From assembly GCA_016350165.1 (NCBI GenBank), contig CP066225.1, positions 682,001 through 746,000 on the forward strand: a stretch of 64,000 nucleotides of DNA, given 5' to 3'. This document shows, piece after piece, positions 1 through 64,000 of this stretch. This DNA is from Planctomycetota bacterium. GTDB lineage: Bacteria > Planctomycetota > Phycisphaerae > Phycisphaerales > Phycisphaeraceae. The notes beneath the pieces were generated by a model. It saw only the letters and a program-made list of their open reading frames with translations. It searched no databases and had not been told where the DNA came from. Each line of letters opens with the position of its first letter. Position 1 is the first letter of the stretch. The translations under genes and the position numbers were made by a program.

Positions 1-1
1 T

Positions 2-1282
2 TATGAATTCACTGATCCCAAGCGTTGGGACGTCGTCGTCTTCAAAACCCCGCAACACCTGACCAACCTCGGAGGTGAGGAATCACGTGGGCCGGTGAAC
101 GACTTTATAAAACGCTGTATCGGCTTGCCAAATGAGAACTTACGAATTCTGGATGGCAATGTTTATGTGCAGCAGCTCAAAGAGGGGGCGAATGGAGAGT
201 ATGTCGCAGAAGGTGATTACAAGATTGCACGCAAGCACGAAAACGAAAAAGCACAGCGAGCCATGTTCGTGCCGATTTATTACTCACAGTACATCCCAAA
301 TGACGGCGGGTATGGCTCACATCGCGTTTTCAGTGCAGGCGGTTTAAAGCAACAGTACTACTGGAGCACGCCTTGGGTGGCGGATGCAGACTCGAAGTCT
401 AACTGGCAGTTAGACAAGGTTCGGACCTATGAATACAAGGGTAAAAGTGCTTCAACGATTACTTTTGATTTCAAGAAATCGAATGCGTACAACATTTTTG
501 CGGTGTATCCATATAACCAGTTTAGAAGGCCGTTCTCGAATCAACATCCTGTTGAAGATATTCGATTGGGTATGAAGGTTGATCCACAAAACGGTGCTGC
601 GGATCTTGTATTAAGTACGACTGGCCGATGGATGCAGGACGAGCGTAAGCTTTCGGCAGCGATCAATAAGGATGGGTTTGTCACACTTACGTCGAAAGCA
701 CTTGAGGGTGACGATGAACGAGTTTTGGGGAAAGCTGAGATTAAGCCGATTACATCGATGACAGATGTTGAACTCTGGTTTATTGATCAGGAATTGGCTT
801 TGCTTGTTAATGGTGAGATAAAGATCAGCGTTGCTTATGACATGTCGATGGATGCGGTGATGAAACGTCCTGCGGCAAGTATTACGCCGACGATTTCGAT
901 TCAGACCAACTCACCTGTGAAACTGCATGAGGTGGAATTGGATCGCGACTTGTATTACACGAGTAAGCCTTTGAATAAGGTGGCACATGGTGGGTTGCAT
1001 CGTGAGAATGGTGCAGCGATGCCTGCGGTTGATAAGACTGAATTGGCGTTGCATGGCAATGAATTCTTTATGGTGGGTGATAACACACCATGGTCGAATG
1101 ATTCACGGTTTTGGGATAGCACGGAGCCTTGGGTGAGTGCGAACTATATGTCAGGTGATGGGGATCGTGATCGCGGGATTGTGCCACGGGAGTTGCTTGT
1201 GGGTAAGGCGATGATGGTGTTTTATCCGGGCACGCATAAATGGTTTATTCCGCACTTCGGTGACATGCGTCTAATACATTGA
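2..1282 (+). CDS. lepB: Signal peptidase I (S26A family), 5' end outside window
   Basis: Membrane protease that removes signal peptides from exported proteins. The open frame runs in from the window edge, so the catalytic serine region is missing here. What remains starts with RWDVVVF and DFIKRCIGLPNE, which match the conserved boxes around the general-base lysine. It ends with GDNTPWSNDSRFWDS and VPRELLVGKAMMVFYP, the C-terminal boxes of the family. Between them lie roughly 300 residues, far more than in E. coli LepB, including a stretch that reads like a beta-sandwich (VELWFIDQELALLVNGE). Large inserted domains in planctomycete signal peptidases are plausible, but I infer this from memory. 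The GTG at 95 is internal to the domain and should not be taken as the start. A hypothetical gene follows 7 bases downstream. Confidence 0.85.
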   Translation, partial: YEFTDPKRWDVVVFKTPQHLTNLGGEESRGPVNDFIKRCIGLPNENLRILDGNVYVQQLKEGANGEYVAEGDYKIARKHENEKAQRAMFVPIYYSQYIPNDGGYGSHRVFSAGGLKQQYYWSTPWVADADSKSNWQLDKVRTYEYKGKSASTITFDFKKSNAYNIFAVYPYNQFRRPFSNQHPVEDIRLGMKVDPQNGAADLVLSTTGRWMQDERKLSAAINKDGFVTLTSKALEGDDERVLGKAEIKPITSMTDVELWFIDQELALLVNGEIKISVAYDMSMDAVMKRPAASITPTISIQTNSPVKLHEVELDRDLYYTSKPLNKVAHGGLHRENGAAMPAVDKTELALHGNEFFMVGDNTPWSNDSRFWDSTEPWVSANYMSGDGDRDRGIVPRELLVGKAMMVFYPGTHKWFIPHFGDMRLIH

Positions 1283-1289
1283 TAGAGTT

Positions 1290-1883
1290 ATGGGCGATTC
1301 AATCTGCTATTTGAGAAAGTGTGAAATCAAAGCGATTCATCGCTTGTGCTGTGATATTGATGAGCATTTAGAACAAGCGAATTTTCGAAGAATTGGTGAG
1401 AAGTACAAAGCCTGGGCAAGGTGGAATGGATGTAAGACTGAGATTGTTGATTTGATTGTTCGATCAGATGTGATGATCAATCTGTACGTCTTGATTCCAC
1501 CCATAGAGGAAAATGATGAAAGCAGTAGCACATTTCAACATGCTGCAATGCAATCTCTTAAGAATATAGGTGACGCTAGTAAGTTGTATAAATTCAAGCT
1601 GTTGTCGCCACATATTAATCGCAAGCGAGTTGTTCGAGATATTATGCAAGTTGGGATACCTTGGTTCGAAAACTTAAACTCGGTTGAACGTCTAAATCAT
1701 TTCTACGATTCCCTAAAGCATCCCGGTTATTTTCAGTCGATTTCTTATCGCTATAACATGCAGTACATTGAAAAGAATGCAGACCATTTTTTCGATCCTT
1801 GCACACAATCTGATTTTGATACAGTACCTAACTACGCATATGAGCTTCTACGGTACAGCAAGCTACGGTTGCGACCATGGTAA
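1290..1883 (+). CDS. Hypothetical protein, 197 aa
   Basis: I do not recognise this protein. It begins 7 bases after the signal peptidase stop, on the same strand, so the two may be co-transcribed. The product is soluble-looking, rich in Tyr, Arg and Asn, with no signal peptide or membrane segment. The N-terminal part (about residues 15-75) has alternating hydrophobic residues and an aromatic FRRIGEKYKAWARWNG segment, faintly like the DUF4304-type small domain. That resemblance is too weak to assign. The ATG start at 1290 gives the longest frame, and no strong ribosome site is visible. Base usage is more AT-rich than the neighbours, which could point to a later arrival. Confidence 0.55.
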   Translation: MGDSICYLRKCEIKAIHRLCCDIDEHLEQANFRRIGEKYKAWARWNGCKTEIVDLIVRSDVMINLYVLIPPIEENDESSSTFQHAAMQSLKNIGDASKLYKFKLLSPHINRKRVVRDIMQVGIPWFENLNSVERLNHFYDSLKHPGYFQSISYRYNMQYIEKNADHFFDPCTQSDFDTVPNYAYELLRYSKLRLRPW

Positions 1884-2741
1884 AAAGTAATGTCTATTAA
1901 GTGCTTAGAATTAACTTTGCGCCAACAACATTGATAGATGTGTTTTACAGTTAATAAATTAAAACGTTGCAGGCGATTGTGGCATATTTTATTTGCGCGT
2001 TGAGTGAAAGATGAGCGATGTACACGGCTCGCCGGCTATTGGTGAGAAGTTTCACTCAAACGTACCGCTGAATTGTGAGTGAGGGCGTGGTTGGTTGGAC
2101 TGTGAATCATTGCTGCAGACTGCAGGGACTCAGCGATATGAACTGGATATATGACATCTAATCAATGGATTGGTCTATGCGAATGTTAGTTTGTATGAAG
2201 AATCGAATCGGTCATTAGATTGTGAGTATTTGTTTTGTGAGAAAGGTGTGATTTGTGATATCCACCAGCTTTTCCACACGTGATGGAGAAATTGAGCGGG
2301 GAACCCTAACAATCGAATAGAAGTTAACGGGAGCGAGGGTGTTAAAGTGGGGCGAGTTAGCGGATCTGCTGCAAAATGTGTGAAAGTAAGTAGTTGCGCG
2401 GCATGAGACAAAAATTGGGATGCGTATGTATGCCTAAGGGAGGTTGATACGGGAATTTACTATTGATCGCGATTTGAGGCTGCGAGTGCGCTATTAACAG
2501 CTTTTCCACAAAAACACGCATAAACCCTTTTATGACAATACTTACAGCAATTTAGCGGCGAAATGACATGAACCGAGGCGAGGTCATAAGCGTGAGCGGT
2601 GTAATGGATGTTTGATATGTTAGGAAACGGTTTTTGGTGTGGCTGAGGGATGGATTTGGTGATGTGAGCAAGTGGTGAATGGGGGGAAAAGTTGGGGTGA
2701 CCCATTATGCGAAAAGCGAGATGTGCGATAAGATGGGTGTT
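1884..2741. other. Long intergenic region upstream of ilvN
   Basis: About 860 bases with no convincing gene. Two open frames on the minus strand (2175-2411 and 2460-2705) translate to low-complexity Ser/His/Pro-rich strings without a recognisable domain. A copy of the CTAAYCA-type dyad, imperfect, sits at 2158-2172. The ilvN promoter presumably lies in its right half. I found no aliphatic-rich leader peptide that would suggest attenuation of ilvN. Confidence 0.5.
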
Positions 2742-3368
2742 ATGACAGAAGAAAATTCAATGCGTCACGTAATCGCTGCGCTTGTTACCAACGAGCCCGG
2801 CGTATTGGCACAGGTCGCGGGTATGTTCGCGGCACGTGGTTTTAACATTGATTCACTGGTTGTGGGAAGAACGGACACACCTGAGATAAGCCGCATGACG
2901 ATTGTGGTGACAGGTGACTACTCGACCCTTGAGCAGGTTAGAAAGCAGCTTTCGAAGCTGGTACCTGTGGTAAAAGTCGTTGAGTATCATGATGTTCCGT
3001 TTGTAGAACGTGACCTGACGCTGGTCCAGGTGTCGACGAAGACGGCTGCTGGTCCTGCTGATAAGCGTGAAGAGATCATCACGCTGGCGAATCTGTTCCG
3101 CGCGAAGGTTGTGGATGTCTCAGCAGATCAGTTGATGATCGAGATGTCTGGTCCTGAGGCGAAGATTGAAGCGTTTATAGAGCTTCTTGAGCCTTATGGG
3201 ATTATTGAGCTTGCGAGAACAGGTTTGATTGCGATGCGTCGTGGGAACATTTCCCAATTGAATCGCCCATCGATTGCACAGACACTGAGTGACTTGCAGA
3301 ACCGTGATCCTGATGCGTCGAACACGGCGAAGCCAGAGATTGATCCGGGTGATCTGCCCCCAGGCTGA
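2742..3368 (+). CDS. ilvN: Acetolactate synthase small (regulatory) subunit
   Basis: Regulatory subunit of acetohydroxyacid synthase, the first common step of valine, leucine and isoleucine synthesis. It binds valine and activates the large catalytic subunit. The N-terminal ACT domain is clear (MRHVIAALVTNEPGVLAQV, then GFNIDSLVVGRTD), followed by the C-terminal ALS_ss_C domain (REEIITLANLFRAKVVDVS, LIEMSGPEAKIEAF). At 208 aa it is longer than the usual 160-170 aa because of a polar tail that ends in PEIDPGDLPPG. The frame is open upstream to 2679, but homology begins only around 2760. I chose ATG 2742; ATG 2733 or 2721 is possible. The large subunit gene is not in this window. An intrinsic terminator follows. 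Confidence 0.92.
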   Translation: MTEENSMRHVIAALVTNEPGVLAQVAGMFAARGFNIDSLVVGRTDTPEISRMTIVVTGDYSTLEQVRKQLSKLVPVVKVVEYHDVPFVERDLTLVQVSTKTAAGPADKREEIITLANLFRAKVVDVSADQLMIEMSGPEAKIEAFIELLEPYGIIELARTGLIAMRRGNISQLNRPSIAQTLSDLQNRDPDASNTAKPEIDPGDLPPG

Positions 3369-3403
3369 TTGCTGGTAAAAACAGAAAAATGAGGATGAAA
3401 AAA

Positions 3404-3434
3404 AGCTGCGGACGAGAAGTTCGTGGCTTTTTTT
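3404..3434 (+). terminator. Intrinsic terminator after ilvN
   Basis: The 10-bp stem 3404-3413 / 3419-3428 (AGCTGCGGAC with GTTCGTGGCT, including G-U pairs) is followed by seven T residues. It lies 35 bases past the ilvN stop. Confidence 0.8.
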
Positions 3435-3701
3435 ATGGGTATTGGGAGGTATGTTGGGAAAAAAACAGTAAATCGTTGATTTTGAGCGAAAAATGAGGGT
3501 ATACGGGTAAAATATAGGTTCGGTGAGATGGTGAGCAAACCTTGGGGATGGGGGGAGCGTAAGAGAAATGCTGATAAGTGGGAGGGCGTTTCGACATTAT
3601 GGGGAGAAACATTAGAATTGTGAAACAATTGGCAGGTCTTGCGATGTTATTTACATGTGGGATGTGCTGAGTCGAGTTCACGAAACCGCCTGAGGTGCTG
3701 T

Positions 3702-4106
3702 ATGCTTCGAAAAGTATTGCGATCAAAGATACACAGAGCAACGATTACACAATGCGACCTGCATTATGTGGGTTCGATTACGATTGATGCGGATTTGTTG
3801 CGTGAGGTGGATATACGGCCGAATGAGACGGTTTGGATCTATGACATTGATAATGGATCACGTTTTGAGACGTATGTCATTCGTGGCGAAGCAGGGAGTG
3901 GGATCATAGGTATCAATGGTGCTGCGGCGAGGTTGGTTGAAAAGGGTCATCAGGTGATCATTGCGAATTATGGTTTGATCAATGATGTGCCTGAGGATTT
4001 GGATAATCACATTGCAAAAGTGATTGTTTGTGATGCTGAGAACAAGGTTGAGCAACGGCTGACTTATGATTCGCTGATTGATCCTGTTGAGGATGCAGTG
4101 GTTTGA
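3702..4106 (+). CDS. panD: Aspartate 1-decarboxylase
   Basis: Makes beta-alanine from aspartate for pantothenate and coenzyme A. It is a pyruvoyl enzyme produced as a proenzyme that cleaves itself at a Gly-Ser bond. The cleavage site is visible as HYVGSITID near residues 22-30, preceded by [20 protein letters not shown], the canonical N-terminus. The conserved GINGAAARL and QVIIANYG segments are also present. The length of 134 aa is typical. The frame extends upstream to 3639, but ATG 3702 has GAGGT eight bases before it and matches the family start. It stands alone, with no other pantothenate gene next to it. Confidence 0.95.
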
Positions 4107-4213
4107 TTTCAAATGTGGCGGGGTGATTAATTGCATATTACTAATGGTTATATTGCGACTTTTCGGCTGTTACCCGAGACAGTTTCGGTATTTCTGTGCG
4201 CATAGGATTGGTT

Positions 4214-4675
4214 ATGACTCAGTTTGAGAAGAACGAGATCAACTTGCCTTTGACGGAACGCAAGGGAAAAGCGTTACAAGCGGAATCGATCAGTGAAACG
4301 TCTATTCGAGAGTTAGTCTATGCGTTTTACGATCGTATACAGAAGCATCCGAATTTGGGGCCTGTTTTTAGTGAACGGATACCGGATTGGACGCCACATT
4401 TAGAGAAGATGTGTACCTTCTGGTCATCGGCGACCATGCGAACAGGTCGGTATTCGGGACGCCCACTACCGGTGCATCGCGGTATTCCGGATTTGAGTGC
4501 TGAGTTGTACCACGAATGGTTAGATCTGTTTTACCAAACGACATCAGAAGTATTCACTGAATCGGATGCGGCGATTTTTAATGCGATGGCTACACGGATG
4601 GCTCAGAATATGGTACATGCGCTGGATCTTGGTGAATTGCGAATACCAAAGGGAAGTGGTTTGGATCGTGCATAG
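4214..4675 (+). CDS. Group III truncated haemoglobin
   Basis: Small 2-on-2 haem globin that binds O2, NO or related ligands; physiological roles in this group remain uncertain. Family marks are HPNLGPVFSERIPDWTPHLEKM, then CTFWSSATMRTGRYSGRPLPVHR with the proximal-side histidine region, then LYHEWLDLFYQTTSEVF, in the order seen in group III (P-type) trHbs. At 153 aa it has an extra N-terminal tail of about 25 polar residues. ATG 4214 was chosen because AGGA lies six bases upstream; a GTG at 4196 is the alternative. A histidine kinase starts 45 bases downstream on the same strand, so a shared transcript is likely. Confidence 0.88.
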   Translation: MTQFEKNEINLPLTERKGKALQAESISETSIRELVYAFYDRIQKHPNLGPVFSERIPDWTPHLEKMCTFWSSATMRTGRYSGRPLPVHRGIPDLSAELYHEWLDLFYQTTSEVFTESDAAIFNAMATRMAQNMVHALDLGELRIPKGSGLDRA

Positions 4676-4720
4676 AAATGTCTATGCTAGATTTACCAAT
4701 TTACTTTACAATGATTGTTA

Positions 4721-6367
4721 ATGAGCAAGTCTGTACGCCTGACTCTTGCGAACAAATGTTTACTCCTGTTTGGTGGAGCGGTTGTTCTGATTCTTGCATC
4801 AGCGTTGGTGATGGTTGCGTTGCGTATGCAGGAGTTGGTGGAACAAGGGCCGAAGAAGCGTGCGAGGGATTTTGCAGACGCTTATATAGGGGATGACATT
4901 CAGTTGGGGAGTGCGTTGACAAGTGTGAGTGATCTGACGACACAGTTGTCGCCGGGGCAGGATTTGAAGTTGGTACATATCTCGAAGTTTGATTTTGCTT
5001 ACGTTGAAGGTGAAGACGAACTTGTGAAGGCAGCGATCGAGTATTTTGAATTGCGGCCTGACACAACGGAGCGTTTTGAGAAGGCTAAAGATGCTGATGG
5101 GCAAACTTACTATCGGTTTGTCAGAGCGATCAGGCGGAGTGACTTGGCGACGATACGAGGTGGGACGCGGACAGGGTTTAGACCTGCGATTGAGCCGGGG
5201 ATTGCAAATCCGTTGGAAGGCGTTTTGGTCATTGATTTACGTGATCCAAATGCACCGGTGGAGCAAGCAGTCAATATCATCTATCTCACGGCTGCAGGTA
5301 TTGCGTCGGGGTTACTTGCGATCTTTGTTTTCTGGTACATCACAACACGGTTGATTTTGTCGCCGATACGGTTGTTGCGTGATTATGCGAGTGCTGTTTC
5401 TGAGGGGAATTTGAGTATCCGTTCGGATATCAATACGGGCGATGAGTATGAGCAGTTGTCGGATATGTTCAATCATATGCTGGACAATATTCGCAAGTCG
5501 GATCATGAACTGAGATCGATTAACAAATCGCTTGACCTGAAGCTGGGTGAGCTGGCTGAGTCTAATGTAGCGTTGTATGAAGCAAATAAGATTAAGGGTG
5601 AATTTTTGGCGAATGTTTCGCATGAGTTAAGGACGCCTTTAAATTCGATCAATGGTTTTGCGGAGGTGCTGGCAGAGACGTTTGCGGAAAGTGGATCACC
5701 TGCGGATGACAAACGGAAGCGGTATATCACGAACATTATGAAATCGAGTCGTCAGCTACTTGACTTGATTAATGATTTGCTGGACTTGGCGAAGATTGAA
5801 GCAGGGCGAATGGAACTGCATTTATCGCCGATTTCTGTGTCAGATATGTCAGAGGGGTTGGTGAATTTGATGCGGCCACAGGCAGAAAAGTCTAACATTG
5901 AGTTAGAATTGAAGGTGCCGCCGAATTTGCCGATGGTGCAAACAGATGCAGGGAAATTACAGCAGATTCTGTTTAACTTCCTGTCGAATGCGATCAAGTT
6001 TACACCTGATGGTGGGACGGTGACACTGAGTGCGATCACGGCAAGTGAAGATCTTGAAGGTAAGAAAGAACGCGTTGTGCTTTCGGTGAAAGATACGGGG
6101 CCTGGCATTGCAACGGAAGATCAGGCAAGGATTTTCGAGAAGTTTACGCAGCTTGATCCGTCGGCAACACGTGAGTTTGGCGGAACTGGTTTGGGGCTGA
6201 CGATCTCGAAAGAGCTTGCGGATATTCTGCAAGGTGAGATTACGATTGATTCGGATATTGGTAGAGGTGCGACGTTCTCGATTACGCTGCCTTTGGCGTT
6301 GGAGAATAAATCGGTACCACTGATGCCTGATCTGGCGGATGGTGCATCGGGCGTGATCGGGAAGTAA
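4721..6367 (+). CDS. Membrane sensor histidine kinase with HAMP domain
   Basis: Two-component sensor of 548 aa. Order: TM1 at about residues 12-34; a periplasmic segment of roughly 150 residues (35-185) of unknown ligand type; TM2 (INIIYLTAAGIASGLLAIFV); HAMP (LSPIRLLRDYASAVSEGNL); a short coiled coil; HisKA with phospho-acceptor His in FLANVSHELRTPLNSI; and HATPase_c with N-box NFLSNAIKFTPDGG, G1 DTGPGIA, F-box IFEKFTQLD and G2 GGTGLGLTISKEL. All catalytic motifs are intact. There is no receiver domain and no response regulator beside it, so its partner is elsewhere. It follows the truncated haemoglobin by 45 bases. ATG 4721 (MSKSVRLT) is preferred over upstream TTG 4715. Confidence 0.93.
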   Translation: MSKSVRLTLANKCLLLFGGAVVLILASALVMVALRMQELVEQGPKKRARDFADAYIGDDIQLGSALTSVSDLTTQLSPGQDLKLVHISKFDFAYVEGEDELVKAAIEYFELRPDTTERFEKAKDADGQTYYRFVRAIRRSDLATIRGGTRTGFRPAIEPGIANPLEGVLVIDLRDPNAPVEQAVNIIYLTAAGIASGLLAIFVFWYITTRLILSPIRLLRDYASAVSEGNLSIRSDINTGDEYEQLSDMFNHMLDNIRKSDHELRSINKSLDLKLGELAESNVALYEANKIKGEFLANVSHELRTPLNSINGFAEVLAETFAESGSPADDKRKRYITNIMKSSRQLLDLINDLLDLAKIEAGRMELHLSPISVSDMSEGLVNLMRPQAEKSNIELELKVPPNLPMVQTDAGKLQQILFNFLSNAIKFTPDGGTVTLSAITASEDLEGKKERVVLSVKDTGPGIATEDQARIFEKFTQLDPSATREFGGTGLGLTISKELADILQGEITIDSDIGRGATFSITLPLALENKSVPLMPDLADGASGVIGK

Positions 6368-6395
6368 TTAAAGAAAAATCTAAGCGATGGATAGG

Positions 6396-7079
6396 CTAAG
6401 CTGCACGGCGTAGTTTGAGTTTTGGTGTGTCTGATTTTGGCTGAGGTTGTGGCTTTGGTTTTGAGGTTGCGTTGGGCGCTGCTTTTGATTTAGGTACTGT
6501 TTTTACAGAACGAGCGGGGACGCCGACGACTTTGTCGTGGGGCTTGACGGGTTTAACGACGACTGAGCCTGCACCGACGATTGAGTTGCGGCCAACGTTG
6601 TTCATGATGACACAGTTTGCGCCGACCCATGTGCTGCTGCCGAGGATGACGCGGTTGTATTTGAGTGGTTTGGATTGAATATCGGCGTCGGCTTCAGAGC
6701 CGTGATGATGACGGCCTGAGAGGATTTGAACGTTGTCGGAAAGAAGGACGCTATGAGCGATGTCAGCGAGGCCGATGGAGACGTGGCGGCCGATGTATGC
6801 TTTGTCGCCGATGCGTGTATCGCGTTTGCTGATGATGGACATGAATCCGAAACAGACGTCTTTGCCGCAATGTGCGAGTGTCTGTTTGTAGAAGGCGTAG
6901 CGGGCGTATGTACCGACAAGGCCTGGGACTTTAGCAACAGATTCAGCGGCGAGTGAGAAAGCGCGGTTCTTGTCCATGAAAATAGAGCCGACACGATACT
7001 GAATAAGAGCAGGTGTGGCGCGGAGGAGGCCGAGCATTTGAGCGGCAAGTTTGAAGTTGTTTTTCAGACGTTGGTCCAT
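6396..7079 (-). CDS. Hexapeptide-repeat acyl/acetyltransferase
   Basis: Left-handed beta-helix transferase of the WcaF/WbbJ type, which usually acetylates sugars of surface polysaccharides. Hexapeptide-repeat signatures run through the middle (TRIGDKAYIGRHVSIGLADI, VILGSSTWVGANCVIM, NSIVGAGSVVVKPV) and end with VVGVPARSVK, the typical closing turn. The C-terminal tail of about 30 residues is Lys/Pro/Gln-rich and low complexity (KPKPQPQPK), probably disordered and positively charged. The gene lies 72 bases downstream of a glycosyltransferase on the same strand. The two form a likely polysaccharide operon; the substrate is unknown. Confidence 0.82.
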   Translation of the reverse strand: MDQRLKNNFKLAAQMLGLLRATPALIQYRVGSIFMDKNRAFSLAAESVAKVPGLVGTYARYAFYKQTLAHCGKDVCFGFMSIISKRDTRIGDKAYIGRHVSIGLADIAHSVLLSDNVQILSGRHHHGSEADADIQSKPLKYNRVILGSSTWVGANCVIMNNVGRNSIVGAGSVVVKPVKPHDKVVGVPARSVKTVPKSKAAPNATSKPKPQPQPKSDTPKLKLRRAA

Positions 7080-7151
7080 GCGTAGGATATCCGTAGCATT
7101 ATTCGTGTACGGTTTATATCGGTTGTATGGAAGAGGAATATGAGGAGGGAT

Positions 7152-8471
7152 TTATGCAGCAAGAGATATTTGATGTGATGGGGCTTGAACGAGGTTTGGT
7201 GCAATTATTGACATAAAAACGGATGCTTTTTCGGACCATGACTCGTGTTGGAGACGATGACGAGCAGCGATTTGCTGTGTGGTTGTACCTTTGTGAGCAC
7301 GGAGCATGGCGATGTCGGCGAATGACTCGGGAGTATCAGCGAGATCACAGGCATCGATCCATGCGTGAGTGGATGGAAGGTTGCGACAGATGACGGGTTT
7401 GTTGGTGGCGAGGTACTCTTTGAGTTTGAGCGGTTGCATGGCGTGAGTGACAGGTGCGTTTATGTAGGGCATAACGAGGACGTCGGCGGCATGCGCGAAG
7501 TGAGGAAGGTATTGGTATGGGATATTGCCGAGGAGAGTGAGTGCTGGAATTGCGAGGCCACGTGCAGTTTCACCTGCGAGTTGGTGAAGGCGTGGATTGG
7601 GTTTTGCTTCTGGGCCGACGAGGACGAGTTGCCCCCCTGCACTGCGAGCTTTGTATGCGAGTTGTTCAACGAAATCGAGATCAAGGCGTTGATCGATTAG
7701 TCCCCAGAATAAGAAGACGGGGCCTCCGATTTGGGAGATGAGATTGCGTTTGGCGGAAAGTTCGGAAGTGAGTGGGAGGGCTGTGTGAGGTGAGACCCAA
7801 TGATTGAGATGGATGCCGTGAGTGAGGAGTTGTGGGGTGCGGTCCATTGAAAGGATGCGTGATTTGAGTGTGCTGCTGACAGTAATGATTTGGTCAACCT
7901 TGCTGACGAGCTGGCGTTCCATTTGATCCATTACACGGTGATCGCAGCCAGGCCAAACAGAGAAGTCATCGACACAGTAGTAAACCCACTTGGCGGGAAG
8001 TGTGTCGACGAGGTCAGCAGTAATGGGAAGAGTTGTGAGGACGACTCGCTGAGTATTTGAAGTATTTGGTTGTGAGGGATGGATGCCACAGGTGCGCCAA
8101 TGATTGAGGACGGCATCGGTGAGTCGTTTTTTGTTTAATGCTCGTTGCCACGGCTTGCGGAAGCCCGGGTACATCATGGGGTTGATAACGTTGGGTTGAA
8201 TTGAGGTTTGGGTAGCTGGGGCTTGGTTTGCTGGGGAACGGTATGTGTTTTTGAGTTTGCGAGCGATTTTCTTAAGGTCAGCGATAGAGAGGTGAACGGG
8301 TCGGGTACCTGTGGTATTGACCCAGAGAACGGACGCGATTTTGTCATGGTACTGGGGTGATGTGAGTAATTCGGTGATGAGATGCTGAGAGCTGGAGGGG
8401 TGCTGAGCCCAATCGTCTGAGAAGACGGTGATGTGGATAGATGACGGAATTTGTGATGGGGTAGATTCCAT
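7152..8471 (-). CDS. Glycosyltransferase, GT-B fold (GT4-like)
   Basis: Retaining-type GT-B glycosyltransferase of 439 aa that acts on an unknown acceptor. The N-terminal half has ITVFSDDWAQHPSSSQHL, the nucleotide-free half of the fold. The C-terminal half shows VFLFWGLIDQRLDLDF, then LVLVGPEAK, TLLGNIPYQYLPHFAHAADVLVMPY and LKLKEYLATNKPVICRN. This matches the GT4 donor-binding region with the E-x7-E-like site (KLKEYLA). No signal peptide or membrane segment is present. It lies upstream of the hexapeptide acetyltransferase on the same strand, which suggests assembly of an acetylated polysaccharide. Confidence 0.85.
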   Translation of the reverse strand: MESTPSQIPSSIHITVFSDDWAQHPSSSQHLITELLTSPQYHDKIASVLWVNTTGTRPVHLSIADLKKIARKLKNTYRSPANQAPATQTSIQPNVINPMMYPGFRKPWQRALNKKRLTDAVLNHWRTCGIHPSQPNTSNTQRVVLTTLPITADLVDTLPAKWVYYCVDDFSVWPGCDHRVMDQMERQLVSKVDQIITVSSTLKSRILSMDRTPQLLTHGIHLNHWVSPHTALPLTSELSAKRNLISQIGGPVFLFWGLIDQRLDLDFVEQLAYKARSAGGQLVLVGPEAKPNPRLHQLAGETARGLAIPALTLLGNIPYQYLPHFAHAADVLVMPYINAPVTHAMQPLKLKEYLATNKPVICRNLPSTHAWIDACDLADTPESFADIAMLRAHKGTTTQQIAARHRLQHESWSEKASVFMSIIAPNLVQAPSHQISLAA

Positions 8472-8726
8472 GATGTATGATGTTCATCGTAAATGGCGGG
8501 GGTAAGTCTGGAGGGGGCGTGGGAACGACCGATAAATATGGGGCGAATTACGCTCACAAAGGGGAATTATGGGGGTAATGACGGTTGCTGTGCGTGGAAT
8601 AGGACCTAGAATTTGGTGTGGATGGGGAGATGGTTGTTAGAAGAGGCTGAGTTTTGCAGAAATGCATGGTTCGGCGTAACTTATGGGTGTAATTTACGAT
8701 GCTCACCCTGAGAAAAGGTAAGTGAT

Positions 8727-9293
8727 ATGGGCCTTGAGAATATCATCCGTGATGGCGGGTTTATGACGACGCAAATGCAGCGTGTTGTGAACTGGTCACG
8801 TCGTAGTTCAGTGTGGCCGATGCCGTTTGCGACGGCTTGCTGCGGTATTGAGCTGATGGCGACGGCTTCAAGTCGTTATGACCTAGCACGCTTTGGTGCA
8901 GAGGTTATGCGTTTTAGCCCAAGACAAGCGGACCTGCTGATCGTGGCTGGTCGTGTGTCGATTAAGATGATGCCTGTGCTACAACGAATTTATGAGCAGA
9001 TGGCAGAGCCGAAGTGGGTGGTATCGATGGGTGCCTGTGCTTCGACTGGTGGTCTGTTTGATGCATACGCGACCGTTCAGGGTGTGGACCAGTTCCTGCC
9101 TGTGGACGTGTATGTGCCGGGTTGCCCTCCACGTCCAGAGACGCTTATCGAAGGAATCATGGCGATCCAGCGAATCATCGATGCTGATGGTATTCGTGAA
9201 GATCAGGGCAAGCGTGAGCCTTTGAACATCGTGATTGAACCTAACTATGAAGTGAAGGATCAGCCGGTGGAATTGAGTGTTGGTAACACTTGA
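8727..9293 (+). CDS. nuoB: NADH-quinone oxidoreductase subunit B
   Basis: Peripheral-arm subunit of respiratory complex I that carries the terminal cluster N2 next to the quinone site. The cysteine ligands are all visible: ATACCGIE with tandem cysteines, [10 protein letters not shown], and [10 protein letters not shown]. The length of 188 aa is normal. ATG 8727 has AAGG about ten bases upstream. The gene stands alone with its own terminator; the neighbours are a glycosyltransferase and a GH13 enzyme. nuoI also occurs alone at about 50 kb, so the nuo set is at least partly dispersed. Confidence 0.95.
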
Positions 9294-9317
9294 TTGAAGA
9301 AAGATATGAAAGTCATG

Positions 9318-9347
9318 AGCTGAACGAGAAATCGTTCAGCTTTTTTT
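9318..9347 (+). terminator. Intrinsic terminator after nuoB
   Basis: Perfect 10-bp stem AGCTGAACGA / TCGTTCAGCT (9318-9327 and 9332-9341) with a GAAA loop and seven T residues, 25 bases past the nuoB stop. Confidence 0.9.
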
Positions 9348-9525
9348 AAAATTTCGGGGGAATCGAGAGTTGAAGGTGGTGTAATTGAGTAAAAAAATTC
9401 GGGCTCTCATCTGACTATTATGACGGGGAAACAAGGTTTAAATTGGATAGGGCATGTTTTGGTATTTTGATTAAAAAAAGTTGAAATGTGTTTGTTGATT
9501 CGATGGGGTGGAGCATGCATATGAT

Positions 9526-9650
9526 AGAGCGGAAACAGAAATTCAAGGTTCGGTTCGGCCGGGCAAAACCGACTGAGCCGATTCACATTTCACTACCGAT
9601 GCTGAAGACCTAGCGTGACGCAGACCTCCACTGCGTCACGTCTTTTTTTG
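9526..9650 (+). ncRNA. Candidate small RNA with two hairpins
   Basis: Between nuoB and a convergent gene there is an isolated transcription-unit-like stretch. A -10-like TATGAT lies at 9520-9525, with a possible TTGATT at 9495 (19-base gap). An imperfect 11-bp hairpin follows at 9547-9558 / 9569-9579. Last comes a perfect 10-bp hairpin 9614-9623 / 9631-9640 with seven T residues. The terminator loop is ACCTCCA, complementary to a Shine-Dalgarno sequence, as in many trans-acting small RNAs. A 32-codon ORF (9515-9613, ATG to TAG) overlaps it, so a small protein is the alternative. The family is not one I recognise. Confidence 0.45.
9614..9649 (+). terminator. Strong intrinsic terminator with ACCTCCA loop
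   Basis: Perfect stem CGTGACGCAG / CTGCGTCACG around a seven-base loop, then T7. It ends the candidate small RNA. Confidence 0.85.
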
Positions 9651-9721
9651 CGTGCATCGATAAACCTCACTTCGCTGCAATGAGAGAACTGATGTATATC
9701 AACGTGAAACTAGGTGTGTTA

Positions 9722-11278
9722 TTAGTTAACGCGTTTGAGCGAGTTATAAATATTTGATGCAGGCATGTCGGGGGTGAGGATTGCTGCGGAGTACGGAGGA
9801 AGTTTGATGTCGATGAAGCCGACGTGTGTTTGATGACGTTCGCCTGTGAAGAGATCTTTGAGCTGGACGTTGGCTGCGATTTTGGGTGAACGATGAGGGA
9901 CGAGTTCGGTGATTGTTTCGCTCGTTGGGTTAATGAAGATGAATGTTTCTTCTTCAATGCGATCGGTGTAACGTGCGTAGCCGAGTGCTTGCTCGGTGTC
10001 GAGGAAACGAATTTGGCCGATGCGAAGTGCGCGACGTGAGTGACGCATATCAATGAGTTGTTTGGTGAAGTTGTAGATTGAGTTTGAATCGGAAAGTAAA
10101 TCCCAGCGCATTGGAGCGCGACAAGCTGGGTCGTGGCCGCCGATCATGCCGAGTTCTGTGCCGTAGTAGAGACATGGTGAACCTACGAGTGTCATTTGCA
10201 TAACTTGGGCTAATCGGCGCTTAGCCTCGTGGGGAAAGTCGGTGCGAAGACGATGTGTGTCGTGGTTATCGAGTATGAGCCAAGAGCGGAGAGCGGCATG
10301 CATCCCGATATCTGCGTACATTTGATGTAAGAAACGAGCAGCTTGTTGACCCGTAATACGCTTTTGTAATAGGTAAAAAATGATGTGACGAGCGTGGAAG
10401 TTCATGACGCCGTCTTGGACATCGGTCCATTGTGAAGGGTAGTTCCAAAACTCGCCGACGATTGCTGCTTCTGGGTTGGCACGACGTGCTGCATTGCGTA
10501 AATCATCGATATAGTTGAAGCCAAGATCGTAAGCAACATCGAGACGCCAACCGTCAATGCCATCACGCAAGTATGACTGTACGACTGAATCTTCATCTTC
10601 CCATAGCAATTGGCGAAGCTCTGGGTTTTCAAGATTTAGTTCGGGTAGGTTTTTTGATTCATACCAGCAACGGAAACCATGCTCGAATGCATCATCAAAA
10701 ACGAACCAGTCACGGAAGTCCGAGTTGGGGTTGGCGATTGCGTCTTTGAAATAAGGGGAATTGAAGCCCATATGATTGAAGACACCGTCGAGCATGAGTT
10801 TCATATCATGATCATGTGTGTCGTTGATGAGGTCGATGAGATCGTCACGTGTGCCGTATTCTGAGCTGATTGCGAAATAATCGGATGCATCGTATTTGTG
10901 ATTGGTTGCTGCATCAAAGATGGGGTTGAGATAGAGGATGTCTGTTTTGAGTGATTTGATGTAATCGAGTTTTGTGCGAAGCGATTGGAGGTCGCCGCCC
11001 CAGAAATCGTGCTGGTGCATACGCATGCCATCTTTGTCGAATTCTGGTTTGCTGGTTGGAAATTCGGTCCAGTTGCGGAGTGTGCGAGGCGAATCGTAAA
11101 GCCCCTGCTCTATCTTGTCTTTGATATTGCGAGCGGGCGCAAAACGGTCTAGGTAGACGTGGTAAACGAGAGAGCCTGAACGCCAATCTTCATCGCGTAC
11201 CTTAAGAAGTGGTGCGAGATCACGATCGGTATCGTTGGCAAAATAGTTTTCTGGAAGTTGTGTGATTGGGTCGGTCAT
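9722..11278 (-). CDS. GH13 alpha-amylase family glycosidase (cyclomaltodextrinase/neopullulanase-like)
   Basis: Cytoplasmic-looking glycoside hydrolase of 518 aa that probably acts on maltodextrins. The (beta/alpha)8 barrel motifs are in order: region I DGVFNHMG; region II GIDGWRLDVAYD with the nucleophile Asp; region III AAIVGEFWNYP with the acid/base Glu; region IV LILDNHDTHRL with the third Asp. Also present is YLNPIFDAATNHKYDASDY, the conserved GH13 segment before domain B. There is no signal peptide. A short C-terminal beta domain follows the barrel. Substrate preference among GH13_20-type enzymes cannot be decided from sequence reading. No maltose-uptake genes lie nearby. Confidence 0.88.
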   Translation of the reverse strand: MTDPITQLPENYFANDTDRDLAPLLKVRDEDWRSGSLVYHVYLDRFAPARNIKDKIEQGLYDSPRTLRNWTEFPTSKPEFDKDGMRMHQHDFWGGDLQSLRTKLDYIKSLKTDILYLNPIFDAATNHKYDASDYFAISSEYGTRDDLIDLINDTHDHDMKLMLDGVFNHMGFNSPYFKDAIANPNSDFRDWFVFDDAFEHGFRCWYESKNLPELNLENPELRQLLWEDEDSVVQSYLRDGIDGWRLDVAYDLGFNYIDDLRNAARRANPEAAIVGEFWNYPSQWTDVQDGVMNFHARHIIFYLLQKRITGQQAARFLHQMYADIGMHAALRSWLILDNHDTHRLRTDFPHEAKRRLAQVMQMTLVGSPCLYYGTELGMIGGHDPACRAPMRWDLLSDSNSIYNFTKQLIDMRHSRRALRIGQIRFLDTEQALGYARYTDRIEEETFIFINPTSETITELVPHRSPKIAANVQLKDLFTGERHQTHVGFIDIKLPPYSAAILTPDMPASNIYNSLKRVN

Positions 11279-11412
11279 GGTTACTACTCGGGCATGAGCG
11301 CAGCGGTGGCAGCGCGGTGGTGTCTGATTGATCTATCATCGTACCCGGTAGTGAACGACTGGCGGAAATATTAACAGATATTTTGTGGAATGGAAGCTGG
11401 AGATGCCAGAGT

Positions 11413-13188
11413 TTAAGCCTGGGCGGTTTCGAGGAGTTCTTTGGCTTGTTTGAGAGTTGTGGGGGTGAGAACGTGGCCTGAAATCATTTCAGCGAGTTCT
11501 TCAACACGTGGCTTGCCATCGAGATGGGTAACTGTGGTAGAGGTTTTGCGTGATTTACCACGGCCTGAAATGGATTTTTCGATACGTAAATGCCGATCGG
11601 CGAAAGCCGCGATTTGAGGCAAGTGAGTTATACAGAGGATTTGATGCTGAGGCTTAGTTTTGACTGTTTTTCGCTTGTTTTTACGTGATTTAGCGGGTGA
11701 ATTGGCATGAGCGAGGTTGCGAAGTTTTTGGCCGATGACGGAACCGAGACGGCCGCCGATGTTGGCATCGATCTCGTCGAATACGAGCACTGAAATACGA
11801 TCGGATGAAGCAAGAATGGATTTGAGCGCAAGCATGATACGAGAGAGTTCCCCGCCGGAAGCAATCTTGCGGAGTGGGCGGAAGGGTTGACCTGGATTGG
11901 TCTGAATAAGGATGTCGATCATATCGAGGCCGGTGGAGGTGAAGGCGTCGGGGGTTGGGTCAACTGAGGTGATCTGGATATCGAATAGAGCTTCGGACAT
12001 GCCGAGGTCGATAAGTTGGGACTCGATAAGTGGTTTTAGATTTTGGGCTGCTTCGCGACGAGCGGAAGTGAGTTGATCAGCAAGAGCTATCAATTGATTA
12101 GATAGGTCGTCGATCTGCTTGTCAATGTGTGAAAGATCGGTGTCTTGTAAATGTAGTTCTTCAATTTGTTGCCCAATCCTCAGGCGGTAGTTGATGACGG
12201 CTTCGATAGGATCTTCAGTGAGTGCGTCGGATGACTTGGCATACTTATGAATAATACGGTTGAGTTGATTGAGGCGTGACTCGATGTCGGCTGCTTGTTC
12301 GGGATTGGAATCAAGACGGCCAATGTAACGGGAGATTTCAAACGATGCTTCCTGCAGTGTGATCGTTGCTGTACGGACTTGTTCTTCAAGTGGTTCGAGT
12401 TCTGAATCAAGATCCGTGAGGTTTCGCAGCAAGTGTGTCATCACCTCGAGACGTGAGATGATAGAGCTGTCAGATTCATATAGTGCTGCGTTGATATTTG
12501 ATGCATCGACATGGATTTTTGAAGCATTTTTCAGGGTTTTATGCTGTTGTTGCAAATCGATGAACTCACCTAGAAGTGGATCGACATCGTCAATCTCATT
12601 GGCTTGGAATTCAAAAAGATCGAGTTGCTGCGCGCGGAGAGTTTGTGATGCGAGCAACTCATCTTTGCGTTCGATTAGTTCACGAAGATGGTTGTATTGC
12701 GTGGTAAAGTGTTTTCGCTGATCAGTGATCTCTGCAAAGTTGTCGAGGATCGTGAGTTGATTGGATGGTTTGAGAAGAAATTGGTGATCATGCTGGCCGT
12801 GGATATCGACGAGATGATGACCGATTCTTTTGAGCATGATTGCAGTAGCAGGAAGGCCGTTGATTGAAACGGATGAACGTCCTGAAGGAAAAAATTTGCG
12901 CGTTATCAGAAGTGACTCACCAAGTTCGATTTCTTGATCCGCAAGTTCTGCGATGGCTTCAACAATGAGTGGGTCATTGAGTTCAAAGACGCCTGAGACG
13001 CGACCCTCTTTTGCTTCAGGACGAACCATATTTTTGACAGACTTGAGGCCGAGAAGGATCTCGAAAGCACCGAGTACAAGAGATTTGCCTGCACCAGTTT
13101 GACCGGTGAAAGCGTTGAGGCCATGGGTGAGCTCAATTCGGGCGTCCTCGATAACAGCGAGATTGGAGATGTGTAGTTCGCGAAGCAT
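11413..13188 (-). CDS. recN: DNA repair ATPase RecN
   Basis: SMC-like ATPase that holds DNA ends together during double-strand break repair. The N-terminus MLRELHISNLAVIEDARIEL and Walker A GQTGAGKSLVLGA are diagnostic. A coiled-coil middle of about 300 residues follows, then the signature KIASGGELSRIMLALK, Walker B VLVFDEIDANIGGRLG and the H-loop ILCITHLPQIAAFADRH. At 591 aa it is slightly longer than E. coli RecN (553 aa) because of a Lys/Arg-rich insertion (PAKSRKNKRKTVKTK) between Walker B and the H-loop. It sits alone upstream of the glycosidase on the same strand, with a 134-base gap. Confidence 0.95.
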   Translation of the reverse strand: MLRELHISNLAVIEDARIELTHGLNAFTGQTGAGKSLVLGAFEILLGLKSVKNMVRPEAKEGRVSGVFELNDPLIVEAIAELADQEIELGESLLITRKFFPSGRSSVSINGLPATAIMLKRIGHHLVDIHGQHDHQFLLKPSNQLTILDNFAEITDQRKHFTTQYNHLRELIERKDELLASQTLRAQQLDLFEFQANEIDDVDPLLGEFIDLQQQHKTLKNASKIHVDASNINAALYESDSSIISRLEVMTHLLRNLTDLDSELEPLEEQVRTATITLQEASFEISRYIGRLDSNPEQAADIESRLNQLNRIIHKYAKSSDALTEDPIEAVINYRLRIGQQIEELHLQDTDLSHIDKQIDDLSNQLIALADQLTSARREAAQNLKPLIESQLIDLGMSEALFDIQITSVDPTPDAFTSTGLDMIDILIQTNPGQPFRPLRKIASGGELSRIMLALKSILASSDRISVLVFDEIDANIGGRLGSVIGQKLRNLAHANSPAKSRKNKRKTVKTKPQHQILCITHLPQIAAFADRHLRIEKSISGRGKSRKTSTTVTHLDGKPRVEELAEMISGHVLTPTTLKQAKELLETAQA

Positions 13189-13392
13189 CCTTGCACCTTT
13201 ACTGAATGTCAGCGAATAAACGATCCGTCCAAATACCTAACAGGAAAAGCATATCACAAAAACAAGAGAAAGTCACTCGGTTTCTGTTAGGGTTAAGATT
13301 AATTGTGGATTTCAGTGACATGATGCTGTCAGTAGCCTGGTAAATGTGAGTCCGAGCGATCTTACGAGATCATGCTGCATGGATGTGGTAAT

Positions 13393-13424
13393 AAAAAACG
13401 AGTTTGCTTCATGCAAACTCGTTT
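13393..13424 (-). terminator. Intrinsic terminator after the phosphoesterase gene
   Basis: Read on the minus strand, a 12-bp stem AAACGAGTTTGC / GCAAACTCGTTT with a five-base loop runs into a T tract. It lies about 35 bases past the stop of the phosphoesterase gene. Confidence 0.85.
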
Positions 13425-13457
13425 GGATTTATTAGGTAAATGCTGTTTGGCTACCTG

Positions 13458-15032
13458 TTAATCTTCATCGGCAACGACATTGAAGAGAAAATAAGCTTCA
13501 TCAGCTTGATCGAACATGTCGGTGGTTTTGACATGCAATGTGTAGATGCCAACGGGGAGATTAGCTGGTAGAGCGAATGAAGCGAAGTGGTCGGTCTTGG
13601 ATTCGAGTGAAAGAGAGTTGTCTTTAGGGTAATGTCCGTCCTTGTGACGTTGCACGTTCTCGAGATGATACGGATCAATTGCTTGAATGTTAGTAGCCAA
13701 TTCAAATTCAGTTTGGCCGATCACGCGTGCATATGTTTTATTTTTGGTTGAACCACCAAAGAGGTTGATCGTTGCTGCAGTTTCCGCAAGTTCACTCTGC
13801 TCAATTTTACGAGGCAGATAAATAGAGATCTGATATGACTCTGGATGTCTTGCACCAATCGTGCGCAACTTGTAATCAGAACCAGTAACGGTCATGAGGT
13901 TATATGCATTTGGCGATCCGTCACGTTGTGTTGCGACCGACGTGCCATGTTCATCATACTGACCGCCCCACCATGTACCTGAACAAACTGAAGCCACAAG
14001 GTGATGGTGTTCGGGTGATGCAGCATTAGTCCAGCCACGCTCTGAATCAAAGAAATCGTGACGTTGGAAGTGACGGTGTGCTGATGCTGAAAATGTATTT
14101 GGATAGTCTTTGATCAGGTCAAAGAATTCTTTGCGATTCTTTTCACGGAACTGAACAATTGGAATGTGCATTAAAGGTACGATCAGTTTATCTTTTGGCA
14201 CGTATTTCAGGTCGTTTTTGATGAATTCAAGTTGTTTTTCATCAAGTCCGCCGTGATATTTTTTCTTATTGTCAATGCCGTGGTAAATCACGTCATCAAG
14301 CACGATGTAGTGCACATCACCCCAGTTGAATGAGTAATAGGTCGGCCCAAAAGTTGCGAGCCAAGTTTCGCCTGAGTGCTTATCATCTTCAACATTAAAG
14401 TTGATGTCATGATTACCAAGGATTGAATAGAATGGGATGCCTAACTGCGAGATAGAATCTTTATAGTCCTTAAAGATCGTCAGACGGTTAGAAGCTAAAT
14501 CACCAAGAGCAACACCAAACTTCGCTTCTGTGCCAATCAGTGGCTCAATAAAGTCATGACGGAAATAAGTCATCTTGGTATAGGTAGGAACCTGTGGATC
14601 ACCAAAGATGAGGACCTTATAGTCACTCGATTCTTTTTGTTTGTACAGAGGGAAGTTTAATACTTTCGGTGATGAGCCGGTGGGCGCAACACCTTCATAC
14701 TTCAAACCTTCAGGTGAGCCTTCAGGTCTATGGATGTAATAGAATTTTGGAAAGTTTTTATCATCAACTGGTGTCATATAGCCAGATGGTTTGATTACAA
14801 AAATTGCATCAGTATCGTCAGCGATTTTCAATTTATACTTGCCGGAATTGTTTGTTTGCACGACATCACGGCCGTTGGACACGCCAACATTTGGAATAAC
14901 TGGTTCGCCCTTATCGAAAACGCGGTTCCTGTTGAGGTCTTCGAAGACAATACCTGAAATTGGTTTTGCCAAAAGTGGTGTGGTGAGTGTGGCTGCGGAT
15001 AAAGCTGCAATCAGTAATGATGATCTAGTCAT
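13458..15032 (-). CDS. Secreted calcineurin-like metallophosphoesterase
   Basis: Exported phosphoesterase of 524 aa with three parts. A signal peptide (about residues 1-22, SLLIAALSAATLTTPLLA) comes first. An N-terminal beta-sandwich follows (ISGIVFEDLNRNRVFDKGEP ... VGVSNG), of the SdrD-B/MetallophosN type. The catalytic domain has metal-binding motifs IFGDPQVP, VALGDLAS, SILGNHDINF, LMHIPI and SASAHRHFQRHDFF. A C-terminal beta domain (MetallophosC-like) completes it. The GNHD and GD motifs give confidence in the metal centre. The substrate is unknown; similar three-part enzymes occur in polysaccharide- and phosphate-scavenging clusters. The gene is followed by its own terminator. Confidence 0.88.
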   Translation of the reverse strand: MTRSSLLIAALSAATLTTPLLAKPISGIVFEDLNRNRVFDKGEPVIPNVGVSNGRDVVQTNNSGKYKLKIADDTDAIFVIKPSGYMTPVDDKNFPKFYYIHRPEGSPEGLKYEGVAPTGSSPKVLNFPLYKQKESSDYKVLIFGDPQVPTYTKMTYFRHDFIEPLIGTEAKFGVALGDLASNRLTIFKDYKDSISQLGIPFYSILGNHDINFNVEDDKHSGETWLATFGPTYYSFNWGDVHYIVLDDVIYHGIDNKKKYHGGLDEKQLEFIKNDLKYVPKDKLIVPLMHIPIVQFREKNRKEFFDLIKDYPNTFSASAHRHFQRHDFFDSERGWTNAASPEHHHLVASVCSGTWWGGQYDEHGTSVATQRDGSPNAYNLMTVTGSDYKLRTIGARHPESYQISIYLPRKIEQSELAETAATINLFGGSTKNKTYARVIGQTEFELATNIQAIDPYHLENVQRHKDGHYPKDNSLSLESKTDHFASFALPANLPVGIYTLHVKTTDMFDQADEAYFLFNVVADED

Positions 15033-15134
15033 AGCCTGCTCTCGTTAGGTTAAAGAAAGTTGAACGGACGTATCATAATATGAATGATTGAATTTATCAT
15101 TAAGAATTCCATGCGATTGCCAGATATAAAAAAA

Positions 15135-15150
15135 CCCCGACGAAACGGGG
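15135..15150 (-). terminator. Intrinsic terminator after secreted hypothetical gene
   Basis: Stem CCCCG / CGGGG (15135-15139 and 15146-15150) with the minus-strand T tract at 15128-15134. It lies about 25 bases past the stop at 15176. Confidence 0.8.
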
Positions 15151-15175
15151 CTATGTCATGCATCGCAACTGTCGC

Positions 15176-16408
15176 TTACTTGATATCGTACGGGATCAGC
15201 ACGAGTGGTACTGGCAGGCATGAAGCACCGGGTGGTGTAAAGAGCACTTCAAATTCCTGCACTTCTTTTTCAGGATCTGGAGTCAGACGCTGCACGATGA
15301 CAGCTTCTGGATAGCGTTTAAAAGTCAGTCGACCTTCCTCAGTCGGAGCCATGACTGTGCCTGAGGGGAAATCACCTTCACTCACGCCTGCTGCCAAACC
15401 AACGTTACCGCACCATTTTGAGTTTAAATGCTTATTGCAGAAGACTAGTGCCAAACCACGACCGTCAGTTGACTTCCACTTCACACGAATCTTGTATAGC
15501 GTGCCATAATGCCCACGATTTTCGCCGACAACACGTTGAATCTGATCGTAACCTGTGATCCAACGATCGTACTTACCGTCCGCAACGATCACTTCCTTGA
15601 TACCTTCAGCGGTATCGTAAACATATTCAGGATCAGAAGGCATTGATACGAAGTTTGAATTCAAGAATGTACCACGACCTGATCCAGAATGATGCCAACC
15701 TTTGAGCTTACGCGGATGCTTTGCAAGATGATCGACGATTGTTAGCGAATCGTCTTTCACATCAGTTTGAAAAACTGTAACTTCAGCGGGTTGATCAATC
15801 TCAAACTCATACCAACCATGCACGAGCATGTCCTTACGAGTTACAACTTTATCCATGTTCGGATCAAGGACCATGCGTTGGCCTGGATTAAGGTATCTAA
15901 CTTCCGGATAGGGATTATTGAAGTTCAGAAAATCACGCATCGCATTGGCAGCAACGACCTGATAATAACCACCTGGCTCTGGGAACGCATAGCGACGGAA
16001 CTTAAACGATAAAACATCTGAACCACGGTTTTCGATCACCGCTGAAATCTTCTTCACAGAATCTTCTGGTGTCGGCACGTGGTATGTATACAAACGAATA
16101 ATGCCCGGCTGCACACGTTCTTGTAACGCAATGCCATCACCCGTTCTAAAATACTCAGGCATATCGGAAAGCAAAAATTGTGTGCGTGGTGCATCTGGAT
16201 CATTCGTGCGTGTCATCGAAATTGAAGGGTAAGTTTTCTTATCCAATCCCAACTCATCAACACGTAGAATACTACCTTGATGTGATGCTCTTATCTGATC
16301 GCCTAACGGCTGAATAGGCTCATCCTTCTCTTGCGCATTGGCAACAACAGGCAAAGCGCTGATTAAACAAGCGGTCATTATTGAGCACAGCACGGTCTTG
16401 ATTTGCAT
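15176..16408 (-). CDS. Secreted protein of unknown function, 410 aa
   Basis: I do not recognise a family. The start MQIKTVLCSIMTACLISALPV was chosen at 16408 because GGAG lies eight bases upstream and a signal peptide ending near VVANAQ follows. The longer frame to 16477 adds a segment with no signal character. The mature protein is beta-rich, with Tyr/Trp-containing segments and paired Cys residues late in the chain (ALVFCNKHLNSKWCGNVG, GASCLPVPLV) that could form disulphides in the periplasm. It lies upstream of the secreted phosphoesterase on the same strand. Each gene has its own terminator, so they are probably separate units. Confidence 0.7.
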   Translation of the reverse strand: MQIKTVLCSIMTACLISALPVVANAQEKDEPIQPLGDQIRASHQGSILRVDELGLDKKTYPSISMTRTNDPDAPRTQFLLSDMPEYFRTGDGIALQERVQPGIIRLYTYHVPTPEDSVKKISAVIENRGSDVLSFKFRRYAFPEPGGYYQVVAANAMRDFLNFNNPYPEVRYLNPGQRMVLDPNMDKVVTRKDMLVHGWYEFEIDQPAEVTVFQTDVKDDSLTIVDHLAKHPRKLKGWHHSGSGRGTFLNSNFVSMPSDPEYVYDTAEGIKEVIVADGKYDRWITGYDQIQRVVGENRGHYGTLYKIRVKWKSTDGRGLALVFCNKHLNSKWCGNVGLAAGVSEGDFPSGTVMAPTEEGRLTFKRYPEAVIVQRLTPDPEKEVQEFEVLFTPPGASCLPVPLVLIPYDIK

Positions 16409-16898
16409 GGGTATCACTCCATTACAGTTAGCTGCATACACGGCAAAGTGTCTGTCCATTACACAACACCCGATCACATCGTGTGACCTGCCGATCTGTC
16501 TAGTTTGTGACCCAACTGAAATGATTCCCCTGCCCTTTACATGCCCAGTTTAACCAAAGATTGCTCTGGCAACAGTAAGTCTTGAGACATATTTCATTAA
16601 TTATGAGTATCACTGATTCCTAGAACAGCTTATGCGACTATTTCATCAAAACTGATCCATTTAAGGCATAAAAAATAGATGATACTTTTGTTCACACAGC
16701 CTGCCGCTACCATGTCATCATGCCCGATTAACTATACATGAGTTGCGCATGAATTATTCACAGTTATGACATTCAATCATGAAGCTGTTAACCTTGCCGC
16801 CGATATGATTTTTCATGATCTGTAAACATACGCTTTCTTCGACATTCAGTTTTTGTTGAAAACTTTGCGATACTTTTCAGATCTCAAGTAGAAAATTG
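16409..16898. other. Divergent intergenic region
   Basis: About 490 bases between the divergent secreted-protein and MFS genes. It is AT-rich and presumably holds both promoters. No hairpin terminator, RNA gene or repeat was seen. Confidence 0.5.
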
Positions 16899-18170
16899 AT
16901 GAAGAATAAAGCCACTAATTACACACTCACTCTTTCCGTCATGATGTTCCTGCAATATGCAGTGCGTGGTGTATGGCTGCCTTTCCTCGCCAAATATCTT
17001 GTCAGTCCAAAAATCGAAGGTGGTCTCGGTTTCAGCGGCACCGAGGTTGGCTGGATCATGGGACTCGCTGGAGCAACCGGCGCTATCATCGCCCCTTTCG
17101 CAGGACAAATCGCTGACCGTTACCTCAATGCTGAAAAAACTCTCGCGGGCCTCCTCATTTTCAGCGGCATTATCAACTACGCCACCGCATATGCAACCAA
17201 CTTCTGGTTCTTCCTCTTTCTCAGCATCGGTTTCTCCATCACCTACATGCCAACTCTTTCCCTTGCTAACTCTGTCGCATTCGCCAACCTCAACAACACC
17301 GACCGTCAATACCCCATGGTCCGCGCAACAGGCACACTCGGCTGGATCATTGTCTCTGTTCTTTTCTCATGGTTTTGGCTTGCTACCGACGACTCATTCA
17401 CCAACACACATCGCATCGTCGACTCACTCAAGATCAGTGCCATCATTGCCATCGCCTATGGCTTATGGGCTTGGTTCCGCCTACCAAACTGCCAACCAAC
17501 TCACGCCAAATCCGTCGCTGTCATCAAAGCACTCAAACTCATGATTAGACCAATCATGATCCTCTTCCTCTTCGCTACGATCATCATCTCCATGATCCAC
17601 AATGCCTATTATTTCCGCATCGCTCCTTACCTCGTCGATGCTATCGGTTTCCCACTTAAATATACTGGCGCCGTAATGGCTGTCGGTTATGCCGCTGAAA
17701 TTGCAGCACTTTGGCTACTCGGACGATATGTTCATAAAATCGGTTATCGCAACGTTATCCTCATCGGCATCACTTCCTACATCATCCGCTTCACAATCTT
17801 CGGCGTCACCGATTCTTACCTCTGGTCAATCCTCGGCATGTCACTGCATGGCATCAACTTCGCCTGCTTCATTGCCGTTTCATTCATGTTCGTTGAACGT
17901 GTTGCCGACGTCGATATCCGTCACTCCGCCCAAACCGTTTACGGCATGATCTCTATGGGCGTTGCACCCATCCTCGCAGGTTTCTACAACGGATACTTCG
18001 ACCGCTTCCAAACAAACGGCGTTCAATCCTACTCACAATTTTGGCTCACCGGTGCTGTACTTGCAGCATTTGTCTTCGTACTCATAGCCGCATTCTTCTG
18101 GCCCAATGTCAAAGACGCCAACGATAACATCACACCAGACGATCTCGAACTCGCCGACGAAGTCATGTAA
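16899..18170 (+). CDS. MFS transporter, nucleoside:H+ symporter-like
   Basis: Twelve-helix major facilitator of 423 aa resembling the NupG/XapB and LacY-like branch. The N-terminal half has MMFLQYAVRGVWLPFLAKYL and IIAPFAGQIADRYLNAEK, the conserved loop 2-3 of the superfamily. A central cytoplasmic loop lies near residues 200-215. Polar residues sit within helices, as expected of a proton symporter. The start is TTG-ATG; I take ATG 16899. It is convergent with glpP, whose stop lies 27 bases away. The adjacent glycerol-phosphate genes make uptake of a glycerol-containing or nucleoside substrate conceivable, but this is only proximity. Confidence 0.82.
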   Translation: MKNKATNYTLTLSVMMFLQYAVRGVWLPFLAKYLVSPKIEGGLGFSGTEVGWIMGLAGATGAIIAPFAGQIADRYLNAEKTLAGLLIFSGIINYATAYATNFWFFLFLSIGFSITYMPTLSLANSVAFANLNNTDRQYPMVRATGTLGWIIVSVLFSWFWLATDDSFTNTHRIVDSLKISAIIAIAYGLWAWFRLPNCQPTHAKSVAVIKALKLMIRPIMILFLFATIIISMIHNAYYFRIAPYLVDAIGFPLKYTGAVMAVGYAAEIAALWLLGRYVHKIGYRNVILIGITSYIIRFTIFGVTDSYLWSILGMSLHGINFACFIAVSFMFVERVADVDIRHSAQTVYGMISMGVAPILAGFYNGYFDRFQTNGVQSYSQFWLTGAVLAAFVFVLIAAFFWPNVKDANDNITPDDLELADEVM

Positions 18171-18196
18171 CCTAACTATTGATTAGTACCCTGCTC

Positions 18197-18796
18197 TTAA
18201 AGTGCATTCAACTGCCACAAGTCATACTTCGATGTTGAGACAGCAGAACACCCTGCATCAATAATCGTCTCAACAGTCTTTGCAGAACGGATCAAACCAC
18301 CCGCCAAAATCGGAATATCGAGCGAAAGAAAATCACTCGCCACATGCGCCGCAGCAACGCCCGGCAACAACTCCAGTGCATCAGGCTTATTGTTCTTTAC
18401 AATATGTATCCCACGATCAAGCGCTCTTGAGTCTTGCAAAAACACACGCACAATCGCGCCCAAACCCAGACGATGTGCAGCCGACGTCAACTGATGCCGC
18501 GTCGTAATAATCCCATCAATCATGGGAAACGCATTCGTCAAATACTGCAGCGCAGCTTCATCACTATTCAAACCACCCAGCAAATCGATATTCAGAAAAA
18601 CGGTCTTGTTCCTACACGCAGCATTGTCAAACTGGGCAAGAACCTTCTCCAGCTCAGACACCGGCCCACCCTGCAAGAAAATCACTTCTGCAGCTTTGAG
18701 CAGGTCCGCCTCTATTGGCTTATCCCACAAAACCGGGATGACAGGCTTGTTAAATTTGAGTTTAAACGCGTTATTTGAGCTTTTTCTGTTCGCCAT
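18197..18796 (-). CDS. glpP: Glycerol-3-phosphate-responsive antiterminator
   Basis: RNA-binding antiterminator which, in Bacillus, binds glycerol-3-phosphate and lets transcription pass a terminator in the glpD leader. The 199-aa protein matches the G3P_antiterm family: KPVIPVLWDKPIEADLL, VFLQGGPVSELEKV, FLNIDLLGGLNSDEAALQYL, IDGIITTRHQLTSAAHRLGL, ELLPGVAA and PILAGGLIRSAKTVETIIDAG, a TIM-barrel-like layout. ATG 18796 is preferred, with AAGG nine bases upstream; ATG 18802 is possible. It is divergent from the HAD-glpD operon, whose leader carries an intrinsic terminator. This is exactly the arrangement the function predicts. Confidence 0.92.
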   Translation of the reverse strand: MANRKSSNNAFKLKFNKPVIPVLWDKPIEADLLKAAEVIFLQGGPVSELEKVLAQFDNAACRNKTVFLNIDLLGGLNSDEAALQYLTNAFPMIDGIITTRHQLTSAAHRLGLGAIVRVFLQDSRALDRGIHIVKNNKPDALELLPGVAAAHVASDFLSLDIPILAGGLIRSAKTVETIIDAGCSAVSTSKYDLWQLNAL

Positions 18797-18807
18797 GGTC
18801 ATCTACC

Positions 18808-18836
18808 TTGAATTCGTTCACTTTCAAAGCTATCGT
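18808..18836 (+). promoter_or_regulatory. Sigma-70-like promoter for the HAD-glpD operon
   Basis: TTGAAT (18808-18813), a 17-base gap, then TATCGT (18831-18836). The predicted start near 18843 gives a leader of about 195 bases that contains the terminator at 18901-18930. Confidence 0.5.
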
Positions 18837-18900
18837 ATGGGTACAAGCAATAAATGCAAATGACTCATCAGATTCATTGAGCCAAGAGATATAGAGAAGG

Positions 18901-18930
18901 CTCCACGGAATGTGACCCGTGGAGTTTTTG
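18901..18930 (+). terminator. Leader terminator, probable GlpP target
   Basis: Perfect 8-bp stem CTCCACGG / CCGTGGAG (18901-18908 and 18917-18924) with T5 and further T. It lies between two divergent genes, 109 bases before the HAD gene start. It cannot serve an upstream plus-strand gene, because glpP runs the other way. It is best read as the regulated terminator of the HAD-glpD leader. Confidence 0.75.
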
Positions 18931-19038
18931 TTTGCGCGCACATAGGGCGATGACTTAAGAGTCACCCTCTGAGCCGCACTGATGAACAACAATCAAACTT
19001 CTTTCCGGAAGTGTTAATACATAACTGAGAGGTGTGCG

Positions 19039-19911
19039 TTGAAGAACATGCTGCAACAGCAAGCGAATATTGATTTACTCAAAAACGTGAAACATGTCAT
19101 CCTCGACATGGATGGAACGATCTATTCAGGCTCGACCTTATTCGATTTTTCCCTTCCGTTTTTACAGCAAATGACCGACCTAGGGATCGGCTACACATTC
19201 CTCACCAACAACTGCTCTCGTAGCGTGACTCAATACCTCAAAAAACTCGACAACCTCAGCGTCCCAGCCAGCCTTGACAACATGTTGACCTCAATGCACT
19301 GCACCGTGTTTTACCTCAAAAAACACATGCCTAACGCAAAGAAACTTTACGTCGTAGGTACACAAGGTCTATTCGACGATTTGACCAACGCAGGCTTCAC
19401 CGTCGTTAACGGCATCGATGAAATGCCCGGCAACGAACCCGATGCTGTCATCGTTGGTTTCGACACAGACCTCACTTACGAGCCACTTTGTCGCGCAAGC
19501 TATTGGGTGAAAACCGGCAAACCTTTCATTGCCACTCACCCCGACGTCTTCTGCCCGACCAATCAACCAACCCTGTTAGTTGATTGTGGAGCCGTCACCA
19601 AATGTATCGAAGCAGCTACCAAGATCGCACCAACCATCGTGCTTGGTAAGCCTCACGAATACATGATCCAACCCATCCTCGAAAAGCATGGGCTCTCTGG
19701 CAATCAGGCAATCATGATCGGCGATCGACTTATGACCGACGTCGCCATGGGCCTCAAAGCAGGAACTCTCAGTTGCCTCGTACTGACAGGCGACTCTCAG
19801 ATAGAGGACATTCAAATTCAAAAAATTATGCCCGACATCGTCGCGGCGAGTTTGAAAGAGCTGGGCGAAGCAATAACTAAAGCCCAGAAGAAGGAAGTGA
19901 ACAATGCATGA
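19039..19911 (+). CDS. HAD-IIA (NagD/AraL-like) phosphatase
   Basis: Haloacid dehalogenase phosphatase of 290 aa. Motif I VILDMDGTIYSG contains the nucleophile Asp, motif II FLTNNCSRS the Ser/Thr-Asn, and motif III/IV GKPHEYM and MIGDRLMTDVAMG the Lys and acidic residues. The C2B cap between residues 90 and 190 is typical of subfamily IIA. Members include AraL, PGP and glycerol-phosphate phosphatases. Context favours glycerol phosphate or a related triose phosphate. TTG 19039 is taken as the start because GAGAGG lies six bases upstream; ATG 19048 is possible. It overlaps glpD by 8 bases, so the two are translationally coupled. Confidence 0.87.
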   Translation: MKNMLQQQANIDLLKNVKHVILDMDGTIYSGSTLFDFSLPFLQQMTDLGIGYTFLTNNCSRSVTQYLKKLDNLSVPASLDNMLTSMHCTVFYLKKHMPNAKKLYVVGTQGLFDDLTNAGFTVVNGIDEMPGNEPDAVIVGFDTDLTYEPLCRASYWVKTGKPFIATHPDVFCPTNQPTLLVDCGAVTKCIEAATKIAPTIVLGKPHEYMIQPILEKHGLSGNQAIMIGDRLMTDVAMGLKAGTLSCLVLTGDSQIEDIQIQKIMPDIVAASLKELGEAITKAQKKEVNNA

Positions 19912-21412
19912 CTTGATCAACAAAAAACGTAATCAATCTATTGATGATGCGACATCACAAGTTCTCGACCTGCTCGTCATCGGCGGCGGCATCGTCGGCT
20001 CTGGTGTCGCTCGTGACGCTGCTATGCGTGGCCTCAAAACAGCAGTCGTCGACAAAAACGACGTCTCCTTCGGCACATCTTCACGATCATCACGACTACT
20101 CCACGGCGGCATCCGCTACCTACAGCAAATGCGTGTCGGCCTCGTCCGTGAAGCATCAGTCGAAAAATGCACCATCGGCGACATCGCACCTCACCTCGCA
20201 AAAGGTCTTCGTTTCATCTACCCGGTCTACAAGCATCATCCATTCAAAATGTGGCAGATGAAAATCGGCGTAAAAGTCTATGATTTCCTTTGTGGCGGCC
20301 GCAACTTTGGTAAGTCAGAATCCGCCAACGTCAAAGGCACACAAGATTGGTTACCAACAATCAACACCGATCAGCTCACAGGTTCCGTCCGTTACTTCGA
20401 CGGCCTAACCAGCGACTCACGACTCGTCATCGACACACTTCGCTCCGCTGAACAATACGGTGCAAGTGTCATCAACTACATGCAAATGGTCTCCGCAAAA
20501 CGCGCCGATGGCATCTGGGAATGTAAAATCCAAGACCAACTCACAGGCGAATCAAAAACCGTCAAAGCACGCACCGTCGTCAACGCAACTGGCCCATGGT
20601 CCGAACAATTCAAGCAAAGCCAACTTCACCTTCGCCCATCCAAAGGTGTGCACCTCGTCATCGATCGTAGTCACCTACCAATCGACGACGCTGTTGTCAT
20701 CACCGAAGGCAAGCGAATCCTCTTCGTCATCCCTTGGGGCGAACGTCTCATCCTCGGCACAACCGACACCGACTACCAGGATGACATCAACGATGTTCGT
20801 ACCGACCAGGAAGATATCGACTACATCATCAAAGCTGCCAACGGCGCTTTCGAAAAACTCAATCTCACCGACAAAGACATCATCAGCCACTGGGTTGGTC
20901 TGCGTCCACTCATCGCCGACCCCAATGGCAACCCTTCCGATATCTCTCGTAAGCACCAGATCCTTCAAACCAAAGAAGGTTGGCTAGACATCGGCGGCGG
21001 CAAGCTAACCACCTACCGTCTCATGGCTGAAGAAACAATCGATATCATCGTCAAGAAGCTCAGCAAGAAGTTCGAAAAATGCCGTACCGCTGACGAACCA
21101 CTACTCGCCGTGGGTCTCAAAGAAGACTACACAGGCATCGTCCCTTGCAACGTCTCTCGTGAAGCAGTTCACTACTACTGCACCGAGGAATGGGCAAAAA
21201 CGCTCACCGACGTCATGGTCCGCCGCTCATCGTGGCAACATTACCACCAAGAAGACGATCTTATCGCAGATCAAGTCAGCCAATGGATGGCTGAAATCCT
21301 CGGCTGGAATGAAACCGAACGTCAAAAACAACTCGCTGATTACGCTGACATGAAGCTTACTTCAGATGCTTCAAAAAAAGCTAAAAGCGAAGAACCAGAA
21401 GTCGCAGCATAA
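19904..21412 (+). CDS. glpD: Aerobic glycerol-3-phosphate dehydrogenase
   Basis: FAD enzyme that oxidises sn-glycerol-3-phosphate to dihydroxyacetone phosphate and passes electrons to quinone at the membrane face. The N-terminal FAD motif LVIGGGIVGSGVARDAAMRG is followed by GTSSRSSRLLHGGIRYL, a GlpD hallmark. Later come VVNATGPWS, FVIPWGERLILGTTDTDY, VGLRPLIAD and GGKLTTYRLMAE. At 502 aa it is close to family length. The start overlaps the HAD gene end by 8 bases with GAAGGAAG just upstream. A terminator at 21469-21496 closes the operon. Confidence 0.96.
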   Translation: MHDLINKKRNQSIDDATSQVLDLLVIGGGIVGSGVARDAAMRGLKTAVVDKNDVSFGTSSRSSRLLHGGIRYLQQMRVGLVREASVEKCTIGDIAPHLAKGLRFIYPVYKHHPFKMWQMKIGVKVYDFLCGGRNFGKSESANVKGTQDWLPTINTDQLTGSVRYFDGLTSDSRLVIDTLRSAEQYGASVINYMQMVSAKRADGIWECKIQDQLTGESKTVKARTVVNATGPWSEQFKQSQLHLRPSKGVHLVIDRSHLPIDDAVVITEGKRILFVIPWGERLILGTTDTDYQDDINDVRTDQEDIDYIIKAANGAFEKLNLTDKDIISHWVGLRPLIADPNGNPSDISRKHQILQTKEGWLDIGGGKLTTYRLMAEETIDIIVKKLSKKFEKCRTADEPLLAVGLKEDYTGIVPCNVSREAVHYYCTEEWAKTLTDVMVRRSSWQHYHQEDDLIADQVSQWMAEILGWNETERQKQLADYADMKLTSDASKKAKSEEPEVAA

Positions 21413-21468
21413 CTAGTCTAAAACAGACTAACCTATCGCTGCCCCAGATTGATTAAGCATGCGTAACT

Positions 21469-21505
21469 GGCCTCGTGCTCTTGTGAGCGTGGGGCCTTAT
21501 TATTT
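21469..21505 (+). terminator. Intrinsic terminator after glpD
   Basis: Twelve-bp stem GGCCTCGTGCTC / GAGCGTGGGGCC (three G-U pairs) around TTGT, then TTATTATTT. It lies between glpD and the next gene on the same strand. Confidence 0.85.
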
Positions 21506-21607
21506 CCCTACCCCTCAAAAAAACACTACCCCTTCACCCCATCATTGACCTATCATTACCCTTATAAAATAGCCATATATCAAATACAAATGGGTCAGGG
21601 GATACCA

Positions 21608-22960
21608 ATGCACGAACCACTCAACAAACAAATCGAACAAGCACTCCAGCTCGCCACTTACACCAAAGACATCTTCATCGGCCGCGGCGCCATCGGCGAA
21701 CTCCCTTCATTCATCCACAAACGTTACCCCAACCAACACGCCATCATCATCGCCGATGAAAACACTTGGATCGCTGCAGGCAAACGCATTCATAAAATGC
21801 TACGTGAAGTAAACCTCATCGACCGCGCAGCCGATCGTGGCTCACTCATCCTCTCACCCGACCAACTCCACGCTGAAATGTCACACGTCAACGAAGTACA
21901 AAACTTCATCGACCAACACGACAACATCGTCCCCATCGCCGTCGGCGGCGGAACCATCAACGACCTCACAAAACTCGCTGCATCAAACCTCGACCTCACA
22001 TACATCTGCGTCGCAACCGCTGCCTCCGTCGACGGCTTCGGTGCATACAGCGCCTCGATAGAAGTCCAAGGCCACAAGCAAACCATCTACTGCCCTGCCC
22101 CGCTTGCCGTTGTTGCCGATCTTGACGTTATTTGCGAAGCACCCCACGATCTCAACGCCGCAGGTTTCGGCGACCTACTCGCAAAATACCCTGCAGGCGT
22201 AGACTGGATTCTCGCCGACGCAGTTAACATCGAACCCATCGACCAAACCGTCTGGAACCTCACACGCGATGAACTCGACATCTGGACAGACGACCCCGAA
22301 GGCATCGCAAAAAACAAAGACACCGCAATCCGCAATCTCTTCAACGGCCTAATCATGCAAGGCATAGCAATGGACGTTTACCAAGACACGCGCCCATGCT
22401 CCGGCGCCGAGCATCAATTCAGCCACAACCTCGACATGACCAACCACCGCCACCACGGCGACATAACCCTTCACGGCTTCAAAGTCGCCATCGCATCCAT
22501 CGCCATGTCAAAACTCCACGACCACCTCCTCAACGCAGACCTCTCAACATTCGACATCAACAAACGCCTCGAATCTTGGCCCACCCTCGACCAAGCCATC
22601 GCACACGGCCAATCCCTCTTCCCATCACAAATACTCAAAGACATCGTCGCAAAAGAATTTCCCAAAAAATATCAATCCTACGATCAACTCAAAAAAATCC
22701 TCACCACCCTCAAATCCAATTGGCCAGACATTCGCAATCGCGCACTCAAATCACACATCCCACCAGAAACACTCAAACAAAAACTCGCCGCCGCCGGCTG
22801 CCCCACCAACCCCGAGCAAATCTCCGTCCCCTTCCCACAACTCAAAGCCCTCTACGAGCAAGCCTACCACACCCGCGCTCGCTTCACTGCCCTCGACATC
22901 ACCGTTATGCTCGATCAACTCAATAATTGGACCACCCAAATCTTCAATGAACCCTGGTAA
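21608..22960 (+). CDS. sn-glycerol-1-phosphate dehydrogenase (AraM/EgsA family)
   Basis: NAD(P)-dependent, metal-containing enzyme that interconverts dihydroxyacetone phosphate and glycerol-1-phosphate, the archaeal lipid-backbone stereoisomer. Family marks are IPIAVGGGTINDLTKLAA (nucleotide loop), ICVATAASVDGFGAYSAS, AAGFGDLLAKYPAGVDW and the histidine ligands in GAEHQFSHNLDM and HHGDITLHGFKVA. At 450 aa it is longer than B. subtilis AraM (394 aa), mostly through a C-terminal helical extension. The upstream frame is open to 21545, but ATG 21608 has AGGGG seven bases before it. It lies 195 bases after glpD, with a terminator between. Confidence 0.9.
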   Translation: MHEPLNKQIEQALQLATYTKDIFIGRGAIGELPSFIHKRYPNQHAIIIADENTWIAAGKRIHKMLREVNLIDRAADRGSLILSPDQLHAEMSHVNEVQNFIDQHDNIVPIAVGGGTINDLTKLAASNLDLTYICVATAASVDGFGAYSASIEVQGHKQTIYCPAPLAVVADLDVICEAPHDLNAAGFGDLLAKYPAGVDWILADAVNIEPIDQTVWNLTRDELDIWTDDPEGIAKNKDTAIRNLFNGLIMQGIAMDVYQDTRPCSGAEHQFSHNLDMTNHRHHGDITLHGFKVAIASIAMSKLHDHLLNADLSTFDINKRLESWPTLDQAIAHGQSLFPSQILKDIVAKEFPKKYQSYDQLKKILTTLKSNWPDIRNRALKSHIPPETLKQKLAAAGCPTNPEQISVPFPQLKALYEQAYHTRARFTALDITVMLDQLNNWTTQIFNEPW

Positions 22961-23030
22961 TCCAACCTCTTTGCACCTCACCAAACTTCCCAGCAAATCC
23001 ACATTCCCAAAACTCAACTTCCACACGCGC
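22961..23030. other. Short gap before tRNA terminator
   Basis: No gene seen. The plus-strand dehydrogenase and minus-strand tRNA converge here. Confidence 0.4.
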
Positions 23031-23057
23031 AAAAAAAAACTCACGTCGTAACGTGAG
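23031..23057 (-). terminator. Intrinsic terminator after tRNA-Leu
   Basis: On the minus strand, CTCACGT / ACGTGAG (23051-23057 and 23040-23046) with a four-base loop is followed by nine T residues. It lies 11 bases past the tRNA 3' end. Confidence 0.85.
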
Positions 23058-23067
23058 CTTTTTAAAG

Positions 23068-23153
23068 TGCCCAGGAGAGGATTCGAACCTCCAAGAGATG
23101 TTACTCTCACCACGACCTCAACGTGGCGCGTCTGCCAGTTCCGCCACCTGGGC
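23068..23153 (-). tRNA. tRNA-Leu(GAG)
   Basis: The 86-base sequence folds as a class II tRNA. Acceptor stem GCCCAGG / CCTGGGC has discriminator A. The D-arm contains GGCGGAACTGGCAGACGC, and anticodon stem CCACG / CGTGG encloses loop TTGAGGT with anticodon GAG. A long variable arm (about GAGAGTAACATCTC) and T-arm GGAGGTTCGAATCCTC complete it. The long variable arm and GAG anticodon identify leucine. CCA is not encoded. Confidence 0.97.
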
Positions 23154-23362
23154 AGGTGGTTTCTTTGTGAGGGAACAGTATAGAGAATCACAGCTTTTTG
23201 TCGAGTTCACGCACAACGATATCACTTCAATGTGGATTTTTTGCTCATTCAGCCCCATAAACAGCTATTTTCCACTCAATATCACTAAAATCACACCCGC
23301 CTCACATGACTTTTACTACCTCAATGTGCATATATGGTGGGAAAAAGTACAATTGCACATCT

Positions 23363-23467
23363 GAGCGGCTTTCATACCGGAGAAACTGACCTCGAACGCT
23401 CCTATAAAGCCTCTTCAAGGTCACTCAAGCAGACCGCCTGCGTTGTCGGAAACTGCTAACGCCGCTC
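23363..23467 (+). promoter_or_regulatory. Structured leader upstream of aspartate kinase
   Basis: The leader can form a three-helix junction. P1 is GAGCGGC / GCCGCTC (23363-23369 and 23461-23467), P2 is TGACCT / AGGTCA (23387-23392 and 23418-23423), and P3 is GCAG plus CCG / CGG plus CTGC (23429-23436 and 23447-23456). An alternative pairing of GCAG with CTGC at 23438-23441 exists. It ends 39 bases before the lysC start. I cannot match it to the lysine riboswitch or another class. Confidence 0.4.
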
Positions 23468-23506
23468 TTCAATTGAAACACACAAGACACTAAAGAGACT
23501 ATCACG

Positions 23507-24832
23507 ATGGGAATCAAAGTCTGTAAATTCGGCGGCACATCTCTCGCAGATGCCAACCAAATCCTCAAGGTTAAGTCCATCATCGATGCAGACGCCGACC
23601 GCAAATTCGTCGTTCCAAGCGCACCCGGCAAACGCCACTCTGAAGACCAGAAAGTCACTGACCTGCTTTACCTCTGCCACGAGCACGCAAAGCAAGGCCT
23701 ACCTTTCGAAGAAGTCTTCAAACTCATCCGAACACGCTTTGAAACCATCATCAAAGATCTTCAAATCGATCTCAACCTCACCGATGCACTCGACCAAGTC
23801 CAAGTCGGCATCGCAAAATACGCTGATCGTGGCCCTGATTATGCCGCCTCACGTGGTGAATTCCTCAACGGCCAAGTCATCGCCTCACTCCTCGGCTACT
23901 CCTTCATCGACGCCGCCGATCTCATCCACTTCAAAGACAACGGCCGCCTCAACGCCGACAAAACATACGCCGCAATCGCTGCCAAACTCGAAGGCATCGA
24001 AAAAGCGGTCATCCCCGGCTTCTATGGCTCCGATCACGAAGGCTTCGTCAAAACCTTCAGCCGCGGTGGTTCTGATGTCACCGGCGCAATCATCGCACGT
24101 GGCGTAAAAGCTGACGTCTACGAAAACTGGACCGACGTTTCAGGCATCCTCGCTGCTGATCCACGCATCGTCGAACACCCCAAAACCATCGAGTCACTCA
24201 CATACAAAGAACTCCGCGAGCTTTCATACATGGGCGCTTCAGTTCTTCATGACGAAGCTGTCTTCCCAGTCCGTGAAGCTGGCATCCCTGTAAACATCCG
24301 CAACACCAACCGTCCTGACGATTCAGGCACGCTCATCGTTGCAACCGAAAAAGCGCCAAACACCGTTGGCTCAGTCACCGGCATCGCTGGCCGTAAAGAT
24401 TTCACCATCATCGCCATTGAAAAAGCAATGATGAACGCCGAGATCGGTTTCGGCCGCAAAGTCCTCGGCGTCCTCGAACGTCATGGCGTTTCCTTCGAAC
24501 ACATGCCTTCATCAATCGACACCATGTCCATCGTTGTCTCAGACGCTTCACTCGACGGCAAACTCGAGCAGATCCTCGAAGACATCGAAACAGACTGCGA
24601 TCCAGACACTGTTGAAGCGCTTCCAAACATGGCACTCATCGCAACCGTCGGTCGCGGCATGTCACACACCCCCGGCATGGCCTCACGTATCTTCGGCTCA
24701 CTCGCTGAAAACAAGATCAACATCCGCATGATCGACCAAGGCTCCTCAGAACTCAACATCATCGTCGGCATCGAAGCTTCTGACTTCGAATCTGCCGTCA
24801 AAGCCATTTACTCAAGGGTCATCGGCGTCTAA
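23507..24832 (+). CDS. lysC: Aspartate kinase
   Basis: Phosphorylates aspartate at the head of the lysine, threonine and methionine pathway. The N-terminal kinase domain has KVCKFGGTSLADANQI, VPSAPGKRHSEDQKVTDLL, SRGEFLNGQVIA and FSRGGSDVTGAIIA with the catalytic and nucleotide-binding residues. Two C-terminal ACT domains (about residues 305-441) include GRKDFTIIAIEKAMMNAEIG and VGRGMSHTPGMASRIF, for feedback by an end product. At 441 aa it is a stand-alone enzyme with no fused homoserine dehydrogenase. AGAGA lies nine bases before ATG 23507. A terminator follows. The structured leader suggests control before translation. Confidence 0.95.
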   Translation: MGIKVCKFGGTSLADANQILKVKSIIDADADRKFVVPSAPGKRHSEDQKVTDLLYLCHEHAKQGLPFEEVFKLIRTRFETIIKDLQIDLNLTDALDQVQVGIAKYADRGPDYAASRGEFLNGQVIASLLGYSFIDAADLIHFKDNGRLNADKTYAAIAAKLEGIEKAVIPGFYGSDHEGFVKTFSRGGSDVTGAIIARGVKADVYENWTDVSGILAADPRIVEHPKTIESLTYKELRELSYMGASVLHDEAVFPVREAGIPVNIRNTNRPDDSGTLIVATEKAPNTVGSVTGIAGRKDFTIIAIEKAMMNAEIGFGRKVLGVLERHGVSFEHMPSSIDTMSIVVSDASLDGKLEQILEDIETDCDPDTVEALPNMALIATVGRGMSHTPGMASRIFGSLAENKINIRMIDQGSSELNIIVGIEASDFESAVKAIYSRVIGV

Positions 24833-24870
24833 CACCCAATTAGACTCTTTTGACAACCAAACCAACAACA

Positions 24871-24896
24871 CCCCGCACCACCATGCGGGGTTATTT
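24871..24896 (+). terminator. Intrinsic terminator after lysC
   Basis: Stem CCCCGCA / TGCGGGG (24871-24877 and 24884-24890) with a six-base loop and TTATTT, 38 bases past the stop. Confidence 0.85.
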
Positions 24897-24927
24897 ATGA
24901 CTCACCCCCTCACTCACCCACCCCACC

Positions 24928-24942
24928 CTAACCAACGATTAG
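24928..24942. repeat. 15-bp intergenic dyad CTAAYCANNGATTAG
   Basis: Exact match to the dyad motif described in the findings, placed five bases before the AEC transporter start. Confidence 0.5.
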
Positions 24943-24946
24943 ACAC

Positions 24947-25918
24947 ATGGACGCAAAAACCTACGAATTTATAGCCTTCACGATCTTCAGCTGCCTCTCA
25001 CTCGCAGCCGGATACATCGTGCGCCACAAAAACCTACTCCCTCAAGACTTCTCACGTCGCATTCACTTCCACACCGTCGCATGGGTCTGGGCAACCGCCA
25101 GCTTCCTCTCTATCTGGCGCTTTGATATCAGCCCTCAATCACTTTGGCTTCTACTCATCATCCCACTACTCGTTGCCATCCCAGGTTTCGGAGCCATCCC
25201 ACTTTGTAAACTCCTCAAACTCTCACGCTCACACACAGGCGTCATCGCCGGCGCTGCAGGCATGGGCAACATGGGCTTCACACTCGGCGCATACCTCTGC
25301 TATCTCATGCTCGAAGATCGCGCCTCCGCTCTCGCCTATGGCATCGCCTCCGTCACCATCATGCAAATCTTCTCAATCCTCTTCCTATACCCAGTCGCAC
25401 GACATTTTGGTACACAACAAGTCGGCGACCAATCACTTGCCAAAACAATACTCTCATCATTCGACCTCCGCGCCATGCCTCTCTACGCCGCAATCGCTGG
25501 CATCACCCTCGCCATCCTCAAAGTACCCGCGCCAATCTTCCTCTGGGATTACAAATTCATCGATGTCATCTTCTACATCGGAGCCTTCGGCGCTCTCTTC
25601 GGCATCGGTATGAAACTCGAATTCGCGAACACCCTTCAATACCTCAAACAACACATCCTTCTCGCCCTCGTTAAGTTCGCCCTCATCCCCCTCGTCCTCC
25701 TCACCCTGCTTCACTTCATTAACCTCACCCCAGTGAAAACCGACCAACTCTTCAACGATGTCCTTATCATCGAAAGCCTCGTCCCCACAGCACTCATGAC
25801 CGTCATGATGGCCAACCTCTTCCACCTCGATACACGCTTCGCCAGTTGTGCATGGTTCTGGAACACCGTCATCTTCCTAATCGGCCCCCTCCCCGCCATC
25901 TTGTGGTACTACAGTTAA
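24947..25918 (+). CDS. AEC-family permease (auxin efflux carrier-like)
   Basis: Integral membrane carrier of 323 aa from the AEC/BART group, whose bacterial members export or import malate, malonate or similar anions. About ten hydrophobic helices run in two repeats. Typical marks are LSLAAGYIVRHKNLLP near the N-terminus (the family's aGy..rr.g.l), GVIAGAAGMGNMGFTLGAYL in the middle with the glycine-rich break, and VLIIESLVPTALMTVMMANLF near the C-terminus. The substrate cannot be told from sequence. It starts 114 bases after lysC, past a terminator, so it is probably independent. Confidence 0.82.
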   Translation: MDAKTYEFIAFTIFSCLSLAAGYIVRHKNLLPQDFSRRIHFHTVAWVWATASFLSIWRFDISPQSLWLLLIIPLLVAIPGFGAIPLCKLLKLSRSHTGVIAGAAGMGNMGFTLGAYLCYLMLEDRASALAYGIASVTIMQIFSILFLYPVARHFGTQQVGDQSLAKTILSSFDLRAMPLYAAIAGITLAILKVPAPIFLWDYKFIDVIFYIGAFGALFGIGMKLEFANTLQYLKQHILLALVKFALIPLVLLTLLHFINLTPVKTDQLFNDVLIIESLVPTALMTVMMANLFHLDTRFASCAWFWNTVIFLIGPLPAILWYYS

Positions 25919-25941
25919 AGCACTTCCGACAACGCCAATAG

Positions 25942-25962
25942 CCGGCGATCCATGATCGCCGG
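25942..25962. repeat. REP-like palindrome
   Basis: Perfect 9-bp stem CCGGCGATC / GATCGCCGG with a CAT loop, 24 bases past the AEC gene stop. It is one of seven related palindromes in the window. No T tract follows, so it is not a usual terminator. Confidence 0.65.
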
Positions 25963-26008
25963 AAACTCTCAAGCCCCACCCCTCCCCTCCTCACTCTTCA
26001 CTCCCCGA

Positions 26009-26057
26009 CCAACGATACGCTCGAGTACAACAACTCAACCCACATACTCATTCCGCA
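26009..26057. repeat. Single copy of the 49-bp repeat unit
   Basis: Starts CCAACGATACGCTCGAGT and continues with ACAACTCAA. It matches the three tandem units at 26942-27088, on the other side of the hypothetical gene. Confidence 0.55.
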
Positions 26058-26216
26058 GTTCCATATCCACAATTCGCAATTCCCTCCCCACCCCCACCAT
26101 CACGCTACTTTTCCATTTATTTCACCGATATTTCCCCATATTTTCACTTCAAAAACAAACTCATAAAATTTCACATGACACCCATAACCACGCATGATCC
26201 AAGGTACAATCAGCCC

Positions 26217-26903
26217 ATGCCAAACAATCTCGATCAAACGATGGAACAAGCTTCCCAAGCCCTCGCGCAAACCGATTACCTCCTCGCAGAATCACTCTGT
26301 CTTGAAGCTCTCGCCGCAGCCAAGCAAGCCGAGGACTGGAATTACTACGCACGCATCCTCCTCCCACTTCAAGAAGCTCGTCGCCAACGTCGCATCATCG
26401 CCGCTGATGGCATCATCCAACTCGGTACGACCAAATACCACGGCCCACACCTCCAAGAATGGCTCACTCAAAACAACGCCGGATGCATCATCATCACCTC
26501 ACCTTGCAAAGAGCAAGACGCCGCCGATCTACTCGCACAAGCACGCAACCAAAAGCTCCATGTTGAAGTTCTCTATGCACAAGTAGACGATGACAACTGG
26601 ACCATCCGCATACCCAACTACCCATCCATCGAATTCACCACCCCCGCTCCACCACCAGCCTGGTGCAACAAACCCATCCCCGCTGCTATGATCCCCGAGT
26701 CAGGCCACTCTATTTACGCCAACGGCCCCGCCGGCCTCTTCCTCTACATCTGCGAACAACTTGGCAATGTCGCCATCGACTCACTACCCAGCGATCTCAA
26801 TCACACCGATCGCATCCAAGCGCTTGAGCAGCACCTCCACGCCATCGGCGACCATGAATTCCTCCACCAACAACTAACCACCGCCGCCAAAGACGCTTCC
26901 TAA
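26217..26903 (+). CDS. Hypothetical protein, 228 aa, N-terminal helical (TPR-like)
   Basis: Not recognised. The N-terminal 60 residues (TMEQASQALAQTDYLLAESLCLEALAAAKQAEDW) have the spacing of one or two TPR-like helical hairpins. The rest mixes beta segments (GCIIITSPC, HVEVLYAQVDDDNW) with a Pro-rich linker (FTTPAPPPAW). There is no signal peptide or membrane segment. ATG 26217 is chosen over the open frame from 26175 because the upstream part is unlike the rest. The gene is bracketed by palindromes and 49-bp repeat units on both sides. Confidence 0.65.
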   Translation: MPNNLDQTMEQASQALAQTDYLLAESLCLEALAAAKQAEDWNYYARILLPLQEARRQRRIIAADGIIQLGTTKYHGPHLQEWLTQNNAGCIIITSPCKEQDAADLLAQARNQKLHVEVLYAQVDDDNWTIRIPNYPSIEFTTPAPPPAWCNKPIPAAMIPESGHSIYANGPAGLFLYICEQLGNVAIDSLPSDLNHTDRIQALEQHLHAIGDHEFLHQQLTTAAKDAS

Positions 26904-26941
26904 TTAACCCAACACCTCACAACCAAACACCAATTCCTCAA

Positions 26942-27088
26942 CCAACGACACGCGATAGTGCAGCAACTCAATCACACACCACATCTCCACCCAACGATAC
27001 ACTCAAGTGAAACAAATCAAACACACACGACATCTTCATCCAACGATACGTTTTAGTGAAACAACTCAAATAGCCGCGGACCTACGAG
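26942..27088. repeat. Tandem 49-bp repeat, three units
   Basis: Units begin at 26942, 26991 and 27040, an exact 49-base period. Each starts CCAACGA[TC]AC and contains a variant of AGTGAAACAACTCAAA. The last unit runs into the palindrome at 27074. Units differ from each other by several substitutions. Confidence 0.7.
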
Positions 27089-27094
27089 CCGCGG
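27074..27094. repeat. REP-like palindrome
   Basis: CCGCGG, nine-base middle, CCGCGG, within AGCCGCGGACCTACGAGCCG. It is a close relative of the element at 52799, with matching changes in both arms. Confidence 0.65.
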
Positions 27095-27771
27095 AAGCCG
27101 CACCCCGCCACCCCATCTGCCAACCCAATTTTTCGCTCACCCCCCAATAGCCCGCCCAGCTCCTTAGAGGCCCACCCACAAAAATCCCCCTCAACAACTC
27201 ATATAAAACACACACAACCATCCCTGCAATCCAACCTCCCATATGCGCGCACATTCACGCACACCCCCTTCTCAAAACACCTCATTTCTTAACCATTTCG
27301 CGCCATTTCTACCTCATTCCACACCATTTTTGACCATTTCCATGCAATTCCGCCTCATTTCTCAATCAAACAATAAGGACTTGCGCACATCCTCTCCACA
27401 ACGTGCGCACAAACATGCATCCACCACCCACGCGTTCGCTCATAACTCCTTTATTTCCCCTTCAATTTCACATTTCCAACCATAAATTTCACAATATCGA
27501 TCACATTTATTTTTCAAAATCCACCAATTTTCCCCCACCGCAAAAACCAACGCCTGACCATTTCATGCGCCCGCGCACACATCCGCACACCCATCTCTAA
27601 CCCCCTAACCTTCTTTTAACTTTAGGGGTAACTCCAACGCGCAACTGCCGCAAATTACTGCTATGATCCGCAAGCAAACTTAGGCATAAGCATGCAACAA
27701 CCCCAGCAATTGCTTAACCTATCACGACGTATCACCAGACTTATTGATTACATGAGAGTGTCGCCGCCCCC
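27095..27771. other. Intergenic region, AC-rich with degenerate repeats
   Basis: About 680 bases without a gene I can support. 27285-27370 holds several degenerate copies of CCATTTC/CCTCATTTC every 12-16 bases. 27240-27420 and 27560-27600 hold GTGCGCGC-type clusters. A similar stretch in reverse orientation lies at 56640-56900. The promoter of the next gene is probably in the last 150 bases. Confidence 0.4.
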
Positions 27772-28581
27772 ATGAGCAGTTCAAACAAAAAACAAAACCC
27801 AAAACCGCAATCACGCTTCATGCGCATCACCTCCATCTTCATTCTCTGCTCTATCGCCCTACTCACCATCGCCGGCCTCTGGGCCTATTGGCAATACAAA
27901 ACTGTCCCCAAATACTGGGTTGACAATCAGCAGTACCTCAGCGATACCGACAATCAGACCCTATATCGCATAGCCAGCGATCTTGAAAAACACCTCAACA
28001 GCAAAATCACCGAACCACAAACCCAACCCGACCAATCTTCACGCCGACTCCGCATTCCCACATCCCTCATCAACGCATGGCTCAATCAGCGTCTCACCCT
28101 CTGGGCTGCCGATTTCTATGGCATCGAACTCCCTGAAAACATCAGTGACGTCATGCTCTCAACCGAAGCTGACAACCTCGTTCTCGCATTCGAAATAAAC
28201 GACGGCAACATAAACCAGGTCATCTCCACAATCTTCAACATCACCTTCAACAACAGTGACACTGCCACCCTCAAACTTGTCGGCCTCCGCGCCGGTTCGC
28301 TCTCACTCCCCGTCTCCGCATCACTCTCACAACTCGGCGAAATCGACAACCTCACCGGCCCCGACACACCTGTCGAAATCACACAGCTCGACAAGGGGCT
28401 CACCTTCAACCCGACCTTCCCAATCGACAAATCACGCAACGCCCAGATCATCGGCCTCAAAACCGAGCCAGCCACCCCTGATCACCCCGAAGCGATTGTC
28501 ATTCAATTCAAACACACACCCCGCCCTTCAAATTCCAGTTCCCGTCACGCATCCTCCGCCAGTACCCTCTCAGCTTCATAA
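27772..28581 (+). CDS. Hypothetical membrane-anchored protein, 269 aa
   Basis: Not recognised. One transmembrane helix lies near residues 21-43 (ITSIFILCSIALLTIAGLWAY) after a short basic, Asn/Lys/Gln-rich N-terminus. This predicts an N-in single-pass protein with an outer domain of about 220 residues. The outer domain has a central LRIPTSLINAWLNQRL segment and ends with a Ser-rich tail. It carries neither catalytic motifs nor a lipobox. Plus-strand orientation and a 155-base gap to ubiX leave co-transcription open. Confidence 0.65.
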   Translation: MSSSNKKQNPKPQSRFMRITSIFILCSIALLTIAGLWAYWQYKTVPKYWVDNQQYLSDTDNQTLYRIASDLEKHLNSKITEPQTQPDQSSRRLRIPTSLINAWLNQRLTLWAADFYGIELPENISDVMLSTEADNLVLAFEINDGNINQVISTIFNITFNNSDTATLKLVGLRAGSLSLPVSASLSQLGEIDNLTGPDTPVEITQLDKGLTFNPTFPIDKSRNAQIIGLKTEPATPDHPEAIVIQFKHTPRPSNSSSRHASSASTLSAS

Positions 28582-28736
28582 AACCGCTATCAACGCACCC
28601 CACACACCTTTAATTCGACGTCTTTCACTTCTCATTACACTTTCCACCACACACTTCACGATTCCACCACCTAGACCCACCTGCTCCACCAGTGTTACAA
28701 TCGCTCTATAACGAGTGACTGAAACAGGAGATCGCT

Positions 28737-29393
28737 TTGTCGCAATCCTCAGACAACCCAATAACCAAATCAATCGTGCTCGCCATCACCGGCGCGTCCG
28801 GCGCACCTTACGCCCAACGCACCCTCCATGCCCTGCTCGATGCGGGTATCCATGTTCACCTCGTTATCTCCGACGCAGGTAAACGGCTTTTGCATGACGA
28901 ACTCCAAATCTCAACCAGTGATCTCAGCGCACTACTGCCCAAACCACTCGACGACTATGCGGGCGAACTGACGATTCACAACAATAAAAACATCGGCGCA
29001 ACCATCGCATCAGGCTCGTTTAAAACCGACGGCATGATCATCGCGCCATGCACCTCCAACTCACTCGCAGCAATCGCAACCTCGCAATCACAAAACCTCA
29101 TCCACCGTGCTGCGTATGTGACACTAAAAGAAAGACGTAAGTTGTTGGTATTGCATCGCGAATCGCCACTGACACTTGCCGACATCCGCAACATGGAGAC
29201 GATCACCCTCATGGGCGGCGTCATCATGCCTGCAACGCCCGGCTTCTACACGTTGCCTCAAACAATTGATGATCTGGTCAACCACATCACCGCACGCATC
29301 CTCGATCAGTTTGATATCAAACACAACCTCGCAAAAAACTGGGCCGATCAGTTAAAAGAGAACAAACAACAAGATAAATTAGCGCGTGATTAA
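28737..29393 (+). CDS. ubiX: Flavin prenyltransferase
   Basis: Makes prenylated FMN, the cofactor of UbiD-type decarboxylases in quinone synthesis. The 218-aa protein shows IVLAITGASGAPYAQR (FMN/phosphate site), IASGSFKTDGMIIAPCTSNSLAAIA, and LKERRKLLVLHRESPLTLADIRNM with the Arg and Glu of the active site. GGVIMPATPGFYTLPQT closes the fold. The TTG start at 28737 has AGGAG seven bases before it. The next gene, ubiA-like, begins before or just after the ubiX stop, so the pair is an operon. In a planctomycete it would probably serve menaquinone synthesis, for example by the futalosine route. No mqn genes are visible here. Confidence 0.93.
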   Translation: MSQSSDNPITKSIVLAITGASGAPYAQRTLHALLDAGIHVHLVISDAGKRLLHDELQISTSDLSALLPKPLDDYAGELTIHNNKNIGATIASGSFKTDGMIIAPCTSNSLAAIATSQSQNLIHRAAYVTLKERRKLLVLHRESPLTLADIRNMETITLMGGVIMPATPGFYTLPQTIDDLVNHITARILDQFDIKHNLAKNWADQLKENKQQDKLARD

Positions 29394-29400
29394 AATTGAT

Positions 29401-30330
29401 ATGAACACAGAAACGATTCCAACGCAGCCATCATTCGCCGATCAACTCAGCGCGGCCGCCAGTGATATAAAACTGTCACACACGATCTTTGCCCTACCCT
29501 TTGCATTGCTCGCAACATTCTTAGCTGCGGGTTTTGCAAACACATATCCAAGTGTTTTTCAGTTCGTTTTGATTTTGCTCTGCATGTTCTTTGCACGCAC
29601 CGTTGCGATGCTTGCGAACCGTTATCTGGATGCGGGAATGGATGCGGAGAATGCCCGTACTGCAAAACGTGCGATACCAGCTGGCCAAATGTCCAAACCT
29701 TTTGCGATGTCGGTGATGATTGTTTGTTCGGCCATTTTTTTTGCATCTGCTTCCGGTTTTTATTTTGCGAATGACAATCTGTATCCACTGTTACTTTCAC
29801 CATTAGTACTTGCGTACCTAATTGGTTACTCGTTAACAAAACGGTTCACTTTTTTGTGTCATGTATATTTGGGAACAGCACTGGCGATCAGTCCGGTTGC
29901 TGCAAGTATCGCAATCAACCCGGCATACTTGAATTCACCTGTGCCTTGGTTGATTAGTTTGATGGTGACATGTTGGGTTGCAGGATTTGATGTGATCTAC
30001 GCCTTGCAGGATGTTGAATTTGACCGAGAAAACAAGGTCTATTCGATGCCCGCATCATTGGGAGAAAACAAGGCGTTGTGGATCAGCAGATTATTGCACT
30101 TGACTGTCATCCTCGTGCTGGGATTGCTCTTTGCACTCAGTCCACAATTAAACCTGCTGTTCCTCATCGCCTCGCTTCTAACTGCTGCACTGCTAATACT
30201 CGAACATACACTTGTCTGGAAAAGCAGCACGAATCACATCAACATGGCTTTCTTTACCCTGAACGGGATCATCTCCCTGCTCTTGGGTTTAACAGGCATC
30301 ATCGACACACTTATCAAAGTCAATGCGTAG
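29401..30330 (+). CDS. ubiA: UbiA-family prenyltransferase
   Basis: Integral membrane prenyltransferase that attaches a polyprenyl chain to an aromatic or related acceptor in quinone synthesis. The two Asp-rich motifs are NRYLDAGMDAENART (residues about 70-85) and DVEFDRENKVYSMPASLG (about 205-222). Eight or nine hydrophobic helices surround them. ATG 29401 gives 309 aa; GTG 29386, which overlaps ubiX by 8 bases, gives 314 aa and cannot be excluded. Pairing with ubiX supports a role in menaquinone or ubiquinone synthesis. The acceptor is not determined. Confidence 0.88.
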   Translation: MNTETIPTQPSFADQLSAAASDIKLSHTIFALPFALLATFLAAGFANTYPSVFQFVLILLCMFFARTVAMLANRYLDAGMDAENARTAKRAIPAGQMSKPFAMSVMIVCSAIFFASASGFYFANDNLYPLLLSPLVLAYLIGYSLTKRFTFLCHVYLGTALAISPVAASIAINPAYLNSPVPWLISLMVTCWVAGFDVIYALQDVEFDRENKVYSMPASLGENKALWISRLLHLTVILVLGLLFALSPQLNLLFLIASLLTAALLILEHTLVWKSSTNHINMAFFTLNGIISLLLGLTGIIDTLIKVNA

Positions 30331-30470
30331 TGATACCATCAACACGCGCGTAGTTGTTATAAATTCAAGCACTATGCCTGTAGAAAAATACGCGTATCGT
30401 CACGACACAATCACATTGTTAAGCGGTTGAAAACCATGTATCCCCGCCCCTAATTTTTTAGTTTTAAAGA

Positions 30471-30492
30471 CCGGCGGGCTATCAGCCCGCGG
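30471..30492. repeat. REP-like palindrome
   Basis: GCGGGCT / AGCCCGC with ATC loop (30474-30480 and 30484-30490), flanked by further CCG/CGG. It lies in the 224-base gap between the convergent ubiA and DAHP synthase genes. Confidence 0.6.
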
Positions 30493-30554
30493 CTATTTTG
30501 AGTTTGTAAATACGACTGTCTAATCAAGTGTTTGATTGTTGTTCTTAACGTTGA

Positions 30555-31604
30555 TTAGACTTTGTTTAACATTTGTTCGACTGGAATACATTCACGGTCG
30601 ACTGCTTCTGCAACGCGTTGGAGGTTGACCATGAGGCCATCCATCTGATCTGGTGTGATGGATTGTGCACCGTCGGTCATTGCGTGCGCTGGGTCTTCGT
30701 GCATCTCGATTGCGAGGCCGTCGGCGCCAGCAGCGATTGCGGCTTTAGCCATGGAAGGAACGAGACGAGCGTGTCCTGTGCCATGGGATGGGTCGATAAT
30801 GATTGGAAGGTGTGAACGCATTTGAAGTTCGGGGACAGCTGAGAGGCTGAGGGTGTTGCGTGTGTGATCTTCGAAAGTACGGATACCACGTTCGCAGAGG
30901 ATAACGTTGTTGTTGCCTTCAGCGAGGATGTATTCAGCAGCTTGCAGGTACTCATCGATCGTCATGGACATACCACGCTTGTAAAGAACTGGTTTTGGCT
31001 GCTTGCCACATGCTTCGAGTAGTTTGAAGTTTTGGCTGTTGCGTGTGCCGATTTGAAGACAGTCTGCGTACTTGCTGACGAGTTCGACGTCTGAAGGTGT
31101 GAGTACTTCGGTGACGATCGGGAGGCCGGTTTCATCACGTGCTGCTGCGAGCATTTTGAGGCCATCTTCGCCGAAGCCTTGGAATGCGTATGGGTTTGTG
31201 CGTGGTTTGAATGCGCCGCCACGTAGTGCGTGAGCGCCGGAAGCTTTGACTTGTCGTGCAGCCTCCATGATTTCCTTTTCGCCTTCGACTGAACAAGGGC
31301 CTGCGATGACAGGTACTTGTTTGCCGCCGAAAACGCATGTTTCTGAGAGTTTGATGACAGTCTTTTGGTTGCCGGTGGTTTCGATGGCAGCCATTTTGTA
31401 AGGCGCGAGAACGCGCATCACTTTGCTTACGCCGGGTGCCTGTTCGACGACTGCGCAGTCTTTAAGTCGTTCATCGCCGATGGCGGCGACGACGGTCAGG
31501 TCGGTCCCCACAATAACCTGATCTTTAAGTCCCATTTCTTTGATTAAAGTTTTCACGCCTTCAATCTCCGTTTCACTTGCCCCTGGTCTCATTACCACAA
31601 TCAT
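30555..31604 (-). CDS. aroF: 3-deoxy-7-phosphoheptulonate synthase (DAHP synthase) with N-terminal regulatory domain
   Basis: First enzyme of the shikimate pathway, joining phosphoenolpyruvate and erythrose-4-phosphate. Residues 1-70 form the ferredoxin/ACT-like regulatory domain of the Thermotoga-type (type I-beta) enzymes ([17 protein letters not shown]). The catalytic barrel follows with [78 protein letters not shown] and [11 protein letters not shown], which hold the metal ligands Cys, His, Glu and Asp. At 349 aa it is full length. AGGAG lies seven bases before the ATG. Its leader holds an aromatic leader peptide and a terminator. Confidence 0.95.
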
Positions 31605-31767
31605 GTCCAGTCTCCTGTGCTGTTGCTGTTCAATCCGTTACCAAACCCATGAGTCTGGTGTGATTGTTAGGGTGTACCACTCGAGTTTTGTAGAACGTAT
31701 GAAAGTCATGGTTGTTGCCTTATTTTTTAATCGTGACTTTGACGTCTTACAAACCAGTTACGCCAAC

Positions 31768-31800
31768 AAAAAAACCCCGAAGCGTTAGCCGCTGCGGGGT
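31768..31800 (-). terminator. Attenuator terminator in the DAHP synthase leader
   Basis: On the minus strand CCCCG-C-AGCG pairs with CGCT-T-CGGGG (plus 31795-31799 and 31790-31793 with 31781-31784 and 31775-31779), followed by T7 (31768-31774). It lies 32 bases past the leader-peptide stop and 163 bases before the aroF start. The arm GCGGCT (31787-31792) can instead pair with AGCCGC inside the leader peptide (31856-31861). Confidence 0.85.
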
Positions 31801-31820
31801 TTTGGTGTTTTTACCGTTGA

Positions 31821-31843
31821 TTCAGTCATGAATTATGACTGAA
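31821..31843 (-). promoter_or_regulatory. Hairpin at the leader-peptide stop
   Basis: Perfect 9-bp stem TTCAGTCAT / ATGACTGAA with a five-base loop that spans the stop codon of the aromatic leader peptide. It could act as a pause or segment-2 hairpin of the attenuator. Confidence 0.6.
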
Positions 31844-31916
31844 CGAATACCCAGCGCGGCTGTTTGCCGGTAAACCAAAACCAGAAATAATAAAATCGGA
31901 TGGTCGCTGAGTTCAT
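31833..31916 (-). CDS. Aromatic leader peptide of DAHP synthase, 27 aa
   Basis: A short ORF starts at ATG 31916 and ends at TAA 31833. Residues 8-15 read FYYFWFWF, and RWVF follows near the end, so ten of 27 residues are Phe, Tyr or Trp. That density is not expected by chance and matches leader peptides of ribosome-mediated attenuators. Codons 19-21 supply AGCCGC, which can pair with the GCGGCT arm of the downstream terminator. A stalled ribosome at the aromatic run would leave this segment free and prevent termination. No Shine-Dalgarno is close to the ATG. The promoter places the transcript start at or next to the A of the ATG, so translation is probably leaderless. Confidence 0.88.
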   Translation of the reverse strand: MNSATIRFYYFWFWFTGKQPRWVFVQS

Positions 31917-31922
31917 GGTGGA

Positions 31923-31950
31923 AGTATCGCACCTTTGAGGTTTTTGTCAA
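31923..31950 (-). promoter_or_regulatory. Sigma-70-like promoter of the DAHP synthase unit
   Basis: On the minus strand: TTGACA (plus 31945-31950), a 16-base gap, GATACT (31923-31928). Seven bases downstream of the -10 lies position 31916, the first base of the leader-peptide ATG. Confidence 0.75.
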
Positions 31951-32103
31951 ATCAATTTTCGGATGATCCGCAAAAATTCATCGGCATAGTGTTATCAATC
32001 ATTGTAGAAATACTAATTTTTAAGGGTAAAAACCCATCTTTTTGAGATCAAAAAGTTTTTGAACAAACGATTTGGCGATTTAAAGCTGTGTAAGAGAGTC
32101 GTT
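31951..32103. other. Gap upstream of the DAHP synthase promoter
   Basis: AT-rich spacer between the DAHP synthase promoter and the stop of the Fur-family gene. Nothing else seen. Confidence 0.4.
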
Positions 32104-32565
32104 TTATTCGTTATTTGAATCAGTTTCGATCACATTCATCGCTTCAACCGGGTCAACCTCATCGGCTTTTGCAGCACAATCGGGGCATGTCCCGAAGAGT
32201 GTGAGTTCGTGCCCATCGACGAGGAAACCGCCGGGTAAGGTAGTGCCTTCGGGCAATGAAACCGGACAGATGTGCAAGTCAAAAACACGTTGACATACGC
32301 GACATCTGAAGTGGTGATGATGCCCGAGATGAGCAGCTTCGTAACGGTTTTGACCATCGGGGAGGACGACGCATTTAATGTCCCCACCCTCATGTAAAGC
32401 TTTGACAATACGGTAGACTGTTGCGATCCCTACATCACATTTTGCGTTAGCGTGCTCATGAATTTCCTGAACCGTTAACGGTCCCTCGGCATCATTGATC
32501 ACGTGTTCGACAGTCTTTCTTTGCACCGTATTACGCTTTGGAATATTCGCCTTCACTTCTGACAT
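32104..32565 (-). CDS. Fur-family metalloregulator
   Basis: DNA-binding metal or peroxide sensor of 153 aa. An N-terminal winged helix contains AEGPLTVQEIHEHANAKC and GIATVYRIVKALHEGGDI, the Fur recognition helix. NRYEAAHLGHHHHFRCRVC holds the His-rich metal site. The structural Zn site comprises CRVCQRVFDL and TLFGTCPDCAAK, two CxxC pairs. ATG 32565 is supported by GAGG five bases upstream; the longer frame to 32694 adds a Cys-rich tail with no homology. Members sense Fe, Zn, Mn or peroxide; Zur is possible, but the residues seen do not decide it. No metal-transport gene is adjacent. Confidence 0.9.
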   Translation of the reverse strand: MSEVKANIPKRNTVQRKTVEHVINDAEGPLTVQEIHEHANAKCDVGIATVYRIVKALHEGGDIKCVVLPDGQNRYEAAHLGHHHHFRCRVCQRVFDLHICPVSLPEGTTLPGGFLVDGHELTLFGTCPDCAAKADEVDPVEAMNVIETDSNNE

Positions 32566-33388
32566 AACATCCTCATTTGTAGAAAGAACCCTAATCGCCT
32601 GGTATGCACAGGCTATACAACACAGACTGCTTGAAAAAAATACACGATTGCTCCCCAAAGCAATGCCCAAACCCTTATCAAGCATCACATCCATTGGTAC
32701 AGGACATCATAACTGAGTCATGTACGTTGCGACGTTAATATTCTACCGTAGATAAACGAAACACTGACACCGCTGCCAATATCCCCGGCCTTGTCCATAC
32801 GTAACTTAGAATGTATCTGAAAAAGTGCACAACTCTCATGCTCAAAAGATAAAAACATGTTTGATTGCAACTATTATCGCTAACAAGTCTAACGCCGCCT
32901 TTGGCAAACGGATTGTACAACATAATTCCGGATCTGTGCAGTACTATTCTGAAAACAAAAAGTAAAAGCACTATAGGTAAATTTTGTGCGATTGGGTTAT
33001 CAATAAGTCGCTTAAAACAATAGAAGCAAACCCTAGGTTTAAAGCAAAGAATGGGTTGATGCAATTAGCAACAACATCATCCGACATACAACCCCAATTA
33101 AATATGGATAAAGCTTGCGAATCGATTCGCATCATAGAAAGCTTAACCTATAGCGATGTTTTCCACTTGCCCACAATAAGAGTGAATAAAGAGTACAAGA
33201 GTAGATGTATATATGAGCCTGATTTTCAGGAGCAAGATAAAGCATCTATCTAATGATTAGACAGTCGCAATCGCAATGACGATCTATGTAAAAGATAAGA
33301 AGTGATTTTCATTGAGAATAGATTGAATGATTCTAGTTAAGCATCATTCGGTGTGTGTTGCGATGGGAAGTGCTGTTAAATCGATTAA
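32566..33388. other. Long low-content intergenic region
   Basis: More than 800 AT-rich bases. The only notable plus-strand frame is 32984-33253 (see that entry). CTAATGATTAG at 33251-33261 resembles the intergenic dyad. No hairpin with a T tract was found. Confidence 0.4.
32984..33253 (+). CDS. Doubtful small ORF, 89 aa
   Basis: The frame opens with TTG and encodes a polar protein with a Cys pair far apart and no recognisable domain. No clear ribosome site precedes it, and codon choice is AT-rich and unlike neighbouring genes. It could be a horizontally acquired fragment or chance. Listed only because it is the sole open frame in a long gap. Confidence 0.2.
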   Translation: MCDWVINKSLKTIEANPRFKAKNGLMQLATTSSDIQPQLNMDKACESIRIIESLTYSDVFHLPTIRVNKEYKSRCIYEPDFQEQDKASI

Positions 33389-33817
33389 CTAGCTCGCCAG
33401 TGCCATGCCATGGGTTAACTCGCGAATAACTTGCTCGACGAGTTTTGTATTGGCTTCTGGAAAAGAGAAATTGAGAAGATCTTCAGGGCGGACCCATTGG
33501 TGGTCAACAACGGCATGATTCTGAAGCTCGCCGCCGAGCCATTCGCAGAAGAAGGGATTGAGTTCGACGGTCCCATAATCGTATTTATGGAGTACGGAAT
33601 CGAGTTGAGAAAGAATACGTACCTTGGCTCCGAGCTCTTCTTCGAATTCACGGACAACACAGTGTTCGAGGGATTCGTTGGGTTCAAGTTTGCCGCCTGG
33701 GAATTCCCAGTAGCCGGGGAGAACGCCCGTGTCGGGTCTTTTTGCGATCAACACCCGAACATTATCCTGACTTTTATGTACAAGGACACCGATACCAACA
33801 CGAATAACGCTGCTCAT
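33389..33817 (-). CDS. mutT: NUDIX hydrolase, MutT-like
   Basis: Probably an 8-oxo-dGTP diphosphatase that cleans the nucleotide pool. The 142-aa protein starts with VIRVGIGVLVHKSQDNVRVL and contains LPGYWEFPGGKLEPNE followed by SLEHCVVREFEEELGA, the complete Nudix box G-x5-E-x7-REU-x-EE-x-G. WVRPEDLLNFSFPEAN near the C-terminus fits MutT rather than ADP-ribose hydrolases. It is transcribed away from the candidate small RNA upstream. No partner genes are adjacent. Confidence 0.87.
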   Translation of the reverse strand: MSSVIRVGIGVLVHKSQDNVRVLIAKRPDTGVLPGYWEFPGGKLEPNESLEHCVVREFEEELGAKVRILSQLDSVLHKYDYGTVELNPFFCEWLGGELQNHAVVDHQWVRPEDLLNFSFPEANTKLVEQVIRELTHGMALAS

Positions 33818-34016
33818 GAGCCCTGCTCCACTTCCTAAAACGGGGGTACAAATTCACAAATCCAGCCGATTTATCGACTTAAATCAACACCGCCGCCACC
33901 CTCAGAGCAGATAAAATTTTTCTTTTCCCCAAACCGGCCTTTCCACCATACATAAACGTCGTAACCATTGCAAATTAAAGCAGTTAAAATAATCATGTTT
34001 AATACAAAAAGCTTCA
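33818..34016. other. Gap between mutT and the candidate small RNA promoter
   Basis: Holds the presumed mutT promoter on the minus strand; nothing else seen. Confidence 0.4.
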
Positions 34017-34046
34017 TTGACAGGCAGCAAAATCAGCCGATAGGAT
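34017..34046 (+). promoter_or_regulatory. Sigma-70-like promoter of the candidate small RNA
   Basis: TTGACA (34017-34022), an 18-base gap, TAGGAT (34041-34046). The predicted start is near 34053. Confidence 0.6.
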
Positions 34047-34052
34047 AGGTAC

Positions 34053-34178
34053 AAGCGTATTGCATAGCACAGCGAGTCAAATTTGGAGGGGATGAATAGG
34101 TCAGACTCGCTTAAACGGATATTAGCCGTGGCGCACCTCCACCACAGGAATCGGAGCCCTGTCGTGGAGGTTTTTTAT
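34053..34178 (+). ncRNA. Candidate small RNA or attenuated leader of acpH
   Basis: Downstream of a good promoter, the RNA can form hairpin 1, AGCGAGTC / GACTCGCT (34071-34078 and 34104-34111), whose loop holds GGAGGGGATGAA. A terminator with stem ACCTCCAC-C-ACAGG / CCTGT-C-GTGGAGGT (34135-34148 and 34158-34171) and T6 follows. The terminator arm ACCTCCAC could pair with the GGAGG in the first loop or with mRNA ribosome sites. A 33-codon ORF from 34093 overlaps it. acpH starts 92 bases past the terminator, so conditional read-through is an alternative. Confidence 0.45.
34135..34176 (+). terminator. Intrinsic terminator of the candidate small RNA
   Basis: Thirteen pairs with one C-C mismatch and a nine-base loop, then T6. 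Confidence 0.85.
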
Positions 34179-34269
34179 GCGCACGATGAATAATGAAGAC
34201 GAATAGACAAACGTAGCGTGAAGAGAAGATTACTTGCATTGAATTGATGGCCATCTAACATTGTGCGAT

Positions 34270-34908
34270 ATGAATTTTCTTGCTCATCTACATCTTGCAA
34301 ACGATACGCCTGCTTCGATGGTTGGGAATCTGATGCCTGACTTGGTACATGGTAAGTTGCCGCCTATTGATGATACGGAAGTACAACATGGGATCATGAC
34401 GCATCGCAGGGTTGATGCGTTTACAGATACACACCCGATTTTTGCGAAGTCGAAGGCACACTTTATAGAAGCGGATTCGTTGCCGGGGACGGTATCGTTA
34501 CGACACTTCTCGGGGATACTAGTAGATGTTTACTATGATCACTTTCTGTCTGCCGACTGGCATATGTATCATGAGATGAGCTTGCCTGAATTTATTGGGC
34601 ATGCATATATGCGACTGCATGAAGGGTGTGAATATATGCCAAAGCAGATGCTGTCTCGCATGGCTCGTATCAGGGACGCGGATTATTTGTCACAGTACGC
34701 AACAACACAAGGTCTGAATAATGTATTGACGCTAATGTCGATGCGATTTTCTGAACGACTTGATCGTAATATTCAGATGCAACATTCCGTGCCGATCATG
34801 CTTGCAAACTACCAGGCGTTGCGTGAAGAATTTCATGCGTTTTATCCGCAGTTGATGAAGTACGTTGAAAATTGCAATGCAGAAACGACGAACGTGTGTG
34901 AAATGTGA
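34270..34908 (+). CDS. acpH: Acyl carrier protein phosphodiesterase
   Basis: Hydrolase that removes the phosphopantetheine arm from holo-ACP (AcpH, former DUF479). The HD-like metal residues are visible: MNFLAHLHLA at the N-terminus, MVGNLMPDLVHGK, HGIMTHRRVDAFTDTHP and LRHFSGILVDVYYDHFLSADW. The length of 212 aa is close to E. coli AcpH (193 aa). I take ATG 34270; TTG 34261 is in frame but adds only three residues. A strong terminator at 34941-34970 follows. Confidence 0.9.
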   Translation: MNFLAHLHLANDTPASMVGNLMPDLVHGKLPPIDDTEVQHGIMTHRRVDAFTDTHPIFAKSKAHFIEADSLPGTVSLRHFSGILVDVYYDHFLSADWHMYHEMSLPEFIGHAYMRLHEGCEYMPKQMLSRMARIRDADYLSQYATTQGLNNVLTLMSMRFSERLDRNIQMQHSVPIMLANYQALREEFHAFYPQLMKYVENCNAETTNVCEM

Positions 34909-34940
34909 GTCGTTTTAATACTATTTTAAAAGTATAAAAT

Positions 34941-34970
34941 AAGCGAAGCTGATATAAACCAGCTTCGCTT
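34941..34970. terminator. Bidirectional terminator between acpH and the sugar kinase
   Basis: Eleven-bp stem AAGCGAAGCTG / CAGCTTCGCTT with an eight-base loop. T-rich tracts flank both sides, so it can serve both convergent genes. Confidence 0.85.
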
Positions 34971-35003
34971 TTATTTTACTCTGAATGTATTGAGTGGATT
35001 GAG

Positions 35004-36098
35004 TTAGCGGATGATTCTTGCACCACCACCACCTGCAACGTGGAGCAGTTCTTTTTCAGTGATCATGCTTGTATCGCCACGTGTTGTTTGGAGGAGTGCT
35101 CCGTGAGCTGTACCGATGTTGACAGCTTTTTGTGGATCGTAACCCTTGAGGAAACTGTATGTGAAGCCTGATGCGAAACCGTCGCCGCCGCCGACGCGGT
35201 CTTCAATGAGTAGACGGTCGAAGCTTGGGCCATGAAAGAACTTGTCTTCTTCAGCCCAGTACATAATTGCAGACCAGTTGTTTTCGTTGGCGTTGAGCAC
35301 TTCGCGGAGGGTTGTGCCGATGACTTTGAGGTTTGGATAATCCTTCGCGACCTTACGGACCATCTTCTTGTAGCTTTCGATGGGGAGGTCTTTGAGATTT
35401 TCGTCTTCTGCACCTTCAACTTCGTACCCAAGGACTTTTTGGAAGTCTTCTTCGTTACCGATAAGACAGTCGATGTACTGGACGAGTGGCTTGGTTGTTG
35501 CGATTGCTTCTTCGCTAGACCAGAGTTTGCTGCGGAAGTTGAGGTCGTACGAAACGATTGTGCCCGCATCGTGAGCAGCTTTGAGCGCTTCAGCTGCGAC
35601 TTTGCGTGTTGATTCGCTGAGGCATGTGAAGATGCCGCCGGTGTGAAGCCAACGAACGCCACGTTTTTCGAAGAGCTCTTTCCAATCGACGTCGCCTTCG
35701 TTCATTTTGCTGGTTGCGCTGTGACCACGGTCATATAGGGTGACGCTTGCGCGAGGGCCCTGCCCGACTTCGGTCCAGTTGAGGCCCATGCGAGCTTCTT
35801 TGCCGACACCGTCGTATGGGAGTTCAACTGCGTGTTTGATGTCGAGGCCACCACCGCGAGCGTGATTTCTGACGATCGCCCCGATGGGGTTATCGACGAG
35901 GCCACCGACCCAGCCGGTGCGAAGGCCGAGTCTTGAAAGAGCATATGCGACGTTGTATTCGCCGCCACCGACGTAAACTTCGAGTGTGTTGGTGAATTCA
36001 ACACGGTTATGGCCGGGAGGACTGAGACGGACCATACATTCGCCAAGTGAAACGAGATCAAGTTCACATGATTCAGCACTTCGAATATTCAAGGACAT
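35004..36098 (-). CDS. PfkB-family sugar kinase, KDG kinase-like
   Basis: Ribokinase-fold kinase of 364 aa, most like 2-keto-3-deoxygluconate kinases. The N-terminal LVSLGECMVRLSPPGHNRVE and YVGGGEYNVAYALSRLGL are the substrate side. IVSYDLNFRSKLWSSEEA and IDCLIGNEEDFQKVLG are typical of KdgK. DRVGGGDGFASGFTYSFLKG is the C-terminal signature with the catalytic Asp of GDGFASG. AAGGAG lies six bases before the ATG. No eda or uronate genes are adjacent, so substrate assignment rests on sequence alone. Confidence 0.85.
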   Translation of the reverse strand: MSLNIRSAESCELDLVSLGECMVRLSPPGHNRVEFTNTLEVYVGGGEYNVAYALSRLGLRTGWVGGLVDNPIGAIVRNHARGGGLDIKHAVELPYDGVGKEARMGLNWTEVGQGPRASVTLYDRGHSATSKMNEGDVDWKELFEKRGVRWLHTGGIFTCLSESTRKVAAEALKAAHDAGTIVSYDLNFRSKLWSSEEAIATTKPLVQYIDCLIGNEEDFQKVLGYEVEGAEDENLKDLPIESYKKMVRKVAKDYPNLKVIGTTLREVLNANENNWSAIMYWAEEDKFFHGPSFDRLLIEDRVGGGDGFASGFTYSFLKGYDPQKAVNIGTAHGALLQTTRGDTSMITEKELLHVAGGGGARIIR

Positions 36099-36543
36099 TT
36101 TTAACTCCTTCAGACTGTCAACGCTTTTCTAATCAATTGTTAGTCGTAATCATTAACTGGGCACTAAAAAAACACTTTGAATCATGATCGCTGCCTTGGA
36201 TATGCAGGTCAAAGTGGAAACGTGCTCGCAGTCAACTTCATGCGCACTTTTATCAAAAAGTGCCATGGAACAAGAGTTAGCGAGTTGTCCGAAAGCGATG
36301 TTTTAAAGCCGGACACAAAGTACGAAAACCCTTGTTTTTGCACATCATACAGCGTTTTTTTGTATTCAAAGGGGCTATTTCTCAAAACGTCTGCATTTGC
36401 TAATCACCTTGTCATTTTAGGACAATCCAAATCGGTCATTTTGCCTAGATGTTTCAGAAACCTGTCAGATATTGAATTAACGTACAGTTAGAACTCGTAT
36501 AACTGGATATCACACTGGGCTACGAAAAAGCCCGCTGTGATGG
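36099..36543. other. Intergenic region with one dyad copy
   Basis: About 440 bases. An intergenic dyad (CTAATCAATTGTTAG, one mismatch) lies at 36129-36143, just upstream of the kinase. An open frame at 36177-36491 has no domain or ribosome site and is not called. Confidence 0.4.
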
Positions 36544-36550
36544 GCGGGCT
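36529..36550 (-). terminator. Intrinsic terminator after the CusF-like gene
   Basis: Stem AGCCCGC / GCGGGCT (36529-36535 and 36544-36550); on the minus strand it runs into T5. It lies 36 bases past the stop. Confidence 0.8.
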
Positions 36551-36586
36551 GTGATCTGCACTACTATCTATATTGATTAGGCTTCG

Positions 36587-37186
36587 TTAGCGATGATTCT
36601 CGTCTGAGTCAGATTCATGCTCGTGACCCGCATCATTGTCATTGGTATGAGATTCATCTGAATCTGATTTTTCTGTATGTTCGCCGACGTGCTCACCCAT
36701 CTGATGCTCAGCGTGCTCATTGTGCTCACCTGACTCTTTGGATTTGCTTGAGTAATTAAGTTCCGTGGTTTCAGGCAGCTGCTCGATCTTGGAGATGTAA
36801 TAAGGTGTTTCACCCCAGGTTACGACGAAAGTCGCTTTGACCTTGTCGCCTTCTTTGATTTCGCCGAGTTCAACATCCTCCTGAACTGGGAAAGGCATGG
36901 TCATGCTCATCATGCCAACTTCTTCGCCTCGCTTGTTTTTAAAGCTGGGGATGGCCTCGTGATGCAATTTCATGCGGCCTTTCTCATCAGGCATTGCGAC
37001 GACCTCGCCACGTACCTCATAAACTTCACCTTCAGAAACAATTGCAGGCCCAACAACGACTTCTGCTGGTTGCGGATTTTCCTTCTTTTCACAGCCAATG
37101 ATCGCGAGCCCACCAACGAGAACCCCAACAACAGCTGTGATTTTTGTAAGTTGACCGATTTTTGTATGCCCTGCTCTGTTCTGCAT
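36587..37186 (-). CDS. CusF-like copper-binding lipoprotein with His/Asp-rich tail
   Basis: Exported lipoprotein of 199 aa. After a basic start and a hydrophobic stretch (AVVGVLVGGLAIIGC) comes a lipobox-like Cys. Residues about 55-140 form a small beta-barrel of the CusF/SCO-associated type (YEVRGEVVAMPDEKGRMKLH, MMSMTMPFPVQ, LGEIKEGDKVKATFVV). The Met/His positions are expected to bind Cu(I). The last 50 residues are rich in His, Asp, Glu and Ser (HNEHAEHQMGEHVGEHTEK), a probable extra metal sponge. ATG 37186 has AGGAG six bases upstream. No CusA/B or copper ATPase gene is beside it. Confidence 0.78.
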   Translation of the reverse strand: MQNRAGHTKIGQLTKITAVVGVLVGGLAIIGCEKKENPQPAEVVVGPAIVSEGEVYEVRGEVVAMPDEKGRMKLHHEAIPSFKNKRGEEVGMMSMTMPFPVQEDVELGEIKEGDKVKATFVVTWGETPYYISKIEQLPETTELNYSSKSKESGEHNEHAEHQMGEHVGEHTEKSDSDESHTNDNDAGHEHESDSDENHR

Positions 37187-37802
37187 GTTCGACTCCTGAA
37201 TCCGAGTTACTCTCATTTATGCGACTTTCATAACCCTCACGCTCACAACATAACGATCCGTCATGAGCTTATCTATATAAAAGTGATCGAATACATTAAT
37301 TCGAACACCTTTAACTGGGTTATCGTATGACCAACTGGGCAAAGACAATGAATATTGCTTTGAATTGGACGCAATCCCCATCTTTTACAAGTTAGTCATC
37401 TAATGATCACAAGACTTGGACGAAAGTTGAATCTATTTTTCGCACAGTATTAACCTTGTGCAGATAAACTGGAGCATGATGTCTGGGCAAATTGCGTTGT
37501 AAATCGGTATTAGATTCACCGACAGTTTGGCGCTTCGCTTAAATATTCCTGCGATCTTGGGGATAACTTCCTGTTTTGACAGTGATTTACGTCATTTTTC
37601 CACACGTCAAATCGAAACCATTCAAGCGATTTGACTCTTTGGGTGGGGGGCGGCATAATACTCCCATGTCAAGCGAACGACAGCAATCAAAACTGTCGCC
37701 GCTAACACTGACAACTCAAGACACTGACTCGCTAGCATGCAACGTGCTAAAATCCCAAGAGTTAGTACTCAGCAAGCTGTTTTCCACAGCAACACGCTGA
37801 GC
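37187..37802. other. Region upstream of the 16S promoter
   Basis: About 600 AT-rich bases with no supported gene. A second TTGACA-like sequence near 37577 could mark an additional rRNA promoter or an upstream element. Confidence 0.35.
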
Positions 37803-37830
37803 TTGACACTGAAAAATAAATCACTAAAAT
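37803..37830 (+). promoter_or_regulatory. Sigma-70-like rRNA promoter
   Basis: TTGACA (37803-37808), a 16-base gap, TAAAAT (37825-37830). The predicted start is near 37837, about 55 bases before the 5' arm of the 16S processing stem. Confidence 0.6.
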
Positions 37831-37890
37831 GCGACACCTCGCTGGCTAACAGCAAGGTTACAAATCGCTTCTAAGTGATTGATATTAAAG

Positions 37891-37911
37891 ATCTTTGACA
37901 AGTGAACAGTT
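37891..37911 (+). other. 5' arm of the pre-16S processing stem
   Basis: The 21 bases at 37891-37911 are a perfect reverse complement of 39857-39877 on the other side of the 16S gene. A second matching pair (CAAGAATGTG at 37924-37933 with CACATTCTTG at 39777-39786) extends it. This is the usual RNase III-cleaved stem. Confidence 0.85.
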
Positions 37912-38217
37912 TAACACAGACCGCAAGAATGTGACCGATTGAGCGAGGCACCATAGCCAGACTCGACGGTAAACAGATCCCGTTATTTGAGATCACACTC
38001 AAGTAACAACATCTCGCATTCTTGTATGGAATTTAAGTTGATAAAACTTATTTTCAGGAATGTGAGACCCTAAAAATTCAAAGTTTAGTCGCTTTGATAC
38101 ATTAGATTGATTGACATCAATTAATGAGACCGACTAGCAACTTCGGTTGTTAGTTACAGGTCAAAAACTTCATTCGAAGTCAATACAAGTCCTTGTGGCT
38201 TGTGACAACGATATAAA

Positions 38218-39730
<1,513 letters not shown>

Positions 39731-39856
39731 GATAATTTAGACTTGAGTATGGTGAGAACCATCTCATGTATGTCAACACATTCTTGCCCCTAAATACAGA
39801 GTCTAGCATGCGAAACTCTGAGGGATAGCCAATCAGCAATGGTTGGTTAAGGTCTT

Positions 39857-39877
39857 AACTGTTCACTTGTCAAAGAT
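39857..39877 (+). other. 3' arm of the pre-16S processing stem
   Basis: Perfect 21-base complement of 37891-37911. Confidence 0.85.
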
Positions 39878-39882
39878 TTTAA

Positions 39883-39913
39883 AACCTCATACGAATGTAT
39901 GAGGTTTTTTTAT
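39883..39913 (+). terminator. Intrinsic terminator of the 16S unit
   Basis: Ten-bp stem AACCTCATAC / GTATGAGGTT with a GAAT loop and a T run. It closes the transcript directly after the processing stem and leaves no room for 23S. Confidence 0.9.
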
Positions 39914-39951
39914 GCGCATTCTTCCCGCCTTTTAGATTACAGGTCCATCCA

Positions 39952-40398
39952 TTGGAGTACTTCAGCGAACTTGGCTATATAGGACTGTTCATAAGCGCCT
40001 TCTTGGCAGCGACGATCTTGCCGTTGAGCTCTGAAGCTGTATTGATAGCCTTGCTATTAGCTGGTCTACCACCAATGCCATTGCTTGTGGTTGCCACCGT
40101 TGGCAATGTATTGGGCTCTACAACGAATTATGCAATCGGCTATTGGGGTGGAAACACACTCACACGCAAGCTACTGCGTGTCTCAGATCATGAATACGAT
40201 AAAGCCTGCACGCATTACAACAAATATGGCGTGTTCTCACTTCTCTTTTCATGGCTGCCAGTTGTAGGCGATCCATTAACGATTGTTGCGGGTATTGCCC
40301 AGACAAGTATTTGGCTATTTATTCTTCTGGTTACACTCGGCAAGCTTGGGCGATACCTCGTACTCACATATGCTGTCCTCAGCACATCAGCTTCTTAA
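39952..40398 (+). CDS. yqaA: YqaA family (DedA-like) inner-membrane protein
   Basis: Small membrane protein of the SNARE-associated/DedA superfamily, whose members flip or move lipids. The 148-aa product closely follows E. coli YqaA: LFISAFLAATILPLSSEAVLI, ATVGNVLGSTTNYAIGYWGG, HYNKYGVFSLLFSWLPVVGDPLTIVAGI and LGKLGRYLVL. The frame is open back to 39895, but that start lies inside the 16S terminator. TTG 39952 (LEYFSELGYIG) with AGG about nine bases upstream is the better choice. An AraC-type regulator follows, 83 bases downstream. Confidence 0.85.
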   Translation: MEYFSELGYIGLFISAFLAATILPLSSEAVLIALLLAGLPPMPLLVVATVGNVLGSTTNYAIGYWGGNTLTRKLLRVSDHEYDKACTHYNKYGVFSLLFSWLPVVGDPLTIVAGIAQTSIWLFILLVTLGKLGRYLVLTYAVLSTSAS

Positions 40399-40481
40399 AC
40401 ATCACTCATATATCAACTGAATATGATAATCCGCAAAAATCGTCAAGACAGCTCCTCCCCTGCTCTGCTATCCTTCTGTCC

Positions 40482-41375
40482 ATGAATAAAGCGATAACAC
40501 AAGAAGAATACCAGCAGCGCATACTCACAATACTGATCCATATTCAACATAATCTTGATGCGGATCTGACGACTGAGTCACTCGCTGAGTTATCTTGCTT
40601 CTCGCCATACCATTTCCATCGCATTTTCACCTCGATCACAGGCGAAACAGTGCAAGCGTATGTCAGACGTTGCAGATTGCAACGATCGATTCAGCAGCTT
40701 GCTTATACAGATCAAACGATCCTAGAGATTGCACTCGCAGCTCATTACAACACTCACGAATCCTACACACGTGCATTCACTCAGCAATTTGGATTCGCGC
40801 CATCATTCCTGCGTAAAGCAAGAGATCGAAATGAAAATATACGAGTCACCAGTAACTTCGATGAAGGGCAACCTTCTCTTTCTTCTATCAAACTTCCAAT
40901 TACGGAGAGTCAAATGGACATACAAATCAAGACGATTGATCCGATACCTGTTGCATTTATTCGAAATGTCGGGCCATACCAAACAATTACCAAGGCATAT
41001 GAAAAACTATTCATGGCAATGTCACCCAAGGGCTTCCTAAACGACAGCACCAAGGTACTTTCAATTGGCTACGACGATCCTGGCACAACACCACCCGAAA
41101 AAATCCGTGCAGATGCGTGTTTTTCTGTTTCAGAAAATTTTGAACCTTTTGGCGAAGTTGGTTATCAGGTTGTACCAGGTGGTAAGTATGCCGTTGCGAC
41201 ACACGTCGGTTCATACGATGGACTTAAAGATGCTTACCGTGAGCTTTACGGTTCATGGCTCCCAAAGTCCGGTCACACTCCGCGAGATCAAGCACCGTTT
41301 GAGGTCTATGTAAACTCACCTCAAGATACTGCCCCCGAAGATTTAATAACAGAGATCCACTTACCTCTTGCATAA
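40482..41375 (+). CDS. AraC-type regulator with GyrI-like effector domain
   Basis: Transcription factor of 297 aa with reversed domain order. Residues 1-110 hold two AraC helix-turn-helices (LTTESLAELSCFSPYHFHRIF and ILEIALAAHYNTHESYTRAF, then FGFAPSFLRKAR). After a linker, residues 145-297 form a GyrI/SOUL-type small-molecule-binding domain (IKTIDPIPVAFIRNVGPYQ, GGKYAVATHVGSYDGL, FEVYVNSPQDTAPEDLITEI). This is the Rob/SoxS-with-GyrI architecture linked to drug or stress response. The target is unknown; yjbQ follows by 81 bases. Confidence 0.9.
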   Translation: MNKAITQEEYQQRILTILIHIQHNLDADLTTESLAELSCFSPYHFHRIFTSITGETVQAYVRRCRLQRSIQQLAYTDQTILEIALAAHYNTHESYTRAFTQQFGFAPSFLRKARDRNENIRVTSNFDEGQPSLSSIKLPITESQMDIQIKTIDPIPVAFIRNVGPYQTITKAYEKLFMAMSPKGFLNDSTKVLSIGYDDPGTTPPEKIRADACFSVSENFEPFGEVGYQVVPGGKYAVATHVGSYDGLKDAYRELYGSWLPKSGHTPRDQAPFEVYVNSPQDTAPEDLITEIHLPLA

Positions 41376-41456
41376 CAAAGCACAAATCCAAGTACTCTTG
41401 CTGTTGCTTTCATGCAGCAGCTTTTTCGCGTTAAATCATTTCGCTATCATAAACAC

Positions 41457-41876
41457 ATGGCTACATATCAAGATCAAATTCAATTCTCAACGCGACCTGA
41501 TGGCGACATGCATGATATCACTGAAAAAGTGCAATCCATCGTCAGAGCTTCAAACATCAACACCGGCATCGCACATGTTTTTAATGTAGGTTCAACCGCA
41601 GTCATCGGCACGATTGAATATGAGCCTGGCCTCATTCATGATCTCCCTGCCATCCTCAACAAACTCATGCCGCCTTCCAAGCATTACGGCCACGAACAGA
41701 CTTGGCATGACGGCAACGGGCACTCACATCTGCAAGCTTCAACCTTAGGCCCCTCTGAAACAATCCCCATTGCCAACAACCAACTTATCCTCGGCACATG
41801 GCAGCAAATCTTCCACCTTGAATGTGATAACAAACCTCGTAACCGCACAATCATCGTCACAATCACTGGCGATTAA
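41457..41876 (+). CDS. yjbQ: YjbQ/UPF0047 family protein
   Basis: Conserved 139-aa enzyme of the YjbQ family. Some members show weak thiamine phosphate synthase activity, but the physiological role is unsettled. Marks are STRPDGDMHDITEKVQSIV, NTGIAHVFNVGSTAVIGTIE, HEQTWHDGNGHSHLQASTLG (conserved His and Gly of the active cleft) and LGTWQQIFHLECDNKPRNR. ATG 41457 (MATYQDQI) was taken over the frame from 41412, whose first 15 residues do not fit the family. Confidence 0.9.
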   Translation: MATYQDQIQFSTRPDGDMHDITEKVQSIVRASNINTGIAHVFNVGSTAVIGTIEYEPGLIHDLPAILNKLMPPSKHYGHEQTWHDGNGHSHLQASTLGPSETIPIANNQLILGTWQQIFHLECDNKPRNRTIIVTITGD

Positions 41877-42020
41877 TCATCCTCAACTTACCTCCGATCA
41901 CTAATTAATAATTCAAGTTCATATACCAACTCCCAAAATTCAATTGATCAAAGTCTATCCCTCTACCCAATCCATGATCATCCCTATGCAAAAAACTATT
42001 TATCACATCTATAATTTTGC

Positions 42021-43370
42021 ATGCCTAGCTTGATCCCAAGTAGCCAATTGTTTTCTGAATCATTTGAATCAACCGCTATTCGTGATATTTTTTCAGATAC
42101 AAAATTAGTCTCACATTATCTGGAAATTGAAGCTGCACTTGCCAAAGCGCAAGGTAAACTCGGCATCATCCCCACTGAGGCAGCCGACGCAATTCATCAC
42201 TGTGCAAATATAAACCACATTGATCTCCAGAAATTGGCAAACCGTACTGCTATCGTGGGTTACCCAATTTTGCCTTTAATCGAACAGCTCTCTTTACTTC
42301 CTTCGAATAATCTTGGCCAATATTGCCATTGGGGTGCGACCACACAAGACATCATGGACACTGCAGATGCTATTCAATACCGAGCCTCCCTCAAACTGAT
42401 CGGTAACGAAGTTAGAGCATTCACCGACGCGCTCGTAAATTTGATCAAAAAGCATAAACTCACAATCATGCCCGCACGCACACATCTTCAACAATCAACA
42501 CCCACAAGCTTAGGTTTTATGCTTCTCTGCTATTTAGAAACACTTGATCAAAATATCTGTGAAATTGAGTCACTGATTGAAGAATGCTGTTGCATTCAAT
42601 TTGGTGGGGCATCTGGAACGATCGCTTCACTAGGCAATCGTGGATTGGAAGTGCGTACAGAGTTGGCCAAGGAACTTGGTCTATCAGAACCGCATGTTAC
42701 ATGGCATACCATGCGAGGTCGTTTCGTGAAAATCAGTGCATGGCTTGCGAGACTATGCGGCACGCTGGGTAAAATCGGAATTGATATAAGCCTGTTAATG
42801 CAGACTGAAGTAGGTGAAATCTCCGAAAAATTCACCGAAGGTTATGGAGCATCATCTACAATGCCTCAAAAACATAACCCAATCGCGAGTGAACATTTAA
42901 TTGCGGCAAGCAACATTACACAACACCTCAATAGTCTTATGTACAGCACAATGCGTCAAGATCACCAACGAGCCTCCGGCAATTGGCACATTGAATGGTA
43001 TGCAATGCCACAGCTATTTATGGTAACACACTCCGCGATCGTTCGAGCGAAAGATGTTTTTCTCAACCTAAATATCGATGAACAACGAATGCTTGAAAAT
43101 ATTGAAATAACTCACGGCCAAATTATGGCTGAATCAGTCATGATGAAGTTGTCTCAATTTGTAGGCAGACAAGTCGCACACGATATTGTTTACGAAGCAT
43201 GTAATATTGCACGTAAAGAAAAATGTCATCTGCAGAATGTACTCACAAGGAATGACCAAATTATGCAACACATTTCATTTGACGAATTAATCAGTTTATT
43301 TAAACCAGAACATTACCTTGGAAGTGCACCTGTAATGATTGAGAAATATTTAGATGAGCGGGAAGCTTAA
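42021..43370 (+). CDS. Fumarase/ASL-superfamily lyase, PcaB-like
   Basis: A 449-aa lyase of the adenylosuccinate lyase/fumarase superfamily, closest in reading to 3-carboxy-cis,cis-muconate cycloisomerase. Marks are SLLPSNNLGQYCHWGATTQD, ARTHLQQSTPTSLGF, QFGGASGTIASLGNRGLEV and the signature GYGASSTMPQKHNPIASEHL with the mobile serine loop. RASGNWHIEWYAMPQLF also fits PcaB. No protocatechuate-pathway gene neighbours it, so the real substrate may differ. The 144-base region before it has no terminator for yjbQ. Confidence 0.75.
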   Translation: MPSLIPSSQLFSESFESTAIRDIFSDTKLVSHYLEIEAALAKAQGKLGIIPTEAADAIHHCANINHIDLQKLANRTAIVGYPILPLIEQLSLLPSNNLGQYCHWGATTQDIMDTADAIQYRASLKLIGNEVRAFTDALVNLIKKHKLTIMPARTHLQQSTPTSLGFMLLCYLETLDQNICEIESLIEECCCIQFGGASGTIASLGNRGLEVRTELAKELGLSEPHVTWHTMRGRFVKISAWLARLCGTLGKIGIDISLLMQTEVGEISEKFTEGYGASSTMPQKHNPIASEHLIAASNITQHLNSLMYSTMRQDHQRASGNWHIEWYAMPQLFMVTHSAIVRAKDVFLNLNIDEQRMLENIEITHGQIMAESVMMKLSQFVGRQVAHDIVYEACNIARKEKCHLQNVLTRNDQIMQHISFDELISLFKPEHYLGSAPVMIEKYLDEREA

Positions 43371-43380
43371 TCACTAACGA

Positions 43381-43803
43381 CTAATCATCTTCGGCAGGCA
43401 ACCGTTTACCCAGACTCACCACTTCATCCTCAACGTATCCAAGTGATTGATAAAACCCAATCACCTTTTCATTTTTTCTGCGTACTTGCAGATTGATCTT
43501 GATGCATCCTCTTTCCATCAGACGCTGCTCAATCCCTTCGATGATCTTCTGACCATAACCCTGCCCCTGATATTTTGGATGAACTGCAAGATAGTAAAGC
43601 CAACCACGATGCCCATCATAACCACCCATGACAGTCGCCATCAGATGATCTTCCATCATGCCAACTAAAAATAGTTCACGACCTACTTTGAGTTTTCTCT
43701 CGATATCTTCAGCAGGATCGTTCCAAGGCACAACCAAGCCGCATTCATTCCATAAGGCAATAACCTGCTTCTGATCCACATGCATAAATTCGCGTATTCT
43801 CAT
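43381..43803 (-). CDS. ypeA: GNAT acetyltransferase YpeA
   Basis: Small acetyltransferase of 140 aa matching the E. coli YpeA family along its length: LWNECGLVVPWNDPAEDIERK, ATVMGGYDGHRGWLYYLAVH, PKYQGQGYGQKIIEGIEQRL (acetyl-CoA loop) and SLGKRLPAEDD. The acceptor is unknown. It converges with the PcaB-like gene, ten bases apart, and reads on the minus strand after the autotransporter terminator. Confidence 0.9.
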   Translation of the reverse strand: MRIREFMHVDQKQVIALWNECGLVVPWNDPAEDIERKLKVGRELFLVGMMEDHLMATVMGGYDGHRGWLYYLAVHPKYQGQGYGQKIIEGIEQRLMERGCIKINLQVRRKNEKVIGFYQSLGYVEDEVVSLGKRLPAEDD

Positions 43804-43834
43804 AATATCCCCTTATTGAAGCTATAAATTATAA

Positions 43835-43864
43835 AAACCCTGCCCGAATGGACAGGGTTTTTTG
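43835..43864 (-). terminator. Intrinsic terminator after the autotransporter
   Basis: Minus-strand stem AAACCCTG / CAGGGTTT (43853-43860 and 43835-43842) with a ten-base loop. T tracts flank it on both strands. Confidence 0.75.
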
Positions 43865-43889
43865 ATGTCTATGATTGTTCTAAATCAAT

Positions 43890-46865
43890 TTAGAATGCGA
43901 ATCTCATACCACCACGGAATGTGTGGATGGTGTATTCATTTTCACCGAACTCACCGTCATAGAAGAGGTAGAGTGAGTTGCCGGATTCACGGTTATAAGC
44001 TGTGATACCAGCACCAAGAATACCTGCGTTCTCTGAGAGTTCGCGTGTGTCAAAGTTAAATGCACTATCAGCACTACCTACGAAGCGAGCACCCAATGAC
44101 TGTGATGTGTCATAGAACTGATGCTGATATGCAGCATGTGCTTCTGGCATGAATGTGATGCGGTCCAAGTCGATATTAATACCGACGTGTGCACCAACTC
44201 GGCCGAGCAATGACTTCACGTCCATCTCATCAACTTCAAGACCTGCAGCACCAGCACCTGTTTCCTTGTACTCTTCAACTGCGAGGTTAGCAAACTCGAG
44301 CTGAGCGTATGGGCCGAAGACCCATTCACGTGCAGTGAAGTCATGACCGATTGTACCTGCAGCAGTGAACTGAACGCCGGTAGGATCTGACTTAGCAGAA
44401 CGATCGAGTTCATCTGCGAACTTGATTGTACGGTTGTTGTCATACATGCTGTAGCCGAGACCAGCCATACCTGAGAGGTATGAGCCATCCTTCTCGTATG
44501 AAGCGTATACACCACCGTTGAATGAATTCACGGTTGATGAGCCGCTACCACGAAGGACTTTAGCTTCTGAGTATGAGTAGCCAGTGTATGCACCAACGAT
44601 TAACTCGTCGCTCAGACGGTAGTCCATACCGATGGTTGCACCGTAAGTTTCCCAGTCGTAGCCAACCATATCGTCTTGGTTGCCAACTTCACCGAATGTA
44701 CCGTAACCGGTAACGAAGAAACCAACGCGTTCCATCATATCTGGATCGAATGTGTCACGTGCGATTTCAACTTGGTCATCAAAGTACTGAGTCGTTTGCA
44801 ATGCAAGATCGTAAGTCTCAGCAGGTGAAGCTTGCTCCATGATTGCTGAGAAGTAGTTCTGCGTGTGGCTTGACCAGAGGTTCGTGTTGTAACGAAGGTC
44901 ATTCAAACGTGCATTGACGTTGTTGTTCTGAGCCTTCATGCCATGGAAGCCCATGGTAACCATCTTGTCAGCAGCTTCTTCAGGAGTCAAAGTCTGAAGT
45001 GCTTCATTGAATTCGCCGCTTTCCATACCGAGGAATGCATTAACAACATCAGCCATGTCACCTGTAACTGTACCAGCTTCAACATCCTCACGAATATCCT
45101 GTAACGCAACTGCTACAGATTTTTCGTTGTCTGTAAATGCGATTTCTTCAAAATCGACAACACTAACTACAGCTTTCAGGTCGTTTTGATCGCCTACTCC
45201 GCTTACCTCTTGCTTTAATACATATTCAAACTCACGAGGCAAAATAAATGTCACGACTGAATCGTTCGGATCATCGGGAATCAGGTTATAGTCGACATTC
45301 GTACCCGTCCCAACAGAATCGATAATCATATATTCATCGTTATGACGCACTCGACTGTTGTCTTCCATTTGTACAACAACACGAGCACCAGCGGCAATAT
45401 CAACATCGCCTTCAACGATCACTGAACCATTGCGAGTGCCATGTTTTTCTACTGTATTGGATGCATCTTTCGTGTAGTCATCTTTTATTTCAAGCACAAT
45501 GACACTGTCTGCATCTACAGACAAATTACCATTTACCGTTAGCGTATCAGCTTCTGGATTGACAACAGTTATTTGCTTTGTTTCTGAATCAGTGTGTTCT
45601 ACCGAATCGTTGGCATCTAAGAACAAAATAGCATTCGTGACATTCAAGTCTTGAGCAAGCGTGCCATCACCCAAGATGGTCGCATTATTTGTCACGTTTA
45701 CATTACCTAAAATGTAAGTCGATGGATTATTGCGGCCGATCTCTAAAGTTGCGCTCTCAACATTGAGATCACCTTCTAGCTCAAAGAAAGTATCGGGAGC
45801 TAAAGGATCGCTCCAGTCAGCACCACTATCAATAACAAACGTACCTTCGCCTGCAATATTCATACCAATATTTGATTGGTGATATGGTGGAACTTCTCCG
45901 GGGCCTGTACCAGGTATTTCACCGGTACCAACTCCGAATGAATCAACAACACCGGATAATATAAGTGTCGCACCTTGACCTACATTAACACTGACAAATT
46001 CATTTCCAGAGTCATCTTGTGGGATTGGATCACCAAGTTCAACCTGGCCTGCCAAAGTCAAAGTGTCATAACCTTGAGCACTTACATCACCTTCAAAAGT
46101 AAATGAATTCGTGACGGTCGTATCTTTACCGTAGGCACCAATGTAACTACCACTTTCGATCAACACATCACCCGAACCCAAAGCGGCATCATCCCCTAGT
46201 AACAAGCCACCTTCTTCGACGACAACACCGCCATCAAAGCTGCCTTCGTCAGTAATGATCAGCGCACCTGTTCCTTGTTTGAGAATATTTGCGCCGGCTT
46301 CAGTACTAATAAAGAATGTATCAAGCTGGAAACTGCCATCACCTTTAACGATGATCTGATCTTTGAATTGTGTCGTACCTTGAAGCACGATTTGGCCAGC
46401 TTGTGCATCAACACTAAAAACATCACCAGTCTTGATGCTTACATCGATGAACTGGTAACCACCCTTGTTGACAATATTGTCTTTACCGGTCGTCACAGCG
46501 TCATTGAATGTCCACGAGTTGCCACCTTCAATGTTTCTGACGATGCTGTAGTTCGTGCCATTATTAAAGATAACCTGGTCTAGATTGATCAGCTTCTTAT
46601 CTTTATCAAGCATGATCAATCCAAGGCCTTTTTGAGGCGGAGCAAATGTAATCACACCGTTATTGGTATCTTCATTTGGCACAGCACCCAGCCAGTTACC
46701 AGTTGTTTCCCACTGCGAATCGCCTGTTGTACCGAGATAAAGAAAATCATCCGCTTGGAGTGTTGGAACCGCAGTCGCTACAGCAAAGGCCACAAATAGC
46801 GCCGCTGTAGATGGACGCGCTATCTTGCGCAACTGCGTACGTCTTGTGTAAAGTTCATTTTTCAT
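43890..46865 (-). CDS. Autotransporter (type Va) with beta-strand-rich passenger
   Basis: Outer-membrane autotransporter of about 991 aa. The N-terminus is a long signal peptide (positively charged start, then AALFVAFAVATAVPTLQA). The passenger (about 45-690) is a repetitive beta-solenoid with autotransporter-associated strands: LYLGTTGDSQWETTGNWLG, LVIESGSYIGAYGKDTTVT-like repeats and STYILGNVNVTNNATILGDG. The C-terminal ~290 residues form a 12-strand autotransporter barrel (FVTGYGTFGEVGNQDDMVGY ... GGMRFAF) ending in Phe, the Bam recognition residue. No protease motif is obvious in the passenger. ATG 46865 is preferred (AGGG nine bases upstream); ATG 46871 or TTG 46874 is possible. Confidence 0.9.
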   Translation of the reverse strand: MKNELYTRRTQLRKIARPSTAALFVAFAVATAVPTLQADDFLYLGTTGDSQWETTGNWLGAVPNEDTNNGVITFAPPQKGLGLIMLDKDKKLINLDQVIFNNGTNYSIVRNIEGGNSWTFNDAVTTGKDNIVNKGGYQFIDVSIKTGDVFSVDAQAGQIVLQGTTQFKDQIIVKGDGSFQLDTFFISTEAGANILKQGTGALIITDEGSFDGGVVVEEGGLLLGDDAALGSGDVLIESGSYIGAYGKDTTVTNSFTFEGDVSAQGYDTLTLAGQVELGDPIPQDDSGNEFVSVNVGQGATLILSGVVDSFGVGTGEIPGTGPGEVPPYHQSNIGMNIAGEGTFVIDSGADWSDPLAPDTFFELEGDLNVESATLEIGRNNPSTYILGNVNVTNNATILGDGTLAQDLNVTNAILFLDANDSVEHTDSETKQITVVNPEADTLTVNGNLSVDADSVIVLEIKDDYTKDASNTVEKHGTRNGSVIVEGDVDIAAGARVVVQMEDNSRVRHNDEYMIIDSVGTGTNVDYNLIPDDPNDSVVTFILPREFEYVLKQEVSGVGDQNDLKAVVSVVDFEEIAFTDNEKSVAVALQDIREDVEAGTVTGDMADVVNAFLGMESGEFNEALQTLTPEEAADKMVTMGFHGMKAQNNNVNARLNDLRYNTNLWSSHTQNYFSAIMEQASPAETYDLALQTTQYFDDQVEIARDTFDPDMMERVGFFVTGYGTFGEVGNQDDMVGYDWETYGATIGMDYRLSDELIVGAYTGYSYSEAKVLRGSGSSTVNSFNGGVYASYEKDGSYLSGMAGLGYSMYDNNRTIKFADELDRSAKSDPTGVQFTAAGTIGHDFTAREWVFGPYAQLEFANLAVEEYKETGAGAAGLEVDEMDVKSLLGRVGAHVGINIDLDRITFMPEAHAAYQHQFYDTSQSLGARFVGSADSAFNFDTRELSENAGILGAGITAYNRESGNSLYLFYDGEFGENEYTIHTFRGGMRFAF

Positions 46866-47504
46866 AGACATCAACCCTGATCCAAAAAGAAATAATCAAG
46901 ATGCTGTAGCAGGGATCAGAAACACTACTACAGACCCGGAACGCAGAATTACTTGGCAGCAACGTGCTGCGAGTCCCTAGAACAATCACCCATAATGTAC
47001 TTATTTACATGAAACAGACAAGTAAGACTTAAATCTTTTTATAGAATTATGTGCAATTCAATATGAAGGTAAATCCTTTAATAGCATACTGTTATAGCAA
47101 TTAAACGGCCCCAATATTCAATTTTCTGTAACCTTGACATGGGAAGAAAATTAAGCGCGAGCTTTTCACACCAATCCTATAGGCTGGAATGTCGCTTTTG
47201 GCGGCTAACCTATACATCAATATCCCCCGCTCAACTTCAACTCAGGTCCAAATCAGTACATTATTCCCACATCACAAATCACAATCGCGCTAATTTGTGG
47301 AAAACACTTTTCCGCTTCTAACCTTCACCTCAATTTTCTTCACGACAATCCCCCCGAGCCTGCCTGTATTTTGCCAAACATGGACATAATCCTAATAGCA
47401 AAAAAGATAGTCACGTACTATTATTCACTTGTTGTTTAATAATTTTTCAATGCATCCCACTGGGAAGCTAAACACAGACCCTTTTTTGAAAAGGAAAACA
47501 CAAC
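46866..47504. other. Intergenic region upstream of the autotransporter
   Basis: About 640 AT-rich bases with the autotransporter promoter presumably in its left part. Nothing else recognised. Confidence 0.4.
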
Positions 47505-47731
47505 AAGCGTGGCCGACAAAAGATTGATGCGAGAGTTGATAGCTAATTGTCTCCACGAAGTTTGCCGCCCGATGATATGAGCACCCAATTGTGCCCCACG
47601 CAGCACTTAGAACGTTTACTTCCAGATGTAAGAGTTTGTTCCTTCTGCTGCAATTTCGAAGAAACGGCCCGGTAAATTCGACATCATGAGAGACTAACGG
47701 AACGCATCAGTCACGGCCACGTCTTTTTTTA
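47505..47731 (+). ncRNA. Candidate structured RNA, about 225 nt
   Basis: Two long-range helices enclose the region: CGTGGCCG (47508-47515) with CGGCCACG (47714-47721), and TGATGCG (47525-47531) with CGCATCA (47703-47709). Inside, small hairpins are possible (GCAC / GTGC near 47580; GAAC..TTAC / GTAA..GTTC near 47610-47645). Seven T residues follow directly (47724-47730). No ORF fills it. The extended rod with a central region is reminiscent of 6S RNA in size and outline, but I cannot confirm a known family. tmRNA, RNase P and SRP signatures are absent. Confidence 0.45.
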
Positions 47732-47782
47732 TATTTGCACCTCCCCCCATCACGCCCTCAAGCGTGTTTTTTTATGCCCTCA

Positions 47783-48184
47783 TCAAACCTCAACCTCACC
47801 ATCAGCTTGCACATACCCATTCATGCCGCCCTCCAGCGACCTCACATCCGTGAACCCCTGATCACACAAGCTCTTCCCAGCCATCACCGATCGATGTCCG
47901 CCTGCACAGTACAGCACCACAGGCCGCTCCAAGTCCGCTTCACTCGCATTCCCATCAAAGCACGCTTTCTCCAGCTTCATCTCAATCACCCCACGGGGTA
48001 CATTCACCGCTCCCGGCACATGACCCTGTGCATACTCCTCAGGCTCCCTCACATCAACCACAACAACCGCCTCCCCTTCCTCCTCATCGATCAACGCTTT
48101 AAACTCCTCAGCATCAATCTCTTCCACAATCCCCATCGACCTCACCTCATTCGCCAGATCCATCAGATTTTTCTTCAATGCCAT
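47783..48184 (-). CDS. Rhodanese-like domain protein
   Basis: Single-domain sulphurtransferase of 133 aa. Marks are VVDVREPEEYAQGHVPGAVNVPRG, the CH2A-like motif, and VVLYCAGGHRSVMAGKSLCDQG, with the active-site Cys in the loop CAGGHR. A C-terminal LEGGMNGYVQADGEV closes the fold. Sulphur donor and acceptor are unknown. It lies downstream of hpf on the same strand, with the hpf terminator between. Confidence 0.88.
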   Translation of the reverse strand: MALKKNLMDLANEVRSMGIVEEIDAEEFKALIDEEEGEAVVVVDVREPEEYAQGHVPGAVNVPRGVIEMKLEKACFDGNASEADLERPVVLYCAGGHRSVMAGKSLCDQGFTDVRSLEGGMNGYVQADGEVEV

Positions 48185-48277
48185 GCCTTATCTCCACGTT
48201 TTTCCTGCTGGTATTGCCTTTTAACCATCTCCATCCTATCCACCACACCTCACAACAAGCAACCCCAATTCCGCGCA

Positions 48278-48306
48278 TGAAAAACCCACGCATCGTTAAA
48301 TACGTG
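48278..48306 (-). terminator. Intrinsic terminator after hpf
   Basis: Stem CCCACG / CGTGGG (48283-48288 and 48301-48306) with minus-strand T5 at 48278-48282. Confidence 0.75.
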
Positions 48307-48339
48307 GGCAACAGTTTTTATTTAATTGTTATATAGGCA

Positions 48340-48693
48340 TCACCATGCAAATGACATCGATGCACTACCCGTCCCTAAAGGACGCTGCTTATCTCTTTGA
48401 CGATTGATCTTTCTACGAACTGATCGTTTCAATCGTGTCGCAGCCATATCAACAGCCGCATACAAGTCATGTTCATCCTGCTCAAGATAGACCGTACCAA
48501 CACCACCCATATCGACCTGTACCTTCAATGTCATTTCATGCGAATCTTCATGCGAGTGATCGCGCGACAAGCGAACAATCACCTGTCTGATCCGCTCTGA
48601 AAAACCATCAAGGGCTACCGACAAACGACCCTCGATATGTTCAACCAGGCTGGGGGTTAGACCAACGTTCATACCGTGTACTTTGAATTGCAT
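48340..48693 (-). CDS. hpf: Ribosome hibernation promoting factor (short HPF/YfiA family)
   Basis: Binds the 30S subunit in stationary phase and helps form inactive ribosomes. The 117-aa protein has the single-domain S30AE pattern: MQFKVHGMNVGLTPSLVEHI, RIRQVIVRLSRDHSHEDSHE, TVYLEQDEHDLYAAVDMAATR and LKRSVRRKINRQRDK. It lacks the C-terminal dimerisation domain of long HPF. GGAG lies seven bases before the ATG. No rpoN or PTS genes neighbour it, unlike the usual gammaproteobacterial context. Confidence 0.92.
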   Translation of the reverse strand: MQFKVHGMNVGLTPSLVEHIEGRLSVALDGFSERIRQVIVRLSRDHSHEDSHEMTLKVQVDMGGVGTVYLEQDEHDLYAAVDMAATRLKRSVRRKINRQRDKQRPLGTGSASMSFAW

Positions 48694-48934
48694 GAAAGGT
48701 CTCCAATAAATGTATAAATGCGTATAGATATGTCTCTCCAGCTTCGTAAACTAACCACTCTACGAAGCTGTTAATTAACTCCAATCAATCGTCTTAATCT
48801 GAATTTCAATGAGCATGTAAATCGCTTCACAAACTTAGATTTAACTACTCCAGTATCCGAACTGCGCTCGGGAAGAGCAAGAAAAAAACACTTAAAAATA
48901 AGCCACAAATCAAATTTTCGTTAACATATATAAC

Positions 48935-49396
48935 ATGACCGATAATCTCCCCCATCACATCCAAATATTCGTGCCCACAGACGTTTGGCCAAGTGAAACC
49001 GAATTGTTATTCGGACGTGATGCAACCCGTTTTCTTCCACAAAATCAAACATCAAAAGATGATGCAAACTCTTTAACTCAACCTTATTGCATTGCAGTCA
49101 TTGATTCACATTCCAACACCACAATCGCCGCTCTGCTCTACCTCAAACAAACACATGACAATCAACCCATTGGTTCGATCCACCACCTTATTATTCCACC
49201 CCAACATCGAGGCAAAGGTCTTGCAGGCCAACTCCTTCGCCGCGCTATCTCACTCGCAAAAGAACACCATTCTTCATCCATTCGCACAACCGCCGGATTC
49301 GGCTGCCCCGATCATATCCACCTCTACCAACGCCTCGATTTCACACCCATCCCCGACCAATCTCAATATCCATACATTCTCACCAAACAGCTCTAA
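48935..49396 (+). CDS. GNAT-family N-acetyltransferase
   Basis: A 153-aa acetyltransferase. The acetyl-CoA-binding motif is HHLIIPPQHRGKGLAGQLLRRA (Q/RxxGxG/A type) at about residues 82-103, followed by a C-terminal strand LYQRLDFTPIPD. The N-terminal third (FVPTDVWPSETELLFGRD) is unusual and could determine the substrate, which is unknown. It is divergent from hpf. Two perfect intergenic dyads lie just behind its stop. Confidence 0.8.
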   Translation: MTDNLPHHIQIFVPTDVWPSETELLFGRDATRFLPQNQTSKDDANSLTQPYCIAVIDSHSNTTIAALLYLKQTHDNQPIGSIHHLIIPPQHRGKGLAGQLLRRAISLAKEHHSSSIRTTAGFGCPDHIHLYQRLDFTPIPDQSQYPYILTKQL

Positions 49397-49432
49397 CCAT
49401 CGATTAGTATCATTCATCTAACCATTGATTAG
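49393..49432. repeat. Two copies of the 15-bp intergenic dyad
   Basis: CTAACCATCGATTAG at 49393-49407 (overlapping the GNAT stop codon) and CTAACCATTGATTAG at 49418-49432, ten bases apart. Both match CTAAYCANNGATTAG exactly. Confidence 0.6.
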
Positions 49433-49452
49433 CCACCTAACCACCCAAATTA

Positions 49453-49475
49453 AAAAACCCGATCCAAAGACCGGG
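49453..49475 (-). terminator. Intrinsic terminator after nuoI
   Basis: CCCG-A-TC / GA-C-CGGG around CAAA; on the minus strand it runs into T6. It lies about 45 bases past the nuoI stop. Confidence 0.7.
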
Positions 49476-49518
49476 CTTCATTTCATATTCTTTTACAACC
49501 AACCTTTTCCGGAGGAAT

Positions 49519-50100
49519 TTACATTGGCTTCTGCTCAATTGTCTGATCATAAATCGACAGCAGCTTTTCTTTATCGAAGATCATTTCCTGACGAGTCATC
49601 CCAATAATGTCGTACGTCGGCGTCAACTCAATCGCATCCACCGGACAAGCCTCTTCACACATACCACAGTAAATGCAGCGAAGCTCATCAATATCAAACT
49701 TCACAGGATACTTCTCACGGTCATCCCAAGGCGACTCAGCACCTTCAATGTGAATGCAGTTTGCAGGACATGCCGTCGCACACATGAAGCAAGCCACGCA
49801 TCTCACACGACCTTCCTCATCACGATTCAGCCTATGCACACCTCTGAAGTTACCCGCATAAAGACCGCCCTCTTCAATCGGCAAATCTTCACGCCTCACC
49901 TCAGGATAAGGCATCACACGATTGTGCTTACGCTTATGACCACCAACAGCCCCTGCCAAATGGCGGAACGTTGTACCCAAACCCTTAAACACCTCAGGCA
50001 GGTAAAAGTTCTGGGCCGCTGTCATGGGCTTTAAATCAACATTCACCGTGTCTTCATCACGAATTGGCATATCTATCAGGTCCTTACCCCAAACCGACAT
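49519..50100 (-). CDS. nuoI: NADH-quinone oxidoreductase subunit I (2x 4Fe-4S)
   Basis: Complex I electron-transfer subunit that carries clusters N6a and N6b. Two CxxCxxCxxxCP motifs are intact: CVACFMCATACPANCI and CIYCGMCEEACPVDAI. The conserved MTRQEMIFDKEKLL follows. At 193 aa the called start is slightly upstream; ATG 50070 (MPIRDEDTV, AAGGA about 11 bases upstream) gives 183 aa and may be the real start. It is isolated from other nuo genes, like nuoB at 8.7 kb. Confidence 0.94.
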   Translation of the reverse strand: MSVWGKDLIDMPIRDEDTVNVDLKPMTAAQNFYLPEVFKGLGTTFRHLAGAVGGHKRKHNRVMPYPEVRREDLPIEEGGLYAGNFRGVHRLNRDEEGRVRCVACFMCATACPANCIHIEGAESPWDDREKYPVKFDIDELRCIYCGMCEEACPVDAIELTPTYDIIGMTRQEMIFDKEKLLSIYDQTIEQKPM

Positions 50101-50221
50101 TACATCAGTTCAGGCAAGATTTATCTAAAATCAGTCCTACCAATATTTTTGAGCAGATCCTCTCTACCGTCAAGTTCCCCCAATATCCCCCTCTTGCCTC
50201 CCATATCTGCCCACAAACTGA

Positions 50222-52501
50222 CTATTTCTGCATATACCGCCCAATCGTCTTAAACATCGCCTGATAGTGCTCGTTATACCCCGACCCCTGCAGCGGTCTC
50301 GCCATCGTCACCACCAGCCCATTATCCAAATCCACTCGAATTATCGACGCCGTCGCCGACCCATGCCCGAACATACGCTCCCCAAACACCAGTTCACCCG
50401 CTTCACCCTCCACAAACACATCCCTGAACCACTCCGTCCCCAGACCATACTCCACCTCAGGCGTGATCGTCCCCTTAAACACATCACCCACCCGCACAGG
50501 CAGCATCTCATCACGCGTCTTCACATCAAAGAACTGCAGATCCCCATACGTCCCCCCATTCAGCAACATCTGCCCTACCCTCGCCAAGTCCCTCGCACAC
50601 GCATGCGTCCCCCCAGCCGTATCGAACGACTCCGACTCCTCACACCCCAAAGGCACCCACAGATGCTCCTGCATCATCCTTCCAAAGCTCTCACCACCCA
50701 CTAGCTCGCACACTCTCCCCACCAGATTCAGACTCAATCCGTTGTATGTGTATTTCACACTCGGATAAATCGAGTCCATCCGATTCTTCACCGCATCATC
50801 AAACCACACATTCGGCATCCCCCCATAATTCACATGCCCCTCCATCCCCGCTAAGTGCATCATGCACTGCCTCACCGTGATCGCCTTCTCACCTTCCGTA
50901 TCAAACCCCTCAATATACTTCCCAATCGGCTCATCCAATTCCACCAGCCCCTGATACCTGAACATCGATAGCACCGTACTGAACATCAACTTCGAAATTG
51001 AAGCCACTTCAAATGTCGTCGTCTTCTCAATTCCAGCATCCTCAGCACCATAATGCGCCCCCTCATAAGCCACCACGCCGTTCCTCACAACCATCACATT
51101 GAACGGCACCCCACTCTCCTCAGCCCACTTCTGACACACCTCACCCATCGCCTCCTTAAACCCATCATCAAACCCAGCCTCCGCAAGCGTCCCCTCATGC
51201 ACTTCCACACCACCACGCCCCTCAAGCTCAACTACCTTCGGATACTCAAGCTTCACAGCCTCTCTCCCCTCAACCTTCATACGCAGCTTCAACGCCTGAT
51301 CCTGACTCAACATCCAAGGCGTCTCCCATTTCTCATACTCATCTAAACGCCCCTCACCCTCCGCACGCGACAACTCCAACAACCCATTCAGCATCTGTAT
51401 CCCCTGTGGCTCCGACAACAACGACCCCCAAACCAATCCACCATAAAACTGACGCATCACACGCTCGTCATACATCCCCAACACATTCCCACTCACCCCA
51501 AACTCATTCAAATCACTCAGATTCAAATTTCCCCAATACCGTGACCATGCCACCCACTTGTACAGCACAACCGCAGGCACAACCTGATTCAATTCAAACC
51601 CATCCTCACCCTTCACATTAACCCAAGCCCAATACACACCCTCTTCACTTGCCTTCTCAACTTCATTCAGTTCACGATCAAACCACTTCATCTCAATCGC
51701 ATAATCACCCAAAACCTTCTTCGCCAACTCAGGATTATCAAATTCCATCGGCAACAAGTTCGGGCCATTCAACACATAACCATTGCCCCAAGGATTCTGA
51801 TACCGAATCTTCTCCCACAACAATCGCTCAACCAACTGCTCCCTCTCCATCTCCGCAAGCATCTCCGCCTTTTTCCCCTCAGGCACCAATTTCATCCCAA
51901 AACCCCAACCATACATATCATTCTCAACCTTCACCAAAACACGATTCACCCCTTCTTTCACAGTAAAACTAAACTGATCGTCACCCACATTAATCCCCCG
52001 ACCATGCCGACGAAACTCATGCACCATCTCGCCATTCACCCAAACCTTCGCCCGATCATCCGAACCAAAGAACACCTCAACCTGCTGCTCTTTCTCCGCT
52101 TCAATTTCTGTATACGCATACGCAACACGACGCCCCGAATCCTTCAGCACGCCACCAAACGACAAGCTATCACCATTACGCAACCCAACCTTCTTTGACG
52201 TCGTAACCCATTCCTTCCCCGCCTCATCAACAAACCGCACACCTGTCCGCTCACCGATCGTTGCGTTCGCTTCACCACCAAGTTCACTCAGGTAATCAAT
52301 ATCCAAGCCAGCACTGTTATTACCGCCAACCTGCTTTTCCTTAGGCAACTCATCATTCGGAAACACGCCCAATAGCAACCACTCAAATTGCGTCTTGCTA
52401 TCAACATCCTCAATCTTCACACTGCCCCAACTTTCTACAACACCGACAAGGCTCATCACCAAAATCATCCATACAATAACGACCACACGCATAGCACTCA
52501 T
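50222..52501 (-). CDS. Secreted serine hydrolase (beta-lactamase class C fold) with N-terminal extension
   Basis: Exported protein of 759 aa. A signal peptide covers residues 1-28. Residues about 30-215 form a beta-sandwich (GDSLSFGGVLKDSGRRVAYAY, VEVFFGSDDRAKVWVNGEMV), like a carbohydrate- or PA14-type module. A linker follows, and residues about 430-759 form a penicillin-binding/beta-lactamase C domain. Its triad is visible: FEVASISKLMFS (SxxK), YTYNGLSLNLVG (YxN) and MFGHGSATAS (HxG). Such enzymes act as esterases, DD-peptidases or amidases; the true substrate is unknown. AAGGAG lies seven bases before the ATG. It is a stand-alone unit. Confidence 0.87.
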   Translation of the reverse strand: MSAMRVVVIVWMILVMSLVGVVESWGSVKIEDVDSKTQFEWLLLGVFPNDELPKEKQVGGNNSAGLDIDYLSELGGEANATIGERTGVRFVDEAGKEWVTTSKKVGLRNGDSLSFGGVLKDSGRRVAYAYTEIEAEKEQQVEVFFGSDDRAKVWVNGEMVHEFRRHGRGINVGDDQFSFTVKEGVNRVLVKVENDMYGWGFGMKLVPEGKKAEMLAEMEREQLVERLLWEKIRYQNPWGNGYVLNGPNLLPMEFDNPELAKKVLGDYAIEMKWFDRELNEVEKASEEGVYWAWVNVKGEDGFELNQVVPAVVLYKWVAWSRYWGNLNLSDLNEFGVSGNVLGMYDERVMRQFYGGLVWGSLLSEPQGIQMLNGLLELSRAEGEGRLDEYEKWETPWMLSQDQALKLRMKVEGREAVKLEYPKVVELEGRGGVEVHEGTLAEAGFDDGFKEAMGEVCQKWAEESGVPFNVMVVRNGVVAYEGAHYGAEDAGIEKTTTFEVASISKLMFSTVLSMFRYQGLVELDEPIGKYIEGFDTEGEKAITVRQCMMHLAGMEGHVNYGGMPNVWFDDAVKNRMDSIYPSVKYTYNGLSLNLVGRVCELVGGESFGRMMQEHLWVPLGCEESESFDTAGGTHACARDLARVGQMLLNGGTYGDLQFFDVKTRDEMLPVRVGDVFKGTITPEVEYGLGTEWFRDVFVEGEAGELVFGERMFGHGSATASIIRVDLDNGLVVTMARPLQGSGYNEHYQAMFKTIGRYMQK

Positions 52502-53088
52502 CAGCGAGCTCCTTCACACGATGCTTAAACAAAACTCATTCACTTTTACCCAGTAGCTTCGCCCGCCAATATAACAACCGTACAACCCCTAATCAATACC
52601 TAACATCCTCACCTGTCTACTTATTCACATTCATCTGACGATACAAGCACACTTAACATCACACACAACCACACATTAACTTTCACTTCACCCTAGCCGC
52701 CGATCCACGATCGGCGCGCTCACACCTCACCCCTCACCTACCTCACACATTGACCTCTAACCATCTAATAGACACAACAAAACCCACCAAACCATTAGCC
52801 GCAGACCTACAGGCTGCGGAAGCCTCACCACTCCCCACCTCACCCCCAATCATCGACGCACAACCCCTCTAACCATCGCATAGAAAAACAACCCACGACC
52901 ATAGATCGTGAGTTGCCATTGATTATCATCTTTTTAAAACGCCCCCACCTCGCTTGCGCTCAGCCGGCGAGCCACGCTCGCCGTGCTCATCCCTCAAACC
53001 TCCCCACCTCAAAAACTTCAGCAAACACAAACAACTCAAAACGCATCGCTTGCGTCCCCACTAGCACTAACAACTAGCACTAGCACTG
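52502..53088. repeat. Repeat-rich intergenic region
   Basis: About 590 C-rich bases with no gene. It holds palindromes at 52699-52715 (GCCGATC / GATCGGC, CAC loop), 52799-52819 (CCGCAG / CTGCGG) and 52965-52983 (CGGCGAGC / GCTCGCCG, CAC loop). It also holds two degenerate intergenic dyads at 52757-52771 and 52869-52883. The last palindrome and its right flank are repeated upstream of trkH. Confidence 0.65.
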
Positions 53089-54711
53089 CTACTCACTCCG
53101 CCAGAAGCTAGGCGTGAACAGCACCAGAATCGCATACACCTCAAGCCTTCCCAACGCCATCAGAAGCGACATCACAATCTTGCTAGGCGTCGAAAAGAAC
53201 CCATAGTTCTCAATCGCGCCCACCTGATCCAGACCCGGACCAATATTGTTCAGCGTTGCAGCACTCGCTGTCGCCGCCGTCGCATAACTGATACTCCCCT
53301 CTGGCTCAAAGATCATCAGCAAAATCGACCCCGCGCCAAACAGCACAAAGATCCCGATGATGTATACCAGCACAGCCTGCTTCAGTTCAGCCGAGATCGT
53401 ACTTCCACCAATCCTGATCGGCCGCACAACATTTGGCCTAAATATCCGCTCAATCTCAGCAATGATAATCTTGAACCCGATCAAAATTCGGATCACCTTA
53501 ATACCACCACCCGTCGAACCAGCCGACGCGCCAACAAACATCAACAGCAGCAACACCATCTTCGGTACAAACGGCCACAAATTGAAATCCGCCGTTCCAA
53601 AACCAGTCGTCGTCTGAATCGACACCACTTGGAACATCCCATACCGCACCGATTCAGGAACCGTCCCCTCAACCGTCGAGCCATCCGTCACCGTGATCGT
53701 CGAACCAATCAAATAACCACTTACAATCACCGTCGCAACACCAATGATCGCAAGATAAGTCCTCAGCTCCGGATCTTTCCAAACAACCTTAAACCGTCTT
53801 CTTGCCAAGTGGTAATACAACCCAAAGTTCACACCCGCCAGAATCATGAACAAGATCGTAATCCAGTCAACCATCCATGAATCAAACACCCCAATACGCT
53901 GAGCGTTGTAATACCCAATACTCGCGTTATGAGTTGAGAATCCACCAGTCGCTAGCGTCGCAAACGTATGACAAACCGCCTCAAACCAAGTCAATCCAAA
54001 ATACTTGTATAGCAGCACCTGAATGATCGTGAAGAACAAATAGATCAGCCACAAGATTCTCGCAGTCTCTCTAATTCGAGGCCTCACACCTTGCTGCTGA
54101 GGACCCGGCGCTTCAACAAAAAACAGTCGTTTACCACCAACACCCAGGTTCGGCAGCACCGCCACAAACAAAACAACAATCCCTAAACCACCCAACCAAT
54201 GCGTCATCGCACGCCACAACAACAGCGCCCTTGGTATCCCCGTAATATCACTTAACACCGTCGAACCAGTCGTCGTCAAACCGCTCATCGCCTCGAAATA
54301 ACAAGACGCAAACGATGCAAACTCATGGCCCGATGTCGTCGCGGGATTCAACAAATGATCTGCATTGAAATGCCACCAAAAAAAGTAAGGCAGCCCCGAC
54401 AACGCAGCACCAATCAACCACGTTAACGCAACCAACAGTAACGCCTCACGCCTCCCCAGCGTGTCGTCTTCCCAATGAGCAAGCGCACTTTCATTCTCAC
54501 CATTCAGCTTACGCCGACTCACAAACCACAACACCAAACCAACAAACGCGCCGATCGTAATCGTTCCACCCAAACCCAATATCGCGTAATACTCATCTCG
54601 TTGAGCCGCAGCATACCACTGCCAAGTTGCCCATGCTGTAATCATCAACATGCACAAGCACATAACCAGTAACACAAGACCCAGTTGTTGGAGGACCAGA
54701 CGTATCTTCAT
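53089..54711 (-). CDS. trkH: TrkH-family potassium transporter
   Basis: Membrane subunit of a K+ uptake system regulated by TrkA. Four pore repeats are visible with selectivity-filter signatures SGLTTTGSTV, FATLATGGFSTHN, SIQTTTGFGTADF and TLNNIGPGLDQVG. The gate-region loop GASAGSTGGGIKVIRI is also present. About ten helices surround them. At 540 aa it is close to E. coli TrkH (483 aa) with a longer N-terminus. trkA lies 216 bases upstream on the same strand with a repeat element between. Both probably form one system. Confidence 0.93.
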   Translation of the reverse strand: MKIRLVLQQLGLVLLVMCLCMLMITAWATWQWYAAAQRDEYYAILGLGGTITIGAFVGLVLWFVSRRKLNGENESALAHWEDDTLGRREALLLVALTWLIGAALSGLPYFFWWHFNADHLLNPATTSGHEFASFASCYFEAMSGLTTTGSTVLSDITGIPRALLLWRAMTHWLGGLGIVVLFVAVLPNLGVGGKRLFFVEAPGPQQQGVRPRIRETARILWLIYLFFTIIQVLLYKYFGLTWFEAVCHTFATLATGGFSTHNASIGYYNAQRIGVFDSWMVDWITILFMILAGVNFGLYYHLARRRFKVVWKDPELRTYLAIIGVATVIVSGYLIGSTITVTDGSTVEGTVPESVRYGMFQVVSIQTTTGFGTADFNLWPFVPKMVLLLLMFVGASAGSTGGGIKVIRILIGFKIIIAEIERIFRPNVVRPIRIGGSTISAELKQAVLVYIIGIFVLFGAGSILLMIFEPEGSISYATAATASAATLNNIGPGLDQVGAIENYGFFSTPSKIVMSLLMALGRLEVYAILVLFTPSFWRSE

Positions 54712-54927
54712 AATCTATTTTGCACTGATTCTTTAATAAGAAATACTCATCCACTAATCAACGATTAGCCCTGCCCCACATTCCCTCACCAATCCATCTA
54801 CCCAAACCCCACATTCCAATAATCAGCGAGCCACGCTCGCCGTGCCCATCCCTCAAATCTCCTCACCCCAAAATTTTTCAGCACATGCAAGCTATCCCCC
54901 TCGCCTCGCTTGCGTCCAGCACTAACT
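54712..54927. repeat. Repeat element between trkA and trkH
   Basis: Contains a perfect intergenic dyad (54753-54767) and a palindrome GCGAGC / GCTCGC with CAC loop (54826-54840). The palindrome is followed by CGTGCCCATCCCTCAAATCT, similar to the sequence after the palindrome at 52965. Confidence 0.6.
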
Positions 54928-56316
54928 CTAACTAAGCAGCGAGCCCATCCAGTTCGCGCCTGGTATCGAAAGCGCCTTACCCCCAAACAAACGACGCAAC
55001 TCCGATTTGCTCGATGCGGGCCCGACAACAATAACTGTGTCATTCGCCTCAATCGTCGAGGACGCGCCCGGCACAAACACCTCGTTATTCCTCTGTATCG
55101 CAGCAATCATGCAATGCGACGGAAACTTAATATCTAACAGTTGCTTAGAGAGAACCTTCTTCGCTTCCTCAGGCACCTTAATCTCATAGATCTCAGCAAT
55201 CCCTTCAGACAGCGAACCCAATCGTCTCACAGGACCCGGCTCGATCAACCGTTGAATCTCAGTCACCGCAGTCGATCGCGGACTAAACGCCTTGTCGATC
55301 CCAACGTGTCTAAGCAAGTGTAAGTACGTCGGCCGTTGCAACACAGCCATCGCTTTCGCAACGCCCATCGATTTCGCACGCGCTGCAGCAAGAATGTTTG
55401 TTTCTTCATCATCCGTCATTGCAACGAACGCATCCGCCAAATCAACGCGTTCCTCTTTCAGTGCATCCGTGTTCACCGCATCTGCATTGAGTACCGTGAC
55501 CCAATCCAGTTTTTCAGACAACTCTTCAGCACGTTCGCGATCGTCTTCAAATAATCGAATCGAAAAACCCCTATTTTTCAAGACTCGACACAACCAAACC
55601 GCTTGTCCGGTCCCGCCCATGATGATCAAACGACGACGTTTATCTATTGTGGTTTGGAACACCTTACGAATCTTCTCAAAGGAGTTCGCATCGCCGATGA
55701 TCGTCAGAATATCATGTGCTTCAATCACCGTATCCGCATCCGGGATTGAAGGATAACCAAAGTGCTCAACCGCAGTTACGCGGGCAGCACCCGGCAACTT
55801 AATATCACGTAACTTCAACCCGACTGCATTTGAGTCTTCAGAGACAGGCAATTGCTGCATCTCAACTTTCCCCCGGGCAAACTGCTCAACCGCTAATGCA
55901 CCCGGATTTCGCAACGTCGAAGCGATCGCATGCGCGGTTGCATACTCAGGACAGACCATATGATCGACACCTAAGTGCTTGGCATAAGCGAAGCTACGTT
56001 GTTCGTAGAATGCGGAGTGGTGAACGCGGGCGATGCAAGTTGTTGCGCCGACGCCTTTTGCGATGGATGCTGCGAGGAGATTGATTTCATCTGAGGAAGT
56101 GGCAGCGATGAAAAGATCTGCTTTCGCGGTGCCTGCTTCGAGGAGGATATCGGCCTGCGTGGCGTTGCCGAGCAGAGAACGGACATCCATAACATCATCG
56201 AGTTCCGCAAGTTTCGCGGGAGACTGATCGATGACTGTGATGTTGTTACGGGCTTGGGCGAGTACTTCGGCAGAGTGCCTGCCGACTTCACCGGCGCCGC
56301 AGATAACGATATTCAT
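54928..56316 (-). CDS. trkA: TrkA potassium-uptake regulatory protein (two RCK domains)
   Basis: Cytosolic NAD(H)-binding regulator of TrkH. Two RCK units in tandem: residues 1-225 with IVICGAGEVGRHSAEVLA and VIDQSPAKLAELDD, then a TrkA_C domain; and residues 230-462 with LIIMGGTGQAVWLCRVLKNR, then FAMTDDEETNILAAARAKS-type strands and a second TrkA_C. At 462 aa it is full length. Plus-strand base composition switches from C-rich to G-rich inside this gene near 55.98 kb, without breaking the frame. Confidence 0.94.
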   Translation of the reverse strand: MNIVICGAGEVGRHSAEVLAQARNNITVIDQSPAKLAELDDVMDVRSLLGNATQADILLEAGTAKADLFIAATSSDEINLLAASIAKGVGATTCIARVHHSAFYEQRSFAYAKHLGVDHMVCPEYATAHAIASTLRNPGALAVEQFARGKVEMQQLPVSEDSNAVGLKLRDIKLPGAARVTAVEHFGYPSIPDADTVIEAHDILTIIGDANSFEKIRKVFQTTIDKRRRLIIMGGTGQAVWLCRVLKNRGFSIRLFEDDRERAEELSEKLDWVTVLNADAVNTDALKEERVDLADAFVAMTDDEETNILAAARAKSMGVAKAMAVLQRPTYLHLLRHVGIDKAFSPRSTAVTEIQRLIEPGPVRRLGSLSEGIAEIYEIKVPEEAKKVLSKQLLDIKFPSHCMIAAIQRNNEVFVPGASSTIEANDTVIVVGPASSKSELRRLFGGKALSIPGANWMGSLLS

Positions 56317-57028
56317 TCATGACCCTCTGACGCTACAGCAGTTATGAGGACTGGGAGTAGCGGGTGCCAAAAATCAGTCGGCCAACTTTCGCGTAGACTC
56401 CCGAATAGCGCTTCGGCAGACTGGCTGGAGACTGGTCAAAACTGGGGTAAGTTTATCCGGGTTTGGCTTCGGATGCGAGGGGGTGCCCTAACATTTAACG
56501 TACAAGAACAGTGCGGATGGATTTGCGGTCAGCTATGGGATGTGAATTCTGTTCAGCGCACAAAAGAATGTGGAAAGCTGCATGTCGGTTTTTGATGCAG
56601 CTTGTGCACATAAAAACGGTGTGAGTGTGCGATTGAGAATCAGTCTGAATTGCGATGCGGTTTTGTGCGCAAACCCGGGCGCGCACGTTTTTTCTACATT
56701 TCAAACATTTCGACCTTAACTACTTACTGATTCTACTATTACATTAACTTGACGGGCGATTCTCAGATTTGAGAAAACGGACCCAAACGAGCGGGTTTGG
56801 GTCAAAAACGAGTAGAAACGAGCCGGAATTGGAGAGAAATGGGCAGTTTTTGGCGCGTCATTTTGCTTTGATTGTTCAAAGTCTTCTGGATTTGTGCGCG
56901 CGGTTTCGGGAAATATTGAGCGTGAGATGGGCTGTTTGCTGCAAGCTGGTTTGAGGAGATACGGGCGAGTTACCGAAGTACGTGAATAGGATTTGGTAGA
57001 TCAAGACATTGAGCTGAAAGGTAACGAG
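56317..57028. other. Intergenic region with GTGCGCGC clusters
   Basis: About 710 bases. No gene is supported. 56640-56720 and 56880-56910 hold TGTGCGCGC-type clusters. 56790-56850 holds degenerate AACGAG..GAAATGGG repeats that match 27290-27370 in reverse orientation. Confidence 0.35.
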
Positions 57029-57340
57029 ATGTTTTATCGTGTGAAGGCGAAGCTGAAGAAGGAGAAAGCTACGGAGTTTTTGGACCGGTTACGTGACGGG
57101 ACGATTAGCGATCAGAAGCCGGATGGACAGGAGATTGTTGATTCAATGAATCGTGCGGTGGTGAATCTTGATGGTGAAGTGATGTGGAGTGAAAAATGCT
57201 TCTGCCCTACCCCGTTGAAGCATGAACGTGAGACGGTGCTGGATTTTTATTTTGATGATTTGAGTACGGAAGTGATTCAAAAGTATGAGGAATTTGAGGG
57301 TGAGCCGTTTATGGCTTATCTCAAAATGTATACATCATAA
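57029..57340 (+). CDS. Small conserved protein, paralogue A, 103 aa
   Basis: Unknown function. Begins MFYRVKAKLKKEKATEFLDR. It carries a conserved core DGQEIVDSMNRA, a Cys-rich CFCPTPLKHERETVLDFYF with two Cys, and a closing acidic helix. Roughly half of its residues match the protein at 59266-59592, so the two are paralogues. ATG 57029 has AAAGG seven bases upstream; the frame back to 56993 is not needed. It may be a small regulatory or binding protein of a single alpha-beta domain. Confidence 0.7.
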   Translation: MFYRVKAKLKKEKATEFLDRLRDGTISDQKPDGQEIVDSMNRAVVNLDGEVMWSEKCFCPTPLKHERETVLDFYFDDLSTEVIQKYEEFEGEPFMAYLKMYTS

Positions 57341-57381
57341 ACAGCGACCAATCTAATTGGCCGCTGCATACTGTTGCTGAT

Positions 57382-57396
57382 CTAATCAATGAATAG
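57382..57396. repeat. Intergenic dyad copy
   Basis: CTAATCAATGAATAG, one mismatch to CTAAYCANNGATTAG, between the paralogue gene and the SMR exporter. Confidence 0.4.
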
Positions 57397-57410
57397 TTTA
57401 GTTTTCATCT

Positions 57411-57740
57411 TTAATGCGCACTTGCATTTGAAAATCCCATCAAAAGCACGACCCCAACAATCATCAGCCCCATCCCTGCTATTCCTATCGCATCTATTCT
57501 TTGCTTGTATACAATCGCGCTCACCCCAGTCACAAGCACAATACCCAATGCACTCCAAATCGCATACGCAACACCCACTTTCATATCCCTTAATGTTATC
57601 GACAATAAATAAAATGCGGCGCTATACCCGATAACGACCACTAAACTTGCCCATAATTTTGTAAACCCATTGCTCGCATTAAGTGCTGTGGTTGCAACTA
57701 CTTCACATATGATTGCACTCAACAAATACACATACATCAT
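57411..57740 (-). CDS. Small multidrug resistance (SMR) exporter
   Basis: Four-helix drug/proton antiporter of 109 aa, EmrE/QacC type. Helix 1 carries the essential Glu (SAIICEVVATTALNASNGFT). Helix 3 has YAIWSALGIVLVTGVSAIVY, and helix 4 ends IVGVVLLMGFSNAS. All membrane segments are intact. ATG 57740 is preferred over GTG 57743 because AAGGA lies at usual distance. No second SMR subunit follows, so it probably works as a homodimer. A TetR regulator lies on the same strand 667 bases upstream. Confidence 0.9.
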   Translation of the reverse strand: MMYVYLLSAIICEVVATTALNASNGFTKLWASLVVVIGYSAAFYLLSITLRDMKVGVAYAIWSALGIVLVTGVSAIVYKQRIDAIGIAGMGLMIVGVVLLMGFSNASAH

Positions 57741-58406
57741 CACATTTTTTCCTTTGTTCTTTGGTTTGATGTGGTACCTAAAAAATTCACTGAAAACATT
57801 GTTTTCAGATATTCCATACTTTTAAACCCAAACACGATAAGCATAGAGCCATTCAATGACTCACAATATCCCTGTTGCGACGGGTACTTCTAGGATTTGC
57901 TTATAGATGTTTATTCCACTCAAGATTTTTAACACCATTCGTATATAGGTGCTTTCTTGTAAATCTTTCGAGGGTTCTTTAATACTCTCGTTACGAGGGT
58001 CTAAAAATAATAGAATCGAACAAAGTCTTTTAATCAAAGAACATGTCAGAGTTTCCACGTTGTGAAAACTGTCTTTGGCTATATTAATGGATAAATAATT
58101 TACTTACATGTGGCATGAATATATATCACATTGTTTCCAGATTCGAACAATTGTTTGACTATTCCTGAAAAGTCAAGCAAAGCTAGCGTTTTAAAAATGC
58201 ATATTTCGGATTGTTGTTCAAATTGACTGATGCACTATTATCACGAGCAACTGCGACTAAATAACCTATTAACACATATCACTGCTCTAGAATGTAATCT
58301 ATAGTTTCACCCTGAAACGAAATAGATTTGATCGCGATTTCAAATAAAAAGCTCAACCCTTTCGAACAGCTCCTTCATCAATCTTCATCACTCTACTACT
58401 CGTTGA
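57741..58406. other. Intergenic region between SMR and TetR genes
   Basis: About 660 AT-rich bases. No supported gene. An imperfect dyad lies at 58396-58410 over the tetR stop. The SMR promoter is not evident. Confidence 0.35.
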
Positions 58407-58961
58407 TTAGTCGATTGAATCTTCAATCAGCTTACGAAGTGTTTTACTGACATTTTCAAAGAGTGATTGATCGACTGGACCGAAGCCAAGTACCCAACGA
58501 AACCATATGCCATCGAGTGCAGCAAGTACTGTTTCAGAGACGCCGGGCGGGAGATTGTCTTTTTTGAGAAGCTCGAACAGTTCATCGTAAGCATCACGCA
58601 TGGGCTTAAGGAGTTTGGGCTCGTGTGCGAGGGCTGCAAAGATTGCGGAGGATTGACCACGTATTTCTTTGGTCCAAACATCTGAATTGTCGAGACAATT
58701 TTCGATCAGACCGCGAACCATACGACCTGGGCCGGGCGGTACGCTTTCGTATGATTCGTAGGTACTGCGCAGAAAACCTTCAGCAGTGTGTCTAACCAAC
58801 GCTTCGATAAGTTGATCTTTTGTACGGAAGTGGTGCAGTACACCTCCTTTACTCATGCCGACGGTTTTTGCGACGCCATCGATGGTGAGATTCGCGATCC
58901 CTTGCTTCTGAACAACGATCGCAGCTGCTGCGAGAATTTTTTGTGCTTGATTCTGTTTCAT
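58407..58961 (-). CDS. TetR-family transcriptional regulator
   Basis: Repressor of 184 aa. N-terminal helix-turn-helix: GIANLTIDGVAKTVGMSKGGVLHHF (residues 19-43), then RTKDQLIEALV. The C-terminal ligand domain is helical and not family-specific. A palindrome ACCGTC-CA-GACGGT lies 15 bases upstream of the start and is the probable autoregulatory operator. The SMR gene is its likely target, on the same strand 667 bases downstream. That is inferred from position only. Confidence 0.92.
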   Translation of the reverse strand: MKQNQAQKILAAAAIVVQKQGIANLTIDGVAKTVGMSKGGVLHHFRTKDQLIEALVRHTAEGFLRSTYESYESVPPGPGRMVRGLIENCLDNSDVWTKEIRGQSSAIFAALAHEPKLLKPMRDAYDELFELLKKDNLPPGVSETVLAALDGIWFRWVLGFGPVDQSLFENVSKTLRKLIEDSID

Positions 58962-58975
58962 ACCACTCCTATCAT

Positions 58976-58989
58976 ACCGTCCAGACGGT
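58976..58989. promoter_or_regulatory. Probable TetR operator
   Basis: Perfect inverted repeat ACCGTC-CA-GACGGT, followed by CGGT, just upstream of tetR. This is a typical TetR-type half-site arrangement. Confidence 0.6.
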
Positions 58990-59265
58990 CGGTTTTCTAG
59001 TCTAAATGACTTTAAAAAGCCTATTTTTAAGGGTTTTGTAGGTCAGGAGGTTTAGAAGACACAACAGGCGACTGTTCAATCTTTTGATGTTCATTATTGG
59101 GGGATGATGGACGATTTGAGAGTGCAAGAAGATGAAAACGCAACTTCGCATGGATGATTTGAGGTTGCATTCAATCGATGAAAACAGATCACGAGAAGCG
59201 AAAGTGAGATCGTGATGTTTGAAATATGGAAAGACATTTTAAAACGATTGTTGAAAGGAAGGAAA

Positions 59266-59592
59266 ATGTTTTATCGCGTGAATGCCAAATTGAAAGTGGA
59301 TAAAGCAGCGGAACTGCTTGAGCGAATTCATGATGGATCGATCAGCAAGAACGGACCTGATGGGCAAGAGATGGTCAATGGGTTCGAAAGAGCTGGTGTT
59401 GATCTGTATGGGACGGTTGAGTGGAGCATGGTTTGTTATTGTTCGACGCCGCTGGCGCATGAACGTGCGACTGTGCTGGATCATTATTTTGATGAATTGA
59501 CGACTGAAATTGTTGATGATTATGAACAACATGAAGGGAAACGGTTCATTGAGTATTTAGAAGAAATTGCTATGCAGAAGAACGAACCTTGA
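59266..59592 (+). CDS. Small conserved protein, paralogue B, 108 aa
   Basis: Paralogue of the protein at 57029. It shares MFYRVNAKLK, the core DGQEMVNGFERA, and CYCSTPLAHERATVLDHYF. ATG 59266 follows AAGGAAGG at good distance; the frame back to 59212 adds a helix not shared with the paralogue. Together with paralogue A it brackets the SMR and TetR genes. It is probably co-transcribed with the SDR gene, 69 bases downstream. Function unknown. Confidence 0.72.
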   Translation: MFYRVNAKLKVDKAAELLERIHDGSISKNGPDGQEMVNGFERAGVDLYGTVEWSMVCYCSTPLAHERATVLDHYFDELTTEIVDDYEQHEGKRFIEYLEEIAMQKNEP

Positions 59593-59627
59593 GGCGGGTT
59601 GGTACGAGGCGTGTGTTAACGATGTTT

Positions 59628-59642
59628 CTAATCGCTGAATAG
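59628..59642. repeat. Intergenic dyad copy, degenerate
   Basis: CTAATCGCTGAATAG, two mismatches, between paralogue B and the SDR gene. Confidence 0.3.
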
Positions 59643-59661
59643 TTTTTGAAAGGTAAATAAG

Positions 59662-60570
59662 ATGCCTTACAACGTGATGATAACAGGCGCGGGAAGCGGG
59701 TTTGGGAAATTGGCAGCATTGTCGTTGGTGGCGAGAGGTCATCATGTATTTGCGACAATGCGTGATGTTGAAGGGAGAAATAAAGAAGCATCGGCTTCAC
59801 TTGTAAGTGAAGCGATGGAATGGGTCGATGGGTCTGCGAAAACAGGTGATTTAAGTGTTATTGAGTTAGATGTCGCGGATCAAAAATCAGTTGATCGCGC
59901 GATTGAATTGATACTGTCTGAAACTGAACGGATTGATGTGTTGGTGAACAATGCTGGTCTGATTGGTGAAGCGGGCCCGTTGGAAGTGACGGGTATAGAA
60001 CCGATGCGGAAGATGTTGGATGTGATTGTACTTGGCGCGATGCGCGTGACGAACTCGGTGCTGCCAACAATGAGGAAGCAGCGGAGTGGTTTGATCGTGC
60101 AGATATCAAGTACGACATCGACGCATTACGTGCCGTTTAGCACTACGTATACAGGCGCAAAAGCGGCATGCGAACATATTGCTGCTGGTTATCGATACGA
60201 GTTAGCACCGCTGGGGATTGATAGTGTGGTTGTGCAGCCGGGTGGATATGAGACGGCGATCATGCATAAGGTGCTTAAGACTGAGCATCCTGAGTTGTTG
60301 AATGAGTATGAGGATGTACTACCGCTTATGAAAAAATTGGAGGATGCATATGGTGGTATTTCTTATAACAAATCGCCATCAGGTGCTCAGGATGTGGCGG
60401 ATGCGATTGTTGGGTTGATCGAGATGGAAGCTGGGGAGCGGCCGTTTGTTACGGTTGTGGATGAAACGATGCGACATGTTGTTGATCCAATCAATGAGTT
60501 GTCGGATGTGATGCAACGAGGGTTGTTTGAAGAATTGGGTGTTTGGGATGACATGCAACTAGTGAAATGA
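59662..60570 (+). CDS. Short-chain dehydrogenase/reductase
   Basis: NAD(P)-dependent oxidoreductase of 302 aa, classical SDR. N-terminal TGAGSGFGKLAALSL is the nucleotide loop. LDVADQKS carries the adenine-binding Asp. LVNNAGLIGEAG is the central motif. Catalytic Ser lies in IVQISSTTS and Tyr-Lys in YTGAKAACEHIA. The substrate is unknown. It is followed by a long hairpin (60594-60643) and a terminator-like hairpin at 60684. Confidence 0.9.
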   Translation: MPYNVMITGAGSGFGKLAALSLVARGHHVFATMRDVEGRNKEASASLVSEAMEWVDGSAKTGDLSVIELDVADQKSVDRAIELILSETERIDVLVNNAGLIGEAGPLEVTGIEPMRKMLDVIVLGAMRVTNSVLPTMRKQRSGLIVQISSTTSTHYVPFSTTYTGAKAACEHIAAGYRYELAPLGIDSVVVQPGGYETAIMHKVLKTEHPELLNEYEDVLPLMKKLEDAYGGISYNKSPSGAQDVADAIVGLIEMEAGERPFVTVVDETMRHVVDPINELSDVMQRGLFEELGVWDDMQLVK

Positions 60571-60593
60571 AACGGATCGTGTTGATTTCATCT

Positions 60594-60643
60594 AGCGGGT
60601 GGGCCTCCTTTTGTTCCCTGGTGTTGGGGAGGCCTGCCCTGCT
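60594..60643. repeat. Long imperfect hairpin past the SDR gene
   Basis: Inner stem GGCCTCC / GGAGGCC (60602-60608 and 60628-60634) extended by AGCGGG / CCCTGCT. No T tract follows. It could be a REP-type element or an mRNA-stabilising hairpin. Confidence 0.45.
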
Positions 60644-60683
60644 AATATTCATGATATTACAAGGTTCACCAAGCGCGTAAAAA

Positions 60684-60718
60684 AGCTGTCTATCTCGTGG
60701 ATAGGCGGCTTATTATTT
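60684..60718. terminator. Bidirectional terminator between SDR and ktrA
   Basis: Ten-bp stem AGCTGTCTAT / ATAGGCGGCT (60684-60693 and 60701-60710) with A and T tracts on both sides. Confidence 0.75.
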
Positions 60719-60735
60719 AGTTAAAGAAGGGAGGA

Positions 60736-61401
60736 TCAGACCGTTTTTGCGAGGTCTTTGTCGGCGCCCATGAGGACGAGGATGTCGTTTTCTCTTAGAG
60801 CAGAGGTTGGGTCTGGGATCATCACTGAAGGTGGAACGTGCTCAGGCTGATCGGGCTTGCGACGTTTGATTGCGACTACGTGGATGTTGTATTCGACACG
60901 GAGATTAAGTTCGATGAGGTTTTTGCCTCGCCAATCATCGGGGGTTTGGATTTCGACGATGGAGTGCTGTGGATCAAGTTCGAGGTGATTGCGGAATTGA
61001 GGGGTGATGAGGCTATTTGCCCAACGGTCGGCTGATTCGTCTTCTGGGTTAACGACCTCATCTGCACCGATTTTTGCGAGGATTTTAGCGGAAGTTGGTG
61101 TGACAGCACGAGAGATGACACGTGGGACGCCGAGCTGTTTGAGAACAACGGTGGTGAGTGCGATAGCTTCGAAGTTGTTACCAATGCCAACGATTGCGGT
61201 GTCGACTTTATCGACGCCTTGGGCGATGAGTGCTTGCTCGTCGGTTGCGTCGAGTGATATAGCGAGCGTGACGCGGTCGCGTAACTCTTCGATGAGGGCA
61301 GTATCGCGGTCGATGCCGATGACTTCGTGACCTGAGGCGGCGAGGTTGGCAGCGAGGCGTGAGCCGAAACGTCCTAATCCGATGACTGCAAATCGATGCA
61401 T
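60736..61401 (-). CDS. ktrA: KtrA-type potassium-channel regulator (single RCK)
   Basis: Regulatory subunit of a Ktr K+ system, 221 aa. It has one RCK unit: FAVIGLGRFGSRLAANLAAS, GIDRDTALIEELRDR, ISLDATDEQALIAQGVDKVD, VPRVISRAVTPTSAKIL and VNPEDESADRW. A C-terminal TrkA_C domain with SALRENDILVLMG follows. ATG 61401 (MHRFAVIG) is the better start; GTG 61413 adds four residues. ktrB lies 89 bases upstream on the same strand. A dyad CTAACTGTTGGTTAG sits just before the start. Confidence 0.93.
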   Translation of the reverse strand: MHRFAVIGLGRFGSRLAANLAASGHEVIGIDRDTALIEELRDRVTLAISLDATDEQALIAQGVDKVDTAIVGIGNNFEAIALTTVVLKQLGVPRVISRAVTPTSAKILAKIGADEVVNPEDESADRWANSLITPQFRNHLELDPQHSIVEIQTPDDWRGKNLIELNLRVEYNIHVVAIKRRKPDQPEHVPPSVMIPDPTSALRENDILVLMGADKDLAKTV

Positions 61402-61489
61402 GGTGGTAATCACTTTCTAACTGTTGGTTAGTATGTTGAGGTTTTGCGTGGATGAGGGTTGTGAGTTTATGAATAATATTGTACTTGAA

Positions 61490-63406
61490 CTAGCCGAGGA
61501 CGACTTCTTCGTGTGGGTATTTGTATGAGAGTTTATGTTTGTGCGAGAAAACGAGCGCAGTGAGGAGAGCGAGAGGGCCAACACGTCCGAGGAACATGAC
61601 GGCGATGATGACGATCTTCGCGAATGGTGAGAGTTCTTGGGTTATGCCGAGAGAGAGGCCGGTGGTTGTGGCGGCTGAGACAACTTCAAAAAGAATGTCG
61701 ATGAAGGGAAACGGTTCTGTGAGTGTGAGGAGGTATGTGGCGGTGATAATGAGGCCCATGTAGCAGAAGAAGATTGTGCCTGCTTTTTGGATGGCGGTTT
61801 TTGCAATGGTGCGTTTATATGCTTCGACATCGGGGCGTTGACGCATGTTTGCGATGATGGAGAGGAAGAGGAGCGCGATGATGGTGGTTTTGACGCCGCC
61901 GGCAGTTGAACCGGGGGAGCCGCCGACGATCATGAGCGCGATGAGTGTGAGTTGTGAGGGGGTGTGTAGTGTTTCGGTAGGTACGGAGTAGAAGCCTGCG
62001 GTGCGTGACGAAACAGACATGAATGAGGCGTCGGCTAATATGCGGCCTAATCGCATCATAGAGAATGGTTCATCGACGGCTTTAGGTGTCATGCTGAGAT
62101 ATGGTACGACTTCACTAATGGTGATGGCGAGGGCGCCGATGACGAGGAGTGAGACGGTTGTTGTGAGAACGATTTTTGAGTGAAGCGAGAGACGGCGTGG
62201 CGTGAGGTCGACTGGTGGTAGGTTCGTGAAGCGTGTCGGGTTGTTTTTGCGATCACGATAGCGGTATCTGGCCATGGCGTAGAGGTTGCCAAGGACAGGG
62301 AAGCCGAGGCCGCCGAGGATGATGAGTGGGATGATGACGAGGAAGATGCCGGGGTTGAAGCGGTAGTAGAAAAATGAGTCGCCGGTGATGTCGAAACCCG
62401 CATTGCAAAAGGCTGAGATTGAGTGGAAGTATGACATGCCGAGGCGTTGTAGGAACGTGAGTGGTTCGCCAAAGGAATCTGGTGAGGGACCCCACATTGG
62501 GAGTAGGAGGAATGCACCGATGGTTTCGAAGGCGATAGTGGTGATGACAATGAAGCGAACGAATGAGGTGATCTTGTGCATGGGTTGATCGGAGAGCATT
62601 TGAGAGAGTGAGACGTTTTCTTTGAGGGAGAGTGAGCGGCCGAGCATGAGAGCGAACATGGAGGCAAAGATGATGATTCCGAGTCCGCCAAGTTGGATGA
62701 AGATGACGATGATGGTTTGGCCGAAGGGTGTGAAATCGATGGCTGTGTTTTTGACGGCGAGGCCTGTGACGCAAACGGCTGAGGTCATGGTAAAGAGTGC
62801 GTCTAACCAAGAGATAGACTCAGTTGTAGCAGAAGGGAGTTTAAGGAGCGGCGTACCGATGGTAATGAGAGCAAAGAACGAGAGAGGGAGCAGGAGTGCT
62901 GGGCGTTTAAGTTTGCGAGCGAGGGCTGAGTTGAGACGCCAGAGTTCGGTGGCGGTGAGAGTAATCGTGGTGAATTCGAGGATTGGCCACCCGTTTGCAT
63001 TGCCTGCGAGGTGGAGGATGATGCCGAGGATTGTGACGGAAATGAATGAGTAGTCGATCCAACTCATACGACGATCGGAAGCATTTTTGCGTTTGATGGA
63101 GACGTGGATAACGTCGTACCAATAGATTGCGAGGAAGAGGAACTGGAGGAGGCGTGTGAGCATGATATAGAGTTGCTCGTCGGACTCCTGGAGGATGTGA
63201 GCCATTGAGTTGAGGGCCCAATCGGGGAGTGGCGGCGAGTAGAAGCCGTGAACGAGGACGGAACCCGTGACGGTGATGAGGAGAATGAGAAGGCGGAAGA
63301 GGAGACGTGAGATTGGGAGTGGAGTTGTGGTGATGAATTGATGCAGACGAGGAGGTGCTGCAGCTGAGGGATCTGGTGAATCGGGTTGTGTGTCGAGTCG
63401 TGTCAT
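61490..63406 (-). CDS. ktrB: KtrB/TrkH-like potassium transporter with extended N-terminus
   Basis: Pore subunit of a Ktr-type K+ system. Four filter repeats: MTSAVCVTGLAVKNTA, SAFCNAGFDITGDSFF, SVSSRTAGFYSVPTET and VVSAATTTGLSLGITQ. GGSPGSTAGGVKTT is the gate-region loop. At 638 aa it is about 190 residues longer than B. subtilis KtrB. The extra N-terminal part has several hydrophobic segments that resemble an additional membrane domain. ATG 63406 is chosen; GTG 63439 is in frame. A second complete Trk system lies at 53-56 kb. Confidence 0.92.
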   Translation of the reverse strand: MTRLDTQPDSPDPSAAAPPRLHQFITTTPLPISRLLFRLLILLITVTGSVLVHGFYSPPLPDWALNSMAHILQESDEQLYIMLTRLLQFLFLAIYWYDVIHVSIKRKNASDRRMSWIDYSFISVTILGIILHLAGNANGWPILEFTTITLTATELWRLNSALARKLKRPALLLPLSFFALITIGTPLLKLPSATTESISWLDALFTMTSAVCVTGLAVKNTAIDFTPFGQTIIVIFIQLGGLGIIIFASMFALMLGRSLSLKENVSLSQMLSDQPMHKITSFVRFIVITTIAFETIGAFLLLPMWGPSPDSFGEPLTFLQRLGMSYFHSISAFCNAGFDITGDSFFYYRFNPGIFLVIIPLIILGGLGFPVLGNLYAMARYRYRDRKNNPTRFTNLPPVDLTPRRLSLHSKIVLTTTVSLLVIGALAITISEVVPYLSMTPKAVDEPFSMMRLGRILADASFMSVSSRTAGFYSVPTETLHTPSQLTLIALMIVGGSPGSTAGGVKTTIIALLFLSIIANMRQRPDVEAYKRTIAKTAIQKAGTIFFCYMGLIITATYLLTLTEPFPFIDILFEVVSAATTTGLSLGITQELSPFAKIVIIAVMFLGRVGPLALLTALVFSHKHKLSYKYPHEEVVLG

Positions 63407-63497
63407 GGTGTTATGCCGAGAATGAACAATGATGCGCACTACAGGGTTGCACGGCGGCTATTGTATGTTGAGATTGTGGGGTGTGCTGTTTATGTAA

Positions 63498-63523
63498 AAC
63501 GCCTACAGAAAACTGCAGGCGTT
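63498..63523 (-). terminator. Possible terminator after the TPR gene
   Basis: Stem AACGCCTACAG / CTGCAGGCGTT with an AAAA loop; the minus-strand T tract is weak. Confidence 0.45.
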
Positions 63524-63549
63524 GTTTGTTTTGATGTCAGATTGTGGAT

Positions 63550-63999
63550 TTAGCGGAGGATGGCTGGTTTTGGGGGAGCGAGTTTGATGGTTGGGCCGGG
63601 GACGATGCTGTATGAACGGAGTTTGTCTGCGAGGCCGAGGTGGTTTGGCTTGATGTAGTATGCGTAGCGAAGTGAGACGATCGTGTTTTCGATGTCGTTG
63701 AGTGACTCGTAGTAATTGGCGATGGCGATGTATGGGGTTGGGTCGCCTTCAGGTGCGAAGTGTGCGGCTTTTTTGAAAGCGATGATAGCTTCGTCGGCTG
63801 CCCCGATTTTGCCGAGGTATTTTGCTTGGCGGATGTAGTCGCGTGAGTGGCCGTAGTAGTCGGCTTGGCGTTTGAGGAAAGCGGTGAGGTTTTCGTAGCG
63901 ATCTTGCTGGAAGTAAGCTTCAGCGATGCCGTCGAGGATCTTTGATGCAAACTCTTTGTCGTCACGCTTGATGGTGTAGGCTTTTTCGAAAGCGAGTTG
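63550..63999 (-). CDS. TPR-repeat protein, 5' end outside window
   Basis: C-terminal 149 codons of a protein that runs off the right edge (no start inside the window). Residues from the edge show TPR spacing, for example AFEKAYTIKRDDKEFASKI, ILDGIAEAYFQQDRYENLTA, DEAIIAFKKAAHFAPEGDPT and AIANYYESLNDIENTIVSLR. It ends KLAPPKPAILR at TAA 63550-63552. Function unknown. A long open frame at 63537-63965 in another register is only its shadow. Confidence 0.8.
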   Translation of the reverse strand, partial: QLAFEKAYTIKRDDKEFASKILDGIAEAYFQQDRYENLTAFLKRQADYYGHSRDYIRQAKYLGKIGAADEAIIAFKKAAHFAPEGDPTPYIAIANYYESLNDIENTIVSLRYAYYIKPNHLGLADKLRSYSIVPGPTIKLAPPKPAILR

Positions 64000-64000
64000 A

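Follow-up and report, generated by a model that had tools for sequence, protein, structure and literature searches.

Organization of the aroF leader region

The DNA analysed here (hereafter, the window) is a 64 kb stretch of a genome that consists of one contig of 5.23 Mb. Its minus strand carries the aroF gene, which encodes a DAHP synthase, and the closest AroF proteins in named records mostly bear the labels Phycisphaeraceae (a family within the Planctomycetota), Phycisphaera or Planctomycetota. The region between aroF and a Fur-family gene located upstream contains a short open reading frame (ORF) with a putative promoter of its own, followed by an intrinsic terminator. The features of this locus, and the evidence for each of them, are listed below.

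32694-32104, minus strand (same strand as aroF): Fur-family gene, upstream of the leader
31945-31950, minus strand: -35 box TTGACA (promoter scan)
31923-31928, minus strand: -10 box GATACT, 6 nt ahead of the leader ATG, suggesting a leaderless start
31833-31916, minus strand: putative aroF leader peptide ORF, MNSATIRFYYFWFWFTGKQPRWVFVQS* (translation; aromatic run in relatives)
31872-31895, minus strand: putative sensor codons 8-15, FYYFWFWF (Phe, Tyr and Trp codons; translation)
31857-31869, minus strand: possible anti-antiterminator hairpin CGGC-AAACA-GCCG (hairpin statistics in relatives)
31849-31861, minus strand: antiterminator 5' strand, AGCCGCGC-T-GGGT, within the leader ORF (duplex energy and covariation)
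31820-31844, minus strand: 10-bp hairpin across the leader stop codon (z-score; compensatory change in a congener)
31787-31800, minus strand: antiterminator 3' strand, which is the terminator 5' arm and part of its loop (duplex and covariation)
31799-31775, minus strand: intrinsic terminator hairpin CCCCGCAGCGGCTAACGCTTCGGGG, with the T-run 31774-31768 (fold, covariation)
30555-31604, minus strand: aroF, the presumed regulated gene, DAHP synthase of the PRK08673 / TIGR01361 type (domain assignment)

The leader ORF comprises 27 codons and a stop, and its translation bears out the earlier claim of Phe, Tyr or Trp at ten positions, eight of which are consecutive (FYYFWFWF). It is a short ORF rich in codons for the end products of the pathway, located 5' of a biosynthetic gene of that pathway. 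Among all ORFs of 8-50 amino acids on both strands of the window, it is the only one in which a stretch of 8 residues includes at least 6 aromatics, and the trpE loci of the same family, 259,478 strand-bases in total, contain no ORF of this kind. The promoter claimed for it, TTGACA-16-GATACT, was recovered by a promoter scan at 31950-31923 and ends 6 nt before the A of the leader ATG, a position that fits a transcription start at about 31916. No sigma-70-like promoter was found by the scan on this strand between the terminator and aroF.

An intrinsic terminator lies between the leader ORF and aroF, where folding supports the strong terminator originally placed at 31768-31800 (31799-31775 plus the T-run; -15.8 kcal/mol); it is missing from the list produced by a simple terminator scan of the window because its stem has a mismatch. 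The sequence AGCCGC (31861-31856), which extends across codons 19-21, is the exact complement of GCGGCT (31792-31787). This complementarity had been predicted correctly; however, GCGGCT is not contained in the 5' arm of the terminator, but lies half in that arm and half in the loop according to the fold. The predicted core of the antiterminator also stands, whereas its length does not, as 12 pairs rather than 6 were computed, in an imperfect duplex (-21.6 kcal/mol) of AGCCGCGC and GGGT (31861-31849) with 31800-31787. The terminator and the antiterminator use the same 5' arm, and duplex energies and covariation indicate that the two are mutually exclusive. The ORF, the promoter, the terminator and the complementary segment of the original prediction have thus all been confirmed in position.

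A further hairpin, predicted to cross the stop codon of the ORF, was found at 31844-31820 with 10 bp, including one G-U pair, in place of the 9 bp expected (z = -6.6). It is also present in the congener L003 (z = -4.0), and an alignment of the two shows one two-sided compensatory change. A z-score of -2 or below was obtained for just 2 of 35 family leaders, and this hairpin was rejected as a general element of the system because it is strong solely in this genus, in which it is possibly a pause hairpin for RNA polymerase.

Conservation and covariation within the family

The family referred to here is defined by the taxonomic label given with the genomes. A search for aroF orthologues in 51 family genomes produced 44 strong places, and the upstream regions of 42 of them were examined, with the partial aroF genes of G018 and G039 left out. 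In 36 of these 42 upstream regions, representing 22 genera by their labels, a terminator follows an aromatic leader ORF. The 36 leaders include 35 that were recognized by script and one (L039, with a GTG start and a weaker run) that was recognized by eye. The terminator is present downstream in all 36, and it is still visible in L018, for which the sequence is cut 74 nt upstream of aroF. The structural tests were carried out on 35 leaders, without L042, whose terminator arm ends in GAGG and was missed by the pattern; its terminator was found separately. No leader was found before aroF in five of the 42 upstream regions (L017, L021, L023, L027, and L043). Leader loss in these family members may be tied to rearrangement, because three of the five loci have a tRNA gene beside aroF (Leu, Thr and Leu tRNA genes just upstream, at L021 1331-1414, L023 2577-2651, and L027 1292-1375, respectively).

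The consensus of the family leaders, drawn by eye, is approximately M....FYFGYFWFTRPxAAxG. Phe, Tyr and Trp interchange at several positions of the run; Phe is present in all 35 leaders and all three residues in 27 of them. A promoter with at least 9 of 12 matches, located 4-12 nt ahead of the leader start, was identified for 33 of the 35 leaders and at 1.0% of random positions of the same DNA, and the distance from the end of the -10 box to the leader start codon is 6-10 nt in 33 of 35. The match to AGGAGG before the start codon has a median of 2/6 for the leaders (4/6 for that of the window) and of 5/6 for aroF. A leaderless start of the family leaders appears likely from the position of their promoters.

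The native duplexes of ORF and terminator have a mean energy of -20.9 kcal/mol (n = 35). This mean weakens to -18.2 kcal/mol when terminators are swapped between leaders (0 of 10000 permutations as good), to -16.0 kcal/mol when synonymous codons are redrawn, and to -13.1 kcal/mol for shuffled sequences (0 of 300 as strong in each of the last two cases). The preference of leaders for their own terminator holds for the mean only, since individual leaders often form a stronger duplex with certain foreign terminators (29 of 34 in the case of L007). The antiterminator duplexes of the 35 leaders contain 8-16 pairs, with a median of 12. Two-sided changes occur at 8 of 11 antiterminator pairs (shuffles, 0/500) and at 4 of 9 terminator pairs (shuffles, 15/500), counts that are inflated by relatedness, although slid controls are far lower. 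The alignment of relatives, which had been proposed as a check with the original prediction, hence shows a conserved aromatic run and terminator (36/42) and a covarying antiterminator, and the attenuator reading is supported by family conservation, by this covariation and by the geometry of promoter and ATG.

Between the aromatic codons and the antiterminator strand, the window's leader contains CGGC-AAACA-GCCG; when this hairpin is free of a ribosome, it could mask the beginning of the antiterminator. A hairpin of -2 kcal/mol or below occurs within 36 nt past the aromatic run in 32 of the 35 family leaders, and the mean for this post-run hairpin was reached in 1 of 200 synonymous null sets and in 0 of 200 shuffled sets. 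The exact form CGGC-N3-6-GCCG is present in 15 of 35, and the CGGC-N5-GCCG hairpin directly after the aromatic codons may represent an anti-antiterminator.

Aromatic leaders outside the family

Outside the family, 102 aroF upstream regions were examined (64 mostly from the class and 38 from the wider phylum) with a threshold of at least 5 aromatic residues in 8. This set retains near-duplicates of the same identity or spacing (L077/L183 and L078/L190), of which L077/L183 have just 61 nt of upstream sequence, as well as L082 from another phylum. An aromatic ORF is present in 37 of the 102 (19/64 in the class set and 18/38 in the wider phylum), compared with one on the 102 reverse strands (none in the class set and one in the wider phylum) and an average of 0.6 in 64 for shuffled class sequences; the same scan found none in the other 65 of these upstream regions. 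A terminator follows 35 of the 37 ORFs. The ORF and the terminator pair with a z-score of -1.5 or below in 32 of these 35, as against 30 of 35 within the family; for the outside set, selection was for the ORF of highest aromatic score and the terminator of greatest stability, which makes its energies best-of choices, and its z-scores are relative to shuffles of the ORF part alone. The leaders outside the family vary in sequence (e.g., FYYFRYYYRKG, WHFFGYWFTTSG, and FYGFGFWYPTG), and hence it is the aromatic character and the pairing that are kept, and not the peptide.

A promoter as defined for the family (at least 9/12 matches, 4-12 nt ahead of the start) precedes 15 of 19 leaders in the set labelled as the class and 1 of 18 in the wider phylum set. 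Because of this difference, the leaderless start looks like a trait of the class and not of the whole phylum.

The covariance model R1 provides matches immediately upstream of aroF in four genomes outside the family (G258, G108, G114, and G132), and from the R1 search of the class only these four matches adjoining aroF were taken as evidence. The overall tally of that search (80 of 397 genomes at E <= 0.01) was dropped, as many of the matches outside the family cover the terminator end alone and may be ordinary terminators. No second strong copy of R1 was found in the source genome, where the next best match (E 0.126) covers the terminator end only. In families f2, f4, and f5 of the same order, only G204 (f4) has a listed homologue of this DAHP synthase (E <= 1e-60).

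Proposed mechanism, its alternatives and related loci

The first paired base of the antiterminator follows the last aromatic codon by a median of 12 nt in the 35 leaders, and a median of 4 nt separates its last paired base from the leader stop downstream. These spacings correspond approximately to how far a ribosome extends in either direction. Equilibrium folding, in which the last aromatic codon was taken as the last within the first 18 residues (a definition slightly different from that used in the nascent-RNA folding), gave an ambiguous picture of the switch: the terminator is present in all 35 leaders when the ribosome occupies the stop, in 24 when it occupies the last aromatic codon, and in 11 when it is three codons earlier, and the window's own leader forms the terminator in every ribosome state. 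Folding of the nascent RNA was carried out thereafter, with a 27-nt ribosome mask and the antiterminator counted as formed at 5 or more pairs. The antiterminator forms in 33 of 35 leaders when the mask is placed over the last aromatic codon; when the mask is at the stop, the antiterminator forms in 4 and is hidden in 31. Because the switch is less apparent at equilibrium, we infer that the switch would be under kinetic control during transcription.

The window's leader and that of its congener L003 are among the four that are not masked by a ribosome at the stop, which in these two is located farther downstream, leaving the greater part of the antiterminator unmasked (8.6 and 7.6 pairs, respectively). 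In the nascent-RNA fold, codons 2-4 of the window's leader are also able to pair with the antiterminator strand, and we conjecture that in these two leaders such pairing, or the hairpin across the stop codon, stands in for masking.

The most probable reading of these results, in which we have high confidence, is that the region constitutes a ribosome-mediated transcription attenuator of aroF that senses charged Phe-, Tyr- and Trp-tRNA. Judging from the promoter, transcription would start at the leader ATG or no more than about 4 nt from it, and the leader would be translated by a ribosome. When all three charged tRNAs are plentiful, the ribosome would reach the stop codon and occlude a portion of the antiterminator strand, with the terminator predicted to form, as computed for the family. 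When one of them is short, the ribosome would stall in the aromatic run, with a computed footprint that lies over the short post-run hairpin and ends about at the start of the antiterminator. The antiterminator is then predicted to capture the 5' arm of the terminator before the 3' arm is made, which would permit read-through into aroF. As the run mixes codons for all three products, lack of any one of Phe, Tyr and Trp should raise DAHP synthase. Several results count against this reading: the equilibrium folds, the unmasked leaders of the window and its congener, the read-through predicted for untranslated leaders, the affinity of individual leaders for foreign terminators, the five family members and the 65 outside upstream regions in which no leader was found, and a second gene of the DAHP synthase family in the genome that likewise has none.

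TnaC is an arrest peptide, and the leader could by analogy act through a nascent chain containing FWF that stalls the ribosome on a free aromatic amino acid and thereby controls the same terminator. The last three positions of the run (-2, -1, and 0) are indeed mostly F, W, and F (30, 25, and 30 of 35), and T and R after the run (18/35 each) might reflect a conserved arrest motif. However, RNA pairing can account for the residues that follow the run, the run outside the family stays aromatic without conservation of its sequence, and induction of a biosynthetic gene by surplus of its product would be the wrong direction of response, which renders this explanation improbable. Even less probability attaches to an ordinary terminator of the upstream Fur-family gene combined with a chance ORF. 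That gene is on the same strand, and such a terminator would also block read-through from upstream, but the ORF, promoter and antiterminator are conserved together in most relatives examined (36/42; promoter 33/35) with covariation, and aromatic ORFs of this kind are nearly absent from the controls, so that conservation largely refutes it. A functional small hydrophobic protein, with the terminator secondary, would fit the conservation of a short hydrophobic ORF and the promoter that precedes it, but is similarly implausible, as F, Y, and W swap within the run, the C-terminal half follows the RNA pairing, and this pairing is weakened when synonymous codons are redrawn.

Taking the attenuator reading as the preferred one, we consider it somewhat probable that the Planctomycetota share an old and widespread attenuator sensing Phe, Tyr and Trp on this type of DAHP synthase, with leaderless mRNA in the Phycisphaerae. 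The attenuator itself would extend leader-peptide attenuation to this phylum on comparative evidence from many families, and for a specific enzyme at the entry of the shikimate pathway. The nucleus-like internal membranes of Planctomycetota have long been debated, and their cell plan has been argued to separate transcription from translation. If the proposal is correct, these two processes would be physically coupled in Planctomycetota, because an attenuator needs a ribosome close behind RNA polymerase, and the leader would provide a natural reporter for such coupling. The conserved and probably leaderless start would also allow a clean test of whether, outside Actinobacteria, translation initiates on a 5'-terminal AUG quickly enough for attenuation.

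In the trpL, pheL, and hisL leaders of Escherichia coli, a stalled ribosome sets an antiterminator against a terminator, and the proposed mechanism is alike in this regard. Unlike in E. coli trp, the untranslated state is predicted to read through in 30 of 35 family leaders, since the antiterminator forms in that many when no ribosome is present in the nascent-RNA fold. A Rfam search at the locus found no family that reaches its gathering score (Phe_leader RF01859, 17.5 bits vs. 55; His_leader, 23.8 vs. 49; Leu_leader, 20.1 vs. 50; Thr_leader, 19.6 vs. 55; and the trpB motif RF04312, 25.8 vs. 59).

An AroR-aroF attenuator in Corynebacterium glutamicum was reportedly described by Neshat et al. 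in 2014. A Phe-Tyr-Phe leader before aroF is described in this species (PMC4046766), and a review states that Phe limitation raises its aroF operon (PMC11802643). That system resembles the one proposed here in that its attenuation is ribosome-mediated, involves an aromatic leader peptide and precedes a gene for DAHP synthase; however, the response reported is to Phe and not to Tyr, whereas the leader described here has eight consecutive aromatics including Trp, belongs to another phylum, and has an antiterminator that covaries over 22 genera of one family. The uORFC-13-1 element of Acholeplasma, found exclusively before aroF and predicted to act by attenuation (PMC8632094), is similar in having an upstream ORF with Phe codons, a possible promoter, a terminator and aroF downstream. 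As described, it is limited to Acholeplasma and unknown organisms and is characterized by a ribosome-binding site and at least one Phe codon, in contrast to the planctomycete leaders, which mostly have no clear Shine-Dalgarno sequence and carry a mixed Phe/Tyr/Trp run. The TrpL1, LeuL2, and IlvL leader peptides of Streptomyces lividans are also encoded on leaderless transcripts with a terminator downstream (PMC8079986), but they involve other amino acids and genes, and their start sites were measured, whereas here the start is predicted from the promoter. An aroF attenuator is listed for Shewanella (PMC2659441), actinobacterial attenuators have been surveyed (PMC1262725), and leader genes in Planctomycetes have been counted by distance in a study whose available part shows no aromatic attenuator (PMC4833913).

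The original prediction attributed amino-acid leader peptides to Proteobacteria; they have also been published before DAHP synthase outside this group (in Corynebacterium and, as a prediction, in Acholeplasma). It also knew of no such leader in the present phylum, and our search agrees: no description of an aromatic attenuator in Planctomycetota was found in the open-access literature, a scope outside of which the older surveys fall (Lopatovskaya 2010; Vitreschak 2004). As far as we have searched, the kind of switch is known, and the phylum and the breadth of its occurrence are new.

The PF00793 domain was detected in the source genome in aroF, in a weaker hit that AroF itself matches at 31% (probably a KDO8P synthase, a guess from family resemblance), and in a further gene of the DAHP synthase family (G000:C1:3085560-3086450; L224). 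No aromatic leader was found in the 500 nt upstream of the latter gene, no comparable leader was seen upstream of pheA, and a search of the genome with PF01474 gave no match. The window also contains a 16S rRNA gene (38216-39724), and the lack of 23S and 5S rRNA genes in the window by Rfam search suggests that it is unlinked.

Upstream of trpE (G000:C1:4880814-4882418; L228/L230), the ORF MKYMTTAYWQVYWRRWQS begins at a distance of about 140 nt and is a candidate Trp leader peptide by its sequence; no T-rich terminator was found after it by a simple pattern. ORFs with at least two W in 8 were found in 13 of 30 trpE upstream regions, compared with 2 of 30 reverse strands; several of these ORFs seem to lie within the gene that precedes trpE. 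Trp-rich ORFs precede trpE in some relatives (e.g., L232, L240, and L245), and the upstream region of trpE in the congener (L231) contains a counterpart ORF, MNHKHAAYWQVYWRRWQS.
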